Positions 1 to 48,240 of a DNA stretch of 48,240 nucleotides are shown in pieces. Within the stretch, counting starts at the first letter, position 1; each line of letters begins with the position of its first letter. Made by a program: the position numbers and the translations under genes. Location: positions 13,316 through 61,555 of the forward strand of contig PLHD01000029.1 of NCBI GenBank assembly GCA_003138815.1, in the 5' to 3' direction. The notes below the pieces were generated by a model. That model worked only from the letters and a program-made list of their open reading frames with translations. It had not been told where the DNA came from and did no database searches. The DNA is from Acidimicrobiaceae bacterium. Its GTDB lineage: Bacteria; Actinomycetota; Acidimicrobiia; Acidimicrobiales; RAAP-2.

Positions 1-171
1 GCACGGCGCCGTTTCGGGGCCGGCGGCTGAAATAGTTTCAAGGAATTCCAACGAGCTCTCTCGGCCAGACCGCGACGCGGATTTACCCGGCAGGGAGATC
101 GCCAGCCCTCGAGCAGGCCGGCGCGCGGAGATGACCTTAGCGATTCTCGCTGCCCGGCGGACCTCGCAGAT

Positions 172-200
172 ATGACAAAACCCGCGCGCTCGGACATAAT
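172..200 (+). promoter_or_regulatory. Sigma-70-type promoter of a leaderless dehydrogenase gene
   Basis: ATGACA at 172-177 resembles the -35 box TTGACA and CATAAT at 195-200 resembles TATAAT, with a 17-base spacer. Counting seven bases from the last base of the -10 box puts transcription on the A of the ATG at 207. No Shine-Dalgarno sequence lies before that ATG, which supports both leaderless translation and the chosen start. Confidence 0.7.
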
Positions 201-206
201 GTCTTT

Positions 207-1571
207 ATGCCCTTTATCTCAATCAACCCCGCAACAGGCGAAGTACTCGCCCAGTTCCCCGCCAACAGTCCCGCCGAGGTGGAGGCCGCGCTCGATGCGT
301 CGGCCAACGCCTTTGAGAAGTGGCGCACGACCTCGTTCGACGACCGTGCGATTCTGATGAACCGCGCCGCCGAACTGCTCGAGAACGAAGTGTCGAGCGT
401 GGCCGAGATGCTCACCTCGGAGATGGGCAAGACCCTGATCGCCGCCAAGGGCGAGGTGGCCAAGTGCGCATCGACGATGCGCTACTACGCCGAGCACGCC
501 GAATCGCTGCTCAAAGAGGAGATCATCGCCTCGCCGGCCTCTCGCAGCGGCATCCGCTACGAGCCGCTCGGCGCGGTGCTCGCCGTGATGCCATGGAACT
601 ACGCGTTGTGGCAGGCCGTTCGATTCATTGCGCCGTCGATCATGGCTGGCAACGTCGGGGTGCTCAAGCACGCCCACAACGTCCCGATTACCGCCAACTT
701 CCTCGAGGACCTCTTCCTACGCGCCGGCTTTCCCAAGGGCGTCTTCGCCAACCTCTTCCTCTCGCACGACGCACTGTCGGCAATCATCGCCGACGACCGC
801 ATCGCGGCGGTCACCTTGACCGGTTCGGAAGGCGCCGGGGTGCGAATTGGCCAGCTCGCTGGAGCCAACCTAAAGAAGTGCGTGCTGGAACTCGGCGGTT
901 CCGACGCGTTCATCGTGGCCGGTTCAGCGGACATGGCGCGAACGATCCCGATGGCCGTGACCGGCCGGATCCAGAACAACGGACAGAGCTGCATCGCGGC
1001 GAAGCGCTTCATCGTCGTGAAGGAGCGCGCCGACGAGTTCATCGATGGATTCGTCGCGGCCATGAGCGCCGTGGTCGTCGGCGACCCGATGGACCCCGCC
1101 ACGGTCCTGGGGCCGCTCGTCAACGAAGAGCAGCGCGACCTCATCGACGCCCAGGTCCAGGACTCCGTCGCCAAGGGCGCGAAGCTGCGCACCGGCGGCA
1201 AGAAGATCGAGGGAAAGGGCTTCTTCTACCCGGCCACCGTCCTGACCGACGTTCCCCGGGATTCGCGCGCCGGCTGCGAGGAGCTTTTCGGACCCGTCGC
1301 GATCGTCGAGGTCGTCGAGAACCTCACCGAGGCGATCGAGTTGGCCAACTCCACGCCCTGGGGTCTGGGCGGTTCGATCTGGGCCACGGACCAGGCGGAG
1401 ATCAATCAGGCCATTGGCGGTATCGAGGCGGGAATGGTGTTCGCGAACGCCATCGTCGCCTCCACTCCCGAGCTGCCGTTCGGCGGCATCAAGAAGTCCG
1501 GCTACGGACGCGAACTGTCCGCCCAAGGAATCAGGGAGTTCACCAACGTCAAGACCTTCTACGTCGCCTAA
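207..1571 (+). CDS. gabD: NAD(P)-dependent succinate-semialdehyde dehydrogenase family protein
   Basis: A 454-residue cytoplasmic aldehyde dehydrogenase, the usual length for the short GabD1/Sad group that oxidises succinate semialdehyde to succinate. The nucleophile is Cys262 in GQSCIAAKRF and the general base lies in LELGGSDAF. The substrate-pocket stretch PWNYALWQ and the C-terminal FGGIKKSGYGREL are typical of the group. The start is set by the promoter that ends six bases upstream. No GABA transaminase or transporter gene is adjacent, so the physiological substrate is inferred from family resemblance; a related short-chain aldehyde remains possible. A GNAT gene follows after 55 bp. Confidence 0.85.
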   Translation: MPFISINPATGEVLAQFPANSPAEVEAALDASANAFEKWRTTSFDDRAILMNRAAELLENEVSSVAEMLTSEMGKTLIAAKGEVAKCASTMRYYAEHAESLLKEEIIASPASRSGIRYEPLGAVLAVMPWNYALWQAVRFIAPSIMAGNVGVLKHAHNVPITANFLEDLFLRAGFPKGVFANLFLSHDALSAIIADDRIAAVTLTGSEGAGVRIGQLAGANLKKCVLELGGSDAFIVAGSADMARTIPMAVTGRIQNNGQSCIAAKRFIVVKERADEFIDGFVAAMSAVVVGDPMDPATVLGPLVNEEQRDLIDAQVQDSVAKGAKLRTGGKKIEGKGFFYPATVLTDVPRDSRAGCEELFGPVAIVEVVENLTEAIELANSTPWGLGGSIWATDQAEINQAIGGIEAGMVFANAIVASTPELPFGGIKKSGYGRELSAQGIREFTNVKTFYVA

Positions 1572-1626
1572 CCGGAACCCACTTCCGCACCGTCCGCACG
1601 GTCTGGTCTTGTAGGCTCTCGCTGCG

Positions 1627-2139
1627 ATGAGGTTACGTTCGATACTCCCAGACGAATGCGACGCGCTCGGTGAAATCACCGTCGCGGCCTTCCGTCAACT
1701 CATGGGCGGCGCAGCGCTCGGCGGCTACGAGGAAGTCCTGCGCGACGTGGCCAGTCGAAGTGACGACTGCGACGTGATCGTTGCGGTTGGCGCGAACGAT
1801 CACGTGGTGATGGGTGGGGTCACGTACGTCCCCGACGCCACCCGGTCCATGAGCGAGTTCAGCGACCCCGAGGCCGCCGGCATCCGGATGCTGGCGGTGG
1901 ATCCCGAGCACCAGGGCGCCGGCATCGGCGGTGCACTCGTGGAAGCCTGTATCGCGCGAGCGCGAGCGCAGCATCGCAAGCGCATCATCCTTCACTCGAC
2001 CCCGGTGATGGAAGTGGCCCGCGCCATGTACGAGCAGCTCGGCTTCGATACCGCTCCCGCACTGGACGTCTGGGTGACCGAGGAGCCTTACTCCGCGCAG
2101 AATCCCCTGCACCTCATTGCCTACGTCCTCACCCTCTAG
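1627..2139 (+). CDS. GNAT family N-acetyltransferase
   Basis: A 170-residue single-domain acetyltransferase. The acetyl-CoA pyrophosphate-binding motif A is clear: MLAVDPEHQGAGIGGALVEA at about residues 80-100, followed by a C-terminal strand-helix with YEQLGFDTAP. Such enzymes move an acetyl group from acetyl-CoA to an amine; the acceptor cannot be predicted from sequence. No ribosome-binding site precedes the ATG. TAGGCT at 1612-1617 could be a -10 box giving a leader of about three bases. It lies 55 bp after the dehydrogenase gene and may be transcribed separately. Confidence 0.85.
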   Translation: MRLRSILPDECDALGEITVAAFRQLMGGAALGGYEEVLRDVASRSDDCDVIVAVGANDHVVMGGVTYVPDATRSMSEFSDPEAAGIRMLAVDPEHQGAGIGGALVEACIARARAQHRKRIILHSTPVMEVARAMYEQLGFDTAPALDVWVTEEPYSAQNPLHLIAYVLTL

Positions 2140-2209
2140 GGTCGAGCAAGTCCGGGCTGAGAGGTCGTCGCAGGGGGCGGTGCGACGGCAACGCTCCACC
2201 AAGGCGCCT

Positions 2210-2215
2210 TATACT
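2210..2215 (+). promoter_or_regulatory. -10 box (TATACT) for the NfeD gene, near-leaderless
   Basis: TATACT ends 10 bases before the ATG at 2226, predicting a leader of about four bases. No ribosome-binding site is present and I see no convincing -35 box. Confidence 0.5.
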
Positions 2216-2225
2216 GCGAATCATC

Positions 2226-2666
2226 ATGACACTGCTGTTCTGGATAGTAATCGTTCTGTTCTGTCTGGCCGCCGAGGTGCACACCAACGCCTTCGTGGCA
2301 CTCTTCGTGGGCGTTGGCGCCACCTTGTCCTTCATCCTCGCCCTGGCGGGGATCCCCTTCGCGCTGCAGGCGGTCGCGTGGCTGATCGTCTCGGGCGGCA
2401 CCCTCTTGTTCCTGCGGCCGTTTGCGCTGCGCAGATTCCATCATCGCCCCTACGAGATCGACATGTCGCGGCCGACGAGCAACACCATGACCGACCTCAG
2501 GGGTTTCGTGGAGGTGACCGTGGGCGACGAGAAGCATCCCGGGAAGGTCAAGATCCAGGGCGAGTCGTGGAAGGCCGTGACGGAGTGGCCCGAAGCGATA
2601 CCGGAGGGCAATCAGATCGTGGTGCGAAAGGCATTCGGCACGACCCTCTGGGTCGATCCGATGTGA
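2226..2666 (+). CDS. NfeD family membrane protein
   Basis: A 146-residue protein with N-terminal hydrophobic segments at about residues 2-75 (two or three membrane passes), then a soluble C-terminal part at about 80-146 with the beta-rich, OB-fold-like pattern GFVEVTVGDEKHPGKVKIQG. This is the short NfeD form without the N-terminal ClpP-like protease domain. NfeD proteins usually accompany SPFH/stomatin proteins. Here the SPFH gene is convergent and ends 67 bp away, so the pair is neighbouring but not co-transcribed. A membrane-microdomain partnership is inferred from family knowledge. Confidence 0.85.
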   Translation: MTLLFWIVIVLFCLAAEVHTNAFVALFVGVGATLSFILALAGIPFALQAVAWLIVSGGTLLFLRPFALRRFHHRPYEIDMSRPTSNTMTDLRGFVEVTVGDEKHPGKVKIQGESWKAVTEWPEAIPEGNQIVVRKAFGTTLWVDPM

Positions 2667-2709
2667 TTCGCTAGACGTGGCGGGCAACCCCGTGGCGTCG
2701 CCCTCAGGT

Positions 2710-2726
2710 CCTCGCACGTGGCGAGG
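2710..2726. terminator. Hairpin between convergent NfeD and SPFH genes
   Basis: A perfect 6-bp stem (CCTCGC / GCGAGG) with a five-base loop, placed between the two convergent stop codons at 2666 and 2733. A short T-containing run (AGTCCTT) follows on the plus strand. It could terminate transcription from both sides, but there is no strong U-tract. Confidence 0.45.
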
Positions 2727-2732
2727 GAGTCC

Positions 2733-3662
2733 TTACACTGACGCCGCTCCCGGCACGCCGTCCATGACACTCTTGATGGCCTGAGCGGCACCGAGGAGGG
2801 CTGCGCTTTCGGCGGGGATGATGAGCTTGGTGTTCGGGCTCTCGGCGAACTTGGCCAGCGTGTCGAGCTGGAGGATCGCCACGAGGGTCGGGTCCGGAGT
2901 CTGGAGCTTGATCGCGGCGTACACCGACGCGATCGCCTGGGCCCTGCCCTCGGCCTCGAGGATGAGGGCCTGGCGCTGGCCTTCGGCGCGCAGGATGGCG
3001 GACTGCTGGGCGCCCTCGGCCTCCTTGATGGCCGCCTGGCGCTGGCCGTCGGCGACGTTGACCGCGGACTGCTGCTGGCCCTCTGATTCGAGGATCCGCG
3101 CACGCTTCTCCTGATCTGCCTGCTTCTGGAGGGCCATGGCCTGGAGGATCTGCTCGGGCGGGGTGATCTCGAGGACCTCGACCCGGTTGATGCGCACACC
3201 CCACTTGTCAGTGGCCTCTTCCATCTGGGTCTGGAGCAGCGTGCCGATCCTCTCGCGCTGGGAGAACGCCTCGTCCAGGGTGATGCTGCCGAACACCGCA
3301 CGCACCGAGGTCCGCGCAAGGTTGTCGACGCTGACCAGGTAGTCGGAGTTCGTGAAGAGCGCCAAGCGCACGTCGACGACCTGGCTGAAGATCGTCGCGT
3401 TGACGATGACCGCGACGTTGTCGCGCGTGATGACCTGCTGACGGTCTCCGGTGCGCGGCGTCTCACGGACGTCGACGATCTTCATGACCTCGATGAAGGG
3501 AACGATGAAGGTGAGCCCGGGGTTCTTCACGTCCTTGAACTCGCCGAAGCGCGTTATCACGCCGACGAATCCCTGTTGGACGATCCGAACGGCCTTGACG
3601 ATCGCCGCCAGGACCAGGAGCACTATTACGCCGGCCACAATTGCTAGAACAAGTCCCACCAT
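2733..3662 (-). CDS. SPFH/Band 7 (stomatin-prohibitin) domain protein
   Basis: A 309-residue stomatin/HflC-like protein. A transmembrane anchor (about residues 3-22) is followed by the SPFH domain (about 25-190; GVITRFGEFKDVKNPGLTFI and VDVRETPRTGDRQQVITRDN), then an Ala/Glu/Gln-rich coiled coil (about 190-260) with near-repeats such as EGQRQALILEAEGRAQAI. Such proteins oligomerise at the inner membrane and scaffold microdomains. The ATG at 3662 is preceded by GAGGAG at six bases' spacing, so I prefer it to an in-frame ATG 36 bp upstream. The convergent NfeD gene is the usual functional partner of this family. Confidence 0.9.
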   Translation of the reverse strand: MVGLVLAIVAGVIVLLVLAAIVKAVRIVQQGFVGVITRFGEFKDVKNPGLTFIVPFIEVMKIVDVRETPRTGDRQQVITRDNVAVIVNATIFSQVVDVRLALFTNSDYLVSVDNLARTSVRAVFGSITLDEAFSQRERIGTLLQTQMEEATDKWGVRINRVEVLEITPPEQILQAMALQKQADQEKRARILESEGQQQSAVNVADGQRQAAIKEAEGAQQSAILRAEGQRQALILEAEGRAQAIASVYAAIKLQTPDPTLVAILQLDTLAKFAESPNTKLIIPAESAALLGAAQAIKSVMDGVPGAASV

Positions 3663-3724
3663 CTGAATCTCCTCAAGAGAGCACTGCTTCGGGTTCAACT
3701 ACCAGCATTCTGCCTGGTTCTCGG

Positions 3725-3730
3725 ATTGTA
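3725..3730 (-). promoter_or_regulatory. Candidate -10 box (TACAAT) for the SPFH gene
   Basis: On the minus strand TACAAT lies about 60 bases before the SPFH start, giving a leader of about 56 bases that contains the GAGGAG ribosome-binding site. No good -35 box is seen. Confidence 0.4.
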
Positions 3731-3768
3731 GCGGGCGCGGTGTCGAGCGAAGTCCCGAGGCCGCGCGC

Positions 3769-4419
3769 CTAACGAGAAGCGCGCATCGCCGCGAACAGGA
3801 GGTACGTCCCACCGTCCAGGGACCCGGGTTCTGCGCACGCCGCCGTCTCGTGATCGAGGAGTCGGTCCCAGCGCCCCGCGTCTTGCTCGAGCTCACTAAG
3901 GGCCCCCAACATCGTCGAGCGACGCCCAGTGGCTCGCGCTCATCGACACGACGTCACCCGCTCCGGGCGGCCAGCTCAGAGGCGTCGCGAGCCCGGAACA
4001 TATTCCAGACGTGCGCAGTCCCGATGTCACGCAGGTCGCCCGTCGCGAGCACGAGGTCGTTCGACTCCTCGCCCGCGACCTCCGTGTCCTCTAGGGCGCC
4101 GCGAAGGAGGAGGCGCCACGAGCCGAGCACGGACATGACCGCACCATCGTGCTTGGTGATCCGCAGCAATCCCGAGAGCGCCTCGTCGACGTCCTCGAAC
4201 GCGTACGAGAAGGGTCCGCCGTAGGCCACGACGGCGTCGAATTCGGCGTCGGCGTGGCGCGACGTGGCACAAGTGTCGAGGAACTCGCGCGACTGCACGA
4301 ACGACTCCGCCGACGTTCCCCCAGGTGCCCTCGGTGCAGTTCGAGCGGGACGGGCGAGAAGTCGGTAACCGAGACCCGCCCGGCGATTCTCACAGCGTCG
4401 CAATCTACGCGGACCTCGG

Positions 4420-4420
<1 letters not shown>
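3769..4420 (-). pseudogene. Decayed SAM-dependent methyltransferase gene
   Basis: Pieces of one methyltransferase-like protein follow each other in gene order but in different frames. First comes VRIAGRVSVTDFSPVPLELH (about 4330-4400), the SAM-binding strand. Next is a longer frame containing DAVVAYGGPFSYAFEDVDEA and LLRITKHDGAV through SELAARSG, ending at 3954. Then VVSMSASHWASLDDV appears in another frame, and finally RWDRLLDHETAACAEPGSLD to a TAG at 3769-3771. At least three frameshifts and an in-frame stop are needed, and the 5' end is missing because it abuts the malic enzyme stop. Calling these pieces of one gene is inferred from motif order. Confidence 0.7.
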
Positions 4421-5811
<1,391 letters not shown>

Positions 5812-6249
5812 GGCTGTGACGCACTTTCCTTGGAATTGGTCCGAAGACATCTCTCTGGCGGCACCGACCGCAAAGAGAACACGACCGGTGCACGCAAGAC
5901 CGACGCTATCGCACAGTCATAAAACCGAACTAGGGCCCTTGGTCCCCCCCGGTCACATCGACCGAGGATTGGACGAACCCGACGGCGATATCGCACTCAC
6001 TTCCCGGGTCGTTGGACGCGCGAAGTGAACGGTGATTGGCGCCTTGCGCTGGGTTACCGGGAAGTATCTCGCACCTCGTGCACGAGGATCCCGCCGCTCT
6101 CGAAGAAACTCGCCCACCGACTAAAATGGGGTTCAGGCATCCTGCGCTGCGCGCGACCGTCCACGATTCGACCATCACTCATTGACTCGGTGAATGGACG
6201 ATGCCCCACTTCGCCTCAACCGACGGCGTTGGTACTGATTGGGCACCTC
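5812..6249. other. Non-coding stretch between divergent genes
   Basis: 438 bases between the malic enzyme start and the iron-permease-like start. No conserved coding frame, tRNA or terminator is seen. A 14-bp perfect palindrome (half-site CCTCGTG) lies at 6074-6087. Promoters for both flanking genes must lie here, but I cannot place convincing -35/-10 pairs. Confidence 0.5.
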
Positions 6250-6651
6250 ATGAAGCATTCAACGATTCAACGTCCCGTCAGCCGGATCCTGCACTGGGTC
6301 GGCGACGTCACCTCGCGGTCGGGAGTCGCGGCAGTCGTCGCCATGGTTGTCTTCCTGTTCGCCATCCTGCTCACGATCTTCGGCTTCCCCGGGCGCTGGA
6401 TGGAGGGTTTCTCCACGGCGGCGGCATCGATCTCCTTGGTGATGCTGTTCATCATCCAGCACACACAGAGTCGCCAGCAGACCGCGACACAGCTGAAGCT
6501 CGACGAGCTCATCCGGGCGATTCCCGAGGCCGACGACCTGCTCGTCCATATCGAGACCGCCAAGGAAGCGGAGCTGATCGAACGCGAACAGGACCACATC
6601 GCCCATCACGATTCCCTGCGAGAGACCTCGGAGGACCAAGGCGAGCAGTGA
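6250..6651 (+). CDS. Low-affinity iron permease family small membrane protein
   Basis: A 133-residue protein with two strong hydrophobic segments (about residues 20-45 and 52-75: VAAVVAMVVFLFAILLTIFG, then SISLVMLFIIQHTQ), followed by a charged cytoplasmic tail. The pattern GRWMEGFSTAAASISLVMLF, IIQHTQSRQQTATQLKLDEL and IRAIPEADDLLVHIE matches the low-affinity Fe/Cu permease family. Transport by this family in bacteria is poorly tested, so function is only a family label. The ATG at 6250 is chosen because the conserved region begins there. An in-frame TTG at 6229 is an alternative and there is no clear ribosome-binding site. Confidence 0.75.
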   Translation: MKHSTIQRPVSRILHWVGDVTSRSGVAAVVAMVVFLFAILLTIFGFPGRWMEGFSTAAASISLVMLFIIQHTQSRQQTATQLKLDELIRAIPEADDLLVHIETAKEAELIEREQDHIAHHDSLRETSEDQGEQ

Positions 6652-6884
6652 CCGACGGTCAGGGAGGACGGTCGGGTGGACTCCGCGATTCACCCAAATC
6701 GGGCATTGTTCTGAGCCCAATAGCTACCGCCCCTCGGAGCTGCACTGCGCATCCGTGGTGGGTCGCCGACCACGGCTGCCGTCACTTCATCGAGACGAAT
6801 TCGCGCTGCGTGGAACAGCCCGTCTCATGACCCAAGGCACGACGGGGAGGGCGCGATCTGGAGCAACGAGTCGGTGGTGGCGAC

Positions 6885-7376
6885 TCAGCGTCTCACGTGC
6901 CTCTGGCGACGCGCCGGCGCCAGCACCACGAGTGACTTGTACGTCACGACCGCGATCGCGAGATGCATCAGAACGAGGAAGATGACCGCCTTGGCGGGCT
7001 GTCCCAGGTACCAGATGGCCGCGTCCGGAACCAGCAGGACGACGGTCACGGCGACGGCCATTCGCAGGAAGAGCCACTTGGGCCTCGAAGTGATGCGAGA
7101 GGTGATGGGCCAGCCAACGCACGCGATCACCACACCGATCACCGTCAACTTCGCGTAGTCCGAGAACTGGAAGTGCGCGTAGCCCCTGGTCGACGGGAAG
7201 ACCCGCGTGGCGATCGTCGCGATGATCATGTCGGCGACGAGCGATCCGACGATCGCGACGAGCGAGGCGAAGACGACCTCGCCCGTCGAGGGCTGGCGCG
7301 GTGGATCAAAGTCGACGTGGAGGATCTCCATAAGTCGTTGCACGCTCTTGGGCAGGCGCTCGGGGCTGAAGTTCAT
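6885..7376 (-). CDS. Four-helix integral membrane protein of unknown function (DUF6069-like)
   Basis: A 163-residue membrane protein with about four hydrophobic helices (about residues 35-58, 75-96, 103-122 and 127-150). The stretches FASLVAIVGSLVADMIIATI, FPSTRGYAHFQFSDYAKLTV and IGVVIACVGWPITSRI resemble actinobacterial DUF6069-type proteins; I make that link from memory. No catalytic motif or known partner is visible. The Arg-rich C-terminus (RRQRHVRR) is likely cytoplasmic. The gene stands alone on the minus strand with 232 bases of unassigned sequence beyond its 3' end. Confidence 0.65.
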   Translation of the reverse strand: MNFSPERLPKSVQRLMEILHVDFDPPRQPSTGEVVFASLVAIVGSLVADMIIATIATRVFPSTRGYAHFQFSDYAKLTVIGVVIACVGWPITSRITSRPKWLFLRMAVAVTVVLLVPDAAIWYLGQPAKAVIFLVLMHLAIAVVTYKSLVVLAPARRQRHVRR

Positions 7377-7447
7377 CGATCGGTTCTCTCGTACGCACTA
7401 GCGGCGGGCACCACATTTTAGACGGTCCGGCAGAGGCGTCCGATCGC

Positions 7448-7789
7448 CTACCCAACGGAGTCGGTCGCTGCCTCTTCGAGGATTGAACGCAGCTGACGGC
7501 CCATCTCGCGTGGATTCCCCGATATCTCGTCGATGACCTCGCCCTGCGCTTCGACATCGTCACCGGGATGGTAGAGCGAGATCCGCAGTCCGCGGCCGCC
7601 CCGCTCGGCCGTGACCACCCAAGGCAGCCCAATCACGCCGGAATCCTTGGTGGCCATGATCTGGCCGGAGCGCCCGATGCCAATGCTCCATTCGGGAGAG
7701 CGGGCCGCGTCGATTACGCGCTGGAGTTCGTTGCCACTTGAGAATCCCGATGATTTTGCGATACCCACCACCTTAGGGCGGCCTGACAC
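7448..7789 (-). CDS. Hypothetical small soluble protein
   Basis: A 113-residue protein without recognisable domain, signal peptide or membrane segment. It has a mixed beta-rich centre (WSIGIGRSGQIMATKDSG, GLRISLYHP) and an acidic helical C-terminus (EMGRQLRSILEEAATD). The GTG start lies 9 bases after the stop of the upstream SRPBCC gene, so the two are probably co-transcribed. A GTG further in is possible as start. I do not recognise a function. Confidence 0.55.
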   Translation of the reverse strand: MSGRPKVVGIAKSSGFSSGNELQRVIDAARSPEWSIGIGRSGQIMATKDSGVIGLPWVVTAERGGRGLRISLYHPGDDVEAQGEVIDEISGNPREMGRQLRSILEEAATDSVG

Positions 7790-7798
7790 CGGCAGTCT

Positions 7799-8256
7799 CT
7801 ACGAGAGCCACGAGCCGGAACTTTCGAGTTCCTCCTTCAGCGCCTCCAACGTCGCGCGTACCGAGGTCTTGGTGAACTGCGCCCGGTCAAAGCCGTCGCC
7901 GGCGCTCGAACGGCGAAGGAAGTAGTTGCGGCGGTCCTTCCACTTCTCGGTGACCCGGCACCCCGCGCCGGTCTGCTCGACTGCGAACTCCCACCTCGAC
8001 ACCCGAAACCCCCGGCACGTCACTTCGAAGACGAAACTGGTCGGAGGGTCGCACGCCGTCACCCGCGCGGACGTCGACCAGGTCGAACCACCGCGGGCGT
8101 TCGTTCCCCGGAACCGCGCACCAGGTGCCGGTCCGGACGCGTTGAGCCACTCCCCGCCCGTGTTCTCCGGAGAGCGGCCATCGCGGGCAGGTCGGCGATG
8201 GCCGCGATGGCCACCTGCGGTGGCACGGAGATTTCGATCGAATCGGAGTAGTCCAC
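7799..8256 (-). pseudogene. SRPBCC (START-like) domain gene with one frameshift
   Basis: The N-terminal frame reads VDYSDSIEISVPPQVAIAAIADLPAM, typical of the first strand and helix of polyketide cyclase/SRPBCC proteins. Near 8171-8179 the reading must shift by one base to continue as SPENTGGEWLNASGPAPGAR, RFRGTNARGGSTWSTSARV and SFVFEVTCRGFRVSRWEF up to the stop at 7799. The total of 458 bases is one short of a whole number of codons. Apart from this the protein (about 152 residues) looks complete. The GTG start at 8256 is supported by a -10 box six bases upstream. The shift may be real or a sequencing or assembly error. Confidence 0.75.
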
Positions 8257-8262
8257 AGGTGG

Positions 8263-8268
8263 ACTCTA
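8263..8268 (-). promoter_or_regulatory. -10 box (TAGAGT) of the leaderless SRPBCC gene
   Basis: On the minus strand TAGAGT is followed by six bases and then GTG at 8256, placing transcription on the start codon itself. No ribosome-binding site is present. It sits between the E1 beta stop at 8278 and the SRPBCC start. Confidence 0.6.
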
Positions 8269-8277
8269 GTAACCGAC

Positions 8278-9255
8278 TTAAGAGTTCATCGACTTCGTGA
8301 CCGTCGACACGATGCGCTCGACCGACGGGATCGCCAGGTCCTCGAGCGCGTCGGCAGCCGGCAGCGGGATGTGCGGCGTGGTGATGCGCACCACCGGCCC
8401 GTCGAGGTCGTAGAAGATCTCCTCGCTGACGATTGAGGAGAGCTCGGCACCCCAGCCGCAGAGGCGGGGGTTCTCCTCGATCGTGAACAGCCGGCCGGTG
8501 GCCGAGACCTCGCGCAGGATCGTCGAGGTGTCGAGCGGCACCAGGGAGCGCACATCCACGACCGTGCAGTCGACGCCGGCGTGGCCGAGCTCCTCGGCGG
8601 CGGCGAGGGCCTTGGGCACCATGGAGCCCAAGGCCACCAGCGTCGCGTCGGAGCCCTGGCGCAGCACCTTGGCCAGCCCGAGCTGGTCGACGATGTCGCC
8701 GTCGGGCACGTCCATCTTGGACGAGTAGAGGACCTTGGCCTCGAGGAAGATCACCGGGTCGTCGTCGCGAATCGAGGCGGCCATGAGGCCAATCACGTCA
8801 GCCGCGTTCGAGGGCACCACGACCTTCAGGCCTGGGATCATCATCGCCCAGTTCTCCACGCTCTGGGAGTGCTGGGCGCCGAAACGGAGCCCGCCGCCGT
8901 TGCCCGAGCGGATCACCAGCGGAAACGACATCTGGCCGTTGGTCATGTAGCGGCTCTTGGCGATCTCGTTGGCGACGATGTCCCAGCAGACGGCGAAGAA
9001 GTCCGAGAACATGATCTCGGCGATGGGGCGCAGCCCGGTCATCGCGGCGCCCATCGCGGCGCCCAGTATGGCCTGCTCGGCGATGGGGGTGTCGCGCACG
9101 CGCACGCCACCGAACTCGTCGAACAGTCCTACCGTGCCCTTGAACACGCCACCCGCCGCGCCGATGTCCTCGCCCAGGAAGACCACCGACTCGTCGCGGC
9201 GCATCTCCTGAGCGATGCCACGCGCGATTGCTTCACGAAACGTCAGTTGCGCCAT
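8278..9255 (-). CDS. 2-oxoacid dehydrogenase E1 component, beta subunit
   Basis: A 325-residue E1 beta subunit of a pyruvate/acetoin/branched-chain 2-oxoacid dehydrogenase. The N-terminal half carries LTFREAIARGIAQEMRRD and VVFLGEDIGAAGGVFKGT with FGGVRVRDTPIAEQAILGAA. The middle has the ion-binding region FPLVIRSGNGGGLRFGAQHSQS, and the C-terminal transketolase-like domain starts at about residue 190. The ATG at 9255 has GGAGG at six bases' spacing and overlaps the E1 alpha gene by 13 bp, implying translational coupling. It is the last gene of the nine-gene minus operon. The acceptor E2 is encoded at 18490. Exact 2-oxoacid specificity cannot be read from sequence. Confidence 0.9.
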   Translation of the reverse strand: MAQLTFREAIARGIAQEMRRDESVVFLGEDIGAAGGVFKGTVGLFDEFGGVRVRDTPIAEQAILGAAMGAAMTGLRPIAEIMFSDFFAVCWDIVANEIAKSRYMTNGQMSFPLVIRSGNGGGLRFGAQHSQSVENWAMMIPGLKVVVPSNAADVIGLMAASIRDDDPVIFLEAKVLYSSKMDVPDGDIVDQLGLAKVLRQGSDATLVALGSMVPKALAAAEELGHAGVDCTVVDVRSLVPLDTSTILREVSATGRLFTIEENPRLCGWGAELSSIVSEEIFYDLDGPVVRITTPHIPLPAADALEDLAIPSVERIVSTVTKSMNS

Positions 9256-10250
9256 GAGGATCCTCCATCCGCCCATACGTCCTTCATCAACAGGTCCTCG
9301 CCCGGGATACCGCCGGCCTTCGCTTCCTCGGTGGCCAGATCGACCTCGGCGGCGACCTCGGACTCGATGGCGAGGAGCTGCTCCTCACTCGCTCCTTCTT
9401 CGAGCAGGCGCGCGCGGTAACGCGGCAACGGGTCCTTCGCGAGCCATTCGGCCACTTCGGCGTCGGGACGGTACTTGCCCGGATCGGCGCGCGAGTGGCC
9501 GCCGTGTCGGTAGGTCTTGGCCTCGATCATGCTCGGACCTTCCCCGGCGCGGGCCCGGGCAATCGCGGTGGCGGCGACGTCGTAGACGGCGTCGGCGTCA
9601 TTGCCGTCGACGATGATGCTCTCGAGCCCGTAGGCAACGGCGCGGTCGGCGGCCGGGTTCGCCACGGGAGTGACCTCGCTGGTGCGCGTGTACTCCATCC
9701 ACAGGTTGTTCTCGCACACGAAGATCACCGGCAGCTTCCAGACGGCGGCCAGGTTCAGCGCCTCGTGAAATGCCCCGATGTTGGTCGAGCCGTCGCCGAA
9801 GAAGCAGACGGCCACCTGGTCGGTGCCGCGGTACTGGGCACTCCAGGCCGCCCCGCACGCGATCGGCAGGTGAGCCCCGATGATGGCGTAGCTACCCATC
9901 ACACCGTGCTCGACGCTGGTGAGGTGCATCGAGCCGCCCTTGCCGGCCATGAGACCGTTGCTTCGCCCGAGCAGTTCCGCCAGGACCGGCGTCATCGGCA
10001 CCCCGCGCGCCAGCGTGTGAGCGTGTCCGCGGTAGGTGGCGAAGGTCCAGTCGGTCGATTTCATCGCGGTGGCGAAGCCGGCGGCGATCGCCTCCTGGCC
10101 GAGCGAGAGGTGGCTCGTGCCCTTGACGAGGTTCTCGAGGAATAGGTCGTAGGCCCGCGTCTCGAACTGACGCAGCGCGACCTGGCTGCGGTACATCGAC
10201 AGCTTCGTCTCGAAATCCAGGGGACCCGTTCGAACGGTAGTGGTGGTCAT
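9243..10250 (-). CDS. Thiamine-pyrophosphate-dependent 2-oxoacid dehydrogenase E1, alpha subunit
   Basis: A 335-residue E1 alpha subunit that decarboxylates a 2-oxoacid (or cleaves acetoin) on TPP and passes the acyl group to the E2 lipoyl domain. The TPP/Mg motif is FFGDGSTNIGAFHEALNLAA ending at VCENN (about residues 160-195). TYRGHAHTLARGV and MAGKGGSMHL precede it, and TYRHGGHSRADP marks the loop where E1 alpha proteins are phosphorylated in eukaryotes. AGGAGAG precedes the ATG at 10250, eight bases after the M24 hydrolase stop. Similarity is closest to the PDH/acetoin class. Its presence in a transporter operon argues for substrate catabolism, not the housekeeping complex. Confidence 0.9.
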   Translation of the reverse strand: MTTTTVRTGPLDFETKLSMYRSQVALRQFETRAYDLFLENLVKGTSHLSLGQEAIAAGFATAMKSTDWTFATYRGHAHTLARGVPMTPVLAELLGRSNGLMAGKGGSMHLTSVEHGVMGSYAIIGAHLPIACGAAWSAQYRGTDQVAVCFFGDGSTNIGAFHEALNLAAVWKLPVIFVCENNLWMEYTRTSEVTPVANPAADRAVAYGLESIIVDGNDADAVYDVAATAIARARAGEGPSMIEAKTYRHGGHSRADPGKYRPDAEVAEWLAKDPLPRYRARLLEEGASEEQLLAIESEVAAEVDLATEEAKAGGIPGEDLLMKDVWADGGSSWRN

Positions 10251-10258
10251 GCTCTCTC

Positions 10259-11509
10259 CTAGTACTCGTTGGCCACCATGAGTTCCTGCGCGGGAAATCG
10301 CGTAAGAATCGCGGGGCCGTCGTCGGTGACGACGATCTCTTCTTCAATTCGTGCGGCTGAGACGCCGTCCGAAGCTGGGCAGTAGGTCTCGAGCGCGAAG
10401 ACCATGCCGGCCTTCAGCTCGATGGGGTCGATCAGGCTGTTCAGCCGGCTGATCACCGGACGCTCGTGCAGACCGAGACCCAGGCCATGGCCGAACTGCA
10501 GGCCGAAGGCCGCCATCTCGTTGGCGAAGCCGAACTCGGTCGCCGCGGGCCAGGCGTTGGCGATGACGTCGGTGGTCATGCCAGGGCGCACCAGGTCGAT
10601 GGCCGTGTCCATCCATTCGCGGGCCCGGGCGTAGGCGTCACGCTGGGAAGCCGTGGAGCTGCCGACGCCGAGGGTCCGGTAGTAGCAGGTCCGGTACCCG
10701 TTGAAGGAGTGGATGATGTCGAAGAAGGCCTGGTCGCCGGGCCGGATGATTCGGTCGGTGAAGTTGTGCGGATGTGGGTTGCATCGCTCGCCCGAGACTG
10801 CGTTGACCGCCTCAACCTGGTCCGAACCCATCTCGTAGAGCCGCTTGTTCACGAGCGCCACGATCTCGTTCTCGCGAACGCCGGGCTTGAGGGCCTCGAA
10901 GATGTCGTGGTAGACGCCGTCGACCATCGCCGCCGCCTGGGAGAGCAGCATGATCTCGTCCTGGGACTTGATCTGGCGCGCGTCGAGCATGGTCTGCTGG
11001 GCGTCTCGGACCTCGACCCCCGCGGCCTGGATCTCGAAGAGGAACGGCAGCTCGACGATGTCGATGCCGATGGGCTGGCCGAGCACGCCGTGCTCGTCGA
11101 GGATCCCGACGAGTTCCTTCACGGCCGAGGTGAAGAGACCCGCCCGCGGGGCGATCGCCCCGCGCAGGCCCAGCATCCCGGCCCGGCAGTTGTCGGGCTC
11201 GAGCCACGGGGCGAAGAGCTTGTGGTGGCGGGCCGCCGACCCGAAGTCCCAGACGATTGGCTCGTGGTCGCGCGTGAGCAGGCAGTACCGCGTCATCTTG
11301 TCGCCGAGCGCGCCGCCGACCCAGGTGCCCGACACGTAACGGATGTTGTAGAAGTCGAAGAGCAGCAGCGCGCCGAACTCGCTCGCCTCGAGGGCCTCGC
11401 GGGCGCGCGCGATCCGGTAGCTGCGCAGTCGGTCGAAGTCGACCCGGGTCTCGAAGTCGACACCCATGTGCCCCGGGGTGTTCATCGTGGGGCCGAATCC
11501 ATCTCTCAT
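10259..11509 (-). CDS. M24-fold (creatinase/aminopeptidase P-like) hydrolase, altered metal site
   Basis: A 416-residue two-domain protein with a creatinase N-domain (about 1-165) and pita-bread catalytic domain (about 175-416). Of the five expected metal ligands, Asp264 (FFDII), His341 (FGHGLGLGLHERP), Glu373 (FALETY) and Glu389 (RIEEEI) are seen. The second Asp position is Cys275 in GYRTCYYRT. Loss of that ligand is more like non-peptidase members such as creatinase, ectoine hydrolase or DddP than like Xaa-Pro peptidases; this is inference. The ATG has GGAGGTG five bases upstream and overlaps the preceding dehydrogenase by 4 bp. Its place after the transporter suggests it cleaves the imported substrate. 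Confidence 0.8.
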   Translation of the reverse strand: MRDGFGPTMNTPGHMGVDFETRVDFDRLRSYRIARAREALEASEFGALLLFDFYNIRYVSGTWVGGALGDKMTRYCLLTRDHEPIVWDFGSAARHHKLFAPWLEPDNCRAGMLGLRGAIAPRAGLFTSAVKELVGILDEHGVLGQPIGIDIVELPFLFEIQAAGVEVRDAQQTMLDARQIKSQDEIMLLSQAAAMVDGVYHDIFEALKPGVRENEIVALVNKRLYEMGSDQVEAVNAVSGERCNPHPHNFTDRIIRPGDQAFFDIIHSFNGYRTCYYRTLGVGSSTASQRDAYARAREWMDTAIDLVRPGMTTDVIANAWPAATEFGFANEMAAFGLQFGHGLGLGLHERPVISRLNSLIDPIELKAGMVFALETYCPASDGVSAARIEEEIVVTDDGPAILTRFPAQELMVANEY

Positions 11510-12444
11510 TTCGCACCTCCCAGTCCGTCGTCGATCGTGATGTTCTCGGGCTCCATCGCGAGGCCCGCGCCGCGGGCCGCCTCGAGCAGCAGCACGGCGA
11601 AGTCCTGGTCGGCGTGACCGGCGCCGATTGAGCTCACGACGATCTCGGTGCACAGCGCCGAGACCGGCATCGGAACGCTCATCTTCTTCGCCGCCGCCAT
11701 GCCGAGATCGAAGTCCTTACGCAACAGCGTAGGGGTGAAGGTCGGCGTGAAGTCCAGGTTGACGAACGCCGGCGTCTTATAGCGCGAGAAGGTCGAGCCC
11801 ATCACCGAATCGTTCACGAAGCCCAGGAAGTCGCTGCGCTTGACGCCGCCGCGCTCGGCCAGCACCGTGATCTCGGCCAGCGCCTGGGTGACGATGCCGA
11901 GGAGCATGTTGTGGCAGATCTTCACCAGTCGGGACACCTCGCCGTCGCCCACGTAGGTCACGCCCTTGCCGAGCTGGTCGAGGAAAGGATGCACCTCGTC
12001 GAAGGCGCCACGGGTACCCGACACGGCGAGCGTCAGCTGGCCCGAGGCGACGACCTTGGGGTTGCCGCTCACCGGAGCCGCGAGGAAACTCGCAGCTCGC
12101 GCGGCGCACGACTCGCGCACACTGGCGGAGATCTCCGTCGAGACGGTAGAGCAGTCGATGACGATCCTCGGGGCGCGCGAGGGGTCCGAGAGCACTCCCT
12201 GGGCGCCGGTCGTCACGTCCAGCAGGTCGTTGTTCGCCGAGACCATGATGAAGACGATGTCGCAGCCGGCCAGGTCCCTGGGGGTGTCGACGACCTTGGC
12301 GCCGAACTCGGCGAGGGCCTCGGCCTTGGCGCGCGTGCGGTTCGTGACGGTGACGTCGTTGCCGGCCAGCACCAAACGCTTGGCCATGGCGGTCCCCATG
12401 CGACCGCAGCCGATCCAGCCGATTCGTGTCGTGTCTGGACTCAT
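11506..12444 (-). CDS. NAD(P)-dependent beta-hydroxyacid dehydrogenase (3-hydroxyisobutyrate dehydrogenase-like)
   Basis: A 312-residue oxidoreductase with N-terminal Rossmann motif RIGWIGCGRMGTAMAKRL, the substrate signature around VSGNPKVVASGQLTLAVSG, and the catalytic Lys in RLVKICHNMLLG. The C-terminal all-helical domain contains LLRKDFDLGMAAAKKMSVPM. Family members oxidise 3-hydroxyisobutyrate, tartronate semialdehyde (reverse) and related acids. The gene has GAGGAGG before its ATG, lies 25 bp after livF, and overlaps the M24 gene by 4 bp. In context it probably turns a hydroxyacid product of the imported compound into an oxoacid or semialdehyde; which one is unknown. Confidence 0.85.
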   Translation of the reverse strand: MSPDTTRIGWIGCGRMGTAMAKRLVLAGNDVTVTNRTRAKAEALAEFGAKVVDTPRDLAGCDIVFIMVSANNDLLDVTTGAQGVLSDPSRAPRIVIDCSTVSTEISASVRESCAARAASFLAAPVSGNPKVVASGQLTLAVSGTRGAFDEVHPFLDQLGKGVTYVGDGEVSRLVKICHNMLLGIVTQALAEITVLAERGGVKRSDFLGFVNDSVMGSTFSRYKTPAFVNLDFTPTFTPTLLRKDFDLGMAAAKKMSVPMPVSALCTEIVVSSIGAGHADQDFAVLLLEAARGAGLAMEPENITIDDGLGGAK

Positions 12445-12469
12445 GTCCTCGTCCTCCTCGGAACTCGCA

Positions 12470-13228
12470 TTACGAGCCCTCGCCCGTGACGGCCGCCTCT
12501 TCGATACTGCCTCCGAGATAGAGCGCGCCGATCTCAGGATTGTTCAACACTTCGTGTCCCGTTCCCGACAGCCGGACCTGACCGTTCTCCAGCACGACGG
12601 CGAAGTGGCTCATCTTCAGCGCCTGGCGGGCGTTCTGCTCGACCAGCAGGACGGTACGGCCCACGCTGTTCATCAACTTGATCGTGGCGAACATGGCCCG
12701 CAGGGTCTTCGGGTCAAGTCCCATCGACGGCTCGTCGAGCACGACCAGTTGGGGCTCGAGCATCAGGCAGCGCGCGAACTCCACGAGCCGCTGCTGGCCG
12801 CCCGAGAGGCTGCCGGCCTTGTCCTTGGCACGCTCGGCCACGATAGGGAACACGTCACGGACGTGGTCCATGCGCTGGGCGATGACCTTGCGGTCCTTCA
12901 CGAGAAAGGCTCCGAGTTCGACGTTCTGCTCGACGGTCATCTCGCGGAACAGGCTGTGGTTCTGGGGAACCTGCACGACGCCCAACTTCAGGATCTCCTT
13001 CGGGCTGAGCCCCACCAGCGGCGTCCCCTTGAACCAGATCTGGCCTAGACGTGGATGGACCAGGCCGCTAACGGTCTTGAGCAGGGTCGACTTGCCCGAG
13101 CCGTTCGGCCCCACGATGCAGGTGATGCCGCCCTGGGGGACCTCAAAGTCCACGCCCTTGAGCACGTCACCGCCGCCGTAGCCGGCGACGACCCCCTCGA
13201 ATCGCACGAAGGCGTCCGACTCAGCCAT
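12470..13228 (-). CDS. livF: Liv-type ABC transporter ATP-binding protein (LivF-like)
   Basis: A 252-residue ABC ATPase energising uptake. Walker A is VGPNGSGKSTLLKTVSG, the signature is LSGGQQRLVEFARCLML and Walker B is LVVLDEPSMGLDP; the C-terminal LENGQVRLSGTGHEVLNNPE and LYLGG are typical of LivF. The ATG at 13228 overlaps the livG 3' end by 8 bp. The family imports branched-chain amino acids, amides, urea or aromatic compounds, so the name does not fix the substrate. Confidence 0.9.
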   Translation of the reverse strand: MAESDAFVRFEGVVAGYGGGDVLKGVDFEVPQGGITCIVGPNGSGKSTLLKTVSGLVHPRLGQIWFKGTPLVGLSPKEILKLGVVQVPQNHSLFREMTVEQNVELGAFLVKDRKVIAQRMDHVRDVFPIVAERAKDKAGSLSGGQQRLVEFARCLMLEPQLVVLDEPSMGLDPKTLRAMFATIKLMNSVGRTVLLVEQNARQALKMSHFAVVLENGQVRLSGTGHEVLNNPEIGALYLGGSIEEAAVTGEGS

Positions 13229-14006
13229 TGTCGGCCTGCGAGTCTTCGTCTTCGTCCTCGTCGTCGCCGCCGCCAAGGTAGGCGTCGAGGACCAAGGGAT
13301 TGCTGCGCACGTCGGCCGGGGCGCCGGAGACCAGGTCGCAGCCTTGGTGCATCACGGTGACCGTGTCGCAGAGCCGCATCACGAACTCCATGTTGTGCTC
13401 CACGATGAGGAACGTCTTGCCGTCCTTGTTCAGCGTCCGGATCTTCTCACCGATCTCGTTGATGAGTGTCAGGTTGACGCCGCCAGCCGGCTCGTCGAGC
13501 AGGATGACGTCGGGGTTGGCGACCAGCACGTAGGCGAGCTCGAGGAGTTTGCGCTGGCCGTACGAGAGCATCCCGGCCTCGGTCGAGGCGAGCCGGGCCA
13601 GGCCAACGAACCCGAGCCACTCCATCGCCGCGTCGAGGTCGGCCTTCGAGGACTTCGAACGGGTCAGTCCCCGCAGCGATCCCTCATCGTGCTGGGTGGC
13701 GACGAGCATGTTCTCCACGACGCTCATGCGCGCGAAGATCCGCGTCAGCTGGAAGGTGCGGCCGATGCCGAAGGCGAAGACCTTGTCGGGGCGGGCGTTG
13801 GTGATGTCCCTGCCGTCGAAGGTCACCTTGCCGGCGTCAGGCTTCACGTAGCCAGTGATGACGTTGAACAGCGTGGTCTTGCCCGAGCCGTTCGGACCGA
13901 TGAGGCCGGTGATGCTGCCCTTCTCGACGTTCAGCGAGCAGCCGTTGAGCGCCTGGACCCCGCCGAAGGCGCGAGAAACGCCCTGAGCGCTGAGAAGCGT
14001 TGCCAT
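13221..14006 (-). CDS. livG: Liv-type ABC transporter ATP-binding protein (LivG-like) with acidic tail
   Basis: A 261-residue ABC ATPase. Walker A is IGPNGSGKTTLFNVITG, the signature is LSYGQRKLLELAYVLVA and Walker B is VILLDEPAGGVN; PDKVFAFGIGRTFQLTRIF and EHNMEFVMRLCDTVTVMHQG are LivG hallmarks. The last residues are strongly acidic (GGGDDEDEDEDSQADNG), a tail not usual for the family. The start ATG shares one base with the livM stop. Confidence 0.9.
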   Translation of the reverse strand: MATLLSAQGVSRAFGGVQALNGCSLNVEKGSITGLIGPNGSGKTTLFNVITGYVKPDAGKVTFDGRDITNARPDKVFAFGIGRTFQLTRIFARMSVVENMLVATQHDEGSLRGLTRSKSSKADLDAAMEWLGFVGLARLASTEAGMLSYGQRKLLELAYVLVANPDVILLDEPAGGVNLTLINEIGEKIRTLNKDGKTFLIVEHNMEFVMRLCDTVTVMHQGCDLVSGAPADVRSNPLVLDAYLGGGDDEDEDEDSQADNG

Positions 14007-15013
14007 CAGTGGCCGCTCTCGACGGGCGTGGCGCCCGCGGTCGCGAGCTCGGCCTTCACCGCGCGCCTCGTCCACCAGTCGCGGACGTAGATGACGATGC
14101 CCTTGGGCGCGAACAGGATGACGAGGAGGAACAGCGCCCCGAAGATGATCAGGTACAGCGAGCCGAGCGAGCCGCCGGAGAACGTGACCGTGAAGTACTG
14201 CTGGGTCGACTCGAGAATCAGGCCGCCCAGGATCGGACCAAGCAGCGTGCCGAACCCGCCGAAGAAGGCCATGAGCGCGATGGTGATGTCGAAGATCGGG
14301 TCGTAGACGAACTGGGGATAGATCTGGCCCTGGTACATGGCGAACAGCGCCCCGCCCATCCCGATGGCGAAGGCCGACATCGCGAAGCCCGTGAGCTTCA
14401 CTTGAAAGACCTTTACCCCGAGTCCGAGGGCGCGGTCCTCGTCGTCGCGGATGGCGAGCAGCTGCAGCCCGAAGCGCGAGCGGCGCACCAGCGCCGACAG
14501 GATCACGGCGAAGATCAGGATCGCGAGCGCGACGTAGTAGAAGGGCACGTCGTAGTAGCTGGCCAGCCAGGGTATGTACGGCAACGAGATCCCTCCGGTG
14601 CCCCCGGTGAAGCTGAGGTTGATCGCGGTGAGCTGGAACACGAAGAAGATGGCGATCGTGATCACCACGAAGGTGTGGCGGCGCACCCGCAGGGCGATCG
14701 CGCCCACCGGTATGGCGACGAGCATGGCCACGAGACCGCCCAGTGGCACCAGCCAGAACATGGCGGCGCCGCCGGTCATGTGCAGGTGGTTCGCCACCAA
14801 GGCCATCGTGTAGGCCCCGGTTCCGTAGAAGGCCGCCGAGCCCAGGGCGACGTAGCCCGAGTAGCCCGAGAACATGTTCCACGACGTGGCGCACCCCGTG
14901 AAGATCAGGGTGATGACCGCGATATCGCGGTAGGCCGGATTCGACACGATCACCGGGAACAGCAGGAATAGCACGAGGGCGAGGCCCCAGAGGGAACTCT
15001 TGAGTCGGAGCAT
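14006..15013 (-). CDS. livM: Liv-type ABC transporter permease (LivM-like)
   Basis: A 335-residue permease with about eight to ten hydrophobic helices across its length. The LivM signature region is seen as FSGYSGYVALGSAAFYGTGA, LSFTGGTGGISLPYI, and SRFGLQLLAIRDDEDRALGL followed by GVKVFQVKLTGFAMSAFAIG. It pairs with LivH to form the channel. It overlaps livG and livH by one base at each end, indicating tight coupling. Confidence 0.9.
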   Translation of the reverse strand: MLRLKSSLWGLALVLFLLFPVIVSNPAYRDIAVITLIFTGCATSWNMFSGYSGYVALGSAAFYGTGAYTMALVANHLHMTGGAAMFWLVPLGGLVAMLVAIPVGAIALRVRRHTFVVITIAIFFVFQLTAINLSFTGGTGGISLPYIPWLASYYDVPFYYVALAILIFAVILSALVRRSRFGLQLLAIRDDEDRALGLGVKVFQVKLTGFAMSAFAIGMGGALFAMYQGQIYPQFVYDPIFDITIALMAFFGGFGTLLGPILGGLILESTQQYFTVTFSGGSLGSLYLIIFGALFLLVILFAPKGIVIYVRDWWTRRAVKAELATAGATPVESGH

Positions 15014-15897
15014 TAGGCGACCCTCGCAGACTGCTTGCCGAAGAGCCCTTGCGGACGCAGCGACAGGACGAGCACGAGGACGAGGAAGAAGGTGATCTGC
15101 GACCACACCGGCGACCAGACCACTCCGACCACGTCCTCGAGCGTCACCATGAGGATGCCGGCCAGGAGGGCGCCGCCGAGGCTGCCCATGCCACCGAGCA
15201 CGATGATCACGAGCAGGCGCGATATGAGGTCGTAGCTGGAGCTCGCATTGAAAGCGTTGGTCGCGCCATAGACCATGCCCCCCGCGGCCGTGACGGCGAC
15301 GCCGATACCGAAGCAGATCGTCGAGACGCGACGGACATCGATTCCGATCAGTGCGGCCGCCGTCTGATCGGCCAACGAGGCGCGGATGCTCGCGCCGAAG
15401 CGGGTCCGGTACAGCATCACGTACAGGCCGCCCAGGAGGATGGCCGCCATGATGAATCCGAAAACGTCGATGTAGGCGATGTACGTGCCGAAGATCTCGA
15501 AGGACTTGTTGACGTACCACGCGTGGAGCTCCACGGGGTTGGCCGTGAAGATCATGTTGAGCGCCCCTTCGATCACCAAGGAGATCGCGTAGGTGACCAG
15601 GATCGACATCGCGGTGCGCTCAGGTCCCTTCAGGCGTCCCAGGAATAGCCGCTCCACCACGATCCCCACGACAAAGAGCGTGGGGATCGTGATGGCTAGG
15701 CCCGCAAAGAGGTCGATTCCGAAGTGTACGGAGAGGGCGTAGCTCAAGTAGGCGCCCAGGATCACCAGGATCCCCTGCGCCACGTTGATTATGTCCATCA
15801 CTCCAAAGATCAGAGTCAAGCCAGTTGCCATGAGGGCGTAGACCGAACCGATCAGTACGCCATCAACCAGGGCATAGACGAGAGCAGCACCGTTCAA
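15013..15897 (-). CDS. livH: Liv-type ABC transporter permease (LivH-like)
   Basis: A 294-residue permease with multiple hydrophobic helices. Family motifs are GSVYALMATGLTLIFGVMDI, NVAQGILVILGAYLSYAL and TRFGASIRASLADQTAAALI followed by GIDVRRVSTICFGIG. It starts six bases after the binding-protein stop and its TAA shares a base with the livM start. Confidence 0.9.
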   Translation of the reverse strand: MNGAALVYALVDGVLIGSVYALMATGLTLIFGVMDIINVAQGILVILGAYLSYALSVHFGIDLFAGLAITIPTLFVVGIVVERLFLGRLKGPERTAMSILVTYAISLVIEGALNMIFTANPVELHAWYVNKSFEIFGTYIAYIDVFGFIMAAILLGGLYVMLYRTRFGASIRASLADQTAAALIGIDVRRVSTICFGIGVAVTAAGGMVYGATNAFNASSSYDLISRLLVIIVLGGMGSLGGALLAGILMVTLEDVVGVVWSPVWSQITFFLVLVLVLSLRPQGLFGKQSARVA

Positions 15898-15903
15898 GAG
15901 TTG

Positions 15904-17148
15904 CTAACCCCACGCCGGCTTGGGGAAGAGAACCTTCACCGCACCCTTGTCGGTGACCGGGTTGACCTCGACGAACTTCGAGCCCTGCCACTGGAACGTG
16001 TAGGCCGTCTGGGCGAGGTTCTCGCCGAGCGAGTTGAACTTCACCGCGCCCTGCACGCTGCTCAGAGTCTTGCCCGAGTGCAGGTACTTGATGATCTTGG
16101 CGTTGTTGAAGCCACCCGTAGCCGTGACGGCCTGGGCCATGACCTGACCGACCGAGTACGCCTCGGCGATGTCAGCGTTCACGCCGGCTGCCGTGCCACC
16201 GTACAGCTTGATGTACTCGGCGACCATCTTCACGCTCTGCGGATTGGTCGATCCCCCGTACCACGAGTTCGGCACCATCATGCCGTTGGCATTGCCTGCG
16301 CCTACGGCGGTGATGAACGACTTGCCCTGGTCCGGACCGGCCGTCGCAACGAACGCCTTAGGCGTGTAGTGCGCCTGCTCGAAGGCCTGCATGAAGGCCG
16401 ATACGGTCGGCACGTCGACCGATCCGAGCACGACGACCTGGGCGTGTGAGGCGGCCACGGCATCGGCAATGGAGGTGAAGTCAGTCAGTTCGGCGGGGAA
16501 GACGTTGTTGTACACCGTCTTCAGCTTCTTTCCGATGAGCTTCTGCGCCTCCTGGACGACGGGCTGGGTGAACGGGTCATTGGACGTGGCGTACGCGATG
16601 GTCGTCGGACGCTTGCTATTCGGCAACGACGTCAGCCAATGCGCGAACGGCGCGAGGTCGTACGACACCGGCAGCGTCACGTCAAAGACATTGCTGAGCC
16701 CGGCCGAGAAGACCGAAGGTCCACCACCAGCGCCCTCGACCATGGCGTAGCCGTAGCGATTGACCGTCTGCGCGGAAGGCAAGGTCAGCAGCGTCGAGAA
16801 CGGCCCGAAGGTCAGGCTCACGTGATTGACCGAGATCAGCGTCTTGTAGTTGGTCACGACCTGCGTGGCGCTCGAGGCATCCGACTTGATGATCAGGTTG
16901 ACCTTGTGGCCGAGCAGACCGCCTGCCTTGTTCAGGTCAGCGGCCCACAGCTTGTAGCCCTGCTGGTAGGCGAGACCATCGGCGGAGAAGTCACCCGAAA
17001 GCGAGAGCGAGATACCGATGGATACCGGTGCGCCCTTGGCGAGCGAGCCACTGGAACTCGCGCCGCTGGTGGTCGTCATCATAAGCATCGACGCTGCTGC
17101 GACCGAGGTCACACCAAACGTGCGAAAGAGTTTCCCTCTTCTATTCAT
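15904..17148 (-). CDS. ABC transporter substrate-binding protein, type I periplasmic fold (LivJ/LivK-like)
   Basis: A 414-residue secreted binding protein. Residues about 1-34 form a Sec signal peptide (MNRRGKLFRTFGVTSVAAAS, then MLMMTTTSGASS) without a lipobox Cys, so attachment is unclear. The mature part begins PVSIGISLSLSGDFSADGLA and continues with GYKLWAADLNKAGGLLGHKV, typical of Peripla_BP_6 proteins, and ends with VNPVTDKGAVKVLFPKPAW. The ATG at 17148 has GGGGGG about five bases upstream. It heads the operon under the promoter at 17233-17261. Ligand is unknown; the family binds branched-chain amino acids, amides, urea and aromatic acids. Confidence 0.9.
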   Translation of the reverse strand: MNRRGKLFRTFGVTSVAAASMLMMTTTSGASSSGSLAKGAPVSIGISLSLSGDFSADGLAYQQGYKLWAADLNKAGGLLGHKVNLIIKSDASSATQVVTNYKTLISVNHVSLTFGPFSTLLTLPSAQTVNRYGYAMVEGAGGGPSVFSAGLSNVFDVTLPVSYDLAPFAHWLTSLPNSKRPTTIAYATSNDPFTQPVVQEAQKLIGKKLKTVYNNVFPAELTDFTSIADAVAASHAQVVVLGSVDVPTVSAFMQAFEQAHYTPKAFVATAGPDQGKSFITAVGAGNANGMMVPNSWYGGSTNPQSVKMVAEYIKLYGGTAAGVNADIAEAYSVGQVMAQAVTATGGFNNAKIIKYLHSGKTLSSVQGAVKFNSLGENLAQTAYTFQWQGSKFVEVNPVTDKGAVKVLFPKPAWG

Positions 17149-17232
17149 AAATCCCCCCATACGTTTATGCGTCCCTGGCGTTCCCCCAAATGCCGTTGTT
17201 CCAGGGTCGATCACTCGGTGAGCGATTTGGTA

Positions 17233-17261
17233 ACCATAACGATGGCGCGGTACGCAGTCAA
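17233..17261 (-). promoter_or_regulatory. Sigma-70-type promoter of the transporter/catabolic operon
   Basis: On the minus strand TTGACT (17261-17256) and TATGGT (17238-17233) are separated by exactly 17 bases. The predicted start near 17226 gives a leader of about 78 bases. That leader contains a CCCTGG/CCAGGG inverted repeat at 17173-17178 and 17201-17206 and then the GGGGGG ribosome-binding site. A partial direct repeat, ACCATAACG at 17233 and ACCATCAACG at 17343, brackets the intergenic region. Confidence 0.65.
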
Positions 17262-17379
17262 GCCAGAAACGGCCAAATACGTCATTTAGGCATGAAAAGA
17301 TTTCAAGGTCGACACACTGTTCGCCGTCACCAATTCTCAGTTACCATCAACGTCTATTCAAACGTCCGGGGGGAGGATC

Positions 17380-18471
17380 ATGGTCGACGTTCTGCTGGAG
17401 ACCGCAGTTGCCAATTGGGAGCCGCGCTTCACCGCCAACGGAGTCGACGCCAGCGACTACGCGCGCATCACCAAGAGTCTCGAGCGTTGGGACGATTGGT
17501 GCGACGCATGGTGCTCCGGCGCCGAGACGCATCTCGCGCTCGCCGAGGCCGCCGAGCGCGAGGGCCGTCTTCTCAGCGCGGGCGAGTTCTACGCCCGCGC
17601 CGCCACCTACTTCCATTTCGCGAAGTTCCTATTCGTCCACGACCTCGACCAGGCCAAGGCCGCCCACGCCCGAGCGGTGGACGCGATCAACCGCGCCGTT
17701 CCCCTCTTCGACCCGCCGGGCAGCCGCGAGGAGATCGCCTTCGAGGGTTCCACGTTGGTTGGCATTTTCCGCGCGCCGCACCGGGACGGTCCGCACCCTA
17801 CGGTCATCTTGATCCCTGGCCTCGACTCGACGAAGGAGGAGTTCCGCGACGTCGAGCGCACCTTCCTCGACCGGGGTATGGCGGTGTTCGCCCTCGACGG
17901 TCCCGGACAGGGCGAGGCGGAGTGGACGCTCCCGATACGCCCCGAGTGGGACCGGGTCGGTGACACGGTGCTCGGCCACCTGCGTACGATGGCCGAGGTG
18001 GACAGCGAGCGCATCGGGGTCTGGGGCGTGAGCCTCGGCGGCTTCTACGCCGCGCGCATGGCCAGCTCCGACCTGCCGATCAAGGGAACCATTGCTTTGG
18101 CCGGTCCCTACAACCTCGGGGCCACGTGGAAGGACCTCAATCCACTCACTCGCCGCGCCTTCGAGGTCCGCTCGTTTTCCTCCTCGCCCGAAGAAGCGGA
18201 GAAGAGAGCCTGGGACATGACGCTCGAAGGCTTCGCGTCCAAGATAACGACGCCGCTACTGGTGATCATGGGCAAGCGCGACCGGCTCTTCCCCTGGCAG
18301 GACGGGCAGCGGCTGGCGAGCGAGGCACGCGGCGAGTCCAGGGTGGTGCTGCTTGAGGAAGGCAACCACGGTTGCGCCAACGTGGTGTACCGCCACCGCT
18401 CCCTCGGAGCCGACTGGATGGCCCAGCACCTGGACGTCGCGGCGAATCCAGGGTTAGGGATGAACACGTGA
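17380..18471 (+). CDS. Alpha/beta hydrolase related to 2,6-dihydroxypseudooxynicotine hydrolase
   Basis: A 363-residue cytoplasmic hydrolase. An N-terminal helical cap (about 1-120; ERWDDWCDAWCSGAETHLAL, GEFYARAATYFHFAKFLF) precedes the alpha/beta core. Ser218 lies in GVSLGG, with Asp301 in GKRDRLFPW and His330 in EGNHGCANV. Length and triad spacing closely match, as I recall them, those of the C-C bond hydrolase of nicotine breakdown. However, I do not see the extra Glu of that enzyme near residue 248 (the local sequence is NLGATW), so the substrate is probably different. A GGGGGGAGG ribosome-binding site precedes the ATG. It is divergent from the transporter operon and followed by E2 after 18 bp. 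Confidence 0.85.
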   Translation: MVDVLLETAVANWEPRFTANGVDASDYARITKSLERWDDWCDAWCSGAETHLALAEAAEREGRLLSAGEFYARAATYFHFAKFLFVHDLDQAKAAHARAVDAINRAVPLFDPPGSREEIAFEGSTLVGIFRAPHRDGPHPTVILIPGLDSTKEEFRDVERTFLDRGMAVFALDGPGQGEAEWTLPIRPEWDRVGDTVLGHLRTMAEVDSERIGVWGVSLGGFYAARMASSDLPIKGTIALAGPYNLGATWKDLNPLTRRAFEVRSFSSSPEEAEKRAWDMTLEGFASKITTPLLVIMGKRDRLFPWQDGQRLASEARGESRVVLLEEGNHGCANVVYRHRSLGADWMAQHLDVAANPGLGMNT

Positions 18472-18489
18472 ACCGCGAGGACGCACCAC

Positions 18490-19854
18490 ATGCCTAACGT
18501 CACCATGCCCCAGCTTGGCGAGACGGTCGCCGATGGCACGGTCACCAAGTGGTTCAAGAAGGTCGGCGACAATGTCGTGCGCGGCGAGGCCCTCTTCGAG
18601 GTGTCCACCGACAAGGTCGACACCGAAATACCCGCACCGGTCGACGGTGTCGTGACGTCGATACTCGTCGAGGAGGGCACGACCGTCGACGTGGGCACCG
18701 TTCTGTGCGTCATCGGCGGCGACGCGCCCAGCGCCGCGAGCGAAGTCCGCGCCCAGGTACCACGCGCCCAGCCTGCCTCTTCCGAGCCAGCGCCCGCCGC
18801 GTCGAGGTCGCGCGACGACGAAAAGGGCGACCGCGCCCGTCTCTCGCCCGTCGTGCGTCGCCTGCTGGGCGAGCACGGTCTCGAGGCCGGCCAGGTGACC
18901 GGCACGGGTCCTCAGGGTCGCATCACACGCGACGACATCCTCGCCTTCGTCGCGGCCGGCGGAGTCGGCGCACCGCCTGGCAGCGCTGCAATCTCGCAGT
19001 CTCCGGTGGTTCGCCGCTTGTTGCGCGAGCACGGTCTCGAGGCCGCCGCCATCATCGGCACAGGCCCGGACGGGCGGCTCACCCGCCACGACGTCGAGGC
19101 CGCCATAGGACGAGGTCCGTCGGCGTCGACCCCCGGCGTCGGCAACGATGAAGTGATTCCCTTCACGAAGATTCGTCGCCTCACCGCCGAGCACATGGTG
19201 CGCTCGAAGGCGACCTCGGCGCACACCTTGATGGTCAAGGAGGTCGACTACGAGCACGTCGAGACGGTGCGACGCAGCCACGGTGCGGCATTCAAGGAGG
19301 AGGAGGGATTCACCCTCACCTACCTTCCGTTCAACGCCCTGGCGGTGCTCGAAGCACTCCGGCAGTTCCCCCACCTCAATGCATCGGTCGGCGACGACGA
19401 ACTCATCGTTCATCATGACCTGAACCTGGGGATCGCCGTCGACCTTGACGGCGATGGCCTCGTCGTGCCGGTCGTGCACCGCAGCGACGGCTACGACCTT
19501 CGTTCCATCGCCCGAAAGATTCGCGAGCTGGCCGCTGGCGCGCGCTCCAAGAAGCTCACCGTCGATGACGTAACGGGCGGGACGTTCACCATCACGAATC
19601 CCGGCCCGTTCGACACGCTGCTCACGGGGGCGATCATCAACCAGCCGCAGGTGGCGATCCTCTCGACCGACGGGGTGCGCCGAAAGCCGGTGGTCCTGAC
19701 CCAGCTCGACGGCAGCGAGGCAATCGCCATCCATTCACTGGGTCTTCTCGCGCTCACGTTCGACCACCGCGCGGTCGACGGAGCCTACGCCGCCCGCTTC
19801 CTGGCCAGGGTTGGCGAGATCCTAAACACCCGTGACTGGGCGTCGGAACTCTAG
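18490..19854 (+). CDS. 2-oxoacid dehydrogenase E2 (lipoyl acyltransferase) with two tandem E3-binding domains
   Basis: A 454-residue E2 core enzyme that transfers the acyl group from E1 to CoA. One lipoyl domain (residues 1-77, lipoyl Lys42 in STDKVDTEI) is followed by a linker. Then come two peripheral-subunit-binding domains: 118-156 (SPVVRRLLGEHGLEAGQVTG, GPQGRITRDDI) and 170-207 (SPVVRRLLREHGLEAAAIIG, GPDGRLTRHDV). The catalytic domain (about 221-454) has His426 and Asp430 in FDHRAVDGAY. Most E2 proteins have one binding domain; two near-identical copies suggest duplication. GAGGA precedes the ATG. The matching E1 genes lie in the divergent operon; no E3 gene is in the window. Confidence 0.92.
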   Translation: MPNVTMPQLGETVADGTVTKWFKKVGDNVVRGEALFEVSTDKVDTEIPAPVDGVVTSILVEEGTTVDVGTVLCVIGGDAPSAASEVRAQVPRAQPASSEPAPAASRSRDDEKGDRARLSPVVRRLLGEHGLEAGQVTGTGPQGRITRDDILAFVAAGGVGAPPGSAAISQSPVVRRLLREHGLEAAAIIGTGPDGRLTRHDVEAAIGRGPSASTPGVGNDEVIPFTKIRRLTAEHMVRSKATSAHTLMVKEVDYEHVETVRRSHGAAFKEEEGFTLTYLPFNALAVLEALRQFPHLNASVGDDELIVHHDLNLGIAVDLDGDGLVVPVVHRSDGYDLRSIARKIRELAAGARSKKLTVDDVTGGTFTITNPGPFDTLLTGAIINQPQVAILSTDGVRRKPVVLTQLDGSEAIAIHSLGLLALTFDHRAVDGAYAARFLARVGEILNTRDWASEL

Positions 19855-19879
19855 CGTTTCACCCTTCGCGCACCGGAAC

Positions 19880-19885
19880 TACTCT
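19880..19885 (+). promoter_or_regulatory. -10 box (TACTCT) of a leaderless TetR gene
   Basis: TACTCT is followed by six bases and the ATG at 19892, so transcription would begin on the A of the ATG. No ribosome-binding site is seen. This favours 19892 over an in-frame ATG at 19832 that overlaps the E2 gene. Confidence 0.6.
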
Positions 19886-19891
19886 CACTAT

Positions 19892-20500
19892 ATGACGCGT
19901 AACAAGATCCTGGAAGCCTCAGCCCACGAGATCGAACTCAACGGACTGACGCAGTTCCGTGTCAAGCGGGTTGCGTTCGAAGCCAACATCTCGGTGGCGC
20001 TTCTCTACAGCTACTTTGACGACCGCGAGGACCTCATCGCTGCCGCGGTGGTCCACCGTTTTCGCCAGGTCCTCGTCGGACTAGCGGAGATCTTCACCAC
20101 GCCTCTTCGCAGTGTCGAGACCACCGACGACCTGCGCGGCGCCCTGGAGATCATGATCGCCGACGCGCAGCTTCCGCTACGGACCGACGCGCGCGTCCTG
20201 CGCATCGAAAGCATGTCCTTCGCGAGCCACAACCCGGCGGCCTCACTGGGAATCGCCGCCGCCAAGAGCGAAGCCAGCGACCTGATCATGGAGAGTGTGC
20301 AGCCACTCGTGGAGAAAGGACTCCTGGCCCGCGGGATGAGCGGCGTGGCCTTCGCGCGCATTTGGTACGCCTTGTTCTTCGGCCAGATCGCGGTCGAGGG
20401 CGAGCACGCACTGGCGATCAATGACGACGACTGGCTCATGGCGCTGCACGTGATTGCCGACTCGATGGTCAGGTCCGACCAGCCCGCGGCGATGCGTTAG
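19892..20500 (+). CDS. TetR/AcrR family transcriptional regulator
   Basis: A 202-residue regulator. The N-terminal helix-turn-helix domain spans about residues 1-50 (RNKILEASAHEIELNGLTQF, then RVKRVAFEANISVALLYSYF and DDREDLIAAAV). The C-terminal ligand domain (about 60-202) is helical and variable. It follows the E2 gene by 37 bp but has its own leaderless promoter, so it can be expressed separately. The likely target is the neighbouring hydrolase-E2 and transporter operons, by position only. Its 3' end overlaps the convergent membrane-protein gene by 4 bp. Confidence 0.85.
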   Translation: MTRNKILEASAHEIELNGLTQFRVKRVAFEANISVALLYSYFDDREDLIAAAVVHRFRQVLVGLAEIFTTPLRSVETTDDLRGALEIMIADAQLPLRTDARVLRIESMSFASHNPAASLGIAAAKSEASDLIMESVQPLVEKGLLARGMSGVAFARIWYALFFGQIAVEGEHALAINDDDWLMALHVIADSMVRSDQPAAMR

Positions 20501-21102
20501 AAACGTCGAAGCGGGCGCGAGTGGAGCGCGTACGTCCACTCGATGAGGCACCAGCCGAAGCCGACCTCGTTGAGGGTCTCGCCCTGCAGCAGGTACTGGA
20601 AGCGCCAGTCGGGCAGTGAGGCGGCCGCTACCAGGCCCCCAAAGGAGCTGCGCTGCCGCGCCGAGGCCCGAGCGCGACGTGAACGACGGATCAGCAGCAG
20701 CGCCGTGATCGCGACCTGGATCAGCGCCAACGTCACTCCGGTGGTCATGTGGGCCCAGTTCATGAACGTTCCTCGGTTGAACGGAGTGGCCAGCAGGACG
20801 AAGAGCCCGATCAACACCACTCGCAGCCCCACGACCGTCAGAGCCGGGACGTCGAACGCGGAGAAGTGGGCGGCGGTGCGCCAGAGCCCGAACGAGGCGA
20901 CCAGGAAGCCCGTCGACAGGAAAGGGAGCGTGTGCGCGCTGACGCCGTAGAAGGAGATCCCGTCGCGCTGCGCGACGCTGGCGTGCTTGATCAAGAGGCA
21001 GATCAGGAGAGTGGCGAAGAAGGCTCCCAGCGTGAGGGCCAGGAGATGGCGAAGCTGGACGCCGGTCGGCTCTCCTGTTACTGACGCGCCGTTCCCGCTC
21101 AT
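20497..21102 (-). CDS. Hypothetical four-helix membrane protein
   Basis: A 201-residue integral membrane protein with about four hydrophobic helices: LLALTLGAFFATLLICLLI (about 18-37), a second near 57-75, VVGLRVVLIGLFVLLATPF (about 88-108) and GVTLALIQVAITALLLI (about 120-138). A soluble C-terminal region contains SLPDWRFQYLLQGETLNEVG and IEWTYALHSRP. AGGATCAG precedes the ATG at 21102. I do not recognise the family. It is 20 bp downstream of the pyrophosphatase gene start-to-stop order on the same strand and may be co-transcribed with it. Confidence 0.65.
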   Translation of the reverse strand: MSGNGASVTGEPTGVQLRHLLALTLGAFFATLLICLLIKHASVAQRDGISFYGVSAHTLPFLSTGFLVASFGLWRTAAHFSAFDVPALTVVGLRVVLIGLFVLLATPFNRGTFMNWAHMTTGVTLALIQVAITALLLIRRSRRARASARQRSSFGGLVAAASLPDWRFQYLLQGETLNEVGFGWCLIEWTYALHSRPLRRF

Positions 21103-21122
21103 CTGATCCTGACGGGTGGCGG

Positions 21123-21605
21123 CTACCCCGGGAACCGGGCCCGCGACGCCTCGATCTCGGCCAGCGCCTCGGCCTTGCCGACCCAGTTCTCGACCTTCAT
21201 CCACTTGCCCTCGTCCAGGTCCTTGTAGACGGTGAAGAAGTGGGCGATCTTGTCCAGGACATCCTTGGGGACGTCGCCGATGTCGGTGGCCGACTTCCAC
21301 TTGGGGTCGTACGCCGGCACGCCGATGATCTTGGCGTCCTCACCGTTCTCATCAGTCATGATGCACATCCCCAGGACCTTGGTCTCGATCAGGCAGCCGG
21401 GGAAGGTCGGGTACTCGGTGAGCACGAGCGCGTCGAGGGGGTCCCCGTCGCCGCCGAGCGTGTCGGGGATGAACCCGTACTCGGCGGGGTACCCCATTGA
21501 GACCACGAGATGGCGATCCAGCATGATCGTGTGCTTCTCGTGGTCGTACTCGTACTTGTTCTGGCTGCCCTTAGGAATCTCAACAATCACGCTTATCGTA
21601 TCCAT
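21123..21605 (-). CDS. ppa: Inorganic pyrophosphatase (family I)
   Basis: A 160-residue soluble family I enzyme hydrolysing pyrophosphate to phosphate. Motifs are VIVEIPKGSQNKYEYDHEK, YPAEYGFIPDTLGGDGDPLD with the Asp-rich metal signature, and DPKWKSATDIGDVP; length is typical of bacterial members. AAGGAG precedes the ATG at 21605 by about ten bases. Downstream on the same strand is the four-helix membrane protein. Housekeeping role in driving biosynthetic reactions. Confidence 0.93.
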   Translation of the reverse strand: MDTISVIVEIPKGSQNKYEYDHEKHTIMLDRHLVVSMGYPAEYGFIPDTLGGDGDPLDALVLTEYPTFPGCLIETKVLGMCIMTDENGEDAKIIGVPAYDPKWKSATDIGDVPKDVLDKIAHFFTVYKDLDEGKWMKVENWVGKAEALAEIEASRARFPG

Positions 21606-21686
21606 GGCCAAGAGACTCCTTCTGAAGAACCTGCTGCGCGCTCGCGCAATCAGTGCCAATCGTAGCCAGCCACTCACCCCGGACCC

Positions 21687-22329
21687 GTGGCAGTTGCACA
21701 TTTCCGAGCCGACACCGCGATTCGGTGCCAGGACAAAGGTCTGGTGCCGCAGGGTGGCACGAAAGGACGGCGGTGCCCGCCTCTCCGACTCTTGGGCAAC
21801 CTCCGCGGACGGCGCTGCGGCGAGGTCCTGCTCATCTTCGCCGACCCGGCTCCGCGGCTCGACGTCCACAGCTCCTTCGTGCTCAACGGCTGCACGCGGG
21901 AGCTGTGGGACCGGCTCGACGCAGAACGAACCGCCCAGGACAGCGGCCCGCGCTGCTGGCTGATGGACGGCATCGGCAGGATCGAGAACGTGGAGCCGGT
22001 GCTGATCGATTTCGGCGGCATCGCGATGCGCCGTGTGGCGACGATCGAGGTTGACGGCCCGATGGACCAGGCCTCCTACACCGAGCGGCTCGTCAACCGT
22101 GGCGCGGCCAGGTACTTCGGCGCCAGCACGCCCCTGCACGAGCTCGTCTCGGCCGGCGGGAGCATCCACGTGATGCAGGCCTACTGCGCCGGGACCGACC
22201 CGACCCTGGGTCAGTCCGATCTGGGCACGCTGGTCGCACGGCTGGCGCTGCCCGACGGTTGGCGTTGCCGCACGCGTGGCCACGGTGCTCCAGGACGAGC
22301 TGCACAACACTTACACCCTGACGGGATAG
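21687..22329 (+). pseudogene. Broken gene of unrecognised soluble family
   Basis: An open frame with protein-like sequence runs from about 21830 (VLLIFADPAPRLDVHSSFVL, then GPRCWLMDGIGRIENVEPVL and SAGGSIHVMQAYCAGTDPTL) to LALPDGWR near 22263. There the frame changes, and VAARVATVLQDELHNTYTLT appears in another frame up to a TAG at 22327-22329. From memory, related actinobacterial proteins have about 15-20 residues between these blocks, so a small deletion with frameshift is likely. The 5' boundary is uncertain; GTG at 21687 is only the frame's first possible start. I do not know the function. Confidence 0.5.
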
Positions 22330-22332
22330 TCC

Positions 22333-22352
22333 GCCGTCTCGCGCGAGACGGC
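22333..22352. terminator. 20-bp perfect inverted repeat, terminator-like
   Basis: A perfect palindrome (half-site GCCGTCTCGC) four bases after the stop of the broken gene. As RNA it could fold into an eight-pair stem with a four-base loop. No T-run follows, so intrinsic termination is unproven; a protein-binding site is the alternative. Confidence 0.45.
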
Positions 22353-22429
22353 CGCGGGAAATGGCCGCCACCGAGGGGCCTAGACTTTCCCTGCGCGACC
22401 TACGGTCGACGGTGGACAAGGAGGTCCTG

Positions 22430-23284
22430 GTGGAACGTGTTGGTGTAGTGGGCTGCGGCCTCATGGGTTCAGGGATCGCCGAGATTGCCGCTCGAGCAGG
22501 AGCCGACGTCATCGTCGTCGAGCGTGACAACGCCGCCCTCGCCGCGGGCCAGGTACGCATCGAGCGCTCCCTGGCGCGCGCCGTGAGTTCGGGAAAGGTT
22601 CCCGAGGAGGAGGCCGACCTCGCGCGGGCGAGTCTGACCTACACCAATGACTTCGCGCTGCTGAGCGACCGCCAGTTCGTGATCGAGGCGGTGGCCGAGG
22701 ACGAGGACACCAAGGTAGAGATCTTCAAGAGGCTCGACGCCGTCATCAAGGACCCCGACGCCATCCTCGCGACGAACACGTCGTCGATCCCGATCATCAA
22801 ACTGGCCGTGTCCACCAAGCGGCCCGAGCAGGTCATCGGCATGCACTTCTTCAACCCGGTGCCGGTGCTCAAGCTCGTCGAGGTGATCTCCTCGCTGCTC
22901 ACGAGCGACGAGACCACCGCCCGGGTTCACGAATACGCCAAGACCGACCTCAAGAAGAGGGTCATCACGTCGCCCGACCGGGCCGGTTTCGTCGTCAACG
23001 CCCTGCTGATCCCCTACCTGCTCTCGGCCGTGCGAATGCTCGAGTCGGGCTTCGCGAGCGCCGAGGACATCGACACCGGCATGGTCGTGGGCTGCGCCCA
23101 CCCGATGGGGCCACTCGCCCTGACCGACCTTATCGGGCTCGACACGACCTTGGCGGTCGCCGAATCGCTCTACGCGGAGTTTAAGGAGCCCCACATGGCG
23201 CCGGCGCCGCTCCTGTCGCGCATGGTCCAGGCCGGGCTCCTGGGCCGCAAGTCAGGACAGGGCTTCTTCTCGTACAAGTCGTAG
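22430..23284 (+). CDS. hbd: 3-hydroxybutyryl-CoA dehydrogenase
   Basis: A 284-residue NAD(P)-dependent 3-hydroxyacyl-CoA dehydrogenase, standard length for the stand-alone FadB2/Hbd/PaaH enzyme. The Rossmann motif is VGVVGCGLMGSGIAEIAARA. The catalytic His lies in IGMHFFNPVPVLKLVEV and the Asn in SPDRAGFVVNALLIPYLL; the C-terminal domain has AHPMGPLALTDLIGLDTT. AAGGAG precedes the GTG at 22430 by six bases, which fixes the start. It interconverts acetoacetyl-CoA and 3-hydroxybutyryl-CoA in short-chain fatty acid or PHB-type metabolism. No thiolase or crotonase is adjacent. Confidence 0.92.
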   Translation: MERVGVVGCGLMGSGIAEIAARAGADVIVVERDNAALAAGQVRIERSLARAVSSGKVPEEEADLARASLTYTNDFALLSDRQFVIEAVAEDEDTKVEIFKRLDAVIKDPDAILATNTSSIPIIKLAVSTKRPEQVIGMHFFNPVPVLKLVEVISSLLTSDETTARVHEYAKTDLKKRVITSPDRAGFVVNALLIPYLLSAVRMLESGFASAEDIDTGMVVGCAHPMGPLALTDLIGLDTTLAVAESLYAEFKEPHMAPAPLLSRMVQAGLLGRKSGQGFFSYKS

Positions 23285-23343
23285 GGCTGCGCAGGGGCTG
23301 CGCGACGCTTCTCCTACGCTGATAGTGAGAGGGGAGGATGGCC

Positions 23344-24192
23344 GTGCCCAACTATGTTGTCACCCTGCGGTGCGTCGACGCGCCGGGGATCGTGCTCGCC
23401 ACCAGTTCGGCCATCGTCGCGCTCGGCGGGAACATCCTGGAGAACGATCAGTTCACCGACCCGGTGACGGGGCAGTTCTGCATGCGCACCCGCTTCGAGA
23501 CCGAGATCGATGACGGCGACGCCGTTCGCACACGCCTCGGCGACGAGCTGGAGCGCTTCGGGCCGACGCTCGGGGTCCGCCACGAGGAAGTCCGCCGGCG
23601 CGCACTGGTGATGGTGTCCAAGTACGACCACTGCCTCGCCGACCTCCTGTTCCGACGCGAGCAGGGCGACCTCCCGCTCGACATCGTGGCCGTCGTGAGC
23701 AATCACCCCGACTGCGCCGCGCTGGCGGCGCGCTACCAGGTTCACTTCCATCTGATTCCCGTGGGCCCGTCCACCAAGCAACGCGCCGAGGATGAGCTCC
23801 GAGAACTCCTGGCCCAGTACGGCGTCGACTTCGTGGTGCTCGCGCGCTACATGCAGGTCCTCTCGCCCGCCTTGTGCGCCGAGCTCTCGGGACGCATCAT
23901 CAACATCCACCATTCGTTCCTCCCGGGCTTCAAGGGCGCCAAGCCTTACCACCAGGCCTACGAACGCGGCGTGAAGCTCATCGGCGCCACCGCGCACTTC
24001 GTGACCGATGCCCTCGACGAGGGACCCATCATCGAGCAGGACGTGGTGCGTGTCTCGCACGCTCGCCAGCCGGGCGACCTCGTGGCCCTCGGGCGCGACA
24101 TCGAACGCAGCGTGCTTTCTCGCGCGGTGCGCCTGGTCAGCGAGGACCGGGTCGCTCTCGTGGGACGGCGAACGGTCATCTTCTCGCAATAG
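23344..24192 (+). CDS. purU: Formyltetrahydrofolate deformylase
   Basis: A 282-residue enzyme hydrolysing 10-formyl-THF to THF and formate, which feeds PurT-type purine synthesis and balances one-carbon pools. An N-terminal ACT domain (about 1-80) is followed by the formyltransferase-like domain. The active-site region is IINIHHSFLPGFKGAKPYHQ with the Asp in HFVTDALDEGPIIEQD; AVVSNHPDC precedes it. The ribosome-binding site GAGGGGAGG directly abuts an ATG at 23338 but sits six bases before the GTG at 23344, so I prefer the GTG. It converges with kynU, with 8 bp between stops. Confidence 0.92.
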   Translation: MPNYVVTLRCVDAPGIVLATSSAIVALGGNILENDQFTDPVTGQFCMRTRFETEIDDGDAVRTRLGDELERFGPTLGVRHEEVRRRALVMVSKYDHCLADLLFRREQGDLPLDIVAVVSNHPDCAALAARYQVHFHLIPVGPSTKQRAEDELRELLAQYGVDFVVLARYMQVLSPALCAELSGRIINIHHSFLPGFKGAKPYHQAYERGVKLIGATAHFVTDALDEGPIIEQDVVRVSHARQPGDLVALGRDIERSVLSRAVRLVSEDRVALVGRRTVIFSQ

Positions 24193-24200
24193 CGAGCGAA

Positions 24201-25433
24201 TCAGGTGACCGCGTGTCGGACCGCGAACCGCGGGTCACGAAACGATCCGACGGCCATTACTTCGACCATCCGATCAACCGCCTCGTAGACGTCGATGTAG
24301 CGCACGTAGAGCGGAGTGAAGCCGAACCGGCAGATGTCCGGAGCACGGAAGTCGCCGATCACGCCACTCTCGATCAGGGCCTGGATGATCGCGTAGCCGT
24401 CGGAGTGACGAAGAGACACCTGGCTGCCGCGCAAGGCGTGGTCGAGCGGCGTCACGACGTCGAACTGTCCAGGCAGCCGCTCGTCGACCAACTGGATGAA
24501 CAGGTCGGTCAGGGCGAGGCTCTTCGCGCGAACCTGGCTCATGGTCGCGTGGTCCCACACGTCCAGAGCGCCGTCGAGGGCAGCCAGGGCGATTATCGAG
24601 GGTGACGAGGTCACGAAGGCCTGCATCCCCTGGGCCGGCTCGTAGACCAATTCGAAATCGAAGGGGCGCGCGTGGCCCAGCCACCCGGGAAGGGGGTTCT
24701 CGAGGACGCCCTGCCACGATGATCGCACGTACAGAAACCCGGGGGCTCCCGGGCCGCCGTTCAGGTACTTGTAGGTGCAACCAGCGGCGAAGTCAGCGTC
24801 CGCGTCGGTCAGGTCGACGGGCACCGCGCCTGCCGAATGGGCCAGGTCCCACAACATCAGCGCACCCAACGCGTGGACCTTGGACGTGATGTCCTTCATG
24901 TCGAGCATCTCGCCGGTGCGGTAGTCGACGTGCGTCAGCATCACCAGCGCGACGTCGTCGTCCAGTTCCTGCGTCAAGGCCTCGCGGCGGATCGCCTTCA
25001 CGGTCACCGGGCGTCCGGCTCGCTTGGCCATCGCTTCGACGATGTAGATATCAGAATGGAAGTTGGCGGCGTCGGTCAGGACCACGTGCCGATCCGGGCG
25101 CTGGTCCAGCGCGCCGCCGATCAGCTTCGCGAGACAGAACGTCAAGGTGTCCGCCACGAGCACCTCACCCGACCGCGCACCGATGAGCGCGGCCAGACGG
25201 TTGCCGAGGCGCGTCGGGGTGGCCATCCAGCCCGCCGCGTTCCAGCTGGTGACCAGTCCTTCGGCCCACTCCTGGTCGATCGTCTCCTGGACCCTGGCGC
25301 GCGTTCGCTCGCAGACGGGACCGAGCGAGTTTCCGTCCAGATAGATGACTTTGTCGTCCAGTCTGAACTCGCGGCGAAGCGGCGCCAGCTCATCGGTCGC
25401 GTCGAGGGCGTGGCATTCATCACGTGTAATCAC
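24201..25433 (-). CDS. kynU: Kynureninase
   Basis: A 410-residue PLP enzyme cleaving kynurenine to anthranilate and alanine. Motifs are YLDGNSLGPVCERTR, the substrate region WNAAGWMATPTRLGNRLAAL, LMLWDLAHSAGAVPVDL with the PLP Asp, and the Schiff-base Lys in GCTYKYLNGGPGAPGF. The C-terminal domain ends RFGFTPLYVRYIDVYEAVDR. The GTG start at 25433 is supported by a TAGAGT box six bases upstream; an in-frame TTG at 25439 is less likely. No tryptophan 2,3-dioxygenase or kynurenine formamidase lies nearby, so the rest of the pathway, if present, is elsewhere. Confidence 0.92.
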   Translation of the reverse strand: MITRDECHALDATDELAPLRREFRLDDKVIYLDGNSLGPVCERTRARVQETIDQEWAEGLVTSWNAAGWMATPTRLGNRLAALIGARSGEVLVADTLTFCLAKLIGGALDQRPDRHVVLTDAANFHSDIYIVEAMAKRAGRPVTVKAIRREALTQELDDDVALVMLTHVDYRTGEMLDMKDITSKVHALGALMLWDLAHSAGAVPVDLTDADADFAAGCTYKYLNGGPGAPGFLYVRSSWQGVLENPLPGWLGHARPFDFELVYEPAQGMQAFVTSSPSIIALAALDGALDVWDHATMSQVRAKSLALTDLFIQLVDERLPGQFDVVTPLDHALRGSQVSLRHSDGYAIIQALIESGVIGDFRAPDICRFGFTPLYVRYIDVYEAVDRMVEVMAVGSFRDPRFAVRHAVT

Positions 25434-25439
25434 ACGCAA

Positions 25440-25445
25440 ACTCTA
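25440..25445 (-). promoter_or_regulatory. -10 box (TAGAGT) of leaderless kynU
   Basis: On the minus strand TAGAGT is followed by TTGCGT and then the GTG at 25433, so transcription would begin on the start codon. No ribosome-binding site is seen upstream. Confidence 0.6.
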
Positions 25446-25470
25446 CGCCGAGCCGTCGCGGCCCCGGAAG

Positions 25471-27150
<1,680 letters not shown>

Positions 27151-27220
27151 GCCATCCAGTGTTGCCGAAACGGCGCCACTCGGGCATCCGAACCCGTACT
27201 GGAGAGCGAAGGTTGGCAAT

Positions 27221-27226
27221 TACACT
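27221..27226 (+). promoter_or_regulatory. -10 box (TACACT) of a leaderless MFS gene
   Basis: TACACT is followed by six bases and GTG at 27233, placing transcription on the start codon. A weak CTGGAG at 27199-27204 is the best -35 candidate, 16 bases upstream. Confidence 0.6.
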
Positions 27227-27232
27227 CGCTTG

Positions 27233-28669
27233 GTGACCGATACCCTGCCCAAGAAGACCAGGGCCGCGCATCGTCACGCCCCCGACTGGATAATCCTCTT
27301 CATTGCCTGCATCGCGCAGTTCATGGTTGTCCTCGACGTCTCCATCGTCAACGTCGCGCTGCCCTCCATGCAACGCGACCTCCACTTCAGCCCATCCAGC
27401 GCCCAGTGGGTCGTCAACGCGTACGTGCTCACCTTCGCCGGGTTCCTGTTGCTCGGTGGCCGCGCGGCCGACATCTTCGGGCGCCGGCGGGTGTACATGA
27501 CCGGGCTCGCGATATTCACCATCGCGAGCATCGGAGCAGGCTTCGCCGCGACCGGGCCCCAGATGATCGCCATCCGCGCGGTACAGGGACTCGGCGGAGC
27601 GATCCTCTCCCCCGCCACGTTGACCATCATCGTCACCACGTTCCACGGCCCCCGACTGCCCAAGGCCATCGGCGCCTGGAGCGCCGTCGCGGGCGCCGGA
27701 GGCGCCGTGGGCGGTCTGCTCGGCGGGATCCTCACGGGCTGGGCGTCGTGGCGCTGGGTCTTCTTCATCAACGTACCCTTCGGCATCGCGGCCGGCGTGC
27801 TCGCCCTGATGTTCCTGAGGGAGCTGCGCAACCGCGACGCCGCGATCAAGCTCGACGTCGCGGGTGCGGCTCTCGTGACCGGTTCGCTGGCGGCGCTGAT
27901 CTACGGGGTGGTCAACACCGCCACCTACGGCTGGACGTCGAGCACGACCCTGTCGTGGTTCATCGGCGGGGCGATCGGCTTGGTCGCCTTCCTCTTCTGG
28001 GAGTCTCGGGTCGCCTCCCACCCGCTCGTGCCGTACCGCCTCTTCCGGTCCCGCTCGCTGTCGGTGGCCAACGTCGTGATGTTCCTCGTCGGCGGGGCCT
28101 TCTTCGCGATGTGGTACTTCCTGACCTTCTACTTCCAGTACATACTCAAGTACGACCCGGTGCGCGCGGGCTTCGCATTCCTGCCCATGGCTCTGGCCAT
28201 CGTCGCCGGGGCCCAGTTCAGCTCGCGGATCCTGCACAAGACCGGCGTGCAGCCCCTGCTGCTCGTGGGCGCCGCGTTCGCCACCCTGGGCTTCCTCTGG
28301 ATCTCACTGATCCAGCCGCACAGCTCGTACTGGGGGGCGATCTTCGTCCCGTCGGTGATCTGCGCCTTCGCCATGGGGCTGCTCTTCGCCCCCCTCGCCA
28401 CCGCCGCCACCGCCGGAGTCGAGCGCGCCGACGCGGGTCTGGCATCGGGGGTCCTCAACACCTCACGCCAGGTGGGCGGCTCGCTCGCCCTGGCGATCCT
28501 GGCCACCGTCGCGGCCAGCCGAGCCGCCACATTCGTCGACCCCAAGTCCGCGGTCGCACTGGTAAGCGGCTACCAGAGGGTCTTCCAAGTCTCTGCGGTC
28601 ATCACGTTGCTGGCCCTGATTGCGGCCCTCTCCCTACCCCGCCATACCGGACGCCACGCCACGCACTGA
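27233..28669 (+). CDS. MFS transporter, DHA2 (EmrB/QacA-like) drug:proton antiporter family
   Basis: A 478-residue transporter with about 14 hydrophobic segments. The family motif is VVLDVSIVNVALPSMQRDL in the first helix; GGRAADIFGRRRVYMTGLAI is motif A, and PATLTIIVTTF with GAGGAVGGLLGGILTGWASW is the motif C region. A short charged N-terminus precedes helix 1. Members export drugs, dyes or metabolites using the proton gradient; the substrate is unknown. The GTG start is set by the -10 box six bases upstream. A 22-bp palindrome lies ten bases after its stop. Confidence 0.92.
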   Translation: MTDTLPKKTRAAHRHAPDWIILFIACIAQFMVVLDVSIVNVALPSMQRDLHFSPSSAQWVVNAYVLTFAGFLLLGGRAADIFGRRRVYMTGLAIFTIASIGAGFAATGPQMIAIRAVQGLGGAILSPATLTIIVTTFHGPRLPKAIGAWSAVAGAGGAVGGLLGGILTGWASWRWVFFINVPFGIAAGVLALMFLRELRNRDAAIKLDVAGAALVTGSLAALIYGVVNTATYGWTSSTTLSWFIGGAIGLVAFLFWESRVASHPLVPYRLFRSRSLSVANVVMFLVGGAFFAMWYFLTFYFQYILKYDPVRAGFAFLPMALAIVAGAQFSSRILHKTGVQPLLLVGAAFATLGFLWISLIQPHSSYWGAIFVPSVICAFAMGLLFAPLATAATAGVERADAGLASGVLNTSRQVGGSLALAILATVAASRAATFVDPKSAVALVSGYQRVFQVSAVITLLALIAALSLPRHTGRHATH

Positions 28670-28679
28670 CGAGCCGGCC

Positions 28680-28701
28680 GACATCTCGCATGCGAGATGT
28701 C
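28680..28701. repeat. 22-bp perfect palindrome after the MFS gene
   Basis: A perfect inverted repeat with half-site GACATCTCGCA. It lies 10 bp after the MFS stop and 145 bp before the BMP binding-protein gene. It can form a nine-pair stem with loop CATG, followed by the pyrimidine run TCTTCCTC. Terminator and operator are both possible. Confidence 0.6.
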
Positions 28702-28846
28702 TCTTCCTCAGCGACCCCGTGCATGCTGCCGTTCAGGGCTAGTCTCACCAGTGACCAATAACTGGACGTCGACGCAGCCATGCCGGGGAGGCACCGCGTG
28801 GGCAGGAAATCCTTTGGAGGGATTATCTGTGCATGAGGGAGAGAAA

Positions 28847-29947
28847 ATGGGGAGATTACGTGGCCTCGGACCCTTGTTCGGAGCTGGTGCGCTGGTTCTG
28901 GGCACACTGACCGTCGGCGTGGCCGCCACTACCGTGAGCGCGTCAGCAAGCTCGAAGTTCAAGGCCTGCGTGGTTACCGGCGTCGCTGGCATCAACGACA
29001 CGTTGGTCAACGCCTCGGCGCGGCAGGGCCTCAGGGACGCCGCGAAGGCTGACAAGAGCATCGTTCCGTTGTACCTGTCCTCGGAGTCATCGACCGACTA
29101 CGCGAACAGCATCAACGAGTTCATCTCGAAGGGCTGCGGCATCATCGTGACCGTCGGCTTCTTGATGGACGCTGCGACCCTGGAGGCTGCCAACGCGCAC
29201 CCGACCGAGAAGTTCGCGATTGTGGACGGCGCACCGGTAGGCCTCACGCATGACAACGTGGATGCTCTGCAGTACGAGACCGACCAGGCCGGATTCCTCG
29301 GCGGGATGCTGGCCGCCGGCATGTCCAAGACTGGGACGGTCGCCACCTACGGTGGAGAGAACCTCCCGTCGGTGACCCTGTACATGAACGGCTACGTCGC
29401 GGGTGTTCGTTACTTCGACAAGACCTACAAGGTCGAGGTCAAGGTCCTCGGCTGGACGCCGGCCAAGGGATCGTGCAGCCTCGCCAAGTGCGTTGGCACG
29501 GGAACCTTCGTCGGTAACTTCACCGACCAGGCCGCTGGCAAGATCGACACCGCCAACTTCTTCGCCAAGGGCGCCGACAGCGTCTTCCCCGTCGCTGGTT
29601 CGGTGGGCCTAGGTTCGGTGGTCGCCGCCAAGCAGTCCGGTGTCGGCTACAGCATCATGTGGGTCGACAGCAACGGCTGCACTCTGCACGCTTCTGACTG
29701 TAAGTGGTTCGTCGGCACCGTCGCCGAGGGCGTCACGCCCTCGGTCGAAACGGCCGTTCTCTCGGCCGCGAAGGGTGCCTTCAAGGGTGGTTCCTACGTC
29801 GGCACATTGAAAAACAGCGGCATCCATCTGGAGTACGGCGGCATCACTGTCCCGGCCTCGCTGAAGACGAGAATCGCCAAGGCCAGGGCTGGCATCATCG
29901 CCGGGAGGATTTCGGTCAACCCGAACAGGTACCCCGCGGTCAGCTGA
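28847..29947 (+). CDS. BMP family (PnrA-like) nucleoside-type ABC substrate-binding protein
   Basis: A 366-residue secreted protein with signal peptide (about 1-35; GLGPLFGAGALVLGTLTVGV, cleavage near SASASS, no lipobox Cys). The mature protein begins FKACVVTGVAGINDTLVNAS, with SARQGLRDAA and ISKGCGIIVTVGFLMDAATL, the Bmp pattern. The family binds nucleosides. ATG at 28847 has GAGGGAGAG upstream; a GTG at 28829 with its own GGAGG seven bases away is an alternative. Nucleoside catabolic genes follow directly, supporting nucleoside uptake. The ATPase and permease genes normally beside such proteins are absent from the window. Confidence 0.85.
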   Translation: MGRLRGLGPLFGAGALVLGTLTVGVAATTVSASASSKFKACVVTGVAGINDTLVNASARQGLRDAAKADKSIVPLYLSSESSTDYANSINEFISKGCGIIVTVGFLMDAATLEAANAHPTEKFAIVDGAPVGLTHDNVDALQYETDQAGFLGGMLAAGMSKTGTVATYGGENLPSVTLYMNGYVAGVRYFDKTYKVEVKVLGWTPAKGSCSLAKCVGTGTFVGNFTDQAAGKIDTANFFAKGADSVFPVAGSVGLGSVVAAKQSGVGYSIMWVDSNGCTLHASDCKWFVGTVAEGVTPSVETAVLSAAKGAFKGGSYVGTLKNSGIHLEYGGITVPASLKTRIAKARAGIIAGRISVNPNRYPAVS

Positions 29948-30090
29948 CGAATTGGCCGACCGGCTGTGACGAGCCGTAGCGTCGGTGCCACGCGACTGTC
30001 CCATAGGCCGACTCGCCGGCGCTGCGTCCGACAACCCGTCCATCGATTGCGACCGAGCAGTTGGGGAAGCCAGCCGCGCAAGGCGAAGAG

Positions 30091-30096
30091 TACTGT
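30091..30096 (+). promoter_or_regulatory. -10 box (TACTGT) of leaderless cdd
   Basis: TACTGT is followed by six bases and the GTG at 30103, giving transcription from the start codon. No ribosome-binding site precedes it. It would drive cdd-deoA. Confidence 0.6.
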
Positions 30097-30102
30097 TTGG
30101 CC

Positions 30103-30522
30103 GTGTCGAACTTGAGCGAGACGTCCTGGAATGCACTGCGTGAGCAGGCCAGACACGCGACGCTCATGTCCTACGCTCCCTACTCGCACGTGAGCGTCGG
30201 AGCCGCGGGCTACACCAGCGACGGACGCTACGTCGAGGGGGCCAACGTCGAAAACGCCAGCTACGGGCTGACGCTGTGCGCCGAGTGCTCGCTCGTCAGC
30301 GACCTCATGCGCCAAGGAGGGGGGCGGCTCGTCGCGGTGTCGATCGTCGCGGGCGACGGCCAGTCGATTGCGCCGTGCGGGCGCTGTCGCCAGCTCCTCT
30401 TCGAACACGGCGGGGCCGAACTGCTGGTCGATGCCGGCGAGAACGCCCCCGCGCGCGCGCTCGGCGAGCTGCTGCCCGACGCGTTCGGACCCGACGACCT
30501 CGATTCGCGCCGCAGCCCGTGA
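30103..30522 (+). CDS. cdd: Cytidine deaminase
   Basis: A 139-residue enzyme converting (deoxy)cytidine to (deoxy)uridine, the standard size for the homotetrameric form. The zinc site is complete: VEGANVENASYGLTLCAE gives the first Cys and the catalytic Glu, and IAPCGRCRQLLFE gives the other two Cys. APYSHVSVGAAG near the N-terminus is also typical. The GTG at 30103 is supported by the -10 box and by family alignment. Its stop overlaps the deoA start by 4 bp (GTGA), so the pair is translationally coupled. Confidence 0.95.
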   Translation: MSNLSETSWNALREQARHATLMSYAPYSHVSVGAAGYTSDGRYVEGANVENASYGLTLCAECSLVSDLMRQGGGRLVAVSIVAGDGQSIAPCGRCRQLLFEHGGAELLVDAGENAPARALGELLPDAFGPDDLDSRRSP

Positions 30523-31799
30523 ACGAGTTCTCCGCGGTCGACGTCATCACCACCAAGCGCGACGGCGGCCATCTCAGCGAGGCCGCGATCTCCTGGGTCC
30601 TCGGCGCCTACGCGAGGGGCGAGGTCGCCGACGAGCAGATGTCGTCGCTGCTCATGGCCGTCTTCTTCAACGGCATGCTCCCGGGCGAGCTGCGCTGCTG
30701 GACTGACCAGATGATCGCGTCGGGCGAGCGCCTCAGCCTAAGCGGCCTGTCGCGGCCCACCGTGGACAAGCACTCCACGGGCGGCGTGGGCGATAAGATC
30801 TCGCTCATCCTGGCCCCGCTGGTGGCGGCCTGCGGCGCGGCGGTGCCGCAGCTCTCGGGCCGGGGCCTCGGCCACACCGGCGGCACTCTCGACAAGCTCG
30901 AGGCGATACCGGGCTGGCGGGCGCTGCTGACCAACGACCAGATCCGCGAGCAGCTCGAGAGCGTCGGAGCCGTGATCTGCGCCGCCGGCCAGGGACTGGC
31001 CCCCATCGACCGCAAGCTCTACGCGCTGCGCGACGTGACCGGCACCGTCGAGTCCATCCCGCTCATCTCGTCGTCGATCATGAGCAAGAAGATCGCCGAG
31101 GGCACCGATGCACTGGTGCTGGACGTCAAGGTCGGCCGGGGGGCGTTCATCAAGACCGTCGAGCGCGCCCGCGAACTGGCGAGCACCATGGTGTCGCTGG
31201 GCACCGACCACGGGGTCGCCACCATCGCCCAGCTCACCTCCATGAACGCGCCGCTCGGGCGCGCTGTGGGCAACGCCCTCGAGGTGACCGAGTCCGTCGA
31301 CGTGCTGAGGGGCGGCGGTCCCGGTGACGTCCGCGAGCTCACCCTGGGCCTCGCGCGGATCATGGTCGAACTCGTGGGGATCGACGTCGACCCCGCCGAG
31401 AGGCTGGACGACGGATCGGCCTTCGACGTCTACCGCCGGATGATCCGGGCTCAAGGGGGCGACCCCGACGTCGTCTTGGGGCTCGCCAGCCAGCGTGAGG
31501 AGGTCCTCGCCCCCCGCGGTGGATTCGTCGCGAGCGTCGACGCGCTGTGCGTCGGGGTCACCGCGTGGCGCCTGGGTGCGGGCCGGGCGCGCCAGGAGGA
31601 CCCGGTCAGCGCGGCCGCGGGTGTGCTCTGCCTCGTGCGAGAGGGCGACCGCGTCGAGGCCGGTCAGCCCCTCTTCGAGCTGCACGCCGACGACGAGGAG
31701 CACATGGCCCGGGGCCGGGCCATGATCGGCTCCGCGGCCACGATCGGCGACGACCGAGGCGCGATCGTGCCGCTGCTGATGGAGAGAATCGAGAAGTAG
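30519..31799 (+). CDS. deoA: Thymidine phosphorylase
   Basis: A 426-residue pyrimidine nucleoside phosphorylase that splits thymidine or deoxyuridine into base and deoxyribose 1-phosphate. The N-terminal region ITTKRDGGHLSEAAISWVLG and FFNGMLPGELRCWTDQMIAS precede the family signature DKHSTGGVGDKISLILAPL. The phosphate-binding SGRGLGHTGGTLDKLEAI and LYALRDVTGTVESIPLIS follow. The C-terminal domain ends with a barrel-sandwich region rich in EGDRVEAGQPLFELH. GTG start overlaps cdd by 4 bp. Its product is handled by the mutase and DeoC encoded on the opposite strand. Confidence 0.95.
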   Translation: MNEFSAVDVITTKRDGGHLSEAAISWVLGAYARGEVADEQMSSLLMAVFFNGMLPGELRCWTDQMIASGERLSLSGLSRPTVDKHSTGGVGDKISLILAPLVAACGAAVPQLSGRGLGHTGGTLDKLEAIPGWRALLTNDQIREQLESVGAVICAAGQGLAPIDRKLYALRDVTGTVESIPLISSSIMSKKIAEGTDALVLDVKVGRGAFIKTVERARELASTMVSLGTDHGVATIAQLTSMNAPLGRAVGNALEVTESVDVLRGGGPGDVRELTLGLARIMVELVGIDVDPAERLDDGSAFDVYRRMIRAQGGDPDVVLGLASQREEVLAPRGGFVASVDALCVGVTAWRLGAGRARQEDPVSAAAGVLCLVREGDRVEAGQPLFELHADDEEHMARGRAMIGSAATIGDDRGAIVPLLMERIEK

Positions 31800-31816
31800 C
31801 GCCGAACCTCGTTGAG

Positions 31817-31822
31817 TAACCT
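31817..31822 (+). promoter_or_regulatory. -10 box (TAACCT) of leaderless add
   Basis: TAACCT is followed by six bases and the ATG at 31829, placing transcription on the start codon. No ribosome-binding site is seen in the 29-bp gap after deoA, so add may be expressed both from this site and by readthrough. Confidence 0.55.
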
Positions 31823-31828
31823 TGACTG

Positions 31829-32920
31829 ATGAGCGAGACCGCCCTCACCCGCGACCTCATCGAACGCGCTCCGAAGGTCCTCCTGCACGATCACCTCGAC
31901 GGCGGGCTGCGCCCGGCCACGATCCTCGAACTCGCCCGCGACATTGGCTACACGGCTCTCCCCACCAGCGACCCCGACGAGCTGAGGCGGTGGTTCATCG
32001 CCAACTCGCCGGGCAGCGACCTCGTGCGATACCTCGAGGGCTTCGCCCACACGACGGCCGTGATGCAGACCAAGGACCAGCTGGAGAGGGTGGCCGCCGA
32101 GAGCGCGCTCGACCTGGCGCGCGACGGCGTCGCCTACGCCGAGGTCCGCTTCGCGCCCGAGCTGCACACCACCCGGGGGCTCACCCTCGACGAGATCGTC
32201 ACCGCGGTCCTGGACGGCTTCACCCGCGGAGTCGAGCAGGCCCGGGCCGAAGGTCGAACCATCATCGTGCGCGCCATCCTCTCGGCGATGCGCCACGCCC
32301 AACGGAGCCTCGAAATCGCCGCGCTCGCCGTGGACTTCCGCGACCGGGGCGTGTGCGGCTTCGACATCGCGGGACCCGAGGACGGCTTCCCCCCCACCGA
32401 CCACCTGGACGCCTTTCACCTCATCCAGCGCGAGAACTTCCACATGACCATCCACGCCGGCGAGGCCTTCGGGCTGCCCTCGATCTGGGAGGCCGTGCAG
32501 TTCTGCGACGCCGAGCGCATCGGCCACGGCGTGCGGATCATCGACGACGTCGAAGAGGTGGGCAGCAACTGCGAGCTCGGCCGGCTTGCGAGCTTCATCC
32601 GCGACCGGCGCATCCCGCTCGAGGTGTGCCCCACCTCCAATGTCCACACCGGCGCGGTGGCGTCCATCGCGACCCACCCAATCGACCTGCTGGCCAGGCT
32701 GCGCTTCCGCGTGACGCTCAACACGGACAACCGCCTCATGAGCGGCATCACCTTGTCCAGCGAGTTCGAGTCGTGCGCGCAGGCCTTCGGATGGACCCTC
32801 GACGACATGGAGTGGCTGACGCTCAACGCGGCCAAGAGCTCCTTCTACCAGTTCGATCAGCGCCTCACGATGATCAACACCATCATCAAGCCCGGCTACG
32901 CCGCGCTGCGCCAGGCCTAG
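31829..32920 (+). CDS. add: Adenosine deaminase
   Basis: A 363-residue zinc hydrolase converting (deoxy)adenosine to (deoxy)inosine. The metal-binding N-terminal motif is LLHDHLDGGLRP. Later motifs are ITIHAGEAFGLPSIWE (seen as MTIHAGEAF; His and catalytic Glu), ERIGHGVRIIDD, LEVCPTSNVHTGAV and the Asp pair in TLNTDNRLMSG. Length is normal. The start is supported by the -10 box six bases upstream. Inosine produced here is the substrate of the PNP encoded convergently. Its TAG stop overlaps the mutase stop in a shared CTAG. Confidence 0.95.
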   Translation: MSETALTRDLIERAPKVLLHDHLDGGLRPATILELARDIGYTALPTSDPDELRRWFIANSPGSDLVRYLEGFAHTTAVMQTKDQLERVAAESALDLARDGVAYAEVRFAPELHTTRGLTLDEIVTAVLDGFTRGVEQARAEGRTIIVRAILSAMRHAQRSLEIAALAVDFRDRGVCGFDIAGPEDGFPPTDHLDAFHLIQRENFHMTIHAGEAFGLPSIWEAVQFCDAERIGHGVRIIDDVEEVGSNCELGRLASFIRDRRIPLEVCPTSNVHTGAVASIATHPIDLLARLRFRVTLNTDNRLMSGITLSSEFESCAQAFGWTLDDMEWLTLNAAKSSFYQFDQRLTMINTIIKPGYAALRQA

Positions 32921-34575
32921 AGCTTCAAGATAGTCGCGAGGTCGTCGCGCACGGCCTCGAGCTTGGCCCGCGCCGCGCCGCGCCGGTCCTCGAGCGGGCC
33001 GGGGTCGCTGGCGCCGCCGACGATCTCGATATACGCCTTCAGCTTCGGCTCGGTGCCCGAAGGCCGCACGACGACCCGGCTGGTCCCGCCGAGTTCCATG
33101 AGCAGCCCGTCGGTGGGCGCCAACCCGTGCCAGCCCAGGGCCAGGTCCGCCGCCTCGGTGACGTCGAGGCCGCCCAGGACGGTCGGCGGCAACCTTCGCA
33201 GCCGGTCCATCGCCGCGGCGATGGCGGCCAGACCCTCGGCGCCCTCGGCGCGCAGCGACAGCTGGGCGCCGGCGTGCACGCCGTAACGCGATTCGATCTC
33301 GTCGAGGCGGTCGAGCAGCGACTTGCCGTGGCGCTCCAGGTCGTCGGCGAGCGCGCAGAGCGCCAGGGCGGCCGACATGCCGTCCTTGTCGGCCACGAGC
33401 GGGTCGACCGCGTAGCCGAGGGCCTCCTCGTAGCCGAAGCGCAGCACGCCGTCTCGCGCGGCCCGCGATATCCATTTGAAGCCCGTGAGCGTCGTGACGA
33501 AGCGCACGTCGGCCTGCTTGGCCATCTCGGCAAGCATCATCGACGAGACGATGGTCGTGGCCACGACGTCGTCACTCGACGTCGCGCCGCCCAGCAGCGC
33601 CGAGGCGAGCAGCCAGCCGATCTCGTCGCCGCGCAGGGTCCGCCAGCCCTGGGGTCCGCGCACGGCCGCTCCGAGGCGGTCGGCGTCGGGGTCGTTGGCG
33701 ATGACGAGCCGCGACGAGGCCGCGTCGGCGCACGCCATCGCCAGGTCCAGCGCGCCCGGCTCCTCAGGATTCGGGTACGGCAGCGTCGGAAAAGTCCCGT
33801 CGGGCGCGAACTGCTCGCGCACCGCCGTGACCGCCCGGAAACCGGCGGCCGCGAAGAGCTCGGTCATCGGCGCGCCGCCCACCCCGTGCAGCGGGGTGTA
33901 GGTGACTCTGAGGTCGCTGCCACCGTCCACGGCGAAACGTGCGCTGAAGTGGTCGAAGTAGCGCGCCAGGACCTCAGGGTCAACGAAGCCGTGCAGCGCG
34001 CTCGTGCGGCTGGCCAGCACCGGCGGCGACGCGCTGGCGGCGTAGCGCTCGACCGTCTGGTCGTGGGGCGGGAGTATCTGAGCCCCGTCGGCCGCGTAGA
34101 GCTTGTAGCCGTTGTCGAGGGGCGGGTTGTGGCTCGCCGTGATCATGATGCCCGCGCCGGCGTGCAGCGCGCGCACGGCGTAGGCCACGAAAGGCGTCGG
34201 CAAGGGTCCGGGCATCTCGAAGACGCGCAGCCCGGCACCGAGCAGCACCGCGACGGCTTCGTCGTTGAACTCCTCCGAGCCTCGCCGCGCGTCGCGGCCC
34301 ACGACGATACCCCTGGCGGGATCGACACCGATCTCGTCCAGCCACGCGACCACGCCCTGGGTCGCCCGGCGTACGGTGAAACGGTTCATCCCCGCCGGTC
34401 CGGCCATGACCGATCCTCGCAGGCCGGCCGTGCCGAAAGTCAACGGAGCGGCGAAGCGGCGGCCCAGCTCGGCCGCGTCGCCACTCTCGAGCAGGGCGAG
34501 CAACGTCGCGCGGTCATCGAGGTCGGGGTCGCCGGCGATCCAGGCCACCACCCGCTCGACCAGCCCGGGATTCAC
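32917..34575 (-). CDS. Phospho-sugar mutase, PGM2-like; probable phosphopentomutase
   Basis: A 552-residue alpha-D-phosphohexomutase. All four functional loops are visible: phospho-Ser148 in ITASHNPPLDNGYKLY, metal loop DPDADR at 295-300, sugar loop GYEEALGY at 381-388, and phosphate loop RPSGTEPKLKAYIE near 515-530. The EEA sugar loop resembles eukaryotic PGM2, which acts as phosphopentomutase, more than the GEESG-type loop of phosphomannomutase. With PNP, DeoA and DeoC in the same cluster, converting (deoxy)ribose 1-phosphate to 5-phosphate is the likely role (inference). The GTG start overlaps the PNP stop by 4 bp. Confidence 0.88.
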   Translation of the reverse strand: MNPGLVERVVAWIAGDPDLDDRATLLALLESGDAAELGRRFAAPLTFGTAGLRGSVMAGPAGMNRFTVRRATQGVVAWLDEIGVDPARGIVVGRDARRGSEEFNDEAVAVLLGAGLRVFEMPGPLPTPFVAYAVRALHAGAGIMITASHNPPLDNGYKLYAADGAQILPPHDQTVERYAASASPPVLASRTSALHGFVDPEVLARYFDHFSARFAVDGGSDLRVTYTPLHGVGGAPMTELFAAAGFRAVTAVREQFAPDGTFPTLPYPNPEEPGALDLAMACADAASSRLVIANDPDADRLGAAVRGPQGWRTLRGDEIGWLLASALLGGATSSDDVVATTIVSSMMLAEMAKQADVRFVTTLTGFKWISRAARDGVLRFGYEEALGYAVDPLVADKDGMSAALALCALADDLERHGKSLLDRLDEIESRYGVHAGAQLSLRAEGAEGLAAIAAAMDRLRRLPPTVLGGLDVTEAADLALGWHGLAPTDGLLMELGGTSRVVVRPSGTEPKLKAYIEIVGGASDPGPLEDRRGAARAKLEAVRDDLATILKL

Positions 34576-35393
34576 AAGACGGGAACCAGCTGGGCCAGCA
34601 GCGCTCCCAGCGAGGCCGCCGCGTTCTGTCCCGCCTCGAGCACCTCGAGGTGGTTGAGCGGCCCCGCGGAGACGCCCGCCGCGTAGTTCGAGACCAGACT
34701 CAGCCCGAGCACCTCGGCGGCCAGGTGGCGGGCCGCGATCGCCTCGAGCACCGTCGACATGCCCACGAGCGACGCCCCCATCGTCCTCGCCATCACGATC
34801 TCGGCCGGCGTCTCGTAGTGCGGGCCGCGAAATCCCGCGTAGACCCCTTCGGCGAGCTCGGGGGCCGCGTCGTGCACCGCGGCCCGTAGCCGGGCACTGT
34901 AGAGGTCGGTCAGGTCGACGAAGCGAGAACCGAGGCCCTCGGGCGGCGCCGGGCCCTCCATCGGCGACGTCGCGGTCAGGTTGATGTGGTCGCGGATCAC
35001 CACGACCGTGCCCGGAGAGGTCGCCGGGTCGATGCCGCCGCACGCGTTCGTGAGCACGACCTTTGAAGCCCCCGCGGCGATAACCGTGCGCACGGGATGG
35101 ACCACCTCGTCGACGGTGTGCCCCTCGTAGAGGTGCACCCGACCGGTCAGCAGCGCCACCATGACGCCGCCCACGTCAAGCGACAGGATCGTGCCGGTGT
35201 GGCCGGCCACGGTGGGCGTCACGAACCCGCTGAGCGAGCTCGTGGGGACCGCGCTCAGCGGCGCGCCGAGCGCGGCGGCGCCCTCGCGCCACCCCGAGCC
35301 GAGGACGATCGCAATGTCGTAGGTGTCGAAGCCGCTGTATATACGCAGTTCATCGGCCGCGACGCGGGCCGTCTCGTACGCGTTCATGGTCAC
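34572..35393 (-). CDS. punA: Purine-nucleoside phosphorylase
   Basis: A 273-residue trimeric-type PNP splitting inosine or guanosine into base and (deoxy)ribose 1-phosphate. Motifs are IAIVLGSGWREGAAALG, LLTGRVHLYEGHTVDEVVHP, VVLTNACGGIDPATSPGTVV, the phosphate/base site GVYAGFRGPHYETPAEI, and LGLSLVSNYAAGVS with the purine-contacting Asn. GTG at 35393 overlaps the preceding ALDH-like stop as GTGA; an ATG two codons on is the alternative. It sits between the ALDH-like gene and the mutase in one operon. Confidence 0.92.
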   Translation of the reverse strand: MTMNAYETARVAADELRIYSGFDTYDIAIVLGSGWREGAAALGAPLSAVPTSSLSGFVTPTVAGHTGTILSLDVGGVMVALLTGRVHLYEGHTVDEVVHPVRTVIAAGASKVVLTNACGGIDPATSPGTVVVIRDHINLTATSPMEGPAPPEGLGSRFVDLTDLYSARLRAAVHDAAPELAEGVYAGFRGPHYETPAEIVMARTMGASLVGMSTVLEAIAARHLAAEVLGLSLVSNYAAGVSAGPLNHLEVLEAGQNAAASLGALLAQLVPVL

Positions 35394-36250
35394 TGTCCAA
35401 TCGTGTGCCACACGGTGGACGTCTCGACGAAGGCACGCAGTCGTCGAAGCGATGTCGGGTCGTCGTGACGACCACGCGGACGCAGCACCCGCTTAATGGA
35501 GCCGGCCGCGACCTTGGCGAGGGCGTCGGCGGCGTCGCCCTCGACGCCCTCGAGGTCGATGCCGTCGATGTCCTCGTGCGACGCCAGGGTGGGGGTCAGT
35601 TCCTGGGTGAAACCCGTCACGATGTTGAGCACACCCGTCGGGAAATCCGACGTCGTGCTCATCTCACCGACCAGCAGCGCCGGCGTGGGGCGCAGCTGGC
35701 TCGCGAGCACGACCACCGTGTTGCCGACGCACAGCGGGGCCAGCACGCAGTCGACGAATCCCTCGAGCGAGGACTCCTGGGGGGCGACCACGCCCACGAC
35801 GCCGCTGGGCGTGGGCAGCGAGAAGTTGAAGAAGGGGCCGGCAACCGGATTGGCGCCGCCCAGCACCTGGGCGACCTTGTCGGTCCAGCCCGCGTACCAG
35901 ACCATACGGTCGACCGCCCTCGCCACCGTAACCTGGGCGGCTGCGGGCTTCAGCCCTTCGCTCAGCGCCACGTGCTCGGCGAGCTCGGCGCGGCGCGACT
36001 CGGCCATCTCGGCGAGGCGGTAGATGACCTGGCCGCGGTTGTAGGCGGTGGCGCTCCACCAGTTGGCCTGGGCGGCGCGGGCCGCCACGACGGCGGCGCG
36101 GACGTCCTTGCGCGATCCCTGGGCGACGTTGGCGAGGAACGCGCCGGCGGCCGTGGTGACCTCGTAGCTGCGCCCCGACTCCGAGCGCGCCAAGGCCCCG
36201 TCGATGAGGAGCTTGTAGGTCTTTCGGACCTCGACGTGGGAATCAGACAT
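35390..36250 (-). CDS. Catalytically incomplete ALDH-like protein (ALDH16 C-terminal-domain-like)
   Basis: A 286-residue protein with the N-terminal (coenzyme-binding) half of the aldehyde dehydrogenase fold: RKTYKLLIDGALARSESGRS, WYAGWTDKVAQVLGGANPVA and the GVVGVVAPQESSLEGFVDCV strand. It ends in an unrelated-looking tail (KRVLRPRGRHDDPTSLRRLR) without the catalytic Cys domain. This is the form of the second, inactive ALDH module of ALDH16 proteins. It overlaps the full-length ALDH by 8 bp and PNP by 4 bp. Together the two make about 774 residues, the size I recall for bacterial ALDH16. A structural partner role is inferred. Confidence 0.8.
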   Translation of the reverse strand: MSDSHVEVRKTYKLLIDGALARSESGRSYEVTTAAGAFLANVAQGSRKDVRAAVVAARAAQANWWSATAYNRGQVIYRLAEMAESRRAELAEHVALSEGLKPAAAQVTVARAVDRMVWYAGWTDKVAQVLGGANPVAGPFFNFSLPTPSGVVGVVAPQESSLEGFVDCVLAPLCVGNTVVVLASQLRPTPALLVGEMSTTSDFPTGVLNIVTGFTQELTPTLASHEDIDGIDLEGVEGDAADALAKVAAGSIKRVLRPRGRHDDPTSLRRLRAFVETSTVWHTIGQ

Positions 36251-37709
36251 TGAGGTACGCCTCCAGACCGTGGCGACCGCCCTCGCGGCCGAAACCCGAC
36301 TCGCGCACGCCGCCGAAGGGGCTGGTGGGGTCGAAGCGGTTGTAGGTGTTGGCCCAGACGACCCCCGCGCGCAGTCGCTGGGCGACCCAGAGGGTTCGGC
36401 TCCCCTTCTCGCTCCAGACGCCGCACGCCAGGCCGTAGTTCGTGTTGTTGGCCTTCGCGACCGCCTCCTCGGGCGTGCGGAAGGTCAGCACCGAGAGCAC
36501 GGGGCCGAAGATCTCCTCGCGGGCGATGCGGTGGGACTGGGTGACGTCAGCGAACACCGTGGGCGCGAACCAGTAGCCCTTGTCGGGCAGGGCGCACGAG
36601 CTCGTGTAGCGCGTCGCCCCCTCGCTCTCGCCGAATGCCGTCAGCTCCTTGATCCTCTCGAGCTGCGCCGCGGAGTTGATGGCGCCGACGTCGGTGTTCT
36701 TGTCCATCGGGTCGCCCACGCGCAGCTGCTCGACGCGGCGCACGAGGCGGCGCAGCACCTCATCGGCGATGGTCTCCTGGACCAGTAGCCGCGAGCCCGC
36801 GCAGCAGACGTGGCCCTGGTTGAAGAAGATGCCGTCGATGATTCCCTCGATCATCTCGTCCACGGGCGCGTCGTCGAAGACGATGTTGGCGCCGTTGCCG
36901 CCTAGTTCGAGGGTGAGGCGCTTGGTGGTCGTCGCGACCCGCTGCTGGATGAGCCGGCCGACCTCGGTGGACCCGGTGAAGGCGATCTTGTCGACACCGG
37001 GGTGCTCGACCAACGCGGATCCGGTCGAGCCGTCGCCGGTGATGATGTTCACGACGCCCTCGGGCAGTTCGGCCTGCTGGAGTATCTCGGCCAGGATCAG
37101 CGCCGAGAGGGGCGTCGTCTCGGCGGGCTTCAGGACGCAGGTATTGCCCGCCGCCAGCGCCGGAGCGAGCTTCCACGCCGCCATGAGCAGCGGGAAGTTC
37201 CACGGGATGATCTGGCCGCACACGCCGACGGGCCGGGGATCCGCGCCGAAGCCGGCGTGGTCCAGCTTGTCGGCCCAGCCGGCGTAGTAGAAGAAGTGCG
37301 CGGCGGCCAGCGGGATATCGACGTCGCGCGACTCGCGTATGGGCTTGCCGTTGTCCAGGGTCTCGACGACGGCGAGTTCCCGGGAGCGCTCCTGGATGAT
37401 GCGCGCGATGCGAAAGAGGTACTTCGCGCGCCGGGCGCCGGTGGTCTTGGACCACACGGTGTCGTAGGCCTTGCGCGCCGACGCGACGGCCCGGTCGACG
37501 TCCTCGGCACTCGCGTGGGCCACCGTCACCAGCGTCTCCTCGGTCGCCGGGTTCAGGCTGGCGAACTGCTCGTGCTGGGTCGGGTCGGTGAACTGGCCGT
37601 CGATGAAGAGCCCGTAGGCGCCCTTCAACTTCGCGATCTGGGCCGATTCCGGTGCCGGGTCGTAGTCCAACGAGCCCAGCTCGGAGTTGGCGAGATGATG
37701 CTGGGTCAT
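36243..37709 (-). CDS. NAD(P)-dependent aldehyde dehydrogenase (ALDH16 catalytic-domain-like)
   Basis: A 488-residue active aldehyde dehydrogenase. The nucleophile is Cys302 in FNQGHVCCAGSR and the general base Glu268 in LTLELGGNGAN, the same numbers as ALDH2. The cofactor region IIPWNFPLLMAAWKLAPALA and FTGSTEVGRLIQ are intact, and FDPTSPFGGVRESGFGREGG lies near the end. It starts one base after the deoC stop. DeoC releases acetaldehyde, so oxidation of acetaldehyde to acetate is the likely role (inference from context). Paired with the inactive ALDH-like protein encoded directly downstream. Confidence 0.92.
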   Translation of the reverse strand: MTQHHLANSELGSLDYDPAPESAQIAKLKGAYGLFIDGQFTDPTQHEQFASLNPATEETLVTVAHASAEDVDRAVASARKAYDTVWSKTTGARRAKYLFRIARIIQERSRELAVVETLDNGKPIRESRDVDIPLAAAHFFYYAGWADKLDHAGFGADPRPVGVCGQIIPWNFPLLMAAWKLAPALAAGNTCVLKPAETTPLSALILAEILQQAELPEGVVNIITGDGSTGSALVEHPGVDKIAFTGSTEVGRLIQQRVATTTKRLTLELGGNGANIVFDDAPVDEMIEGIIDGIFFNQGHVCCAGSRLLVQETIADEVLRRLVRRVEQLRVGDPMDKNTDVGAINSAAQLERIKELTAFGESEGATRYTSSCALPDKGYWFAPTVFADVTQSHRIAREEIFGPVLSVLTFRTPEEAVAKANNTNYGLACGVWSEKGSRTLWVAQRLRAGVVWANTYNRFDPTSPFGGVRESGFGREGGRHGLEAYLNV

Positions 37710-37710
37710 G

Positions 37711-38703
37711 TCAGTCCCCGCTGAATTCGTCGGGACGAACGTACGCCCCGCGCTGCTGCTTGAGGCGCTGCATCAAGAGGTCATTGAGCAGCGACGAGGC
37801 GCCGAACCGGAAGAGGTCGGGAGTCAGCCACGACGAGCCGGCGGTCTCGTTGACCAGCACCAGGTAGTGGATCGCGTCCTTGGAGTTGCGGATGCCGCCG
37901 GCGACCTTCACGCCGACGAGGTGCCCGGTCGACTCGGCGAAATCCCGTACGGCCTCGAGCATCACGAGCGCCACCGGCGTCGTCGCCGACACCACCACCT
38001 TGCCGGTGGAGGTCTTGATGAAGTCGGCTCCGCCGAGCATGGCGAGCCAGCTGGCGCGCCGGACGTTGTCGTACGTGACCAGTTCGCCGGTCTCCAGGAT
38101 CACCTTGAGTTGCGCCCGGCCGCACACCTCCTTCACGGCGACGATCTCGTCGAAGACCTGCCCGACGCGTCCCGAGAGGAAGGCCCCGCGATCGATCACC
38201 ATGTCGACCTCGTCCGCGCCGGCGTCCAGGGCGTCGGACACGTCGGCCAGCTTGACCCTCAGCGACGCGCGCCCCGACGGGAAGGCGGTCGCCACCGCGG
38301 CGACCTTCACCGAGGAGTCGCCCAGAACCGTTCGGGCCTGGGCCACGAGGTCGGCGTAGACGCACACCGCCGCGACCGACGGCACGCGGGGGTCGCGAGG
38401 ATCGGGCCGCATGGCCTTGGTGCACAGCGACACGATCCGCCCTGGGCTGTCCGCCCCTTCGAGCGCCGTCAGGTCGACCATCGAGATCGCCAGATCGAGC
38501 GCCGCGCGCTTCGTCGACCTCTTGATGGACCGGGTCGCGAGCTTGGCCGCCCGTGCCTCGGCGCCGACCGCGTCGACGCCGCAGAGGCCGGCCAGCAGGG
38601 CGCGAAGCTGCGCCTCTGACTCGACGGCGGGCATGGTGCTCGCATCGGGAATTACCACGCCACGGTCCTGCTCACCAACCAGGCGAAGAGGCGCAGTACT
38701 CAC
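37711..38703 (-). CDS. deoC: Deoxyribose-phosphate aldolase, long form
   Basis: A 330-residue class I aldolase cleaving deoxyribose 5-phosphate to glyceraldehyde 3-phosphate and acetaldehyde. The Schiff-base Lys lies in GGADFIKTSTGKVVV and the proton-relay Lys in LVGVKVAGGIRNSKDA; GADEVDMVIDRGAFLSGRVG is the family strand. It has about 70 extra N-terminal residues compared with the common 220-residue bacterial enzyme, so it resembles the eukaryotic/long form. GTG is used as start; TAGCGT ends seven bases before it and could make it nearly leaderless. It heads the five-gene minus operon deoC-ALDH-ALDH-like-punA-mutase. Confidence 0.93.
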   Translation of the reverse strand: MSTAPLRLVGEQDRGVVIPDASTMPAVESEAQLRALLAGLCGVDAVGAEARAAKLATRSIKRSTKRAALDLAISMVDLTALEGADSPGRIVSLCTKAMRPDPRDPRVPSVAAVCVYADLVAQARTVLGDSSVKVAAVATAFPSGRASLRVKLADVSDALDAGADEVDMVIDRGAFLSGRVGQVFDEIVAVKEVCGRAQLKVILETGELVTYDNVRRASWLAMLGGADFIKTSTGKVVVSATTPVALVMLEAVRDFAESTGHLVGVKVAGGIRNSKDAIHYLVLVNETAGSSWLTPDLFRFGASSLLNDLLMQRLKQQRGAYVRPDEFSGD

Positions 38704-38751
38704 CTGGATAACGCTAGCAACGAAGCGAAGACCCGGCCCACACGGGGCGGG

Positions 38752-39315
38752 TCAGGAGAACTCCGGCAGTTCGTGCGCCGCGAGGCGCTCGGCCAACGAA
38801 GGCGCCTGCGCGTCCTTGGCACTGACGATCGGCTCCGCGCTCACGCCCCACGCGACGCCTATCTGCGGGTCGAAGGGGTCGATCTCGAGTTCGAAGCCGG
38901 CGTTAAATCCCGACGAGAGCAGGTAGCAGAGCGCGGCGATCTCGCTGGTCACGCAGAACCCGTGCGCCACGCCCACGGGCAGGAGGACCGACCAGCCTTC
39001 ATCGGCGCTGAGGTGGACGATCTCGACCTGGCCAAAGGTCGCCGAGCCGACGCGGACGTCGACGATGACGTCGTCGAGTTCGCCGAACGCGCAGGTGACC
39101 ACTTTCGCCTGGCCCTCGGGCGCCAGCGAGTAGTGCAGCCCGCGCACCACGTTGCGCTTGGACATCGAGAGGTTGGCCTGCTGGGCCACGAAGTCCAGCC
39201 CGGCCGACGCGAAGTCCGCCCGTTTGAACCATTCGCGGAAGAACCCCCGCTCGTCGCCCCACACCGGCGACTCGAGCAGGAAGACCCCGGGGATGGAGAG
39301 TTCGTTGAGGTTCAC
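38752..39315 (-). CDS. rmlC: dTDP-4-dehydrorhamnose 3,5-epimerase
   Basis: A 187-residue cupin epimerase, step three of dTDP-L-rhamnose synthesis. Visible motifs are VFLLESPVWGDERGFFREWF, QANLSMSKRNVVRGLHYSLA with the catalytic His, VDVRVGSATFGQ, and LLPVGVAHGFCVTSE with YLLSSGF. The GTG at 39315 overlaps the rmlB stop by 4 bp (GTGA). The gene ends 48 bp before the deoC start. Confidence 0.92.
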   Translation of the reverse strand: MNLNELSIPGVFLLESPVWGDERGFFREWFKRADFASAGLDFVAQQANLSMSKRNVVRGLHYSLAPEGQAKVVTCAFGELDDVIVDVRVGSATFGQVEIVHLSADEGWSVLLPVGVAHGFCVTSEIAALCYLLSSGFNAGFELEIDPFDPQIGVAWGVSAEPIVSAKDAQAPSLAERLAAHELPEFS

Positions 39316-40286
39316 GGCCGCTCCTTCAGGGGCCGCCACCACGCCTCGTTCTCGCGGTACCACTCGACCGTCGCCTTCAGGCCGTCGTCGAAGTTCACCT
39401 GGGGCGAGTAACCGAGCTCGGTCTTGATCTTCGACCAGTCCACGCAGTAGCGCCGGTCGTGGCCGAGGCGGTCCGCCACGGGCTCGATCATGGACTCATC
39501 GGCCCCGCACAGCTCCAGCAGCCGCGTGGTCAACTCCTTGTTCGTGAGTTCCGTCCCGCCGCCGATGTTGTAAATTTCGCCCGCGCGGCCGCTCTCGAGC
39601 ACCGCCAGGACTCCCCGGCAGTGGTCGTCGACGTGCAGCCAGTCACGCACGTTGAGGCCATCGCCGTAGAGGGGGACCCTCAGGCCGTCGCTCAGGTTCG
39701 TCACGAAGAGCGGGATCACCTTCTCGGGGAACTGGCGGGGGCCGTAGTTGTTCGAGCAGCGCGTGACCATGACGGGCAACCCGAACGTGCGGTGGTACGC
39801 CAGGGCCGCCAGGTCGGAACCGGCCTTGGACGCGGAGTACGGCGAGTTGGGCTCGAGCACGTGGTCCTCGCTCCAGGCACCGCTGGCGATCGAGCCGTAG
39901 ACCTCGTCGGTCGAGACGTGCACGAAGCGCTCGACCCCGCCGGTGCGCGCGCTCTCGAGGAGCTGCTGGGTGCCGAGCACGTTCGTCTCGAAGAAGGTCC
40001 TCGCCCCGGTGATCGACCGATCAACGTGGCTCTCGGCGGCGAAGTGAACGACCGCGTGCGCTGCGCGCAACAGATCGTCGGTGACGGCGCCGTCGAGGAT
40101 CGAGGCTTCGACGAAGCGAACCCGTGAGTCGCCGAGCGCCTGGGTCATGTTCTCGCGCCGACCCGAGTACGTCAAGGCATCGAGGAGCACGATCTCGTCG
40201 TAGCCCAGCTCCTGGGCGCGTTCAAGGAAGATCTCGGTGAAGCGCGAACCGATGAATCCGGCCGCCCCAGTGATGACTGCGCGCAT
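39312..40286 (-). CDS. rmlB: dTDP-glucose 4,6-dehydratase
   Basis: A 324-residue extended short-chain dehydrogenase, step two of dTDP-rhamnose synthesis. The NAD motif is VITGAAGFIGSRFTEIFL; HFAAESHVDRSI, FVHVSTDEVYGS and the YxxxK site PYSASKAGSDLAALAYH are conserved, as is VTRCSNNYGPRQFPEKVIPL. The ATG at 40286 is aligned with the family start. It is divergent from rmlA with a 51-bp gap. Confidence 0.94.
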   Translation of the reverse strand: MRAVITGAAGFIGSRFTEIFLERAQELGYDEIVLLDALTYSGRRENMTQALGDSRVRFVEASILDGAVTDDLLRAAHAVVHFAAESHVDRSITGARTFFETNVLGTQQLLESARTGGVERFVHVSTDEVYGSIASGAWSEDHVLEPNSPYSASKAGSDLAALAYHRTFGLPVMVTRCSNNYGPRQFPEKVIPLFVTNLSDGLRVPLYGDGLNVRDWLHVDDHCRGVLAVLESGRAGEIYNIGGGTELTNKELTTRLLELCGADESMIEPVADRLGHDRRYCVDWSKIKTELGYSPQVNFDDGLKATVEWYRENEAWWRPLKERP

Positions 40287-40302
40287 GGAAATACCTTGGC
40301 CT

Positions 40303-40331
40303 TTGGGAAGGGATTGCTGGACTTCTATACT
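40303..40331 (+). promoter_or_regulatory. Promoter of leaderless rmlA
   Basis: TTGGGA at 40303-40308 and TATACT at 40326-40331 are 17 bases apart. Seven bases on from the -10 box is the G of the GTG at 40338, so the mRNA would be leaderless. It lies within the 51-bp gap to divergent rmlB. Confidence 0.7.
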
Positions 40332-40337
40332 AATGGA

Positions 40338-41120
40338 GTGAAGGGAATCATTCTGGCCGGAGGCAGCGGCACTCGCCTGTATCCCATCACCCGCGCCGTC
40401 TCCAAGCAATTGCTGCCGATCTACGACAAGCCAATGATCTACTACCCGCTGAGCACACTGATGCTGACGGGGCTGCGCGAGATCCTGCTCATCACGACCC
40501 CGCACGACCAGGACGCGTTCCAGCGCCTCCTCGGCGACGGCTCTCAGTTGGGGCTGCGGATCTCGTACGTAATCCAGGACGAGCCCAACGGGCTCGCCCA
40601 GGCGCTGATTCTCGGCGAGGAGTTCCTCGACGGCGACAAGTGCGCGCTGATCCTCGGCGACAACCTCTTCTACGGCCCCGGCCTGGGCACGCAGCTGCGC
40701 CGCAACGTCGACGTCGAGGGCGCGCTGATCTTCGCCTACCAGGTCAACGACCCCTCAGCCTACGGCGTCGTCGAGTTCGACCAGGATGGCGCGGTGCTTT
40801 CCATCGAAGAGAAGCCCGAGGTCGCCCGGAGCAGCTACGCGGTGCCCGGCATCTACTTCTACGACGAGAAGGCGTCCAAGCTCGCCCACCAGCTCACTCC
40901 GAGCGCGCGCGGCGAGTACGAGATCACCGCTCTGAACACCGCCTACCTCGAGCGTGGCGAGCTGCGCGTCGAGGTGCTGTCGCGGGCCACCACCTGGCTC
41001 GACACTGGCACCCACGAGTCCCTCTACGAGGCCGGAGGCCTGATCCGCACGCTCCAGCACCGCAGCGGCATGCGCATCGGCGACGTCGAGCAGATCGGCC
41101 GCGACCAGGGCTGGACCTAG
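40338..41120 (+). CDS. rmlA: Glucose-1-phosphate thymidylyltransferase, short C-terminus
   Basis: A 260-residue nucleotidyltransferase making dTDP-glucose, first step of dTDP-rhamnose synthesis. The N-terminal signature is GIILAGGSGTRLYPITRAVS KQ-type, here ending KQLLPIYDKPMIYYPLS. LILGDNLFYGPGLG is the metal loop, IEEKPEVARSSYAVPGIYF follows, and TTWLDTGTHESLYEAG is near the end. It stops at IGRDQGWT, about 30 residues before the usual C-terminus of RmlA; that region helps form the allosteric dimer in longer enzymes. The catalytic core is intact, so it is likely active. Confidence 0.9.
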   Translation: MKGIILAGGSGTRLYPITRAVSKQLLPIYDKPMIYYPLSTLMLTGLREILLITTPHDQDAFQRLLGDGSQLGLRISYVIQDEPNGLAQALILGEEFLDGDKCALILGDNLFYGPGLGTQLRRNVDVEGALIFAYQVNDPSAYGVVEFDQDGAVLSIEEKPEVARSSYAVPGIYFYDEKASKLAHQLTPSARGEYEITALNTAYLERGELRVEVLSRATTWLDTGTHESLYEAGGLIRTLQHRSGMRIGDVEQIGRDQGWT

Positions 41121-41145
41121 CGCCCTCGCCGCCGCGAACCGGGCC

Positions 41146-41161
41146 AGGGGCTCCGGCCCCT
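41146..41161 (+). terminator. GC-rich hairpin after rmlA
   Basis: A six-pair stem AGGGGC/GCCCCT with loop TCCG, 25 bp after the rmlA stop and 37 bp before bioY. No T-tract follows. Terminator role is likely by position only. Confidence 0.4.
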
Positions 41162-41197
41162 CGCCTAGGGTGTCCAGAGAAACGAACAGGAGAACCC

Positions 41198-41788
41198 ATG
41201 TCATCGGTAACAGTTGCAACCCAGCCCCGCCGCGTTCTGGCCGACGTCGTGCCCGGTACCCTTCTCGCCGACACGGCGTTGGTCGTCGGGGGCGCCGCTC
41301 TCGTCGGGGTGCTCGCCCAGATCACCATCCACCTCGGCTTCACCCCGGTGCCGGTCACCGGCCAGACGCTCGGCGTGCTGCTGTGCGGCTCGGCCCTGGG
41401 CTGGCGCCGAGCGAGCCTCTCGATGGGCCTCTACATCGCCGCCGGCCTGGCGGGCCTGCCCTGGTTCGCGGGGCACGCGAGCGGATACCCCGTCGCGACC
41501 TTCGGCTACCTGCTCGGCTTCGTCCTCGCCGGCTCGGTGCTCGGCTGGCTCGCCTCGCGCGGCAACGACCGCAACGTGATCCGTGCGGTGATGGCGATGG
41601 TCGTGGGCGAGCTCGGCGTCTACGCGATCGGCGTTCCCTGGCTCGCGGTGGACCTGCACGTCTCGTTGCTCAAGGCAGTCTCGCTCGGCATGACGCCGTT
41701 CATCATCGGCGACTGCATCAAGGCGGCGATCGCGGGCGTGGCGCTGCCATCGGCGTGGCGACTGGTCGACCGCACCGCGAAGCACTAG
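41198..41788 (+). CDS. bioY: Biotin transporter BioY (S component)
   Basis: A 196-residue membrane protein with about six helices, the substrate-capture subunit of an ECF-type biotin transporter. Family motifs are LGFTPVPVTGQTLGVLLCGS (biotin-contacting loop), GLYIAAGLAGLPWFAG, SGYPVATFGYLLGFVLAGSV and FIIGDCIKAAIAG near the C-terminus. AGGAGA precedes the ATG at 41198 at five to six bases. No EcfA/EcfT genes are adjacent, so it would work alone or with a shared module. Confidence 0.93.
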   Translation: MSSVTVATQPRRVLADVVPGTLLADTALVVGGAALVGVLAQITIHLGFTPVPVTGQTLGVLLCGSALGWRRASLSMGLYIAAGLAGLPWFAGHASGYPVATFGYLLGFVLAGSVLGWLASRGNDRNVIRAVMAMVVGELGVYAIGVPWLAVDLHVSLLKAVSLGMTPFIIGDCIKAAIAGVALPSAWRLVDRTAKH

Positions 41789-41847
41789 TCGTGGCGGCGG
41801 TCTAGCAATCACCGACATCTGGAACGCAGCGACGCACTTCGAACGGT

Positions 41848-42510
41848 TCAGATGATGAAGCCGAGACGCCTGGCCTGTTGCGCGTGGGCCAGGCGCTTGT
41901 GCGTGCGTAACGTTTCGCGGTCCATCTCCGCCATGGCCAGGGCAACCTCGATGGCCCGGTTCACGACGTCGAGCTCGCCGGCCGTGGATTCGACGATGCC
42001 CCGCGTCAATGCCTCGGGTCCGGAGAACCGGTGGGCCCGCAGCATCGCGTCAACGGCCGTGGCGCGCGGCAGCCGGTGAGTGAGGATCGAGAGGAGCTCC
42101 TCGTTGAGCGGCAGGCCGATCTCGGCCTCGTTCATGCACCAGTAGCCCCGGTCCTCGCGCATCACGCGGTAGTCGAAGGCGCACGAGAGCAGTGCGCCGC
42201 CGGCGAAGGTGTGACCGTTCAGCGCCGCCACCGTGTAGGCCGGGAACACCATCAAGCGCCCGATCGTGCGATTGAGTTCCGACAGCGTGGCGCCGAGCTC
42301 GGCGTGGTCGCTTCCGAAGCGACCGAGGTCCAGGCCGTTGCTGAAGAACTTGCCGGTGCCCGTCAGCACAAGTGCGAAGGGGCCCTCGAGCGTCTCGAGC
42401 TCGTCGAGGATCTCGTTGATCCGGGCCAGTGAGTCGAAGTTGATCCGGTTCTCGCCGTCGTTCCACGTCAGAACGGCCACGGCGTCGTCTCGCGTGAGGT
42501 TGATGTCCAT
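41848..42510 (-). CDS. Enoyl-CoA hydratase/isomerase family protein
   Basis: A 220-residue crotonase-fold protein. The oxyanion-hole regions are seen as LVLTGTGKFFSNGLDLGRFG and AALNGHTFAGGALLSCAFDY; WCMNEAEIGLPLNEELLSIL is the helix that holds the catalytic acid in isomerases. Length and pattern fit monofunctional delta3,delta2-enoyl-CoA isomerases better than hydratases (inference). ATG at 42510 is chosen over one four codons upstream because TATGCT, a possible -10 box, overlaps the latter. It is monocistronic and convergent with bioY. Confidence 0.82.
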   Translation of the reverse strand: MDINLTRDDAVAVLTWNDGENRINFDSLARINEILDELETLEGPFALVLTGTGKFFSNGLDLGRFGSDHAELGATLSELNRTIGRLMVFPAYTVAALNGHTFAGGALLSCAFDYRVMREDRGYWCMNEAEIGLPLNEELLSILTHRLPRATAVDAMLRAHRFSGPEALTRGIVESTAGELDVVNRAIEVALAMAEMDRETLRTHKRLAHAQQARRLGFII

Positions 42511-42531
42511 ACTCGCGAGCATACGGCGCGG

Positions 42532-43860
42532 TCAGTTGCTGATGTTCTGCACGCTCGTGAGGTCGAGGTACGACGCATCGACGGCAACAACCTGGAAGGT
42601 GGCCTGGGACGGCGACGCATCCACGATGGTGCCCGTGTACACGTACACCGGCAGCAGCTTCGACGTCGAGTCGGACATCGTGAAGAACCCGTACTTCGTG
42701 GACACGCCGGTGAGGTCGACGACCGTGGGCGTCACCGTCGTGACGGTCGTCGGCGAGGTGCTGGTCCCTGCCGGCGGAGTCCTCGTCGTAGGGTTCGCGA
42801 CGGTCGTGGGCGGGGAGCCCGAGGTCACCGGCGCGGAGCCGACCGAAGTCGATGGAACCGTCGTCGTGACCTCATGCCCGTTCCCGGGCGACGGAACCTG
42901 GTCGCCCGGAGGTGCCGATCCCGACGCGCCGGAACCCGAGCCGGCCGCGACCCAGCCCACGGAGATGCTCGCCAGACCCAGTTGCGGGGTGATCTCCCCG
43001 ACGCCCGCCGCGGGCGACACCGTCGGATAACTCGCGGACGACCGCACGGAGAAGTCCTCGCCGGTGGCGCTCAACAGCGTGCCGTCGCTGGCGAACATGA
43101 AGTCGTAACCCAGGTCCGTCGGCTCGCCCGCGACCATGATCGGCACCGTCACCGTCGTGGGGCCGCCGGGGGCCCCCGGCACGGGCACGACCGTGGCGAC
43201 GCCCAGGTCGAGACTGCCCATCTGCTGAGCGAGCGAGAAGGCGAGCGCCTCGAGCGACGCCACCGGTGCCGGCGAACCTTGCGAGGCCGCCGGAGACGAG
43301 TTGTCGCTGATCTGCCACCAGGCGTACCCGCTGTTCTTCGAGAGCGTGCCCGAGTACTTGGGCCCGCTTGACGTCAAGGTCTGACCGTGGTCGTGCGAGA
43401 CGGCGGTGCCGATATCGACCTTCAAGACGCCGGCCGCGTGCACCAAGGTGGCGACGCCGTCGCTCGGCGCCTGCATCGTGTAGACGGTGGCGGTGCCGGC
43501 CTGGCTGGAGAAGCCGCCGGCTCCGTTGAACTCGTAGTTCATCGCGGGAATCATGACCATGCGCGTCGGGGTCGCGGCGGCGGCGTACTTGCCCAGCGCA
43601 GGGTGCGTGCTGGCGGCGGCGAAGCCGAGGACCGGCAGCGAGGAGCCGACGGTGTCGATCGCGGCGATGCCGAGCGCAGTGAGCAGGCTGGCGGCGGCGA
43701 CCGATCCGGCCATCCTCAACTTGAAGGCGCGCAGGCCCGCCGCCGGCTTGCCCAGCGGCGTCGCCACGACGCGATCGATCATTGTCGAATAGTCGGCGGG
43801 CGCGTAAGGACCGGAGGGCGAGGGGTCGCTCCCGATCAGTCGCTCTTCAATTGACTTCAT
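42532..43860 (-). CDS. Membrane-anchored extracytoplasmic protein, probable anti-sigma partner
   Basis: A 442-residue protein of no family I recognise. Residues 1-50 are cytoplasmic, followed by one transmembrane helix (about 50-68: AGSVAAASLLTALGIAAIDT). The extracytoplasmic part is Ser/Gly/Thr-rich, with a long Pro/Thr/Ser linker (about 310-378; e.g. SVGSAPVTSGSPPTTVANPT), and a small C-terminal beta domain (KYGFFTMSDSTSKLLPVYVY). AAGGAG precedes the ATG. It lies 48 bp after an ECF sigma factor on the same strand, which suggests an anti-sigma or sensor role, but no zinc-binding HxxxCxxC motif is present in the short cytoplasmic part. Confidence 0.7.
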   Translation of the reverse strand: MKSIEERLIGSDPSPSGPYAPADYSTMIDRVVATPLGKPAAGLRAFKLRMAGSVAAASLLTALGIAAIDTVGSSLPVLGFAAASTHPALGKYAAAATPTRMVMIPAMNYEFNGAGGFSSQAGTATVYTMQAPSDGVATLVHAAGVLKVDIGTAVSHDHGQTLTSSGPKYSGTLSKNSGYAWWQISDNSSPAASQGSPAPVASLEALAFSLAQQMGSLDLGVATVVPVPGAPGGPTTVTVPIMVAGEPTDLGYDFMFASDGTLLSATGEDFSVRSSASYPTVSPAAGVGEITPQLGLASISVGWVAAGSGSGASGSAPPGDQVPSPGNGHEVTTTVPSTSVGSAPVTSGSPPTTVANPTTRTPPAGTSTSPTTVTTVTPTVVDLTGVSTKYGFFTMSDSTSKLLPVYVYTGTIVDASPSQATFQVVAVDASYLDLTSVQNISN

Positions 43861-43908
43861 CCCCGCTCCTTTCCGATACTTGGTTCATGTCCGCCGCCGC
43901 AGAAACTT

Positions 43909-44412
43909 TCACTCGACCGCGAGAACGTCGAAACTCCTGCGGAACCGCTCCAGCGCCCGCGAGAGGCGAACCGCGGCGGCGTTCGAGGAGACCTCGAGAA
44001 TGACCCCGAGCTCGCCCGCGTTGCGTCCGTCCCAGAAGTGCAGGAACAGGATCTCGCGATCGTCCTCGTTCAGGGAGTTGAGCGCCTCGCGCACGCCCTC
44101 GTCGGCAATCACGTAGTCCTCGGCGGCGGCGTCGGGCGCAGCCGGGCGCAGCCGGGCCTGCAGCAGCGAGATCCGGCGCTGCTTGCGCAGCGCGTTTCGC
44201 AGCACGTTGCGCGCCACGCCGATCAGCCACGGAATCTCCGCGCCGGCTGGTATGTCGTCGAGTCGGCGCCAGGCGACGAGCAGCACCTCCTCGACGAGAT
44301 CGTCCAGGTCGGCCGGGCTGAGCGGATAGAGGCGCCGGCGAAGGTACGCGCCAATCGGCGGCGTCGCCTCGTCGGCGAGCGCTCGAAAACGCCGTTCCCT
44401 GGATGAAGCCAC
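43909..44412 (-). CDS. RNA polymerase sigma factor, ECF type
   Basis: A 167-residue group IV sigma factor. Region 2 spans about 20-85 (DLDDLVEEVLLVAWRRLDDI, IPWLIGVARNVLRNALRKQR) and region 4 about 108-160 (LNEDDREILFLHFWDGRNAG, then ELGVILEVSSNAAAVRLSRA). The region-4 helix-turn-helix directs -35 recognition. The start GTG at 44412 has only a weak AGGAC nearby. The downstream gene encodes a membrane-anchored protein that may control it. A GGAAAGTGTGTAAC stretch upstream (about 44445-44458, minus strand) could be its own ECF-type -35 element; unproven. Confidence 0.88.
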   Translation of the reverse strand: MASSRERRFRALADEATPPIGAYLRRRLYPLSPADLDDLVEEVLLVAWRRLDDIPAGAEIPWLIGVARNVLRNALRKQRRISLLQARLRPAAPDAAAEDYVIADEGVREALNSLNEDDREILFLHFWDGRNAGELGVILEVSSNAAAVRLSRALERFRRSFDVLAVE

Positions 44413-44507
44413 GTCCTAAACCTGTCCGCTCGATCCCCGTTGTTACACACTTTCCCAGAAATGGGAGCGGCTCGTCGTGCACGAGCGGCTCGCGCCGGAG
44501 CGGGCGG

Positions 44508-44513
44508 TAAGTT
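44508..44513 (+). promoter_or_regulatory. Candidate -10 box (TAAGTT) of near-leaderless pepP
   Basis: TAAGTT ends seven bases before the ATG at 44521, giving a zero- or one-base leader. GAGG three bases before the ATG is too close to be a good ribosome-binding site. Confidence 0.4.
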
Positions 44514-44520
44514 GAGGACC

Positions 44521-46014
44521 ATGGCAGATGAAACCTCCCCGATTCCAGAGCCCGACGTCTCGGCCGAGAATCCCGTTTCCGAGCACTGGGTGTGGGCCGG
44601 AGCGCACCGGCCCGCGGCGCCGCGCGCCTTGGTCGAGCACATGACGAGCAACTGGGCCCCGGCAAGACCCTCCTTCGAGGTTCATCCCGCGGCCACTTTC
44701 AGCGCCGCGCGACGCGCGAAGGTTGCCGAGATCTTCGCCGGCCAGACCCTCGTCATCCCGACCGGGAACCTCAAGGTCCGCGCCAACGACTGCGACTACC
44801 GCTTCCGCGCCGGAACTGACTTCTTCTACCTGACTGGATGTCTCGAGCCCGACGCCGTGCTGCTCATCGCTCCGGGCGCCTCGGGGCCCCGCTCCACGCT
44901 CTACATCCCCCGGCGCCGCGACAACCAGACCCACGAGTTCTTCACCGATTCGCGCTACGGCGAGCTGTGGGTCGGCCCGCGTCGCGGGGTCACCGAGGCC
45001 GCCCTCTACTACGAGATCGAGACCGCTCCGCTCGAGCACCTCGAGAAGGACCTGGCGTCGCTGCGCTCGGACCAGATCCTCACCGTGCGCGGCTTCGACG
45101 CCGCCGTCGACGCCGCCATCGAGGCCAACGCCGGTGACCGAGACCTCGTCACGGCGCTCAGCGAACTGCGCCTCGTCAAGGACGACTTCGAGATTGAGCA
45201 GCTCCAACTCGCCGTCGACTACACCGTCAAGGGCTTCGAGGACGTCGTGCGCGCCCTGCCGGCCGCCGAGGGGCGCGGCGAGCGCGTGATCGAGGGCATT
45301 TTCAATCTGCGCGCGCGCGTCGAGGGCAACGACGTCGGCTACGACACGATTGCGGCGAGCGGAGCGCGCGCGACCATCCTGCACTGGACCCGCAACGACG
45401 GCGCCGTGCGACGAGGCGAGTTGCTCCTGCTCGACGCCGGCGTGGAATGCCACAACCTCTACACGGCCGACGTCACGCGGACCATGCCCGTGAGCGGCGC
45501 GTTCTCCCCGGCCCAGCGCCGGATCTACGAGCTCGTGCTCGCCGCTCAGGAGGCGGGCATCGCGGCGGTACGGCCCGGGGCCAGCTTCACCGCTCCTCAC
45601 GAGGCGGCCATGGGGGTGCTGGCGCAGGGACTCTTCGAGCTCGGCATCTTGAAGGTGGAGCCCGAGCTCGCGCTACGCCGCGACCGCCAGCTGCACCGGC
45701 GCTACACGCTGCACGGCACCAGCCACATGCTCGGCCTCGACGTGCACGACTGCGCCAACGCCCGCAACGACGTGCTGCGCGGCGTGCTGACGCCGGGCAA
45801 CGTGCTCACCGTCGAGCCCGGCCTCTACTTCCAGGTGAACGACCTCACGGTGCCCGAGGAGTACCGGGGCATCGGCGTGCGCATCGAGGACGACGTCCTG
45901 GTCACGGCCAGCGGAGCTCGGAACCTGTCGGACGCCCTGCCGCGCCGGGCCGACGACGTCGAGGCGTGGATGGCCGGTCTCTGGTCGAGCGGCCCGACCG
46001 ACCTGCGCCTGTAG
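44521..46014 (+). CDS. pepP: Xaa-Pro aminopeptidase (aminopeptidase P, M24B)
   Basis: A 497-residue metallopeptidase removing N-terminal residues that precede proline. The N-terminal domain (about 60-210) includes DYRFRAGTDFFYLTGCLEPD. The catalytic domain has all five metal ligands: two Asp in LLLDAGVECHNLYTADVTRT, His in HGTSHMLGLDVHD, Glu in LTVEPGLYF and Glu in GVRIEDDVLV. So, unlike the M24 protein at 10259, it looks like an active peptidase. The ATG follows a possible -10 box. It converges with the P450 gene, 6 bp between stops. Confidence 0.93.
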   Translation: MADETSPIPEPDVSAENPVSEHWVWAGAHRPAAPRALVEHMTSNWAPARPSFEVHPAATFSAARRAKVAEIFAGQTLVIPTGNLKVRANDCDYRFRAGTDFFYLTGCLEPDAVLLIAPGASGPRSTLYIPRRRDNQTHEFFTDSRYGELWVGPRRGVTEAALYYEIETAPLEHLEKDLASLRSDQILTVRGFDAAVDAAIEANAGDRDLVTALSELRLVKDDFEIEQLQLAVDYTVKGFEDVVRALPAAEGRGERVIEGIFNLRARVEGNDVGYDTIAASGARATILHWTRNDGAVRRGELLLLDAGVECHNLYTADVTRTMPVSGAFSPAQRRIYELVLAAQEAGIAAVRPGASFTAPHEAAMGVLAQGLFELGILKVEPELALRRDRQLHRRYTLHGTSHMLGLDVHDCANARNDVLRGVLTPGNVLTVEPGLYFQVNDLTVPEEYRGIGVRIEDDVLVTASGARNLSDALPRRADDVEAWMAGLWSSGPTDLRL

Positions 46015-46020
46015 GGCGGC

Positions 46021-47229
46021 CTAGCGAAGTATCCGGATCGGCAGGTTGCGCGGCCCGCGGATCTGGCCCGGCGCCCAGGTGACCGCGCTCGGGTCGGCCA
46101 GTTCGAAGCGCGGGTAGCGCTTGATGAACTCCTCGATCGCCACGCGCAACTCCAGGCGCGCGAGGTTCGACCCCGCGCAGCGGTGGATGCCGAGGCCGAA
46201 GGCGAGGTGGCGGTTCTCCTGCCGATCGATGATGAACCTGTTGGCGTCCTTGAACGCGGCGGGATCGCGGTTCGCCGCGGGGAACCCGAGCAAAATCCAG
46301 TCGTACTCCTTCATCGGGCATCCCAGGTACTCCATGTCCTGCTTCACGAGGCGCGCCATGGTGACCGGCGCGTAGAAGCGTAGGAACTCCTCGATCGCAA
46401 AGGGCATCAGCTCGGGCTCGTTGACCAGGCGCTCGAGGTCGTGGGGGCTCTTGGCCAGATGCCACAGCGATGCTCCGATGGCTGACCACGAGGTGTCGAT
46501 GCCCGCGATCAGCACCAGGATCATGGTGCCGAAGACGTGCTCGAGCGCCAACTTCTCCCCTCCGACCTCCACGTTCAGCAGGTAGCTCGTCAGGTCGTCA
46601 CGGGGGTTCGCCTGGTGATCCTCGATCTGGGCGGTGAAGTACTCCTCGATCGGCTGGAACTCCTCGATGCGCTGCTGCTCGGGGAGGTCGATCCCGCCGA
46701 TCACGATGTGCACGAACTCCCGGAAGAGGTCCTCGTCGGCTTCGGGGAATCCCAGCATCCGGCTGATCACCGCCGGCGGGATGTACTGGGCGTACTCGGT
46801 GCCGCCGTTGACGACCTCGTGGCCGTCCAGGCGGTCGAGCAGGTCCACGCAGAGCGACCGCACCCTCGGCTCGAGGGCGTTGATGGGTCCGGGCGCGAAG
46901 GCGGGCAGGATGAGGCGCCGCGCGATCTGGTGGAACGGCGGATCCGACGAGATCGGCGGGGCGACGCCGATCGGGGCCGGCATCGCGTCCTCGCCCGGGC
47001 GACCGTTGTTGATGATCACCGTGCGGCTGGTGAAGTTGATCGTGTCGTTGGCGATCTGCGAGACGCCGGCGTGCGTCGAGGGGAACCACCCGCCGCCGTA
47101 GCGATCGGTGTGCGCGACGGGGCAGCGCCCGCGAAGGTCGTCCCAGATGGGATAGGGATCGGCCACCCACTGGGCATCGGCGTGATCCCAGCCGGTGGCG
47201 AAGTCCTCAACAGGGGGCTTGTCGATCAT
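46021..47229 (-). CDS. Cytochrome P450
   Basis: A 402-residue soluble bacterial P450 monooxygenase. The haem-binding motif FGLGIHRCAGSNLARLE gives axial Cys351. The I-helix oxygen-activation site is LIAGIDTSWSAIG (Asp-Thr acid-alcohol pair) and the K-helix ExxR is in IEEFLRFY, with the following VTMARLVKQDMEYLG strand. The substrate is not predictable; bacterial members of this size hydroxylate terpenoids, steroids or fatty acids. Its start lies two bases after the ferredoxin stop, and the ferredoxin is its obvious electron donor. No ferredoxin reductase is in the window. Confidence 0.93.
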   Translation of the reverse strand: MIDKPPVEDFATGWDHADAQWVADPYPIWDDLRGRCPVAHTDRYGGGWFPSTHAGVSQIANDTINFTSRTVIINNGRPGEDAMPAPIGVAPPISSDPPFHQIARRLILPAFAPGPINALEPRVRSLCVDLLDRLDGHEVVNGGTEYAQYIPPAVISRMLGFPEADEDLFREFVHIVIGGIDLPEQQRIEEFQPIEEYFTAQIEDHQANPRDDLTSYLLNVEVGGEKLALEHVFGTMILVLIAGIDTSWSAIGASLWHLAKSPHDLERLVNEPELMPFAIEEFLRFYAPVTMARLVKQDMEYLGCPMKEYDWILLGFPAANRDPAAFKDANRFIIDRQENRHLAFGLGIHRCAGSNLARLELRVAIEEFIKRYPRFELADPSAVTWAPGQIRGPRNLPIRILR

Positions 47230-47231
47230 GG

Positions 47232-47426
47232 CTACTCCTCGATGAATATGGCGTGCTCGGGGCAGTTCGCCTGGGCCAGACGCGCCAGCTCGAGCGTCTC
47301 GTCGCTCAAGACGCCGTCGCCGATCACGACACCGTTGCCAAGATCATCGAAGTCGAAGAGACCCGGTGCGAGCGAGAAGCAACGCCCGTGTCCCTGACAG
47401 CGCTCAGCGTCAATTGAAACTTTCAC
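47232..47426 (-). CDS. [3Fe-4S]-type ferredoxin, P450 partner
   Basis: A 64-residue ferredoxin with three ligand Cys: CQGHGRC near the N-terminus and NCPEHAI near the C-terminus. The fourth position of the usual [4Fe-4S] motif is His (CxxHxxC), the arrangement of single-cluster ferredoxins that serve actinobacterial P450s. GTG at 47426 has AGGGGGG three to four bases upstream. It is the first gene of a two-gene operon with the P450. Confidence 0.9.
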   Translation of the reverse strand: MKVSIDAERCQGHGRCFSLAPGLFDFDDLGNGVVIGDGVLSDETLELARLAQANCPEHAIFIEE

Positions 47427-47509
47427 GACCCCCCTACGTGCTACTTGTGACGACCCTACTACCGGGTAAGGGAGGAAATACAAGTGCAGCGCCCGAAGTT
47501 CGCCCCCGG

Positions 47510-48240
<731 letters not shown>

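Follow-up and report, generated by a model that had tools for sequence, protein, structure and literature searches.

A candidate two-subunit ALDH16-type aldehyde dehydrogenase encoded by overlapping genes behind deoC in an actinobacterial deo operon

ALDH16 is among the least understood aldehyde dehydrogenase (ALDH) families: in one review (PMC10650815) the substrate is given as unknown, and the human member, ALDH16A1, is described as a pseudoenzyme without catalytic activity, one variant of which is associated with gout. The closest solved relative of the two proteins considered here is LsALDH16 of Loktanella (PDB 6MVR, 6MVS, 6MVT and 6MVU). Acetaldehyde, a possible substrate in the context presented below, is produced together with glyceraldehyde 3-phosphate by the deoxyribose-phosphate aldolase DeoC, according to the available text of PMC6365646. 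In a survey of the open-licence literature, covering titles and the starts of abstracts, none of the papers listed dealt with a split form of ALDH16 or with its occurrence next to deoC. Here we analyse a 48,240-nt stretch of an Acidimicrobiaceae genome (hereafter the window), in which the two modules of an ALDH16 are encoded by separate, overlapping genes, and propose how their products might work together.

The gene pair and its deo operon context

On the reverse strand of the window, a complete catalytic ALDH of 488 aa (the N module, 36243..37709; ORF, Pfam PF00171, 6MVR and trees) is followed by a 286-aa ALDH-like protein devoid of the catalytic domain (the C module, 35390..36250; ORF, Pfam, 6MVU/6MVR and trees). 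The sequence has the two genes overlapping by 8 nt (36243..36250, reverse strand), with the ATG of C placed inside the end of N in the +1 frame. The Pfam Aldedh profile (PF00171) spans residues 41-488 of the N module, and Glu268 (in ELGG; codon 36906-36908, reverse strand) and Cys302 (in GHVCCAG, from residue 299; codon 36804-36806, reverse strand) fall at the textbook ALDH numbering. Residues 29-255 of the C module, on the other hand, match only positions 9-232 of the 461-position profile, that is its N-terminal, cofactor-binding half. Among solved structures N is best matched by residues 10-475 of 6MVR (508 bits for that domain) and C by 6MVU/6MVR, whose C domain (501-763) gives 98.6 bits vs. 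44 bits for the N domain. The original prediction, made from the sequence, of a complete ALDH with Cys302 and Glu268, an 8-bp overlap with a 286-residue protein lacking the catalytic domain, and two modules carried by separate genes is thus upheld by two ORFs in different frames, and its description of ALDH16 as a single chain of these same modules agrees with the solved bacterial enzyme, whose N and C domains match the two proteins respectively.

The genomic context, absent from that prediction, places the pair behind deoC within a deo (nucleoside catabolism) operon. The stop codon of deoC (37711..38703, reverse strand; NCBIfam TIGR00126 above cut-off) ends 1 nt ahead of the N-module ATG, and this deoC is the only one above cut-off in the genome, which is 96% complete. 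Downstream on the same strand follow a purine-nucleoside phosphorylase (34572..35387; NF006054 above cut-off), whose ATG at 35387 lies 2 nt past the C-module stop codon (the listed ORF starts further upstream, with a GTG at 35411), and a PGM/PMM-type mutase with domains I-IV (32917..34578; PF02878, PF02879, PF02880 and PF00408), which likely provides the phosphopentomutase step and matches no NCBIfam model above its cut-off. The mutase start at about 34578 is our estimate, the listed ORF beginning at 35043. A thymidine/pyrimidine-nucleoside phosphorylase (30276..31799; NF004490 above cut-off, family match from residue 84) and an adenosine deaminase (31829..32920; NF006847 above cut-off) lie on the forward strand. 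Once 10 duplicates were removed, our census of split loci comprised 141 unique C genes. The flank was too short to look for deoC in 55 of them, and the stretch covered showed no N in 2 more; in the 84 testable loci that remain, deoC stands directly upstream in 83, as it does in all 16 full-length loci of single-chain ALDH16 on Pseudomonadota plasmids. Such adjacency points to a role in the removal of acetaldehyde released by DeoC.

Conservation, gene arrangement and distribution

At a threshold of at least 240 bits the short gene is present in 32 of the 37 genomes of the window's genus and missing from five (G012, G015, G020, G025 and G027). Its ATG lies 5 nt before the N stop codon in 30 of 34 listed loci, a set limited to those with two distinct ORFs; the 30 represent 28 distinct genes, and 3 of them are the window's own locus. 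Together, this recurrence and the conserved overlap geometry argue that the short gene is not a chance ORF. As for the four exceptions, L025 is masked by N in the assembly, L033 has ACG instead of ATG, and L028 and L029, from other families, feature 4-nt ATGA/GTGA overlaps.

Of the 141 unique split loci in the census, 139 have N as a separate upstream ORF, the remaining two being L126, which ends at the contig end, and L053, whose flank is too short; in L190, the longer stretch of the L053 locus, N lies 2.1 kb upstream. In L188-L190 and L206-L207 the modules are both retained yet parted by 0.6-2.5 kb with other, unrelated ORFs, so that no single chain can form there. These loci, the variable frame and length of the junction elsewhere, and the ATG start of C in the 30 loci above all count heavily against production of one chain through a programmed +1 frameshift within the 8-nt overlap, a mechanism that the conservation of the overlap in the genus might otherwise suggest and that we regard as very improbable; overlap with coupled translation would account for the geometry of the gene pair.

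In a sample of 396 Actinomycetota genomes the C gene scores above 311 bits in 84 and is absent at that threshold from 312. None of the 84 is fused, and the split-C profile leaves the range from 150 to 311 bits empty; for reference, the 9 fused C modules (of 16) that were recognised fall in this range, at 181 to 222 bits, the remaining 7 having entered the scoring as whole chains. Eleven of the 84 true C places lie in an open frame of at least 750 aa, long enough for both modules, and all eleven are split. The order sample yielded 24 true C places in 148 genomes, 3 of them with a frame of at least 750 aa: two are split (G054 and G477) and one, G473, is fused. The latter is probably a derived, natural re-fusion of N and C inside the split clade, as judged from trees of 31 split, 1 re-fused and 9 fused rows in which the C-tree bootstrap is unsettled and the N tree is of the quick kind. 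The G473 linker contains a run of seven A, where an assembly indel could matter.

In the trees of both modules the basal division separates split from fused forms, a topology compatible with fission as well as fusion. The fused rows come from Pseudomonadota plasmid records only (16 full-length loci among 155 matching records), the named-genome relatives of the split form are the best 80 of 589, and two scans of viral contigs found no relative.

Module kinship and complementary features

The kinship of the short protein was assessed in two sets of trees. The C modules of split and fused ALDH16s fall into a single clade, with SH-aLRT 100 in the first tree and bootstrap/SH-aLRT 100/100 in the second, and the N modules of both kinds do likewise (97, and 98/99), with the ordinary ALDHs (24 and 13, respectively) outside both the C and the N clades. 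The first tree holds 14 split loci, 13 of 16 fused ones (without L158, L159 and L169) and 24 of 25 ordinary ALDHs (L182 repeats L171); the second holds 10 split, 9 fused and 13 ordinary rows after removal of 11 mostly long-branched ordinary ones, and in it the ordinary rows do not sit on one side of a branch. Grouping of the short protein with ordinary ALDHs, the outcome against which the original prediction had staked its reading, did not occur: in the module-by-module phylogeny that it proposed, N falls with ALDH16 N domains and C with ALDH16 C domains. The window thus has a kin N domain and a kin non-catalytic C domain, though not the single polypeptide; since N and C are two ORFs in different frames, we file the pair as a split ALDH16 variant rather than a plain member.

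The two modules also differ in complementary ways. The NQGxVC and ELGG motifs occur in 153 of 153 N rows (146 distinct) and in none of 160 C rows, and the KPAE and FTGS cofactor motifs appear by eye to be missing from aligned C modules. Conversely, the oligomerisation hairpin, which spans 31-41 residues in ordinary ALDHs (24 rows), measures 25 residues in fused N modules (16/16) and 27 in split ones (125/130), but 35 in fused (15/15) and 38 in split (138/138) C modules. A terminal (T/N/S)(V/I)W..G motif resembling that of ordinary ALDH C-termini closes the C rows in 140 of 144 split cases and in all 16 fused ones, so that C retains both the hairpin and the C-terminal strand, the latter usually missing from N. 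Against a general loss of the strand in N, the tail is as long as the shortest ordinary one (20 residues) or longer in 21 of 130 split N rows; among the five with the longest tails (29-64 residues), one is masked by N, and the other four lack the terminal-strand motif by eye. With the hairpin shortened and the strand usually lost in N and both kept in C, the C module would complete the assembly surface of N.

The missing catalytic domain and cofactor motifs could also mark C as a functionless relic, now decaying, of an ALDH gene duplicated in tandem. Decay sits poorly, however, with retention in 84 of 396 phylum-sample genomes, with the conserved C-terminal motif, and with purifying selection as strong on C as on N (median dN/dS 0.15 each over 59 close, non-independent pairs with usable dS, from the first 60 of 141), and we give it hardly any credence.

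A somewhat better, though still unlikely, alternative is that N alone acts as an ordinary homo-oligomeric ALDH, with C a separate protein outside the enzyme (a regulator, chaperone or DeoC scaffold). In its favor, other genes can part N from C, and AlphaFold2 yields no confident interface in tethered models. These were built from row sets in which C rows were correctly placed or omitted, as plain alignment had put C rows on the N region; both models reach a pTM of 0.58 and match 6MVR/6MVS per domain and not in domain arrangement, with a whole-chain rmsd of 18-22 Å to 6MVS/6MVR/6MVU. The arrangement at issue is the pseudo-tetrameric one of ALDH16, in which the C domain stands in for a partner subunit. 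Weighing against a separate C are its specific kinship with the C domains of single-chain ALDH16s, the partial loss in N of a hairpin region present in ordinary ALDHs, and the probable reappearance of the fused form inside the split clade.

Proposed function and relation to known systems

We consider it rather probable that the pair constitutes a two-subunit ALDH16-type enzyme assembled in trans, most likely oxidising the acetaldehyde from DeoC to acetate with NAD. At the level of sequence this reading is supported by the homology of each module, their complementary deletions, conservation, purifying selection, deoC synteny and retention of both modules when unlinked. As proposed, N and C would join as separate subunits, probably as (N+C)2, a complex and stoichiometry suggested by these comparisons; N would bind NAD and catalyse through Cys302 and Glu268, and C would serve as the non-catalytic subunit that supplies the hairpin and C-terminal strand. 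DeoC would release acetaldehyde from 2-deoxyribose 5-phosphate, and the N+C complex may then oxidise it to acetate with NAD, the substrate being suggested by gene neighbourhood.

ALDHs are often broad in substrate, which speaks for a variant of this proposal where the two-subunit ALDH16 acts on a different aldehyde from nucleoside or sugar catabolism, or forms acetyl-CoA instead of acetate. SPU microcompartment loci, as described in the available text of PMC4207490, have DeoC beside an ALDH possibly forming acetyl-CoA. Such a variant nonetheless seems to us improbable in light of the near-invariant deoC adjacency in two phyla and the retention in N of Glu268, the residue used by hydrolytic ALDHs according to the accessible part of PMC8160307. 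More broadly, we see even odds that ALDH16 is at root a two-subunit enzyme whose catalytic ALDH has passed its oligomerisation domain to a dedicated, non-catalytic partner, encoded by two genes in Actinomycetota and one fused gene elsewhere, and that both bacterial forms are dedicated acetaldehyde dehydrogenases of the DeoC step.

If this broader reading is correct, the orphan ALDH16 family would gain a physiological role in acetaldehyde removal during DNA-sugar breakdown. A stable two-gene form kept beside deoC, as are the examined fused forms, provides a testable substrate and pathway for ALDH16, and split genes allow the modules to be removed, mixed and swapped as a probe of the non-catalytic module's role. 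Our results further suggest that, where two ALDH genes form a pair behind deoC, as in Streptomyces and other actinobacteria, they be re-annotated as subunits of one enzyme.

Among known systems, human ALDH16A1 shares the ALDH16 name with the window's pair but, as noted above, is described as catalytically dead. The SPU loci share DeoC and an ALDH dealing with acetaldehyde but differ in their microcompartment and possibly acetyl-CoA-forming ALDH, and the available text of PMC4207490 describes no two-module ALDH16. The Pseudomonadota plasmid ALDH16s (Caballeronia, Sinorhizobium, Paracoccus, Agrobacterium and others) lie directly downstream of deoC, like the window's pair, with 49-55% identity in N and 31-38% in C, but a linker of some 25-35 residues connects their modules, and for both modules they form a clade separate from the split forms. 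Finally, LsALDH16 has the same modules in the same order, with the catalytic Cys in N and a non-catalytic C, in a single 767-aa chain, whereas the window encodes them as two genes and two proteins.

The split ALDH16 pair of the deo locus

The minus strand of the window carries a run of five head-to-tail genes, in which deoC (38703..37711) is followed by a 488-residue aldehyde dehydrogenase (ALDH; the N module, 37709..36243), a 286-residue ALDH-like protein (the C module, 36250..35390), a purine-nucleoside phosphorylase (from an ATG at 35387 to 34572) and, last, a PGM/PMM-type mutase ending at 32917, with a 1-nt gap between deoC and N, an 8-nt overlap between N and C and a 2-nt gap between C and the phosphorylase gene. 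Together with a thymidine/pyrimidine phosphorylase and an adenosine deaminase, assigned by family matches on the plus strand beside the run, these genes make up a nucleoside-breakdown (deo) locus. The original prediction of a Cys302/Glu268 ALDH overlapped over 8 nt by a 286-residue ALDH-like protein is confirmed: the long protein carries the catalytic motifs of an ALDH, its Glu268 and Cys302 falling precisely on these numbers, and the short one matches the Pfam Aldedh profile only over positions 9-232 of 461. A second ALDH gene, of ordinary type, opens the window (207-1571, plus strand) and shares 30% identity with the N module.

Among all solved chains the best match of both proteins is bacterial ALDH16. 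The long protein aligns with its residues 10-475, a domain match of 508 bits; the short protein aligns with residues 501-763 at 98.6 bits, against 44 bits for the other domain. A 78-row tree of the cofactor-binding region separates split C modules, fused C modules, split N modules, fused N modules and 24 ordinary ALDHs, each group by a single branch, support for the ordinary ALDHs being only 68; split and fused C modules join at an SH-aLRT of 100 and the N modules at 97. A more careful 51-row tree, in which no single branch sets off the 13 ordinary ALDHs, supports the C modules at 100/100 and the N modules at 98/99. This identifies the short protein as an ALDH16 C module, as had been proposed, and rules out an ordinary ALDH shorn of its end, which would have fallen among ordinary ALDHs. 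The split form may be the ancestral state or the product of a fission.

Complementary deletions in the two modules

The span between the YYAGWADK-like and GVCGQI-like anchors contains the oligomerisation hairpin. It measures 31-41 residues in ordinary ALDHs, 25 in fused N modules (16/16) and 27 in 125 of 130 split N modules (the rest 25, 29, 29, 31 and 36), as against 35 in fused C (15/15) and 38 in split C modules (138/138). Two of the split N modules, at loci L127 and L136, have a longer hairpin region, of 36 and 31 residues versus the usual 27. Counted from GREGG, the split N tail has a median of 15 residues (exactly 15 in 80/130) and the ordinary ALDH tail 20-43 (n = 24), with some overlap, as 21 of the 130 split N tails reach at least 20; C-module ends resemble ordinary ALDH ends (e.g., ETKTVWHPMG). 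The assembly elements lost from N are thus retained in C, and C in turn has lost the catalytic domain.

Linkage, distribution and rearrangement

The window pair is a split ALDH16 variant linked to deoC, and the variant is real, widespread and specific. N lies as a separate same-strand ORF upstream of C for 139 of 141 unique split C genes, the two exceptions being L126, which ends at a contig edge, and L053, with too little flank; a longer stretch covering the latter, L190, has N 2.1 kb upstream of C. The N-C gap is at most 60 nt in 131 of the 139, 61-200 nt in six and larger in two. DeoC lies directly upstream in 83 of 84 split loci with enough flank and about 0.9 kb upstream in the remaining one (L195). 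Fused ALDH16 genes of Pseudomonadota plasmids likewise stand directly behind deoC in all 16 full-length genes fetched; a seventeenth (L157) is truncated where its record begins and does not count among them. Several of these loci have a ribokinase nearby. The genes adjoining SCO4914 are presumably the two ALDHs. A single differential-expression table for Streptomyces lividans gives a log change of 3.7 for the orthologue of SCO4917 (phosphorylase), 3.2 for that of SCO4914 (deoC) and 2.2 for that of SCO4901 (adenosine deaminase) (PMC6302529).

The short gene occurs in 32 of 37 genomes of the genus (at least 240 bits), in 24 of 148 in the order sample and in 84 of 396 in the phylum sample, where scores are bimodal (true C modules at least 311 bits, all else at most 150) and profile scoring found no C gene in 312 genomes. 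Within the best 80 of 589 matches, MAGs labelled Acidimicrobiaceae are the closest named relatives, which makes an actinobacterial MAG of this type the most likely origin of the window, and named carriers include Streptomyces, Blastococcus, Lentzea, Knoellia and Geodermatophilus. Median dN/dS is 0.15 for both N and C over 59 close pairs, taken from the first 60 of 141 and non-independent, as sequences are shared between pairs. In Fodinicola feengrottensis (L110) the N module is spread over two ORFs, by frameshift or assembly error.

The modules also occur apart, by 0.6, 1.0 and 2.1 kb in one genus (L188-L190) and by 2.5 and 1.9 kb in family f111 (L206 and L207). Named by eye, the intervening genes are an opposite-strand toxin-antitoxin-like pair in L189, a sigma-factor-like and then a membrane-protein-like gene in L190, and an opposite-strand acetyltransferase-like gene in L206 and L207; L188, L189 and L190 share a small ORF (MA..RKA.GALATGAVA) just 5' of C. 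In G466, a genome of f111 from the same genus as G536, N and C matches are still at the usual spacing. Since both modules persist despite intervening genes, they need neither joining nor translational coupling. Conversely, genome G473 of the window's order (L208/L222, contig 1, ~1980142-1982898) has N and C in one ORF, joined by a repetitive, Asn/Ser/Ala-rich linker of about 60 residues. In its congener G510 a stop separates the modules into two ORFs, and G540, the third genome of the family, is likewise split. G473 is probably a natural re-fusion, though the linker contains a run of seven A that could conceal an indel of the assembly; the nesting of both its modules within the split clade, beside G510, argues that the fusion is derived and independent of that in Pseudomonadota.

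Predicted architecture and proposed mechanism

Two AlphaFold2 predictions treated N and C of locus L130 as a tethered pair, with the stop translated as Trp; mean pLDDT was 79.4 and 72.5, and pTM was 0.58 in both. Foldseek placed bacterial ALDH16 at the top for both models, in alignments spanning nearly the full chain (793 and 778 columns with 6MVS), with rmsd values of 21.5 and 18.0 Å and TM scores of 0.51-0.56, and VIA-align gave a Z of 38.5 and an rmsd of 20.2. At these rmsd and TM values the models match ALDH16 domain by domain but do not reproduce the arrangement of its domains. The long ALDH chain of PDB 9LDL (Halomonas BdhE, 886 residues) shares about 800 Foldseek columns with the tethered pair and may represent a second type of ALDH that bears an additional ALDH-like domain.

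We infer both an N-C complex, with its stoichiometry, and the identity of its substrate, for which the simplest reading is that acetaldehyde released by DeoC would be oxidised by the two modules together. N would supply NAD binding, the thiol and the base, and C would stand in for a partner subunit, contributing the hairpin and a strand. The C domain of the single-chain enzyme may play the same part; the two subunits of that ALDH16 are described as mimicking a classical tetramer (PMC8160307).
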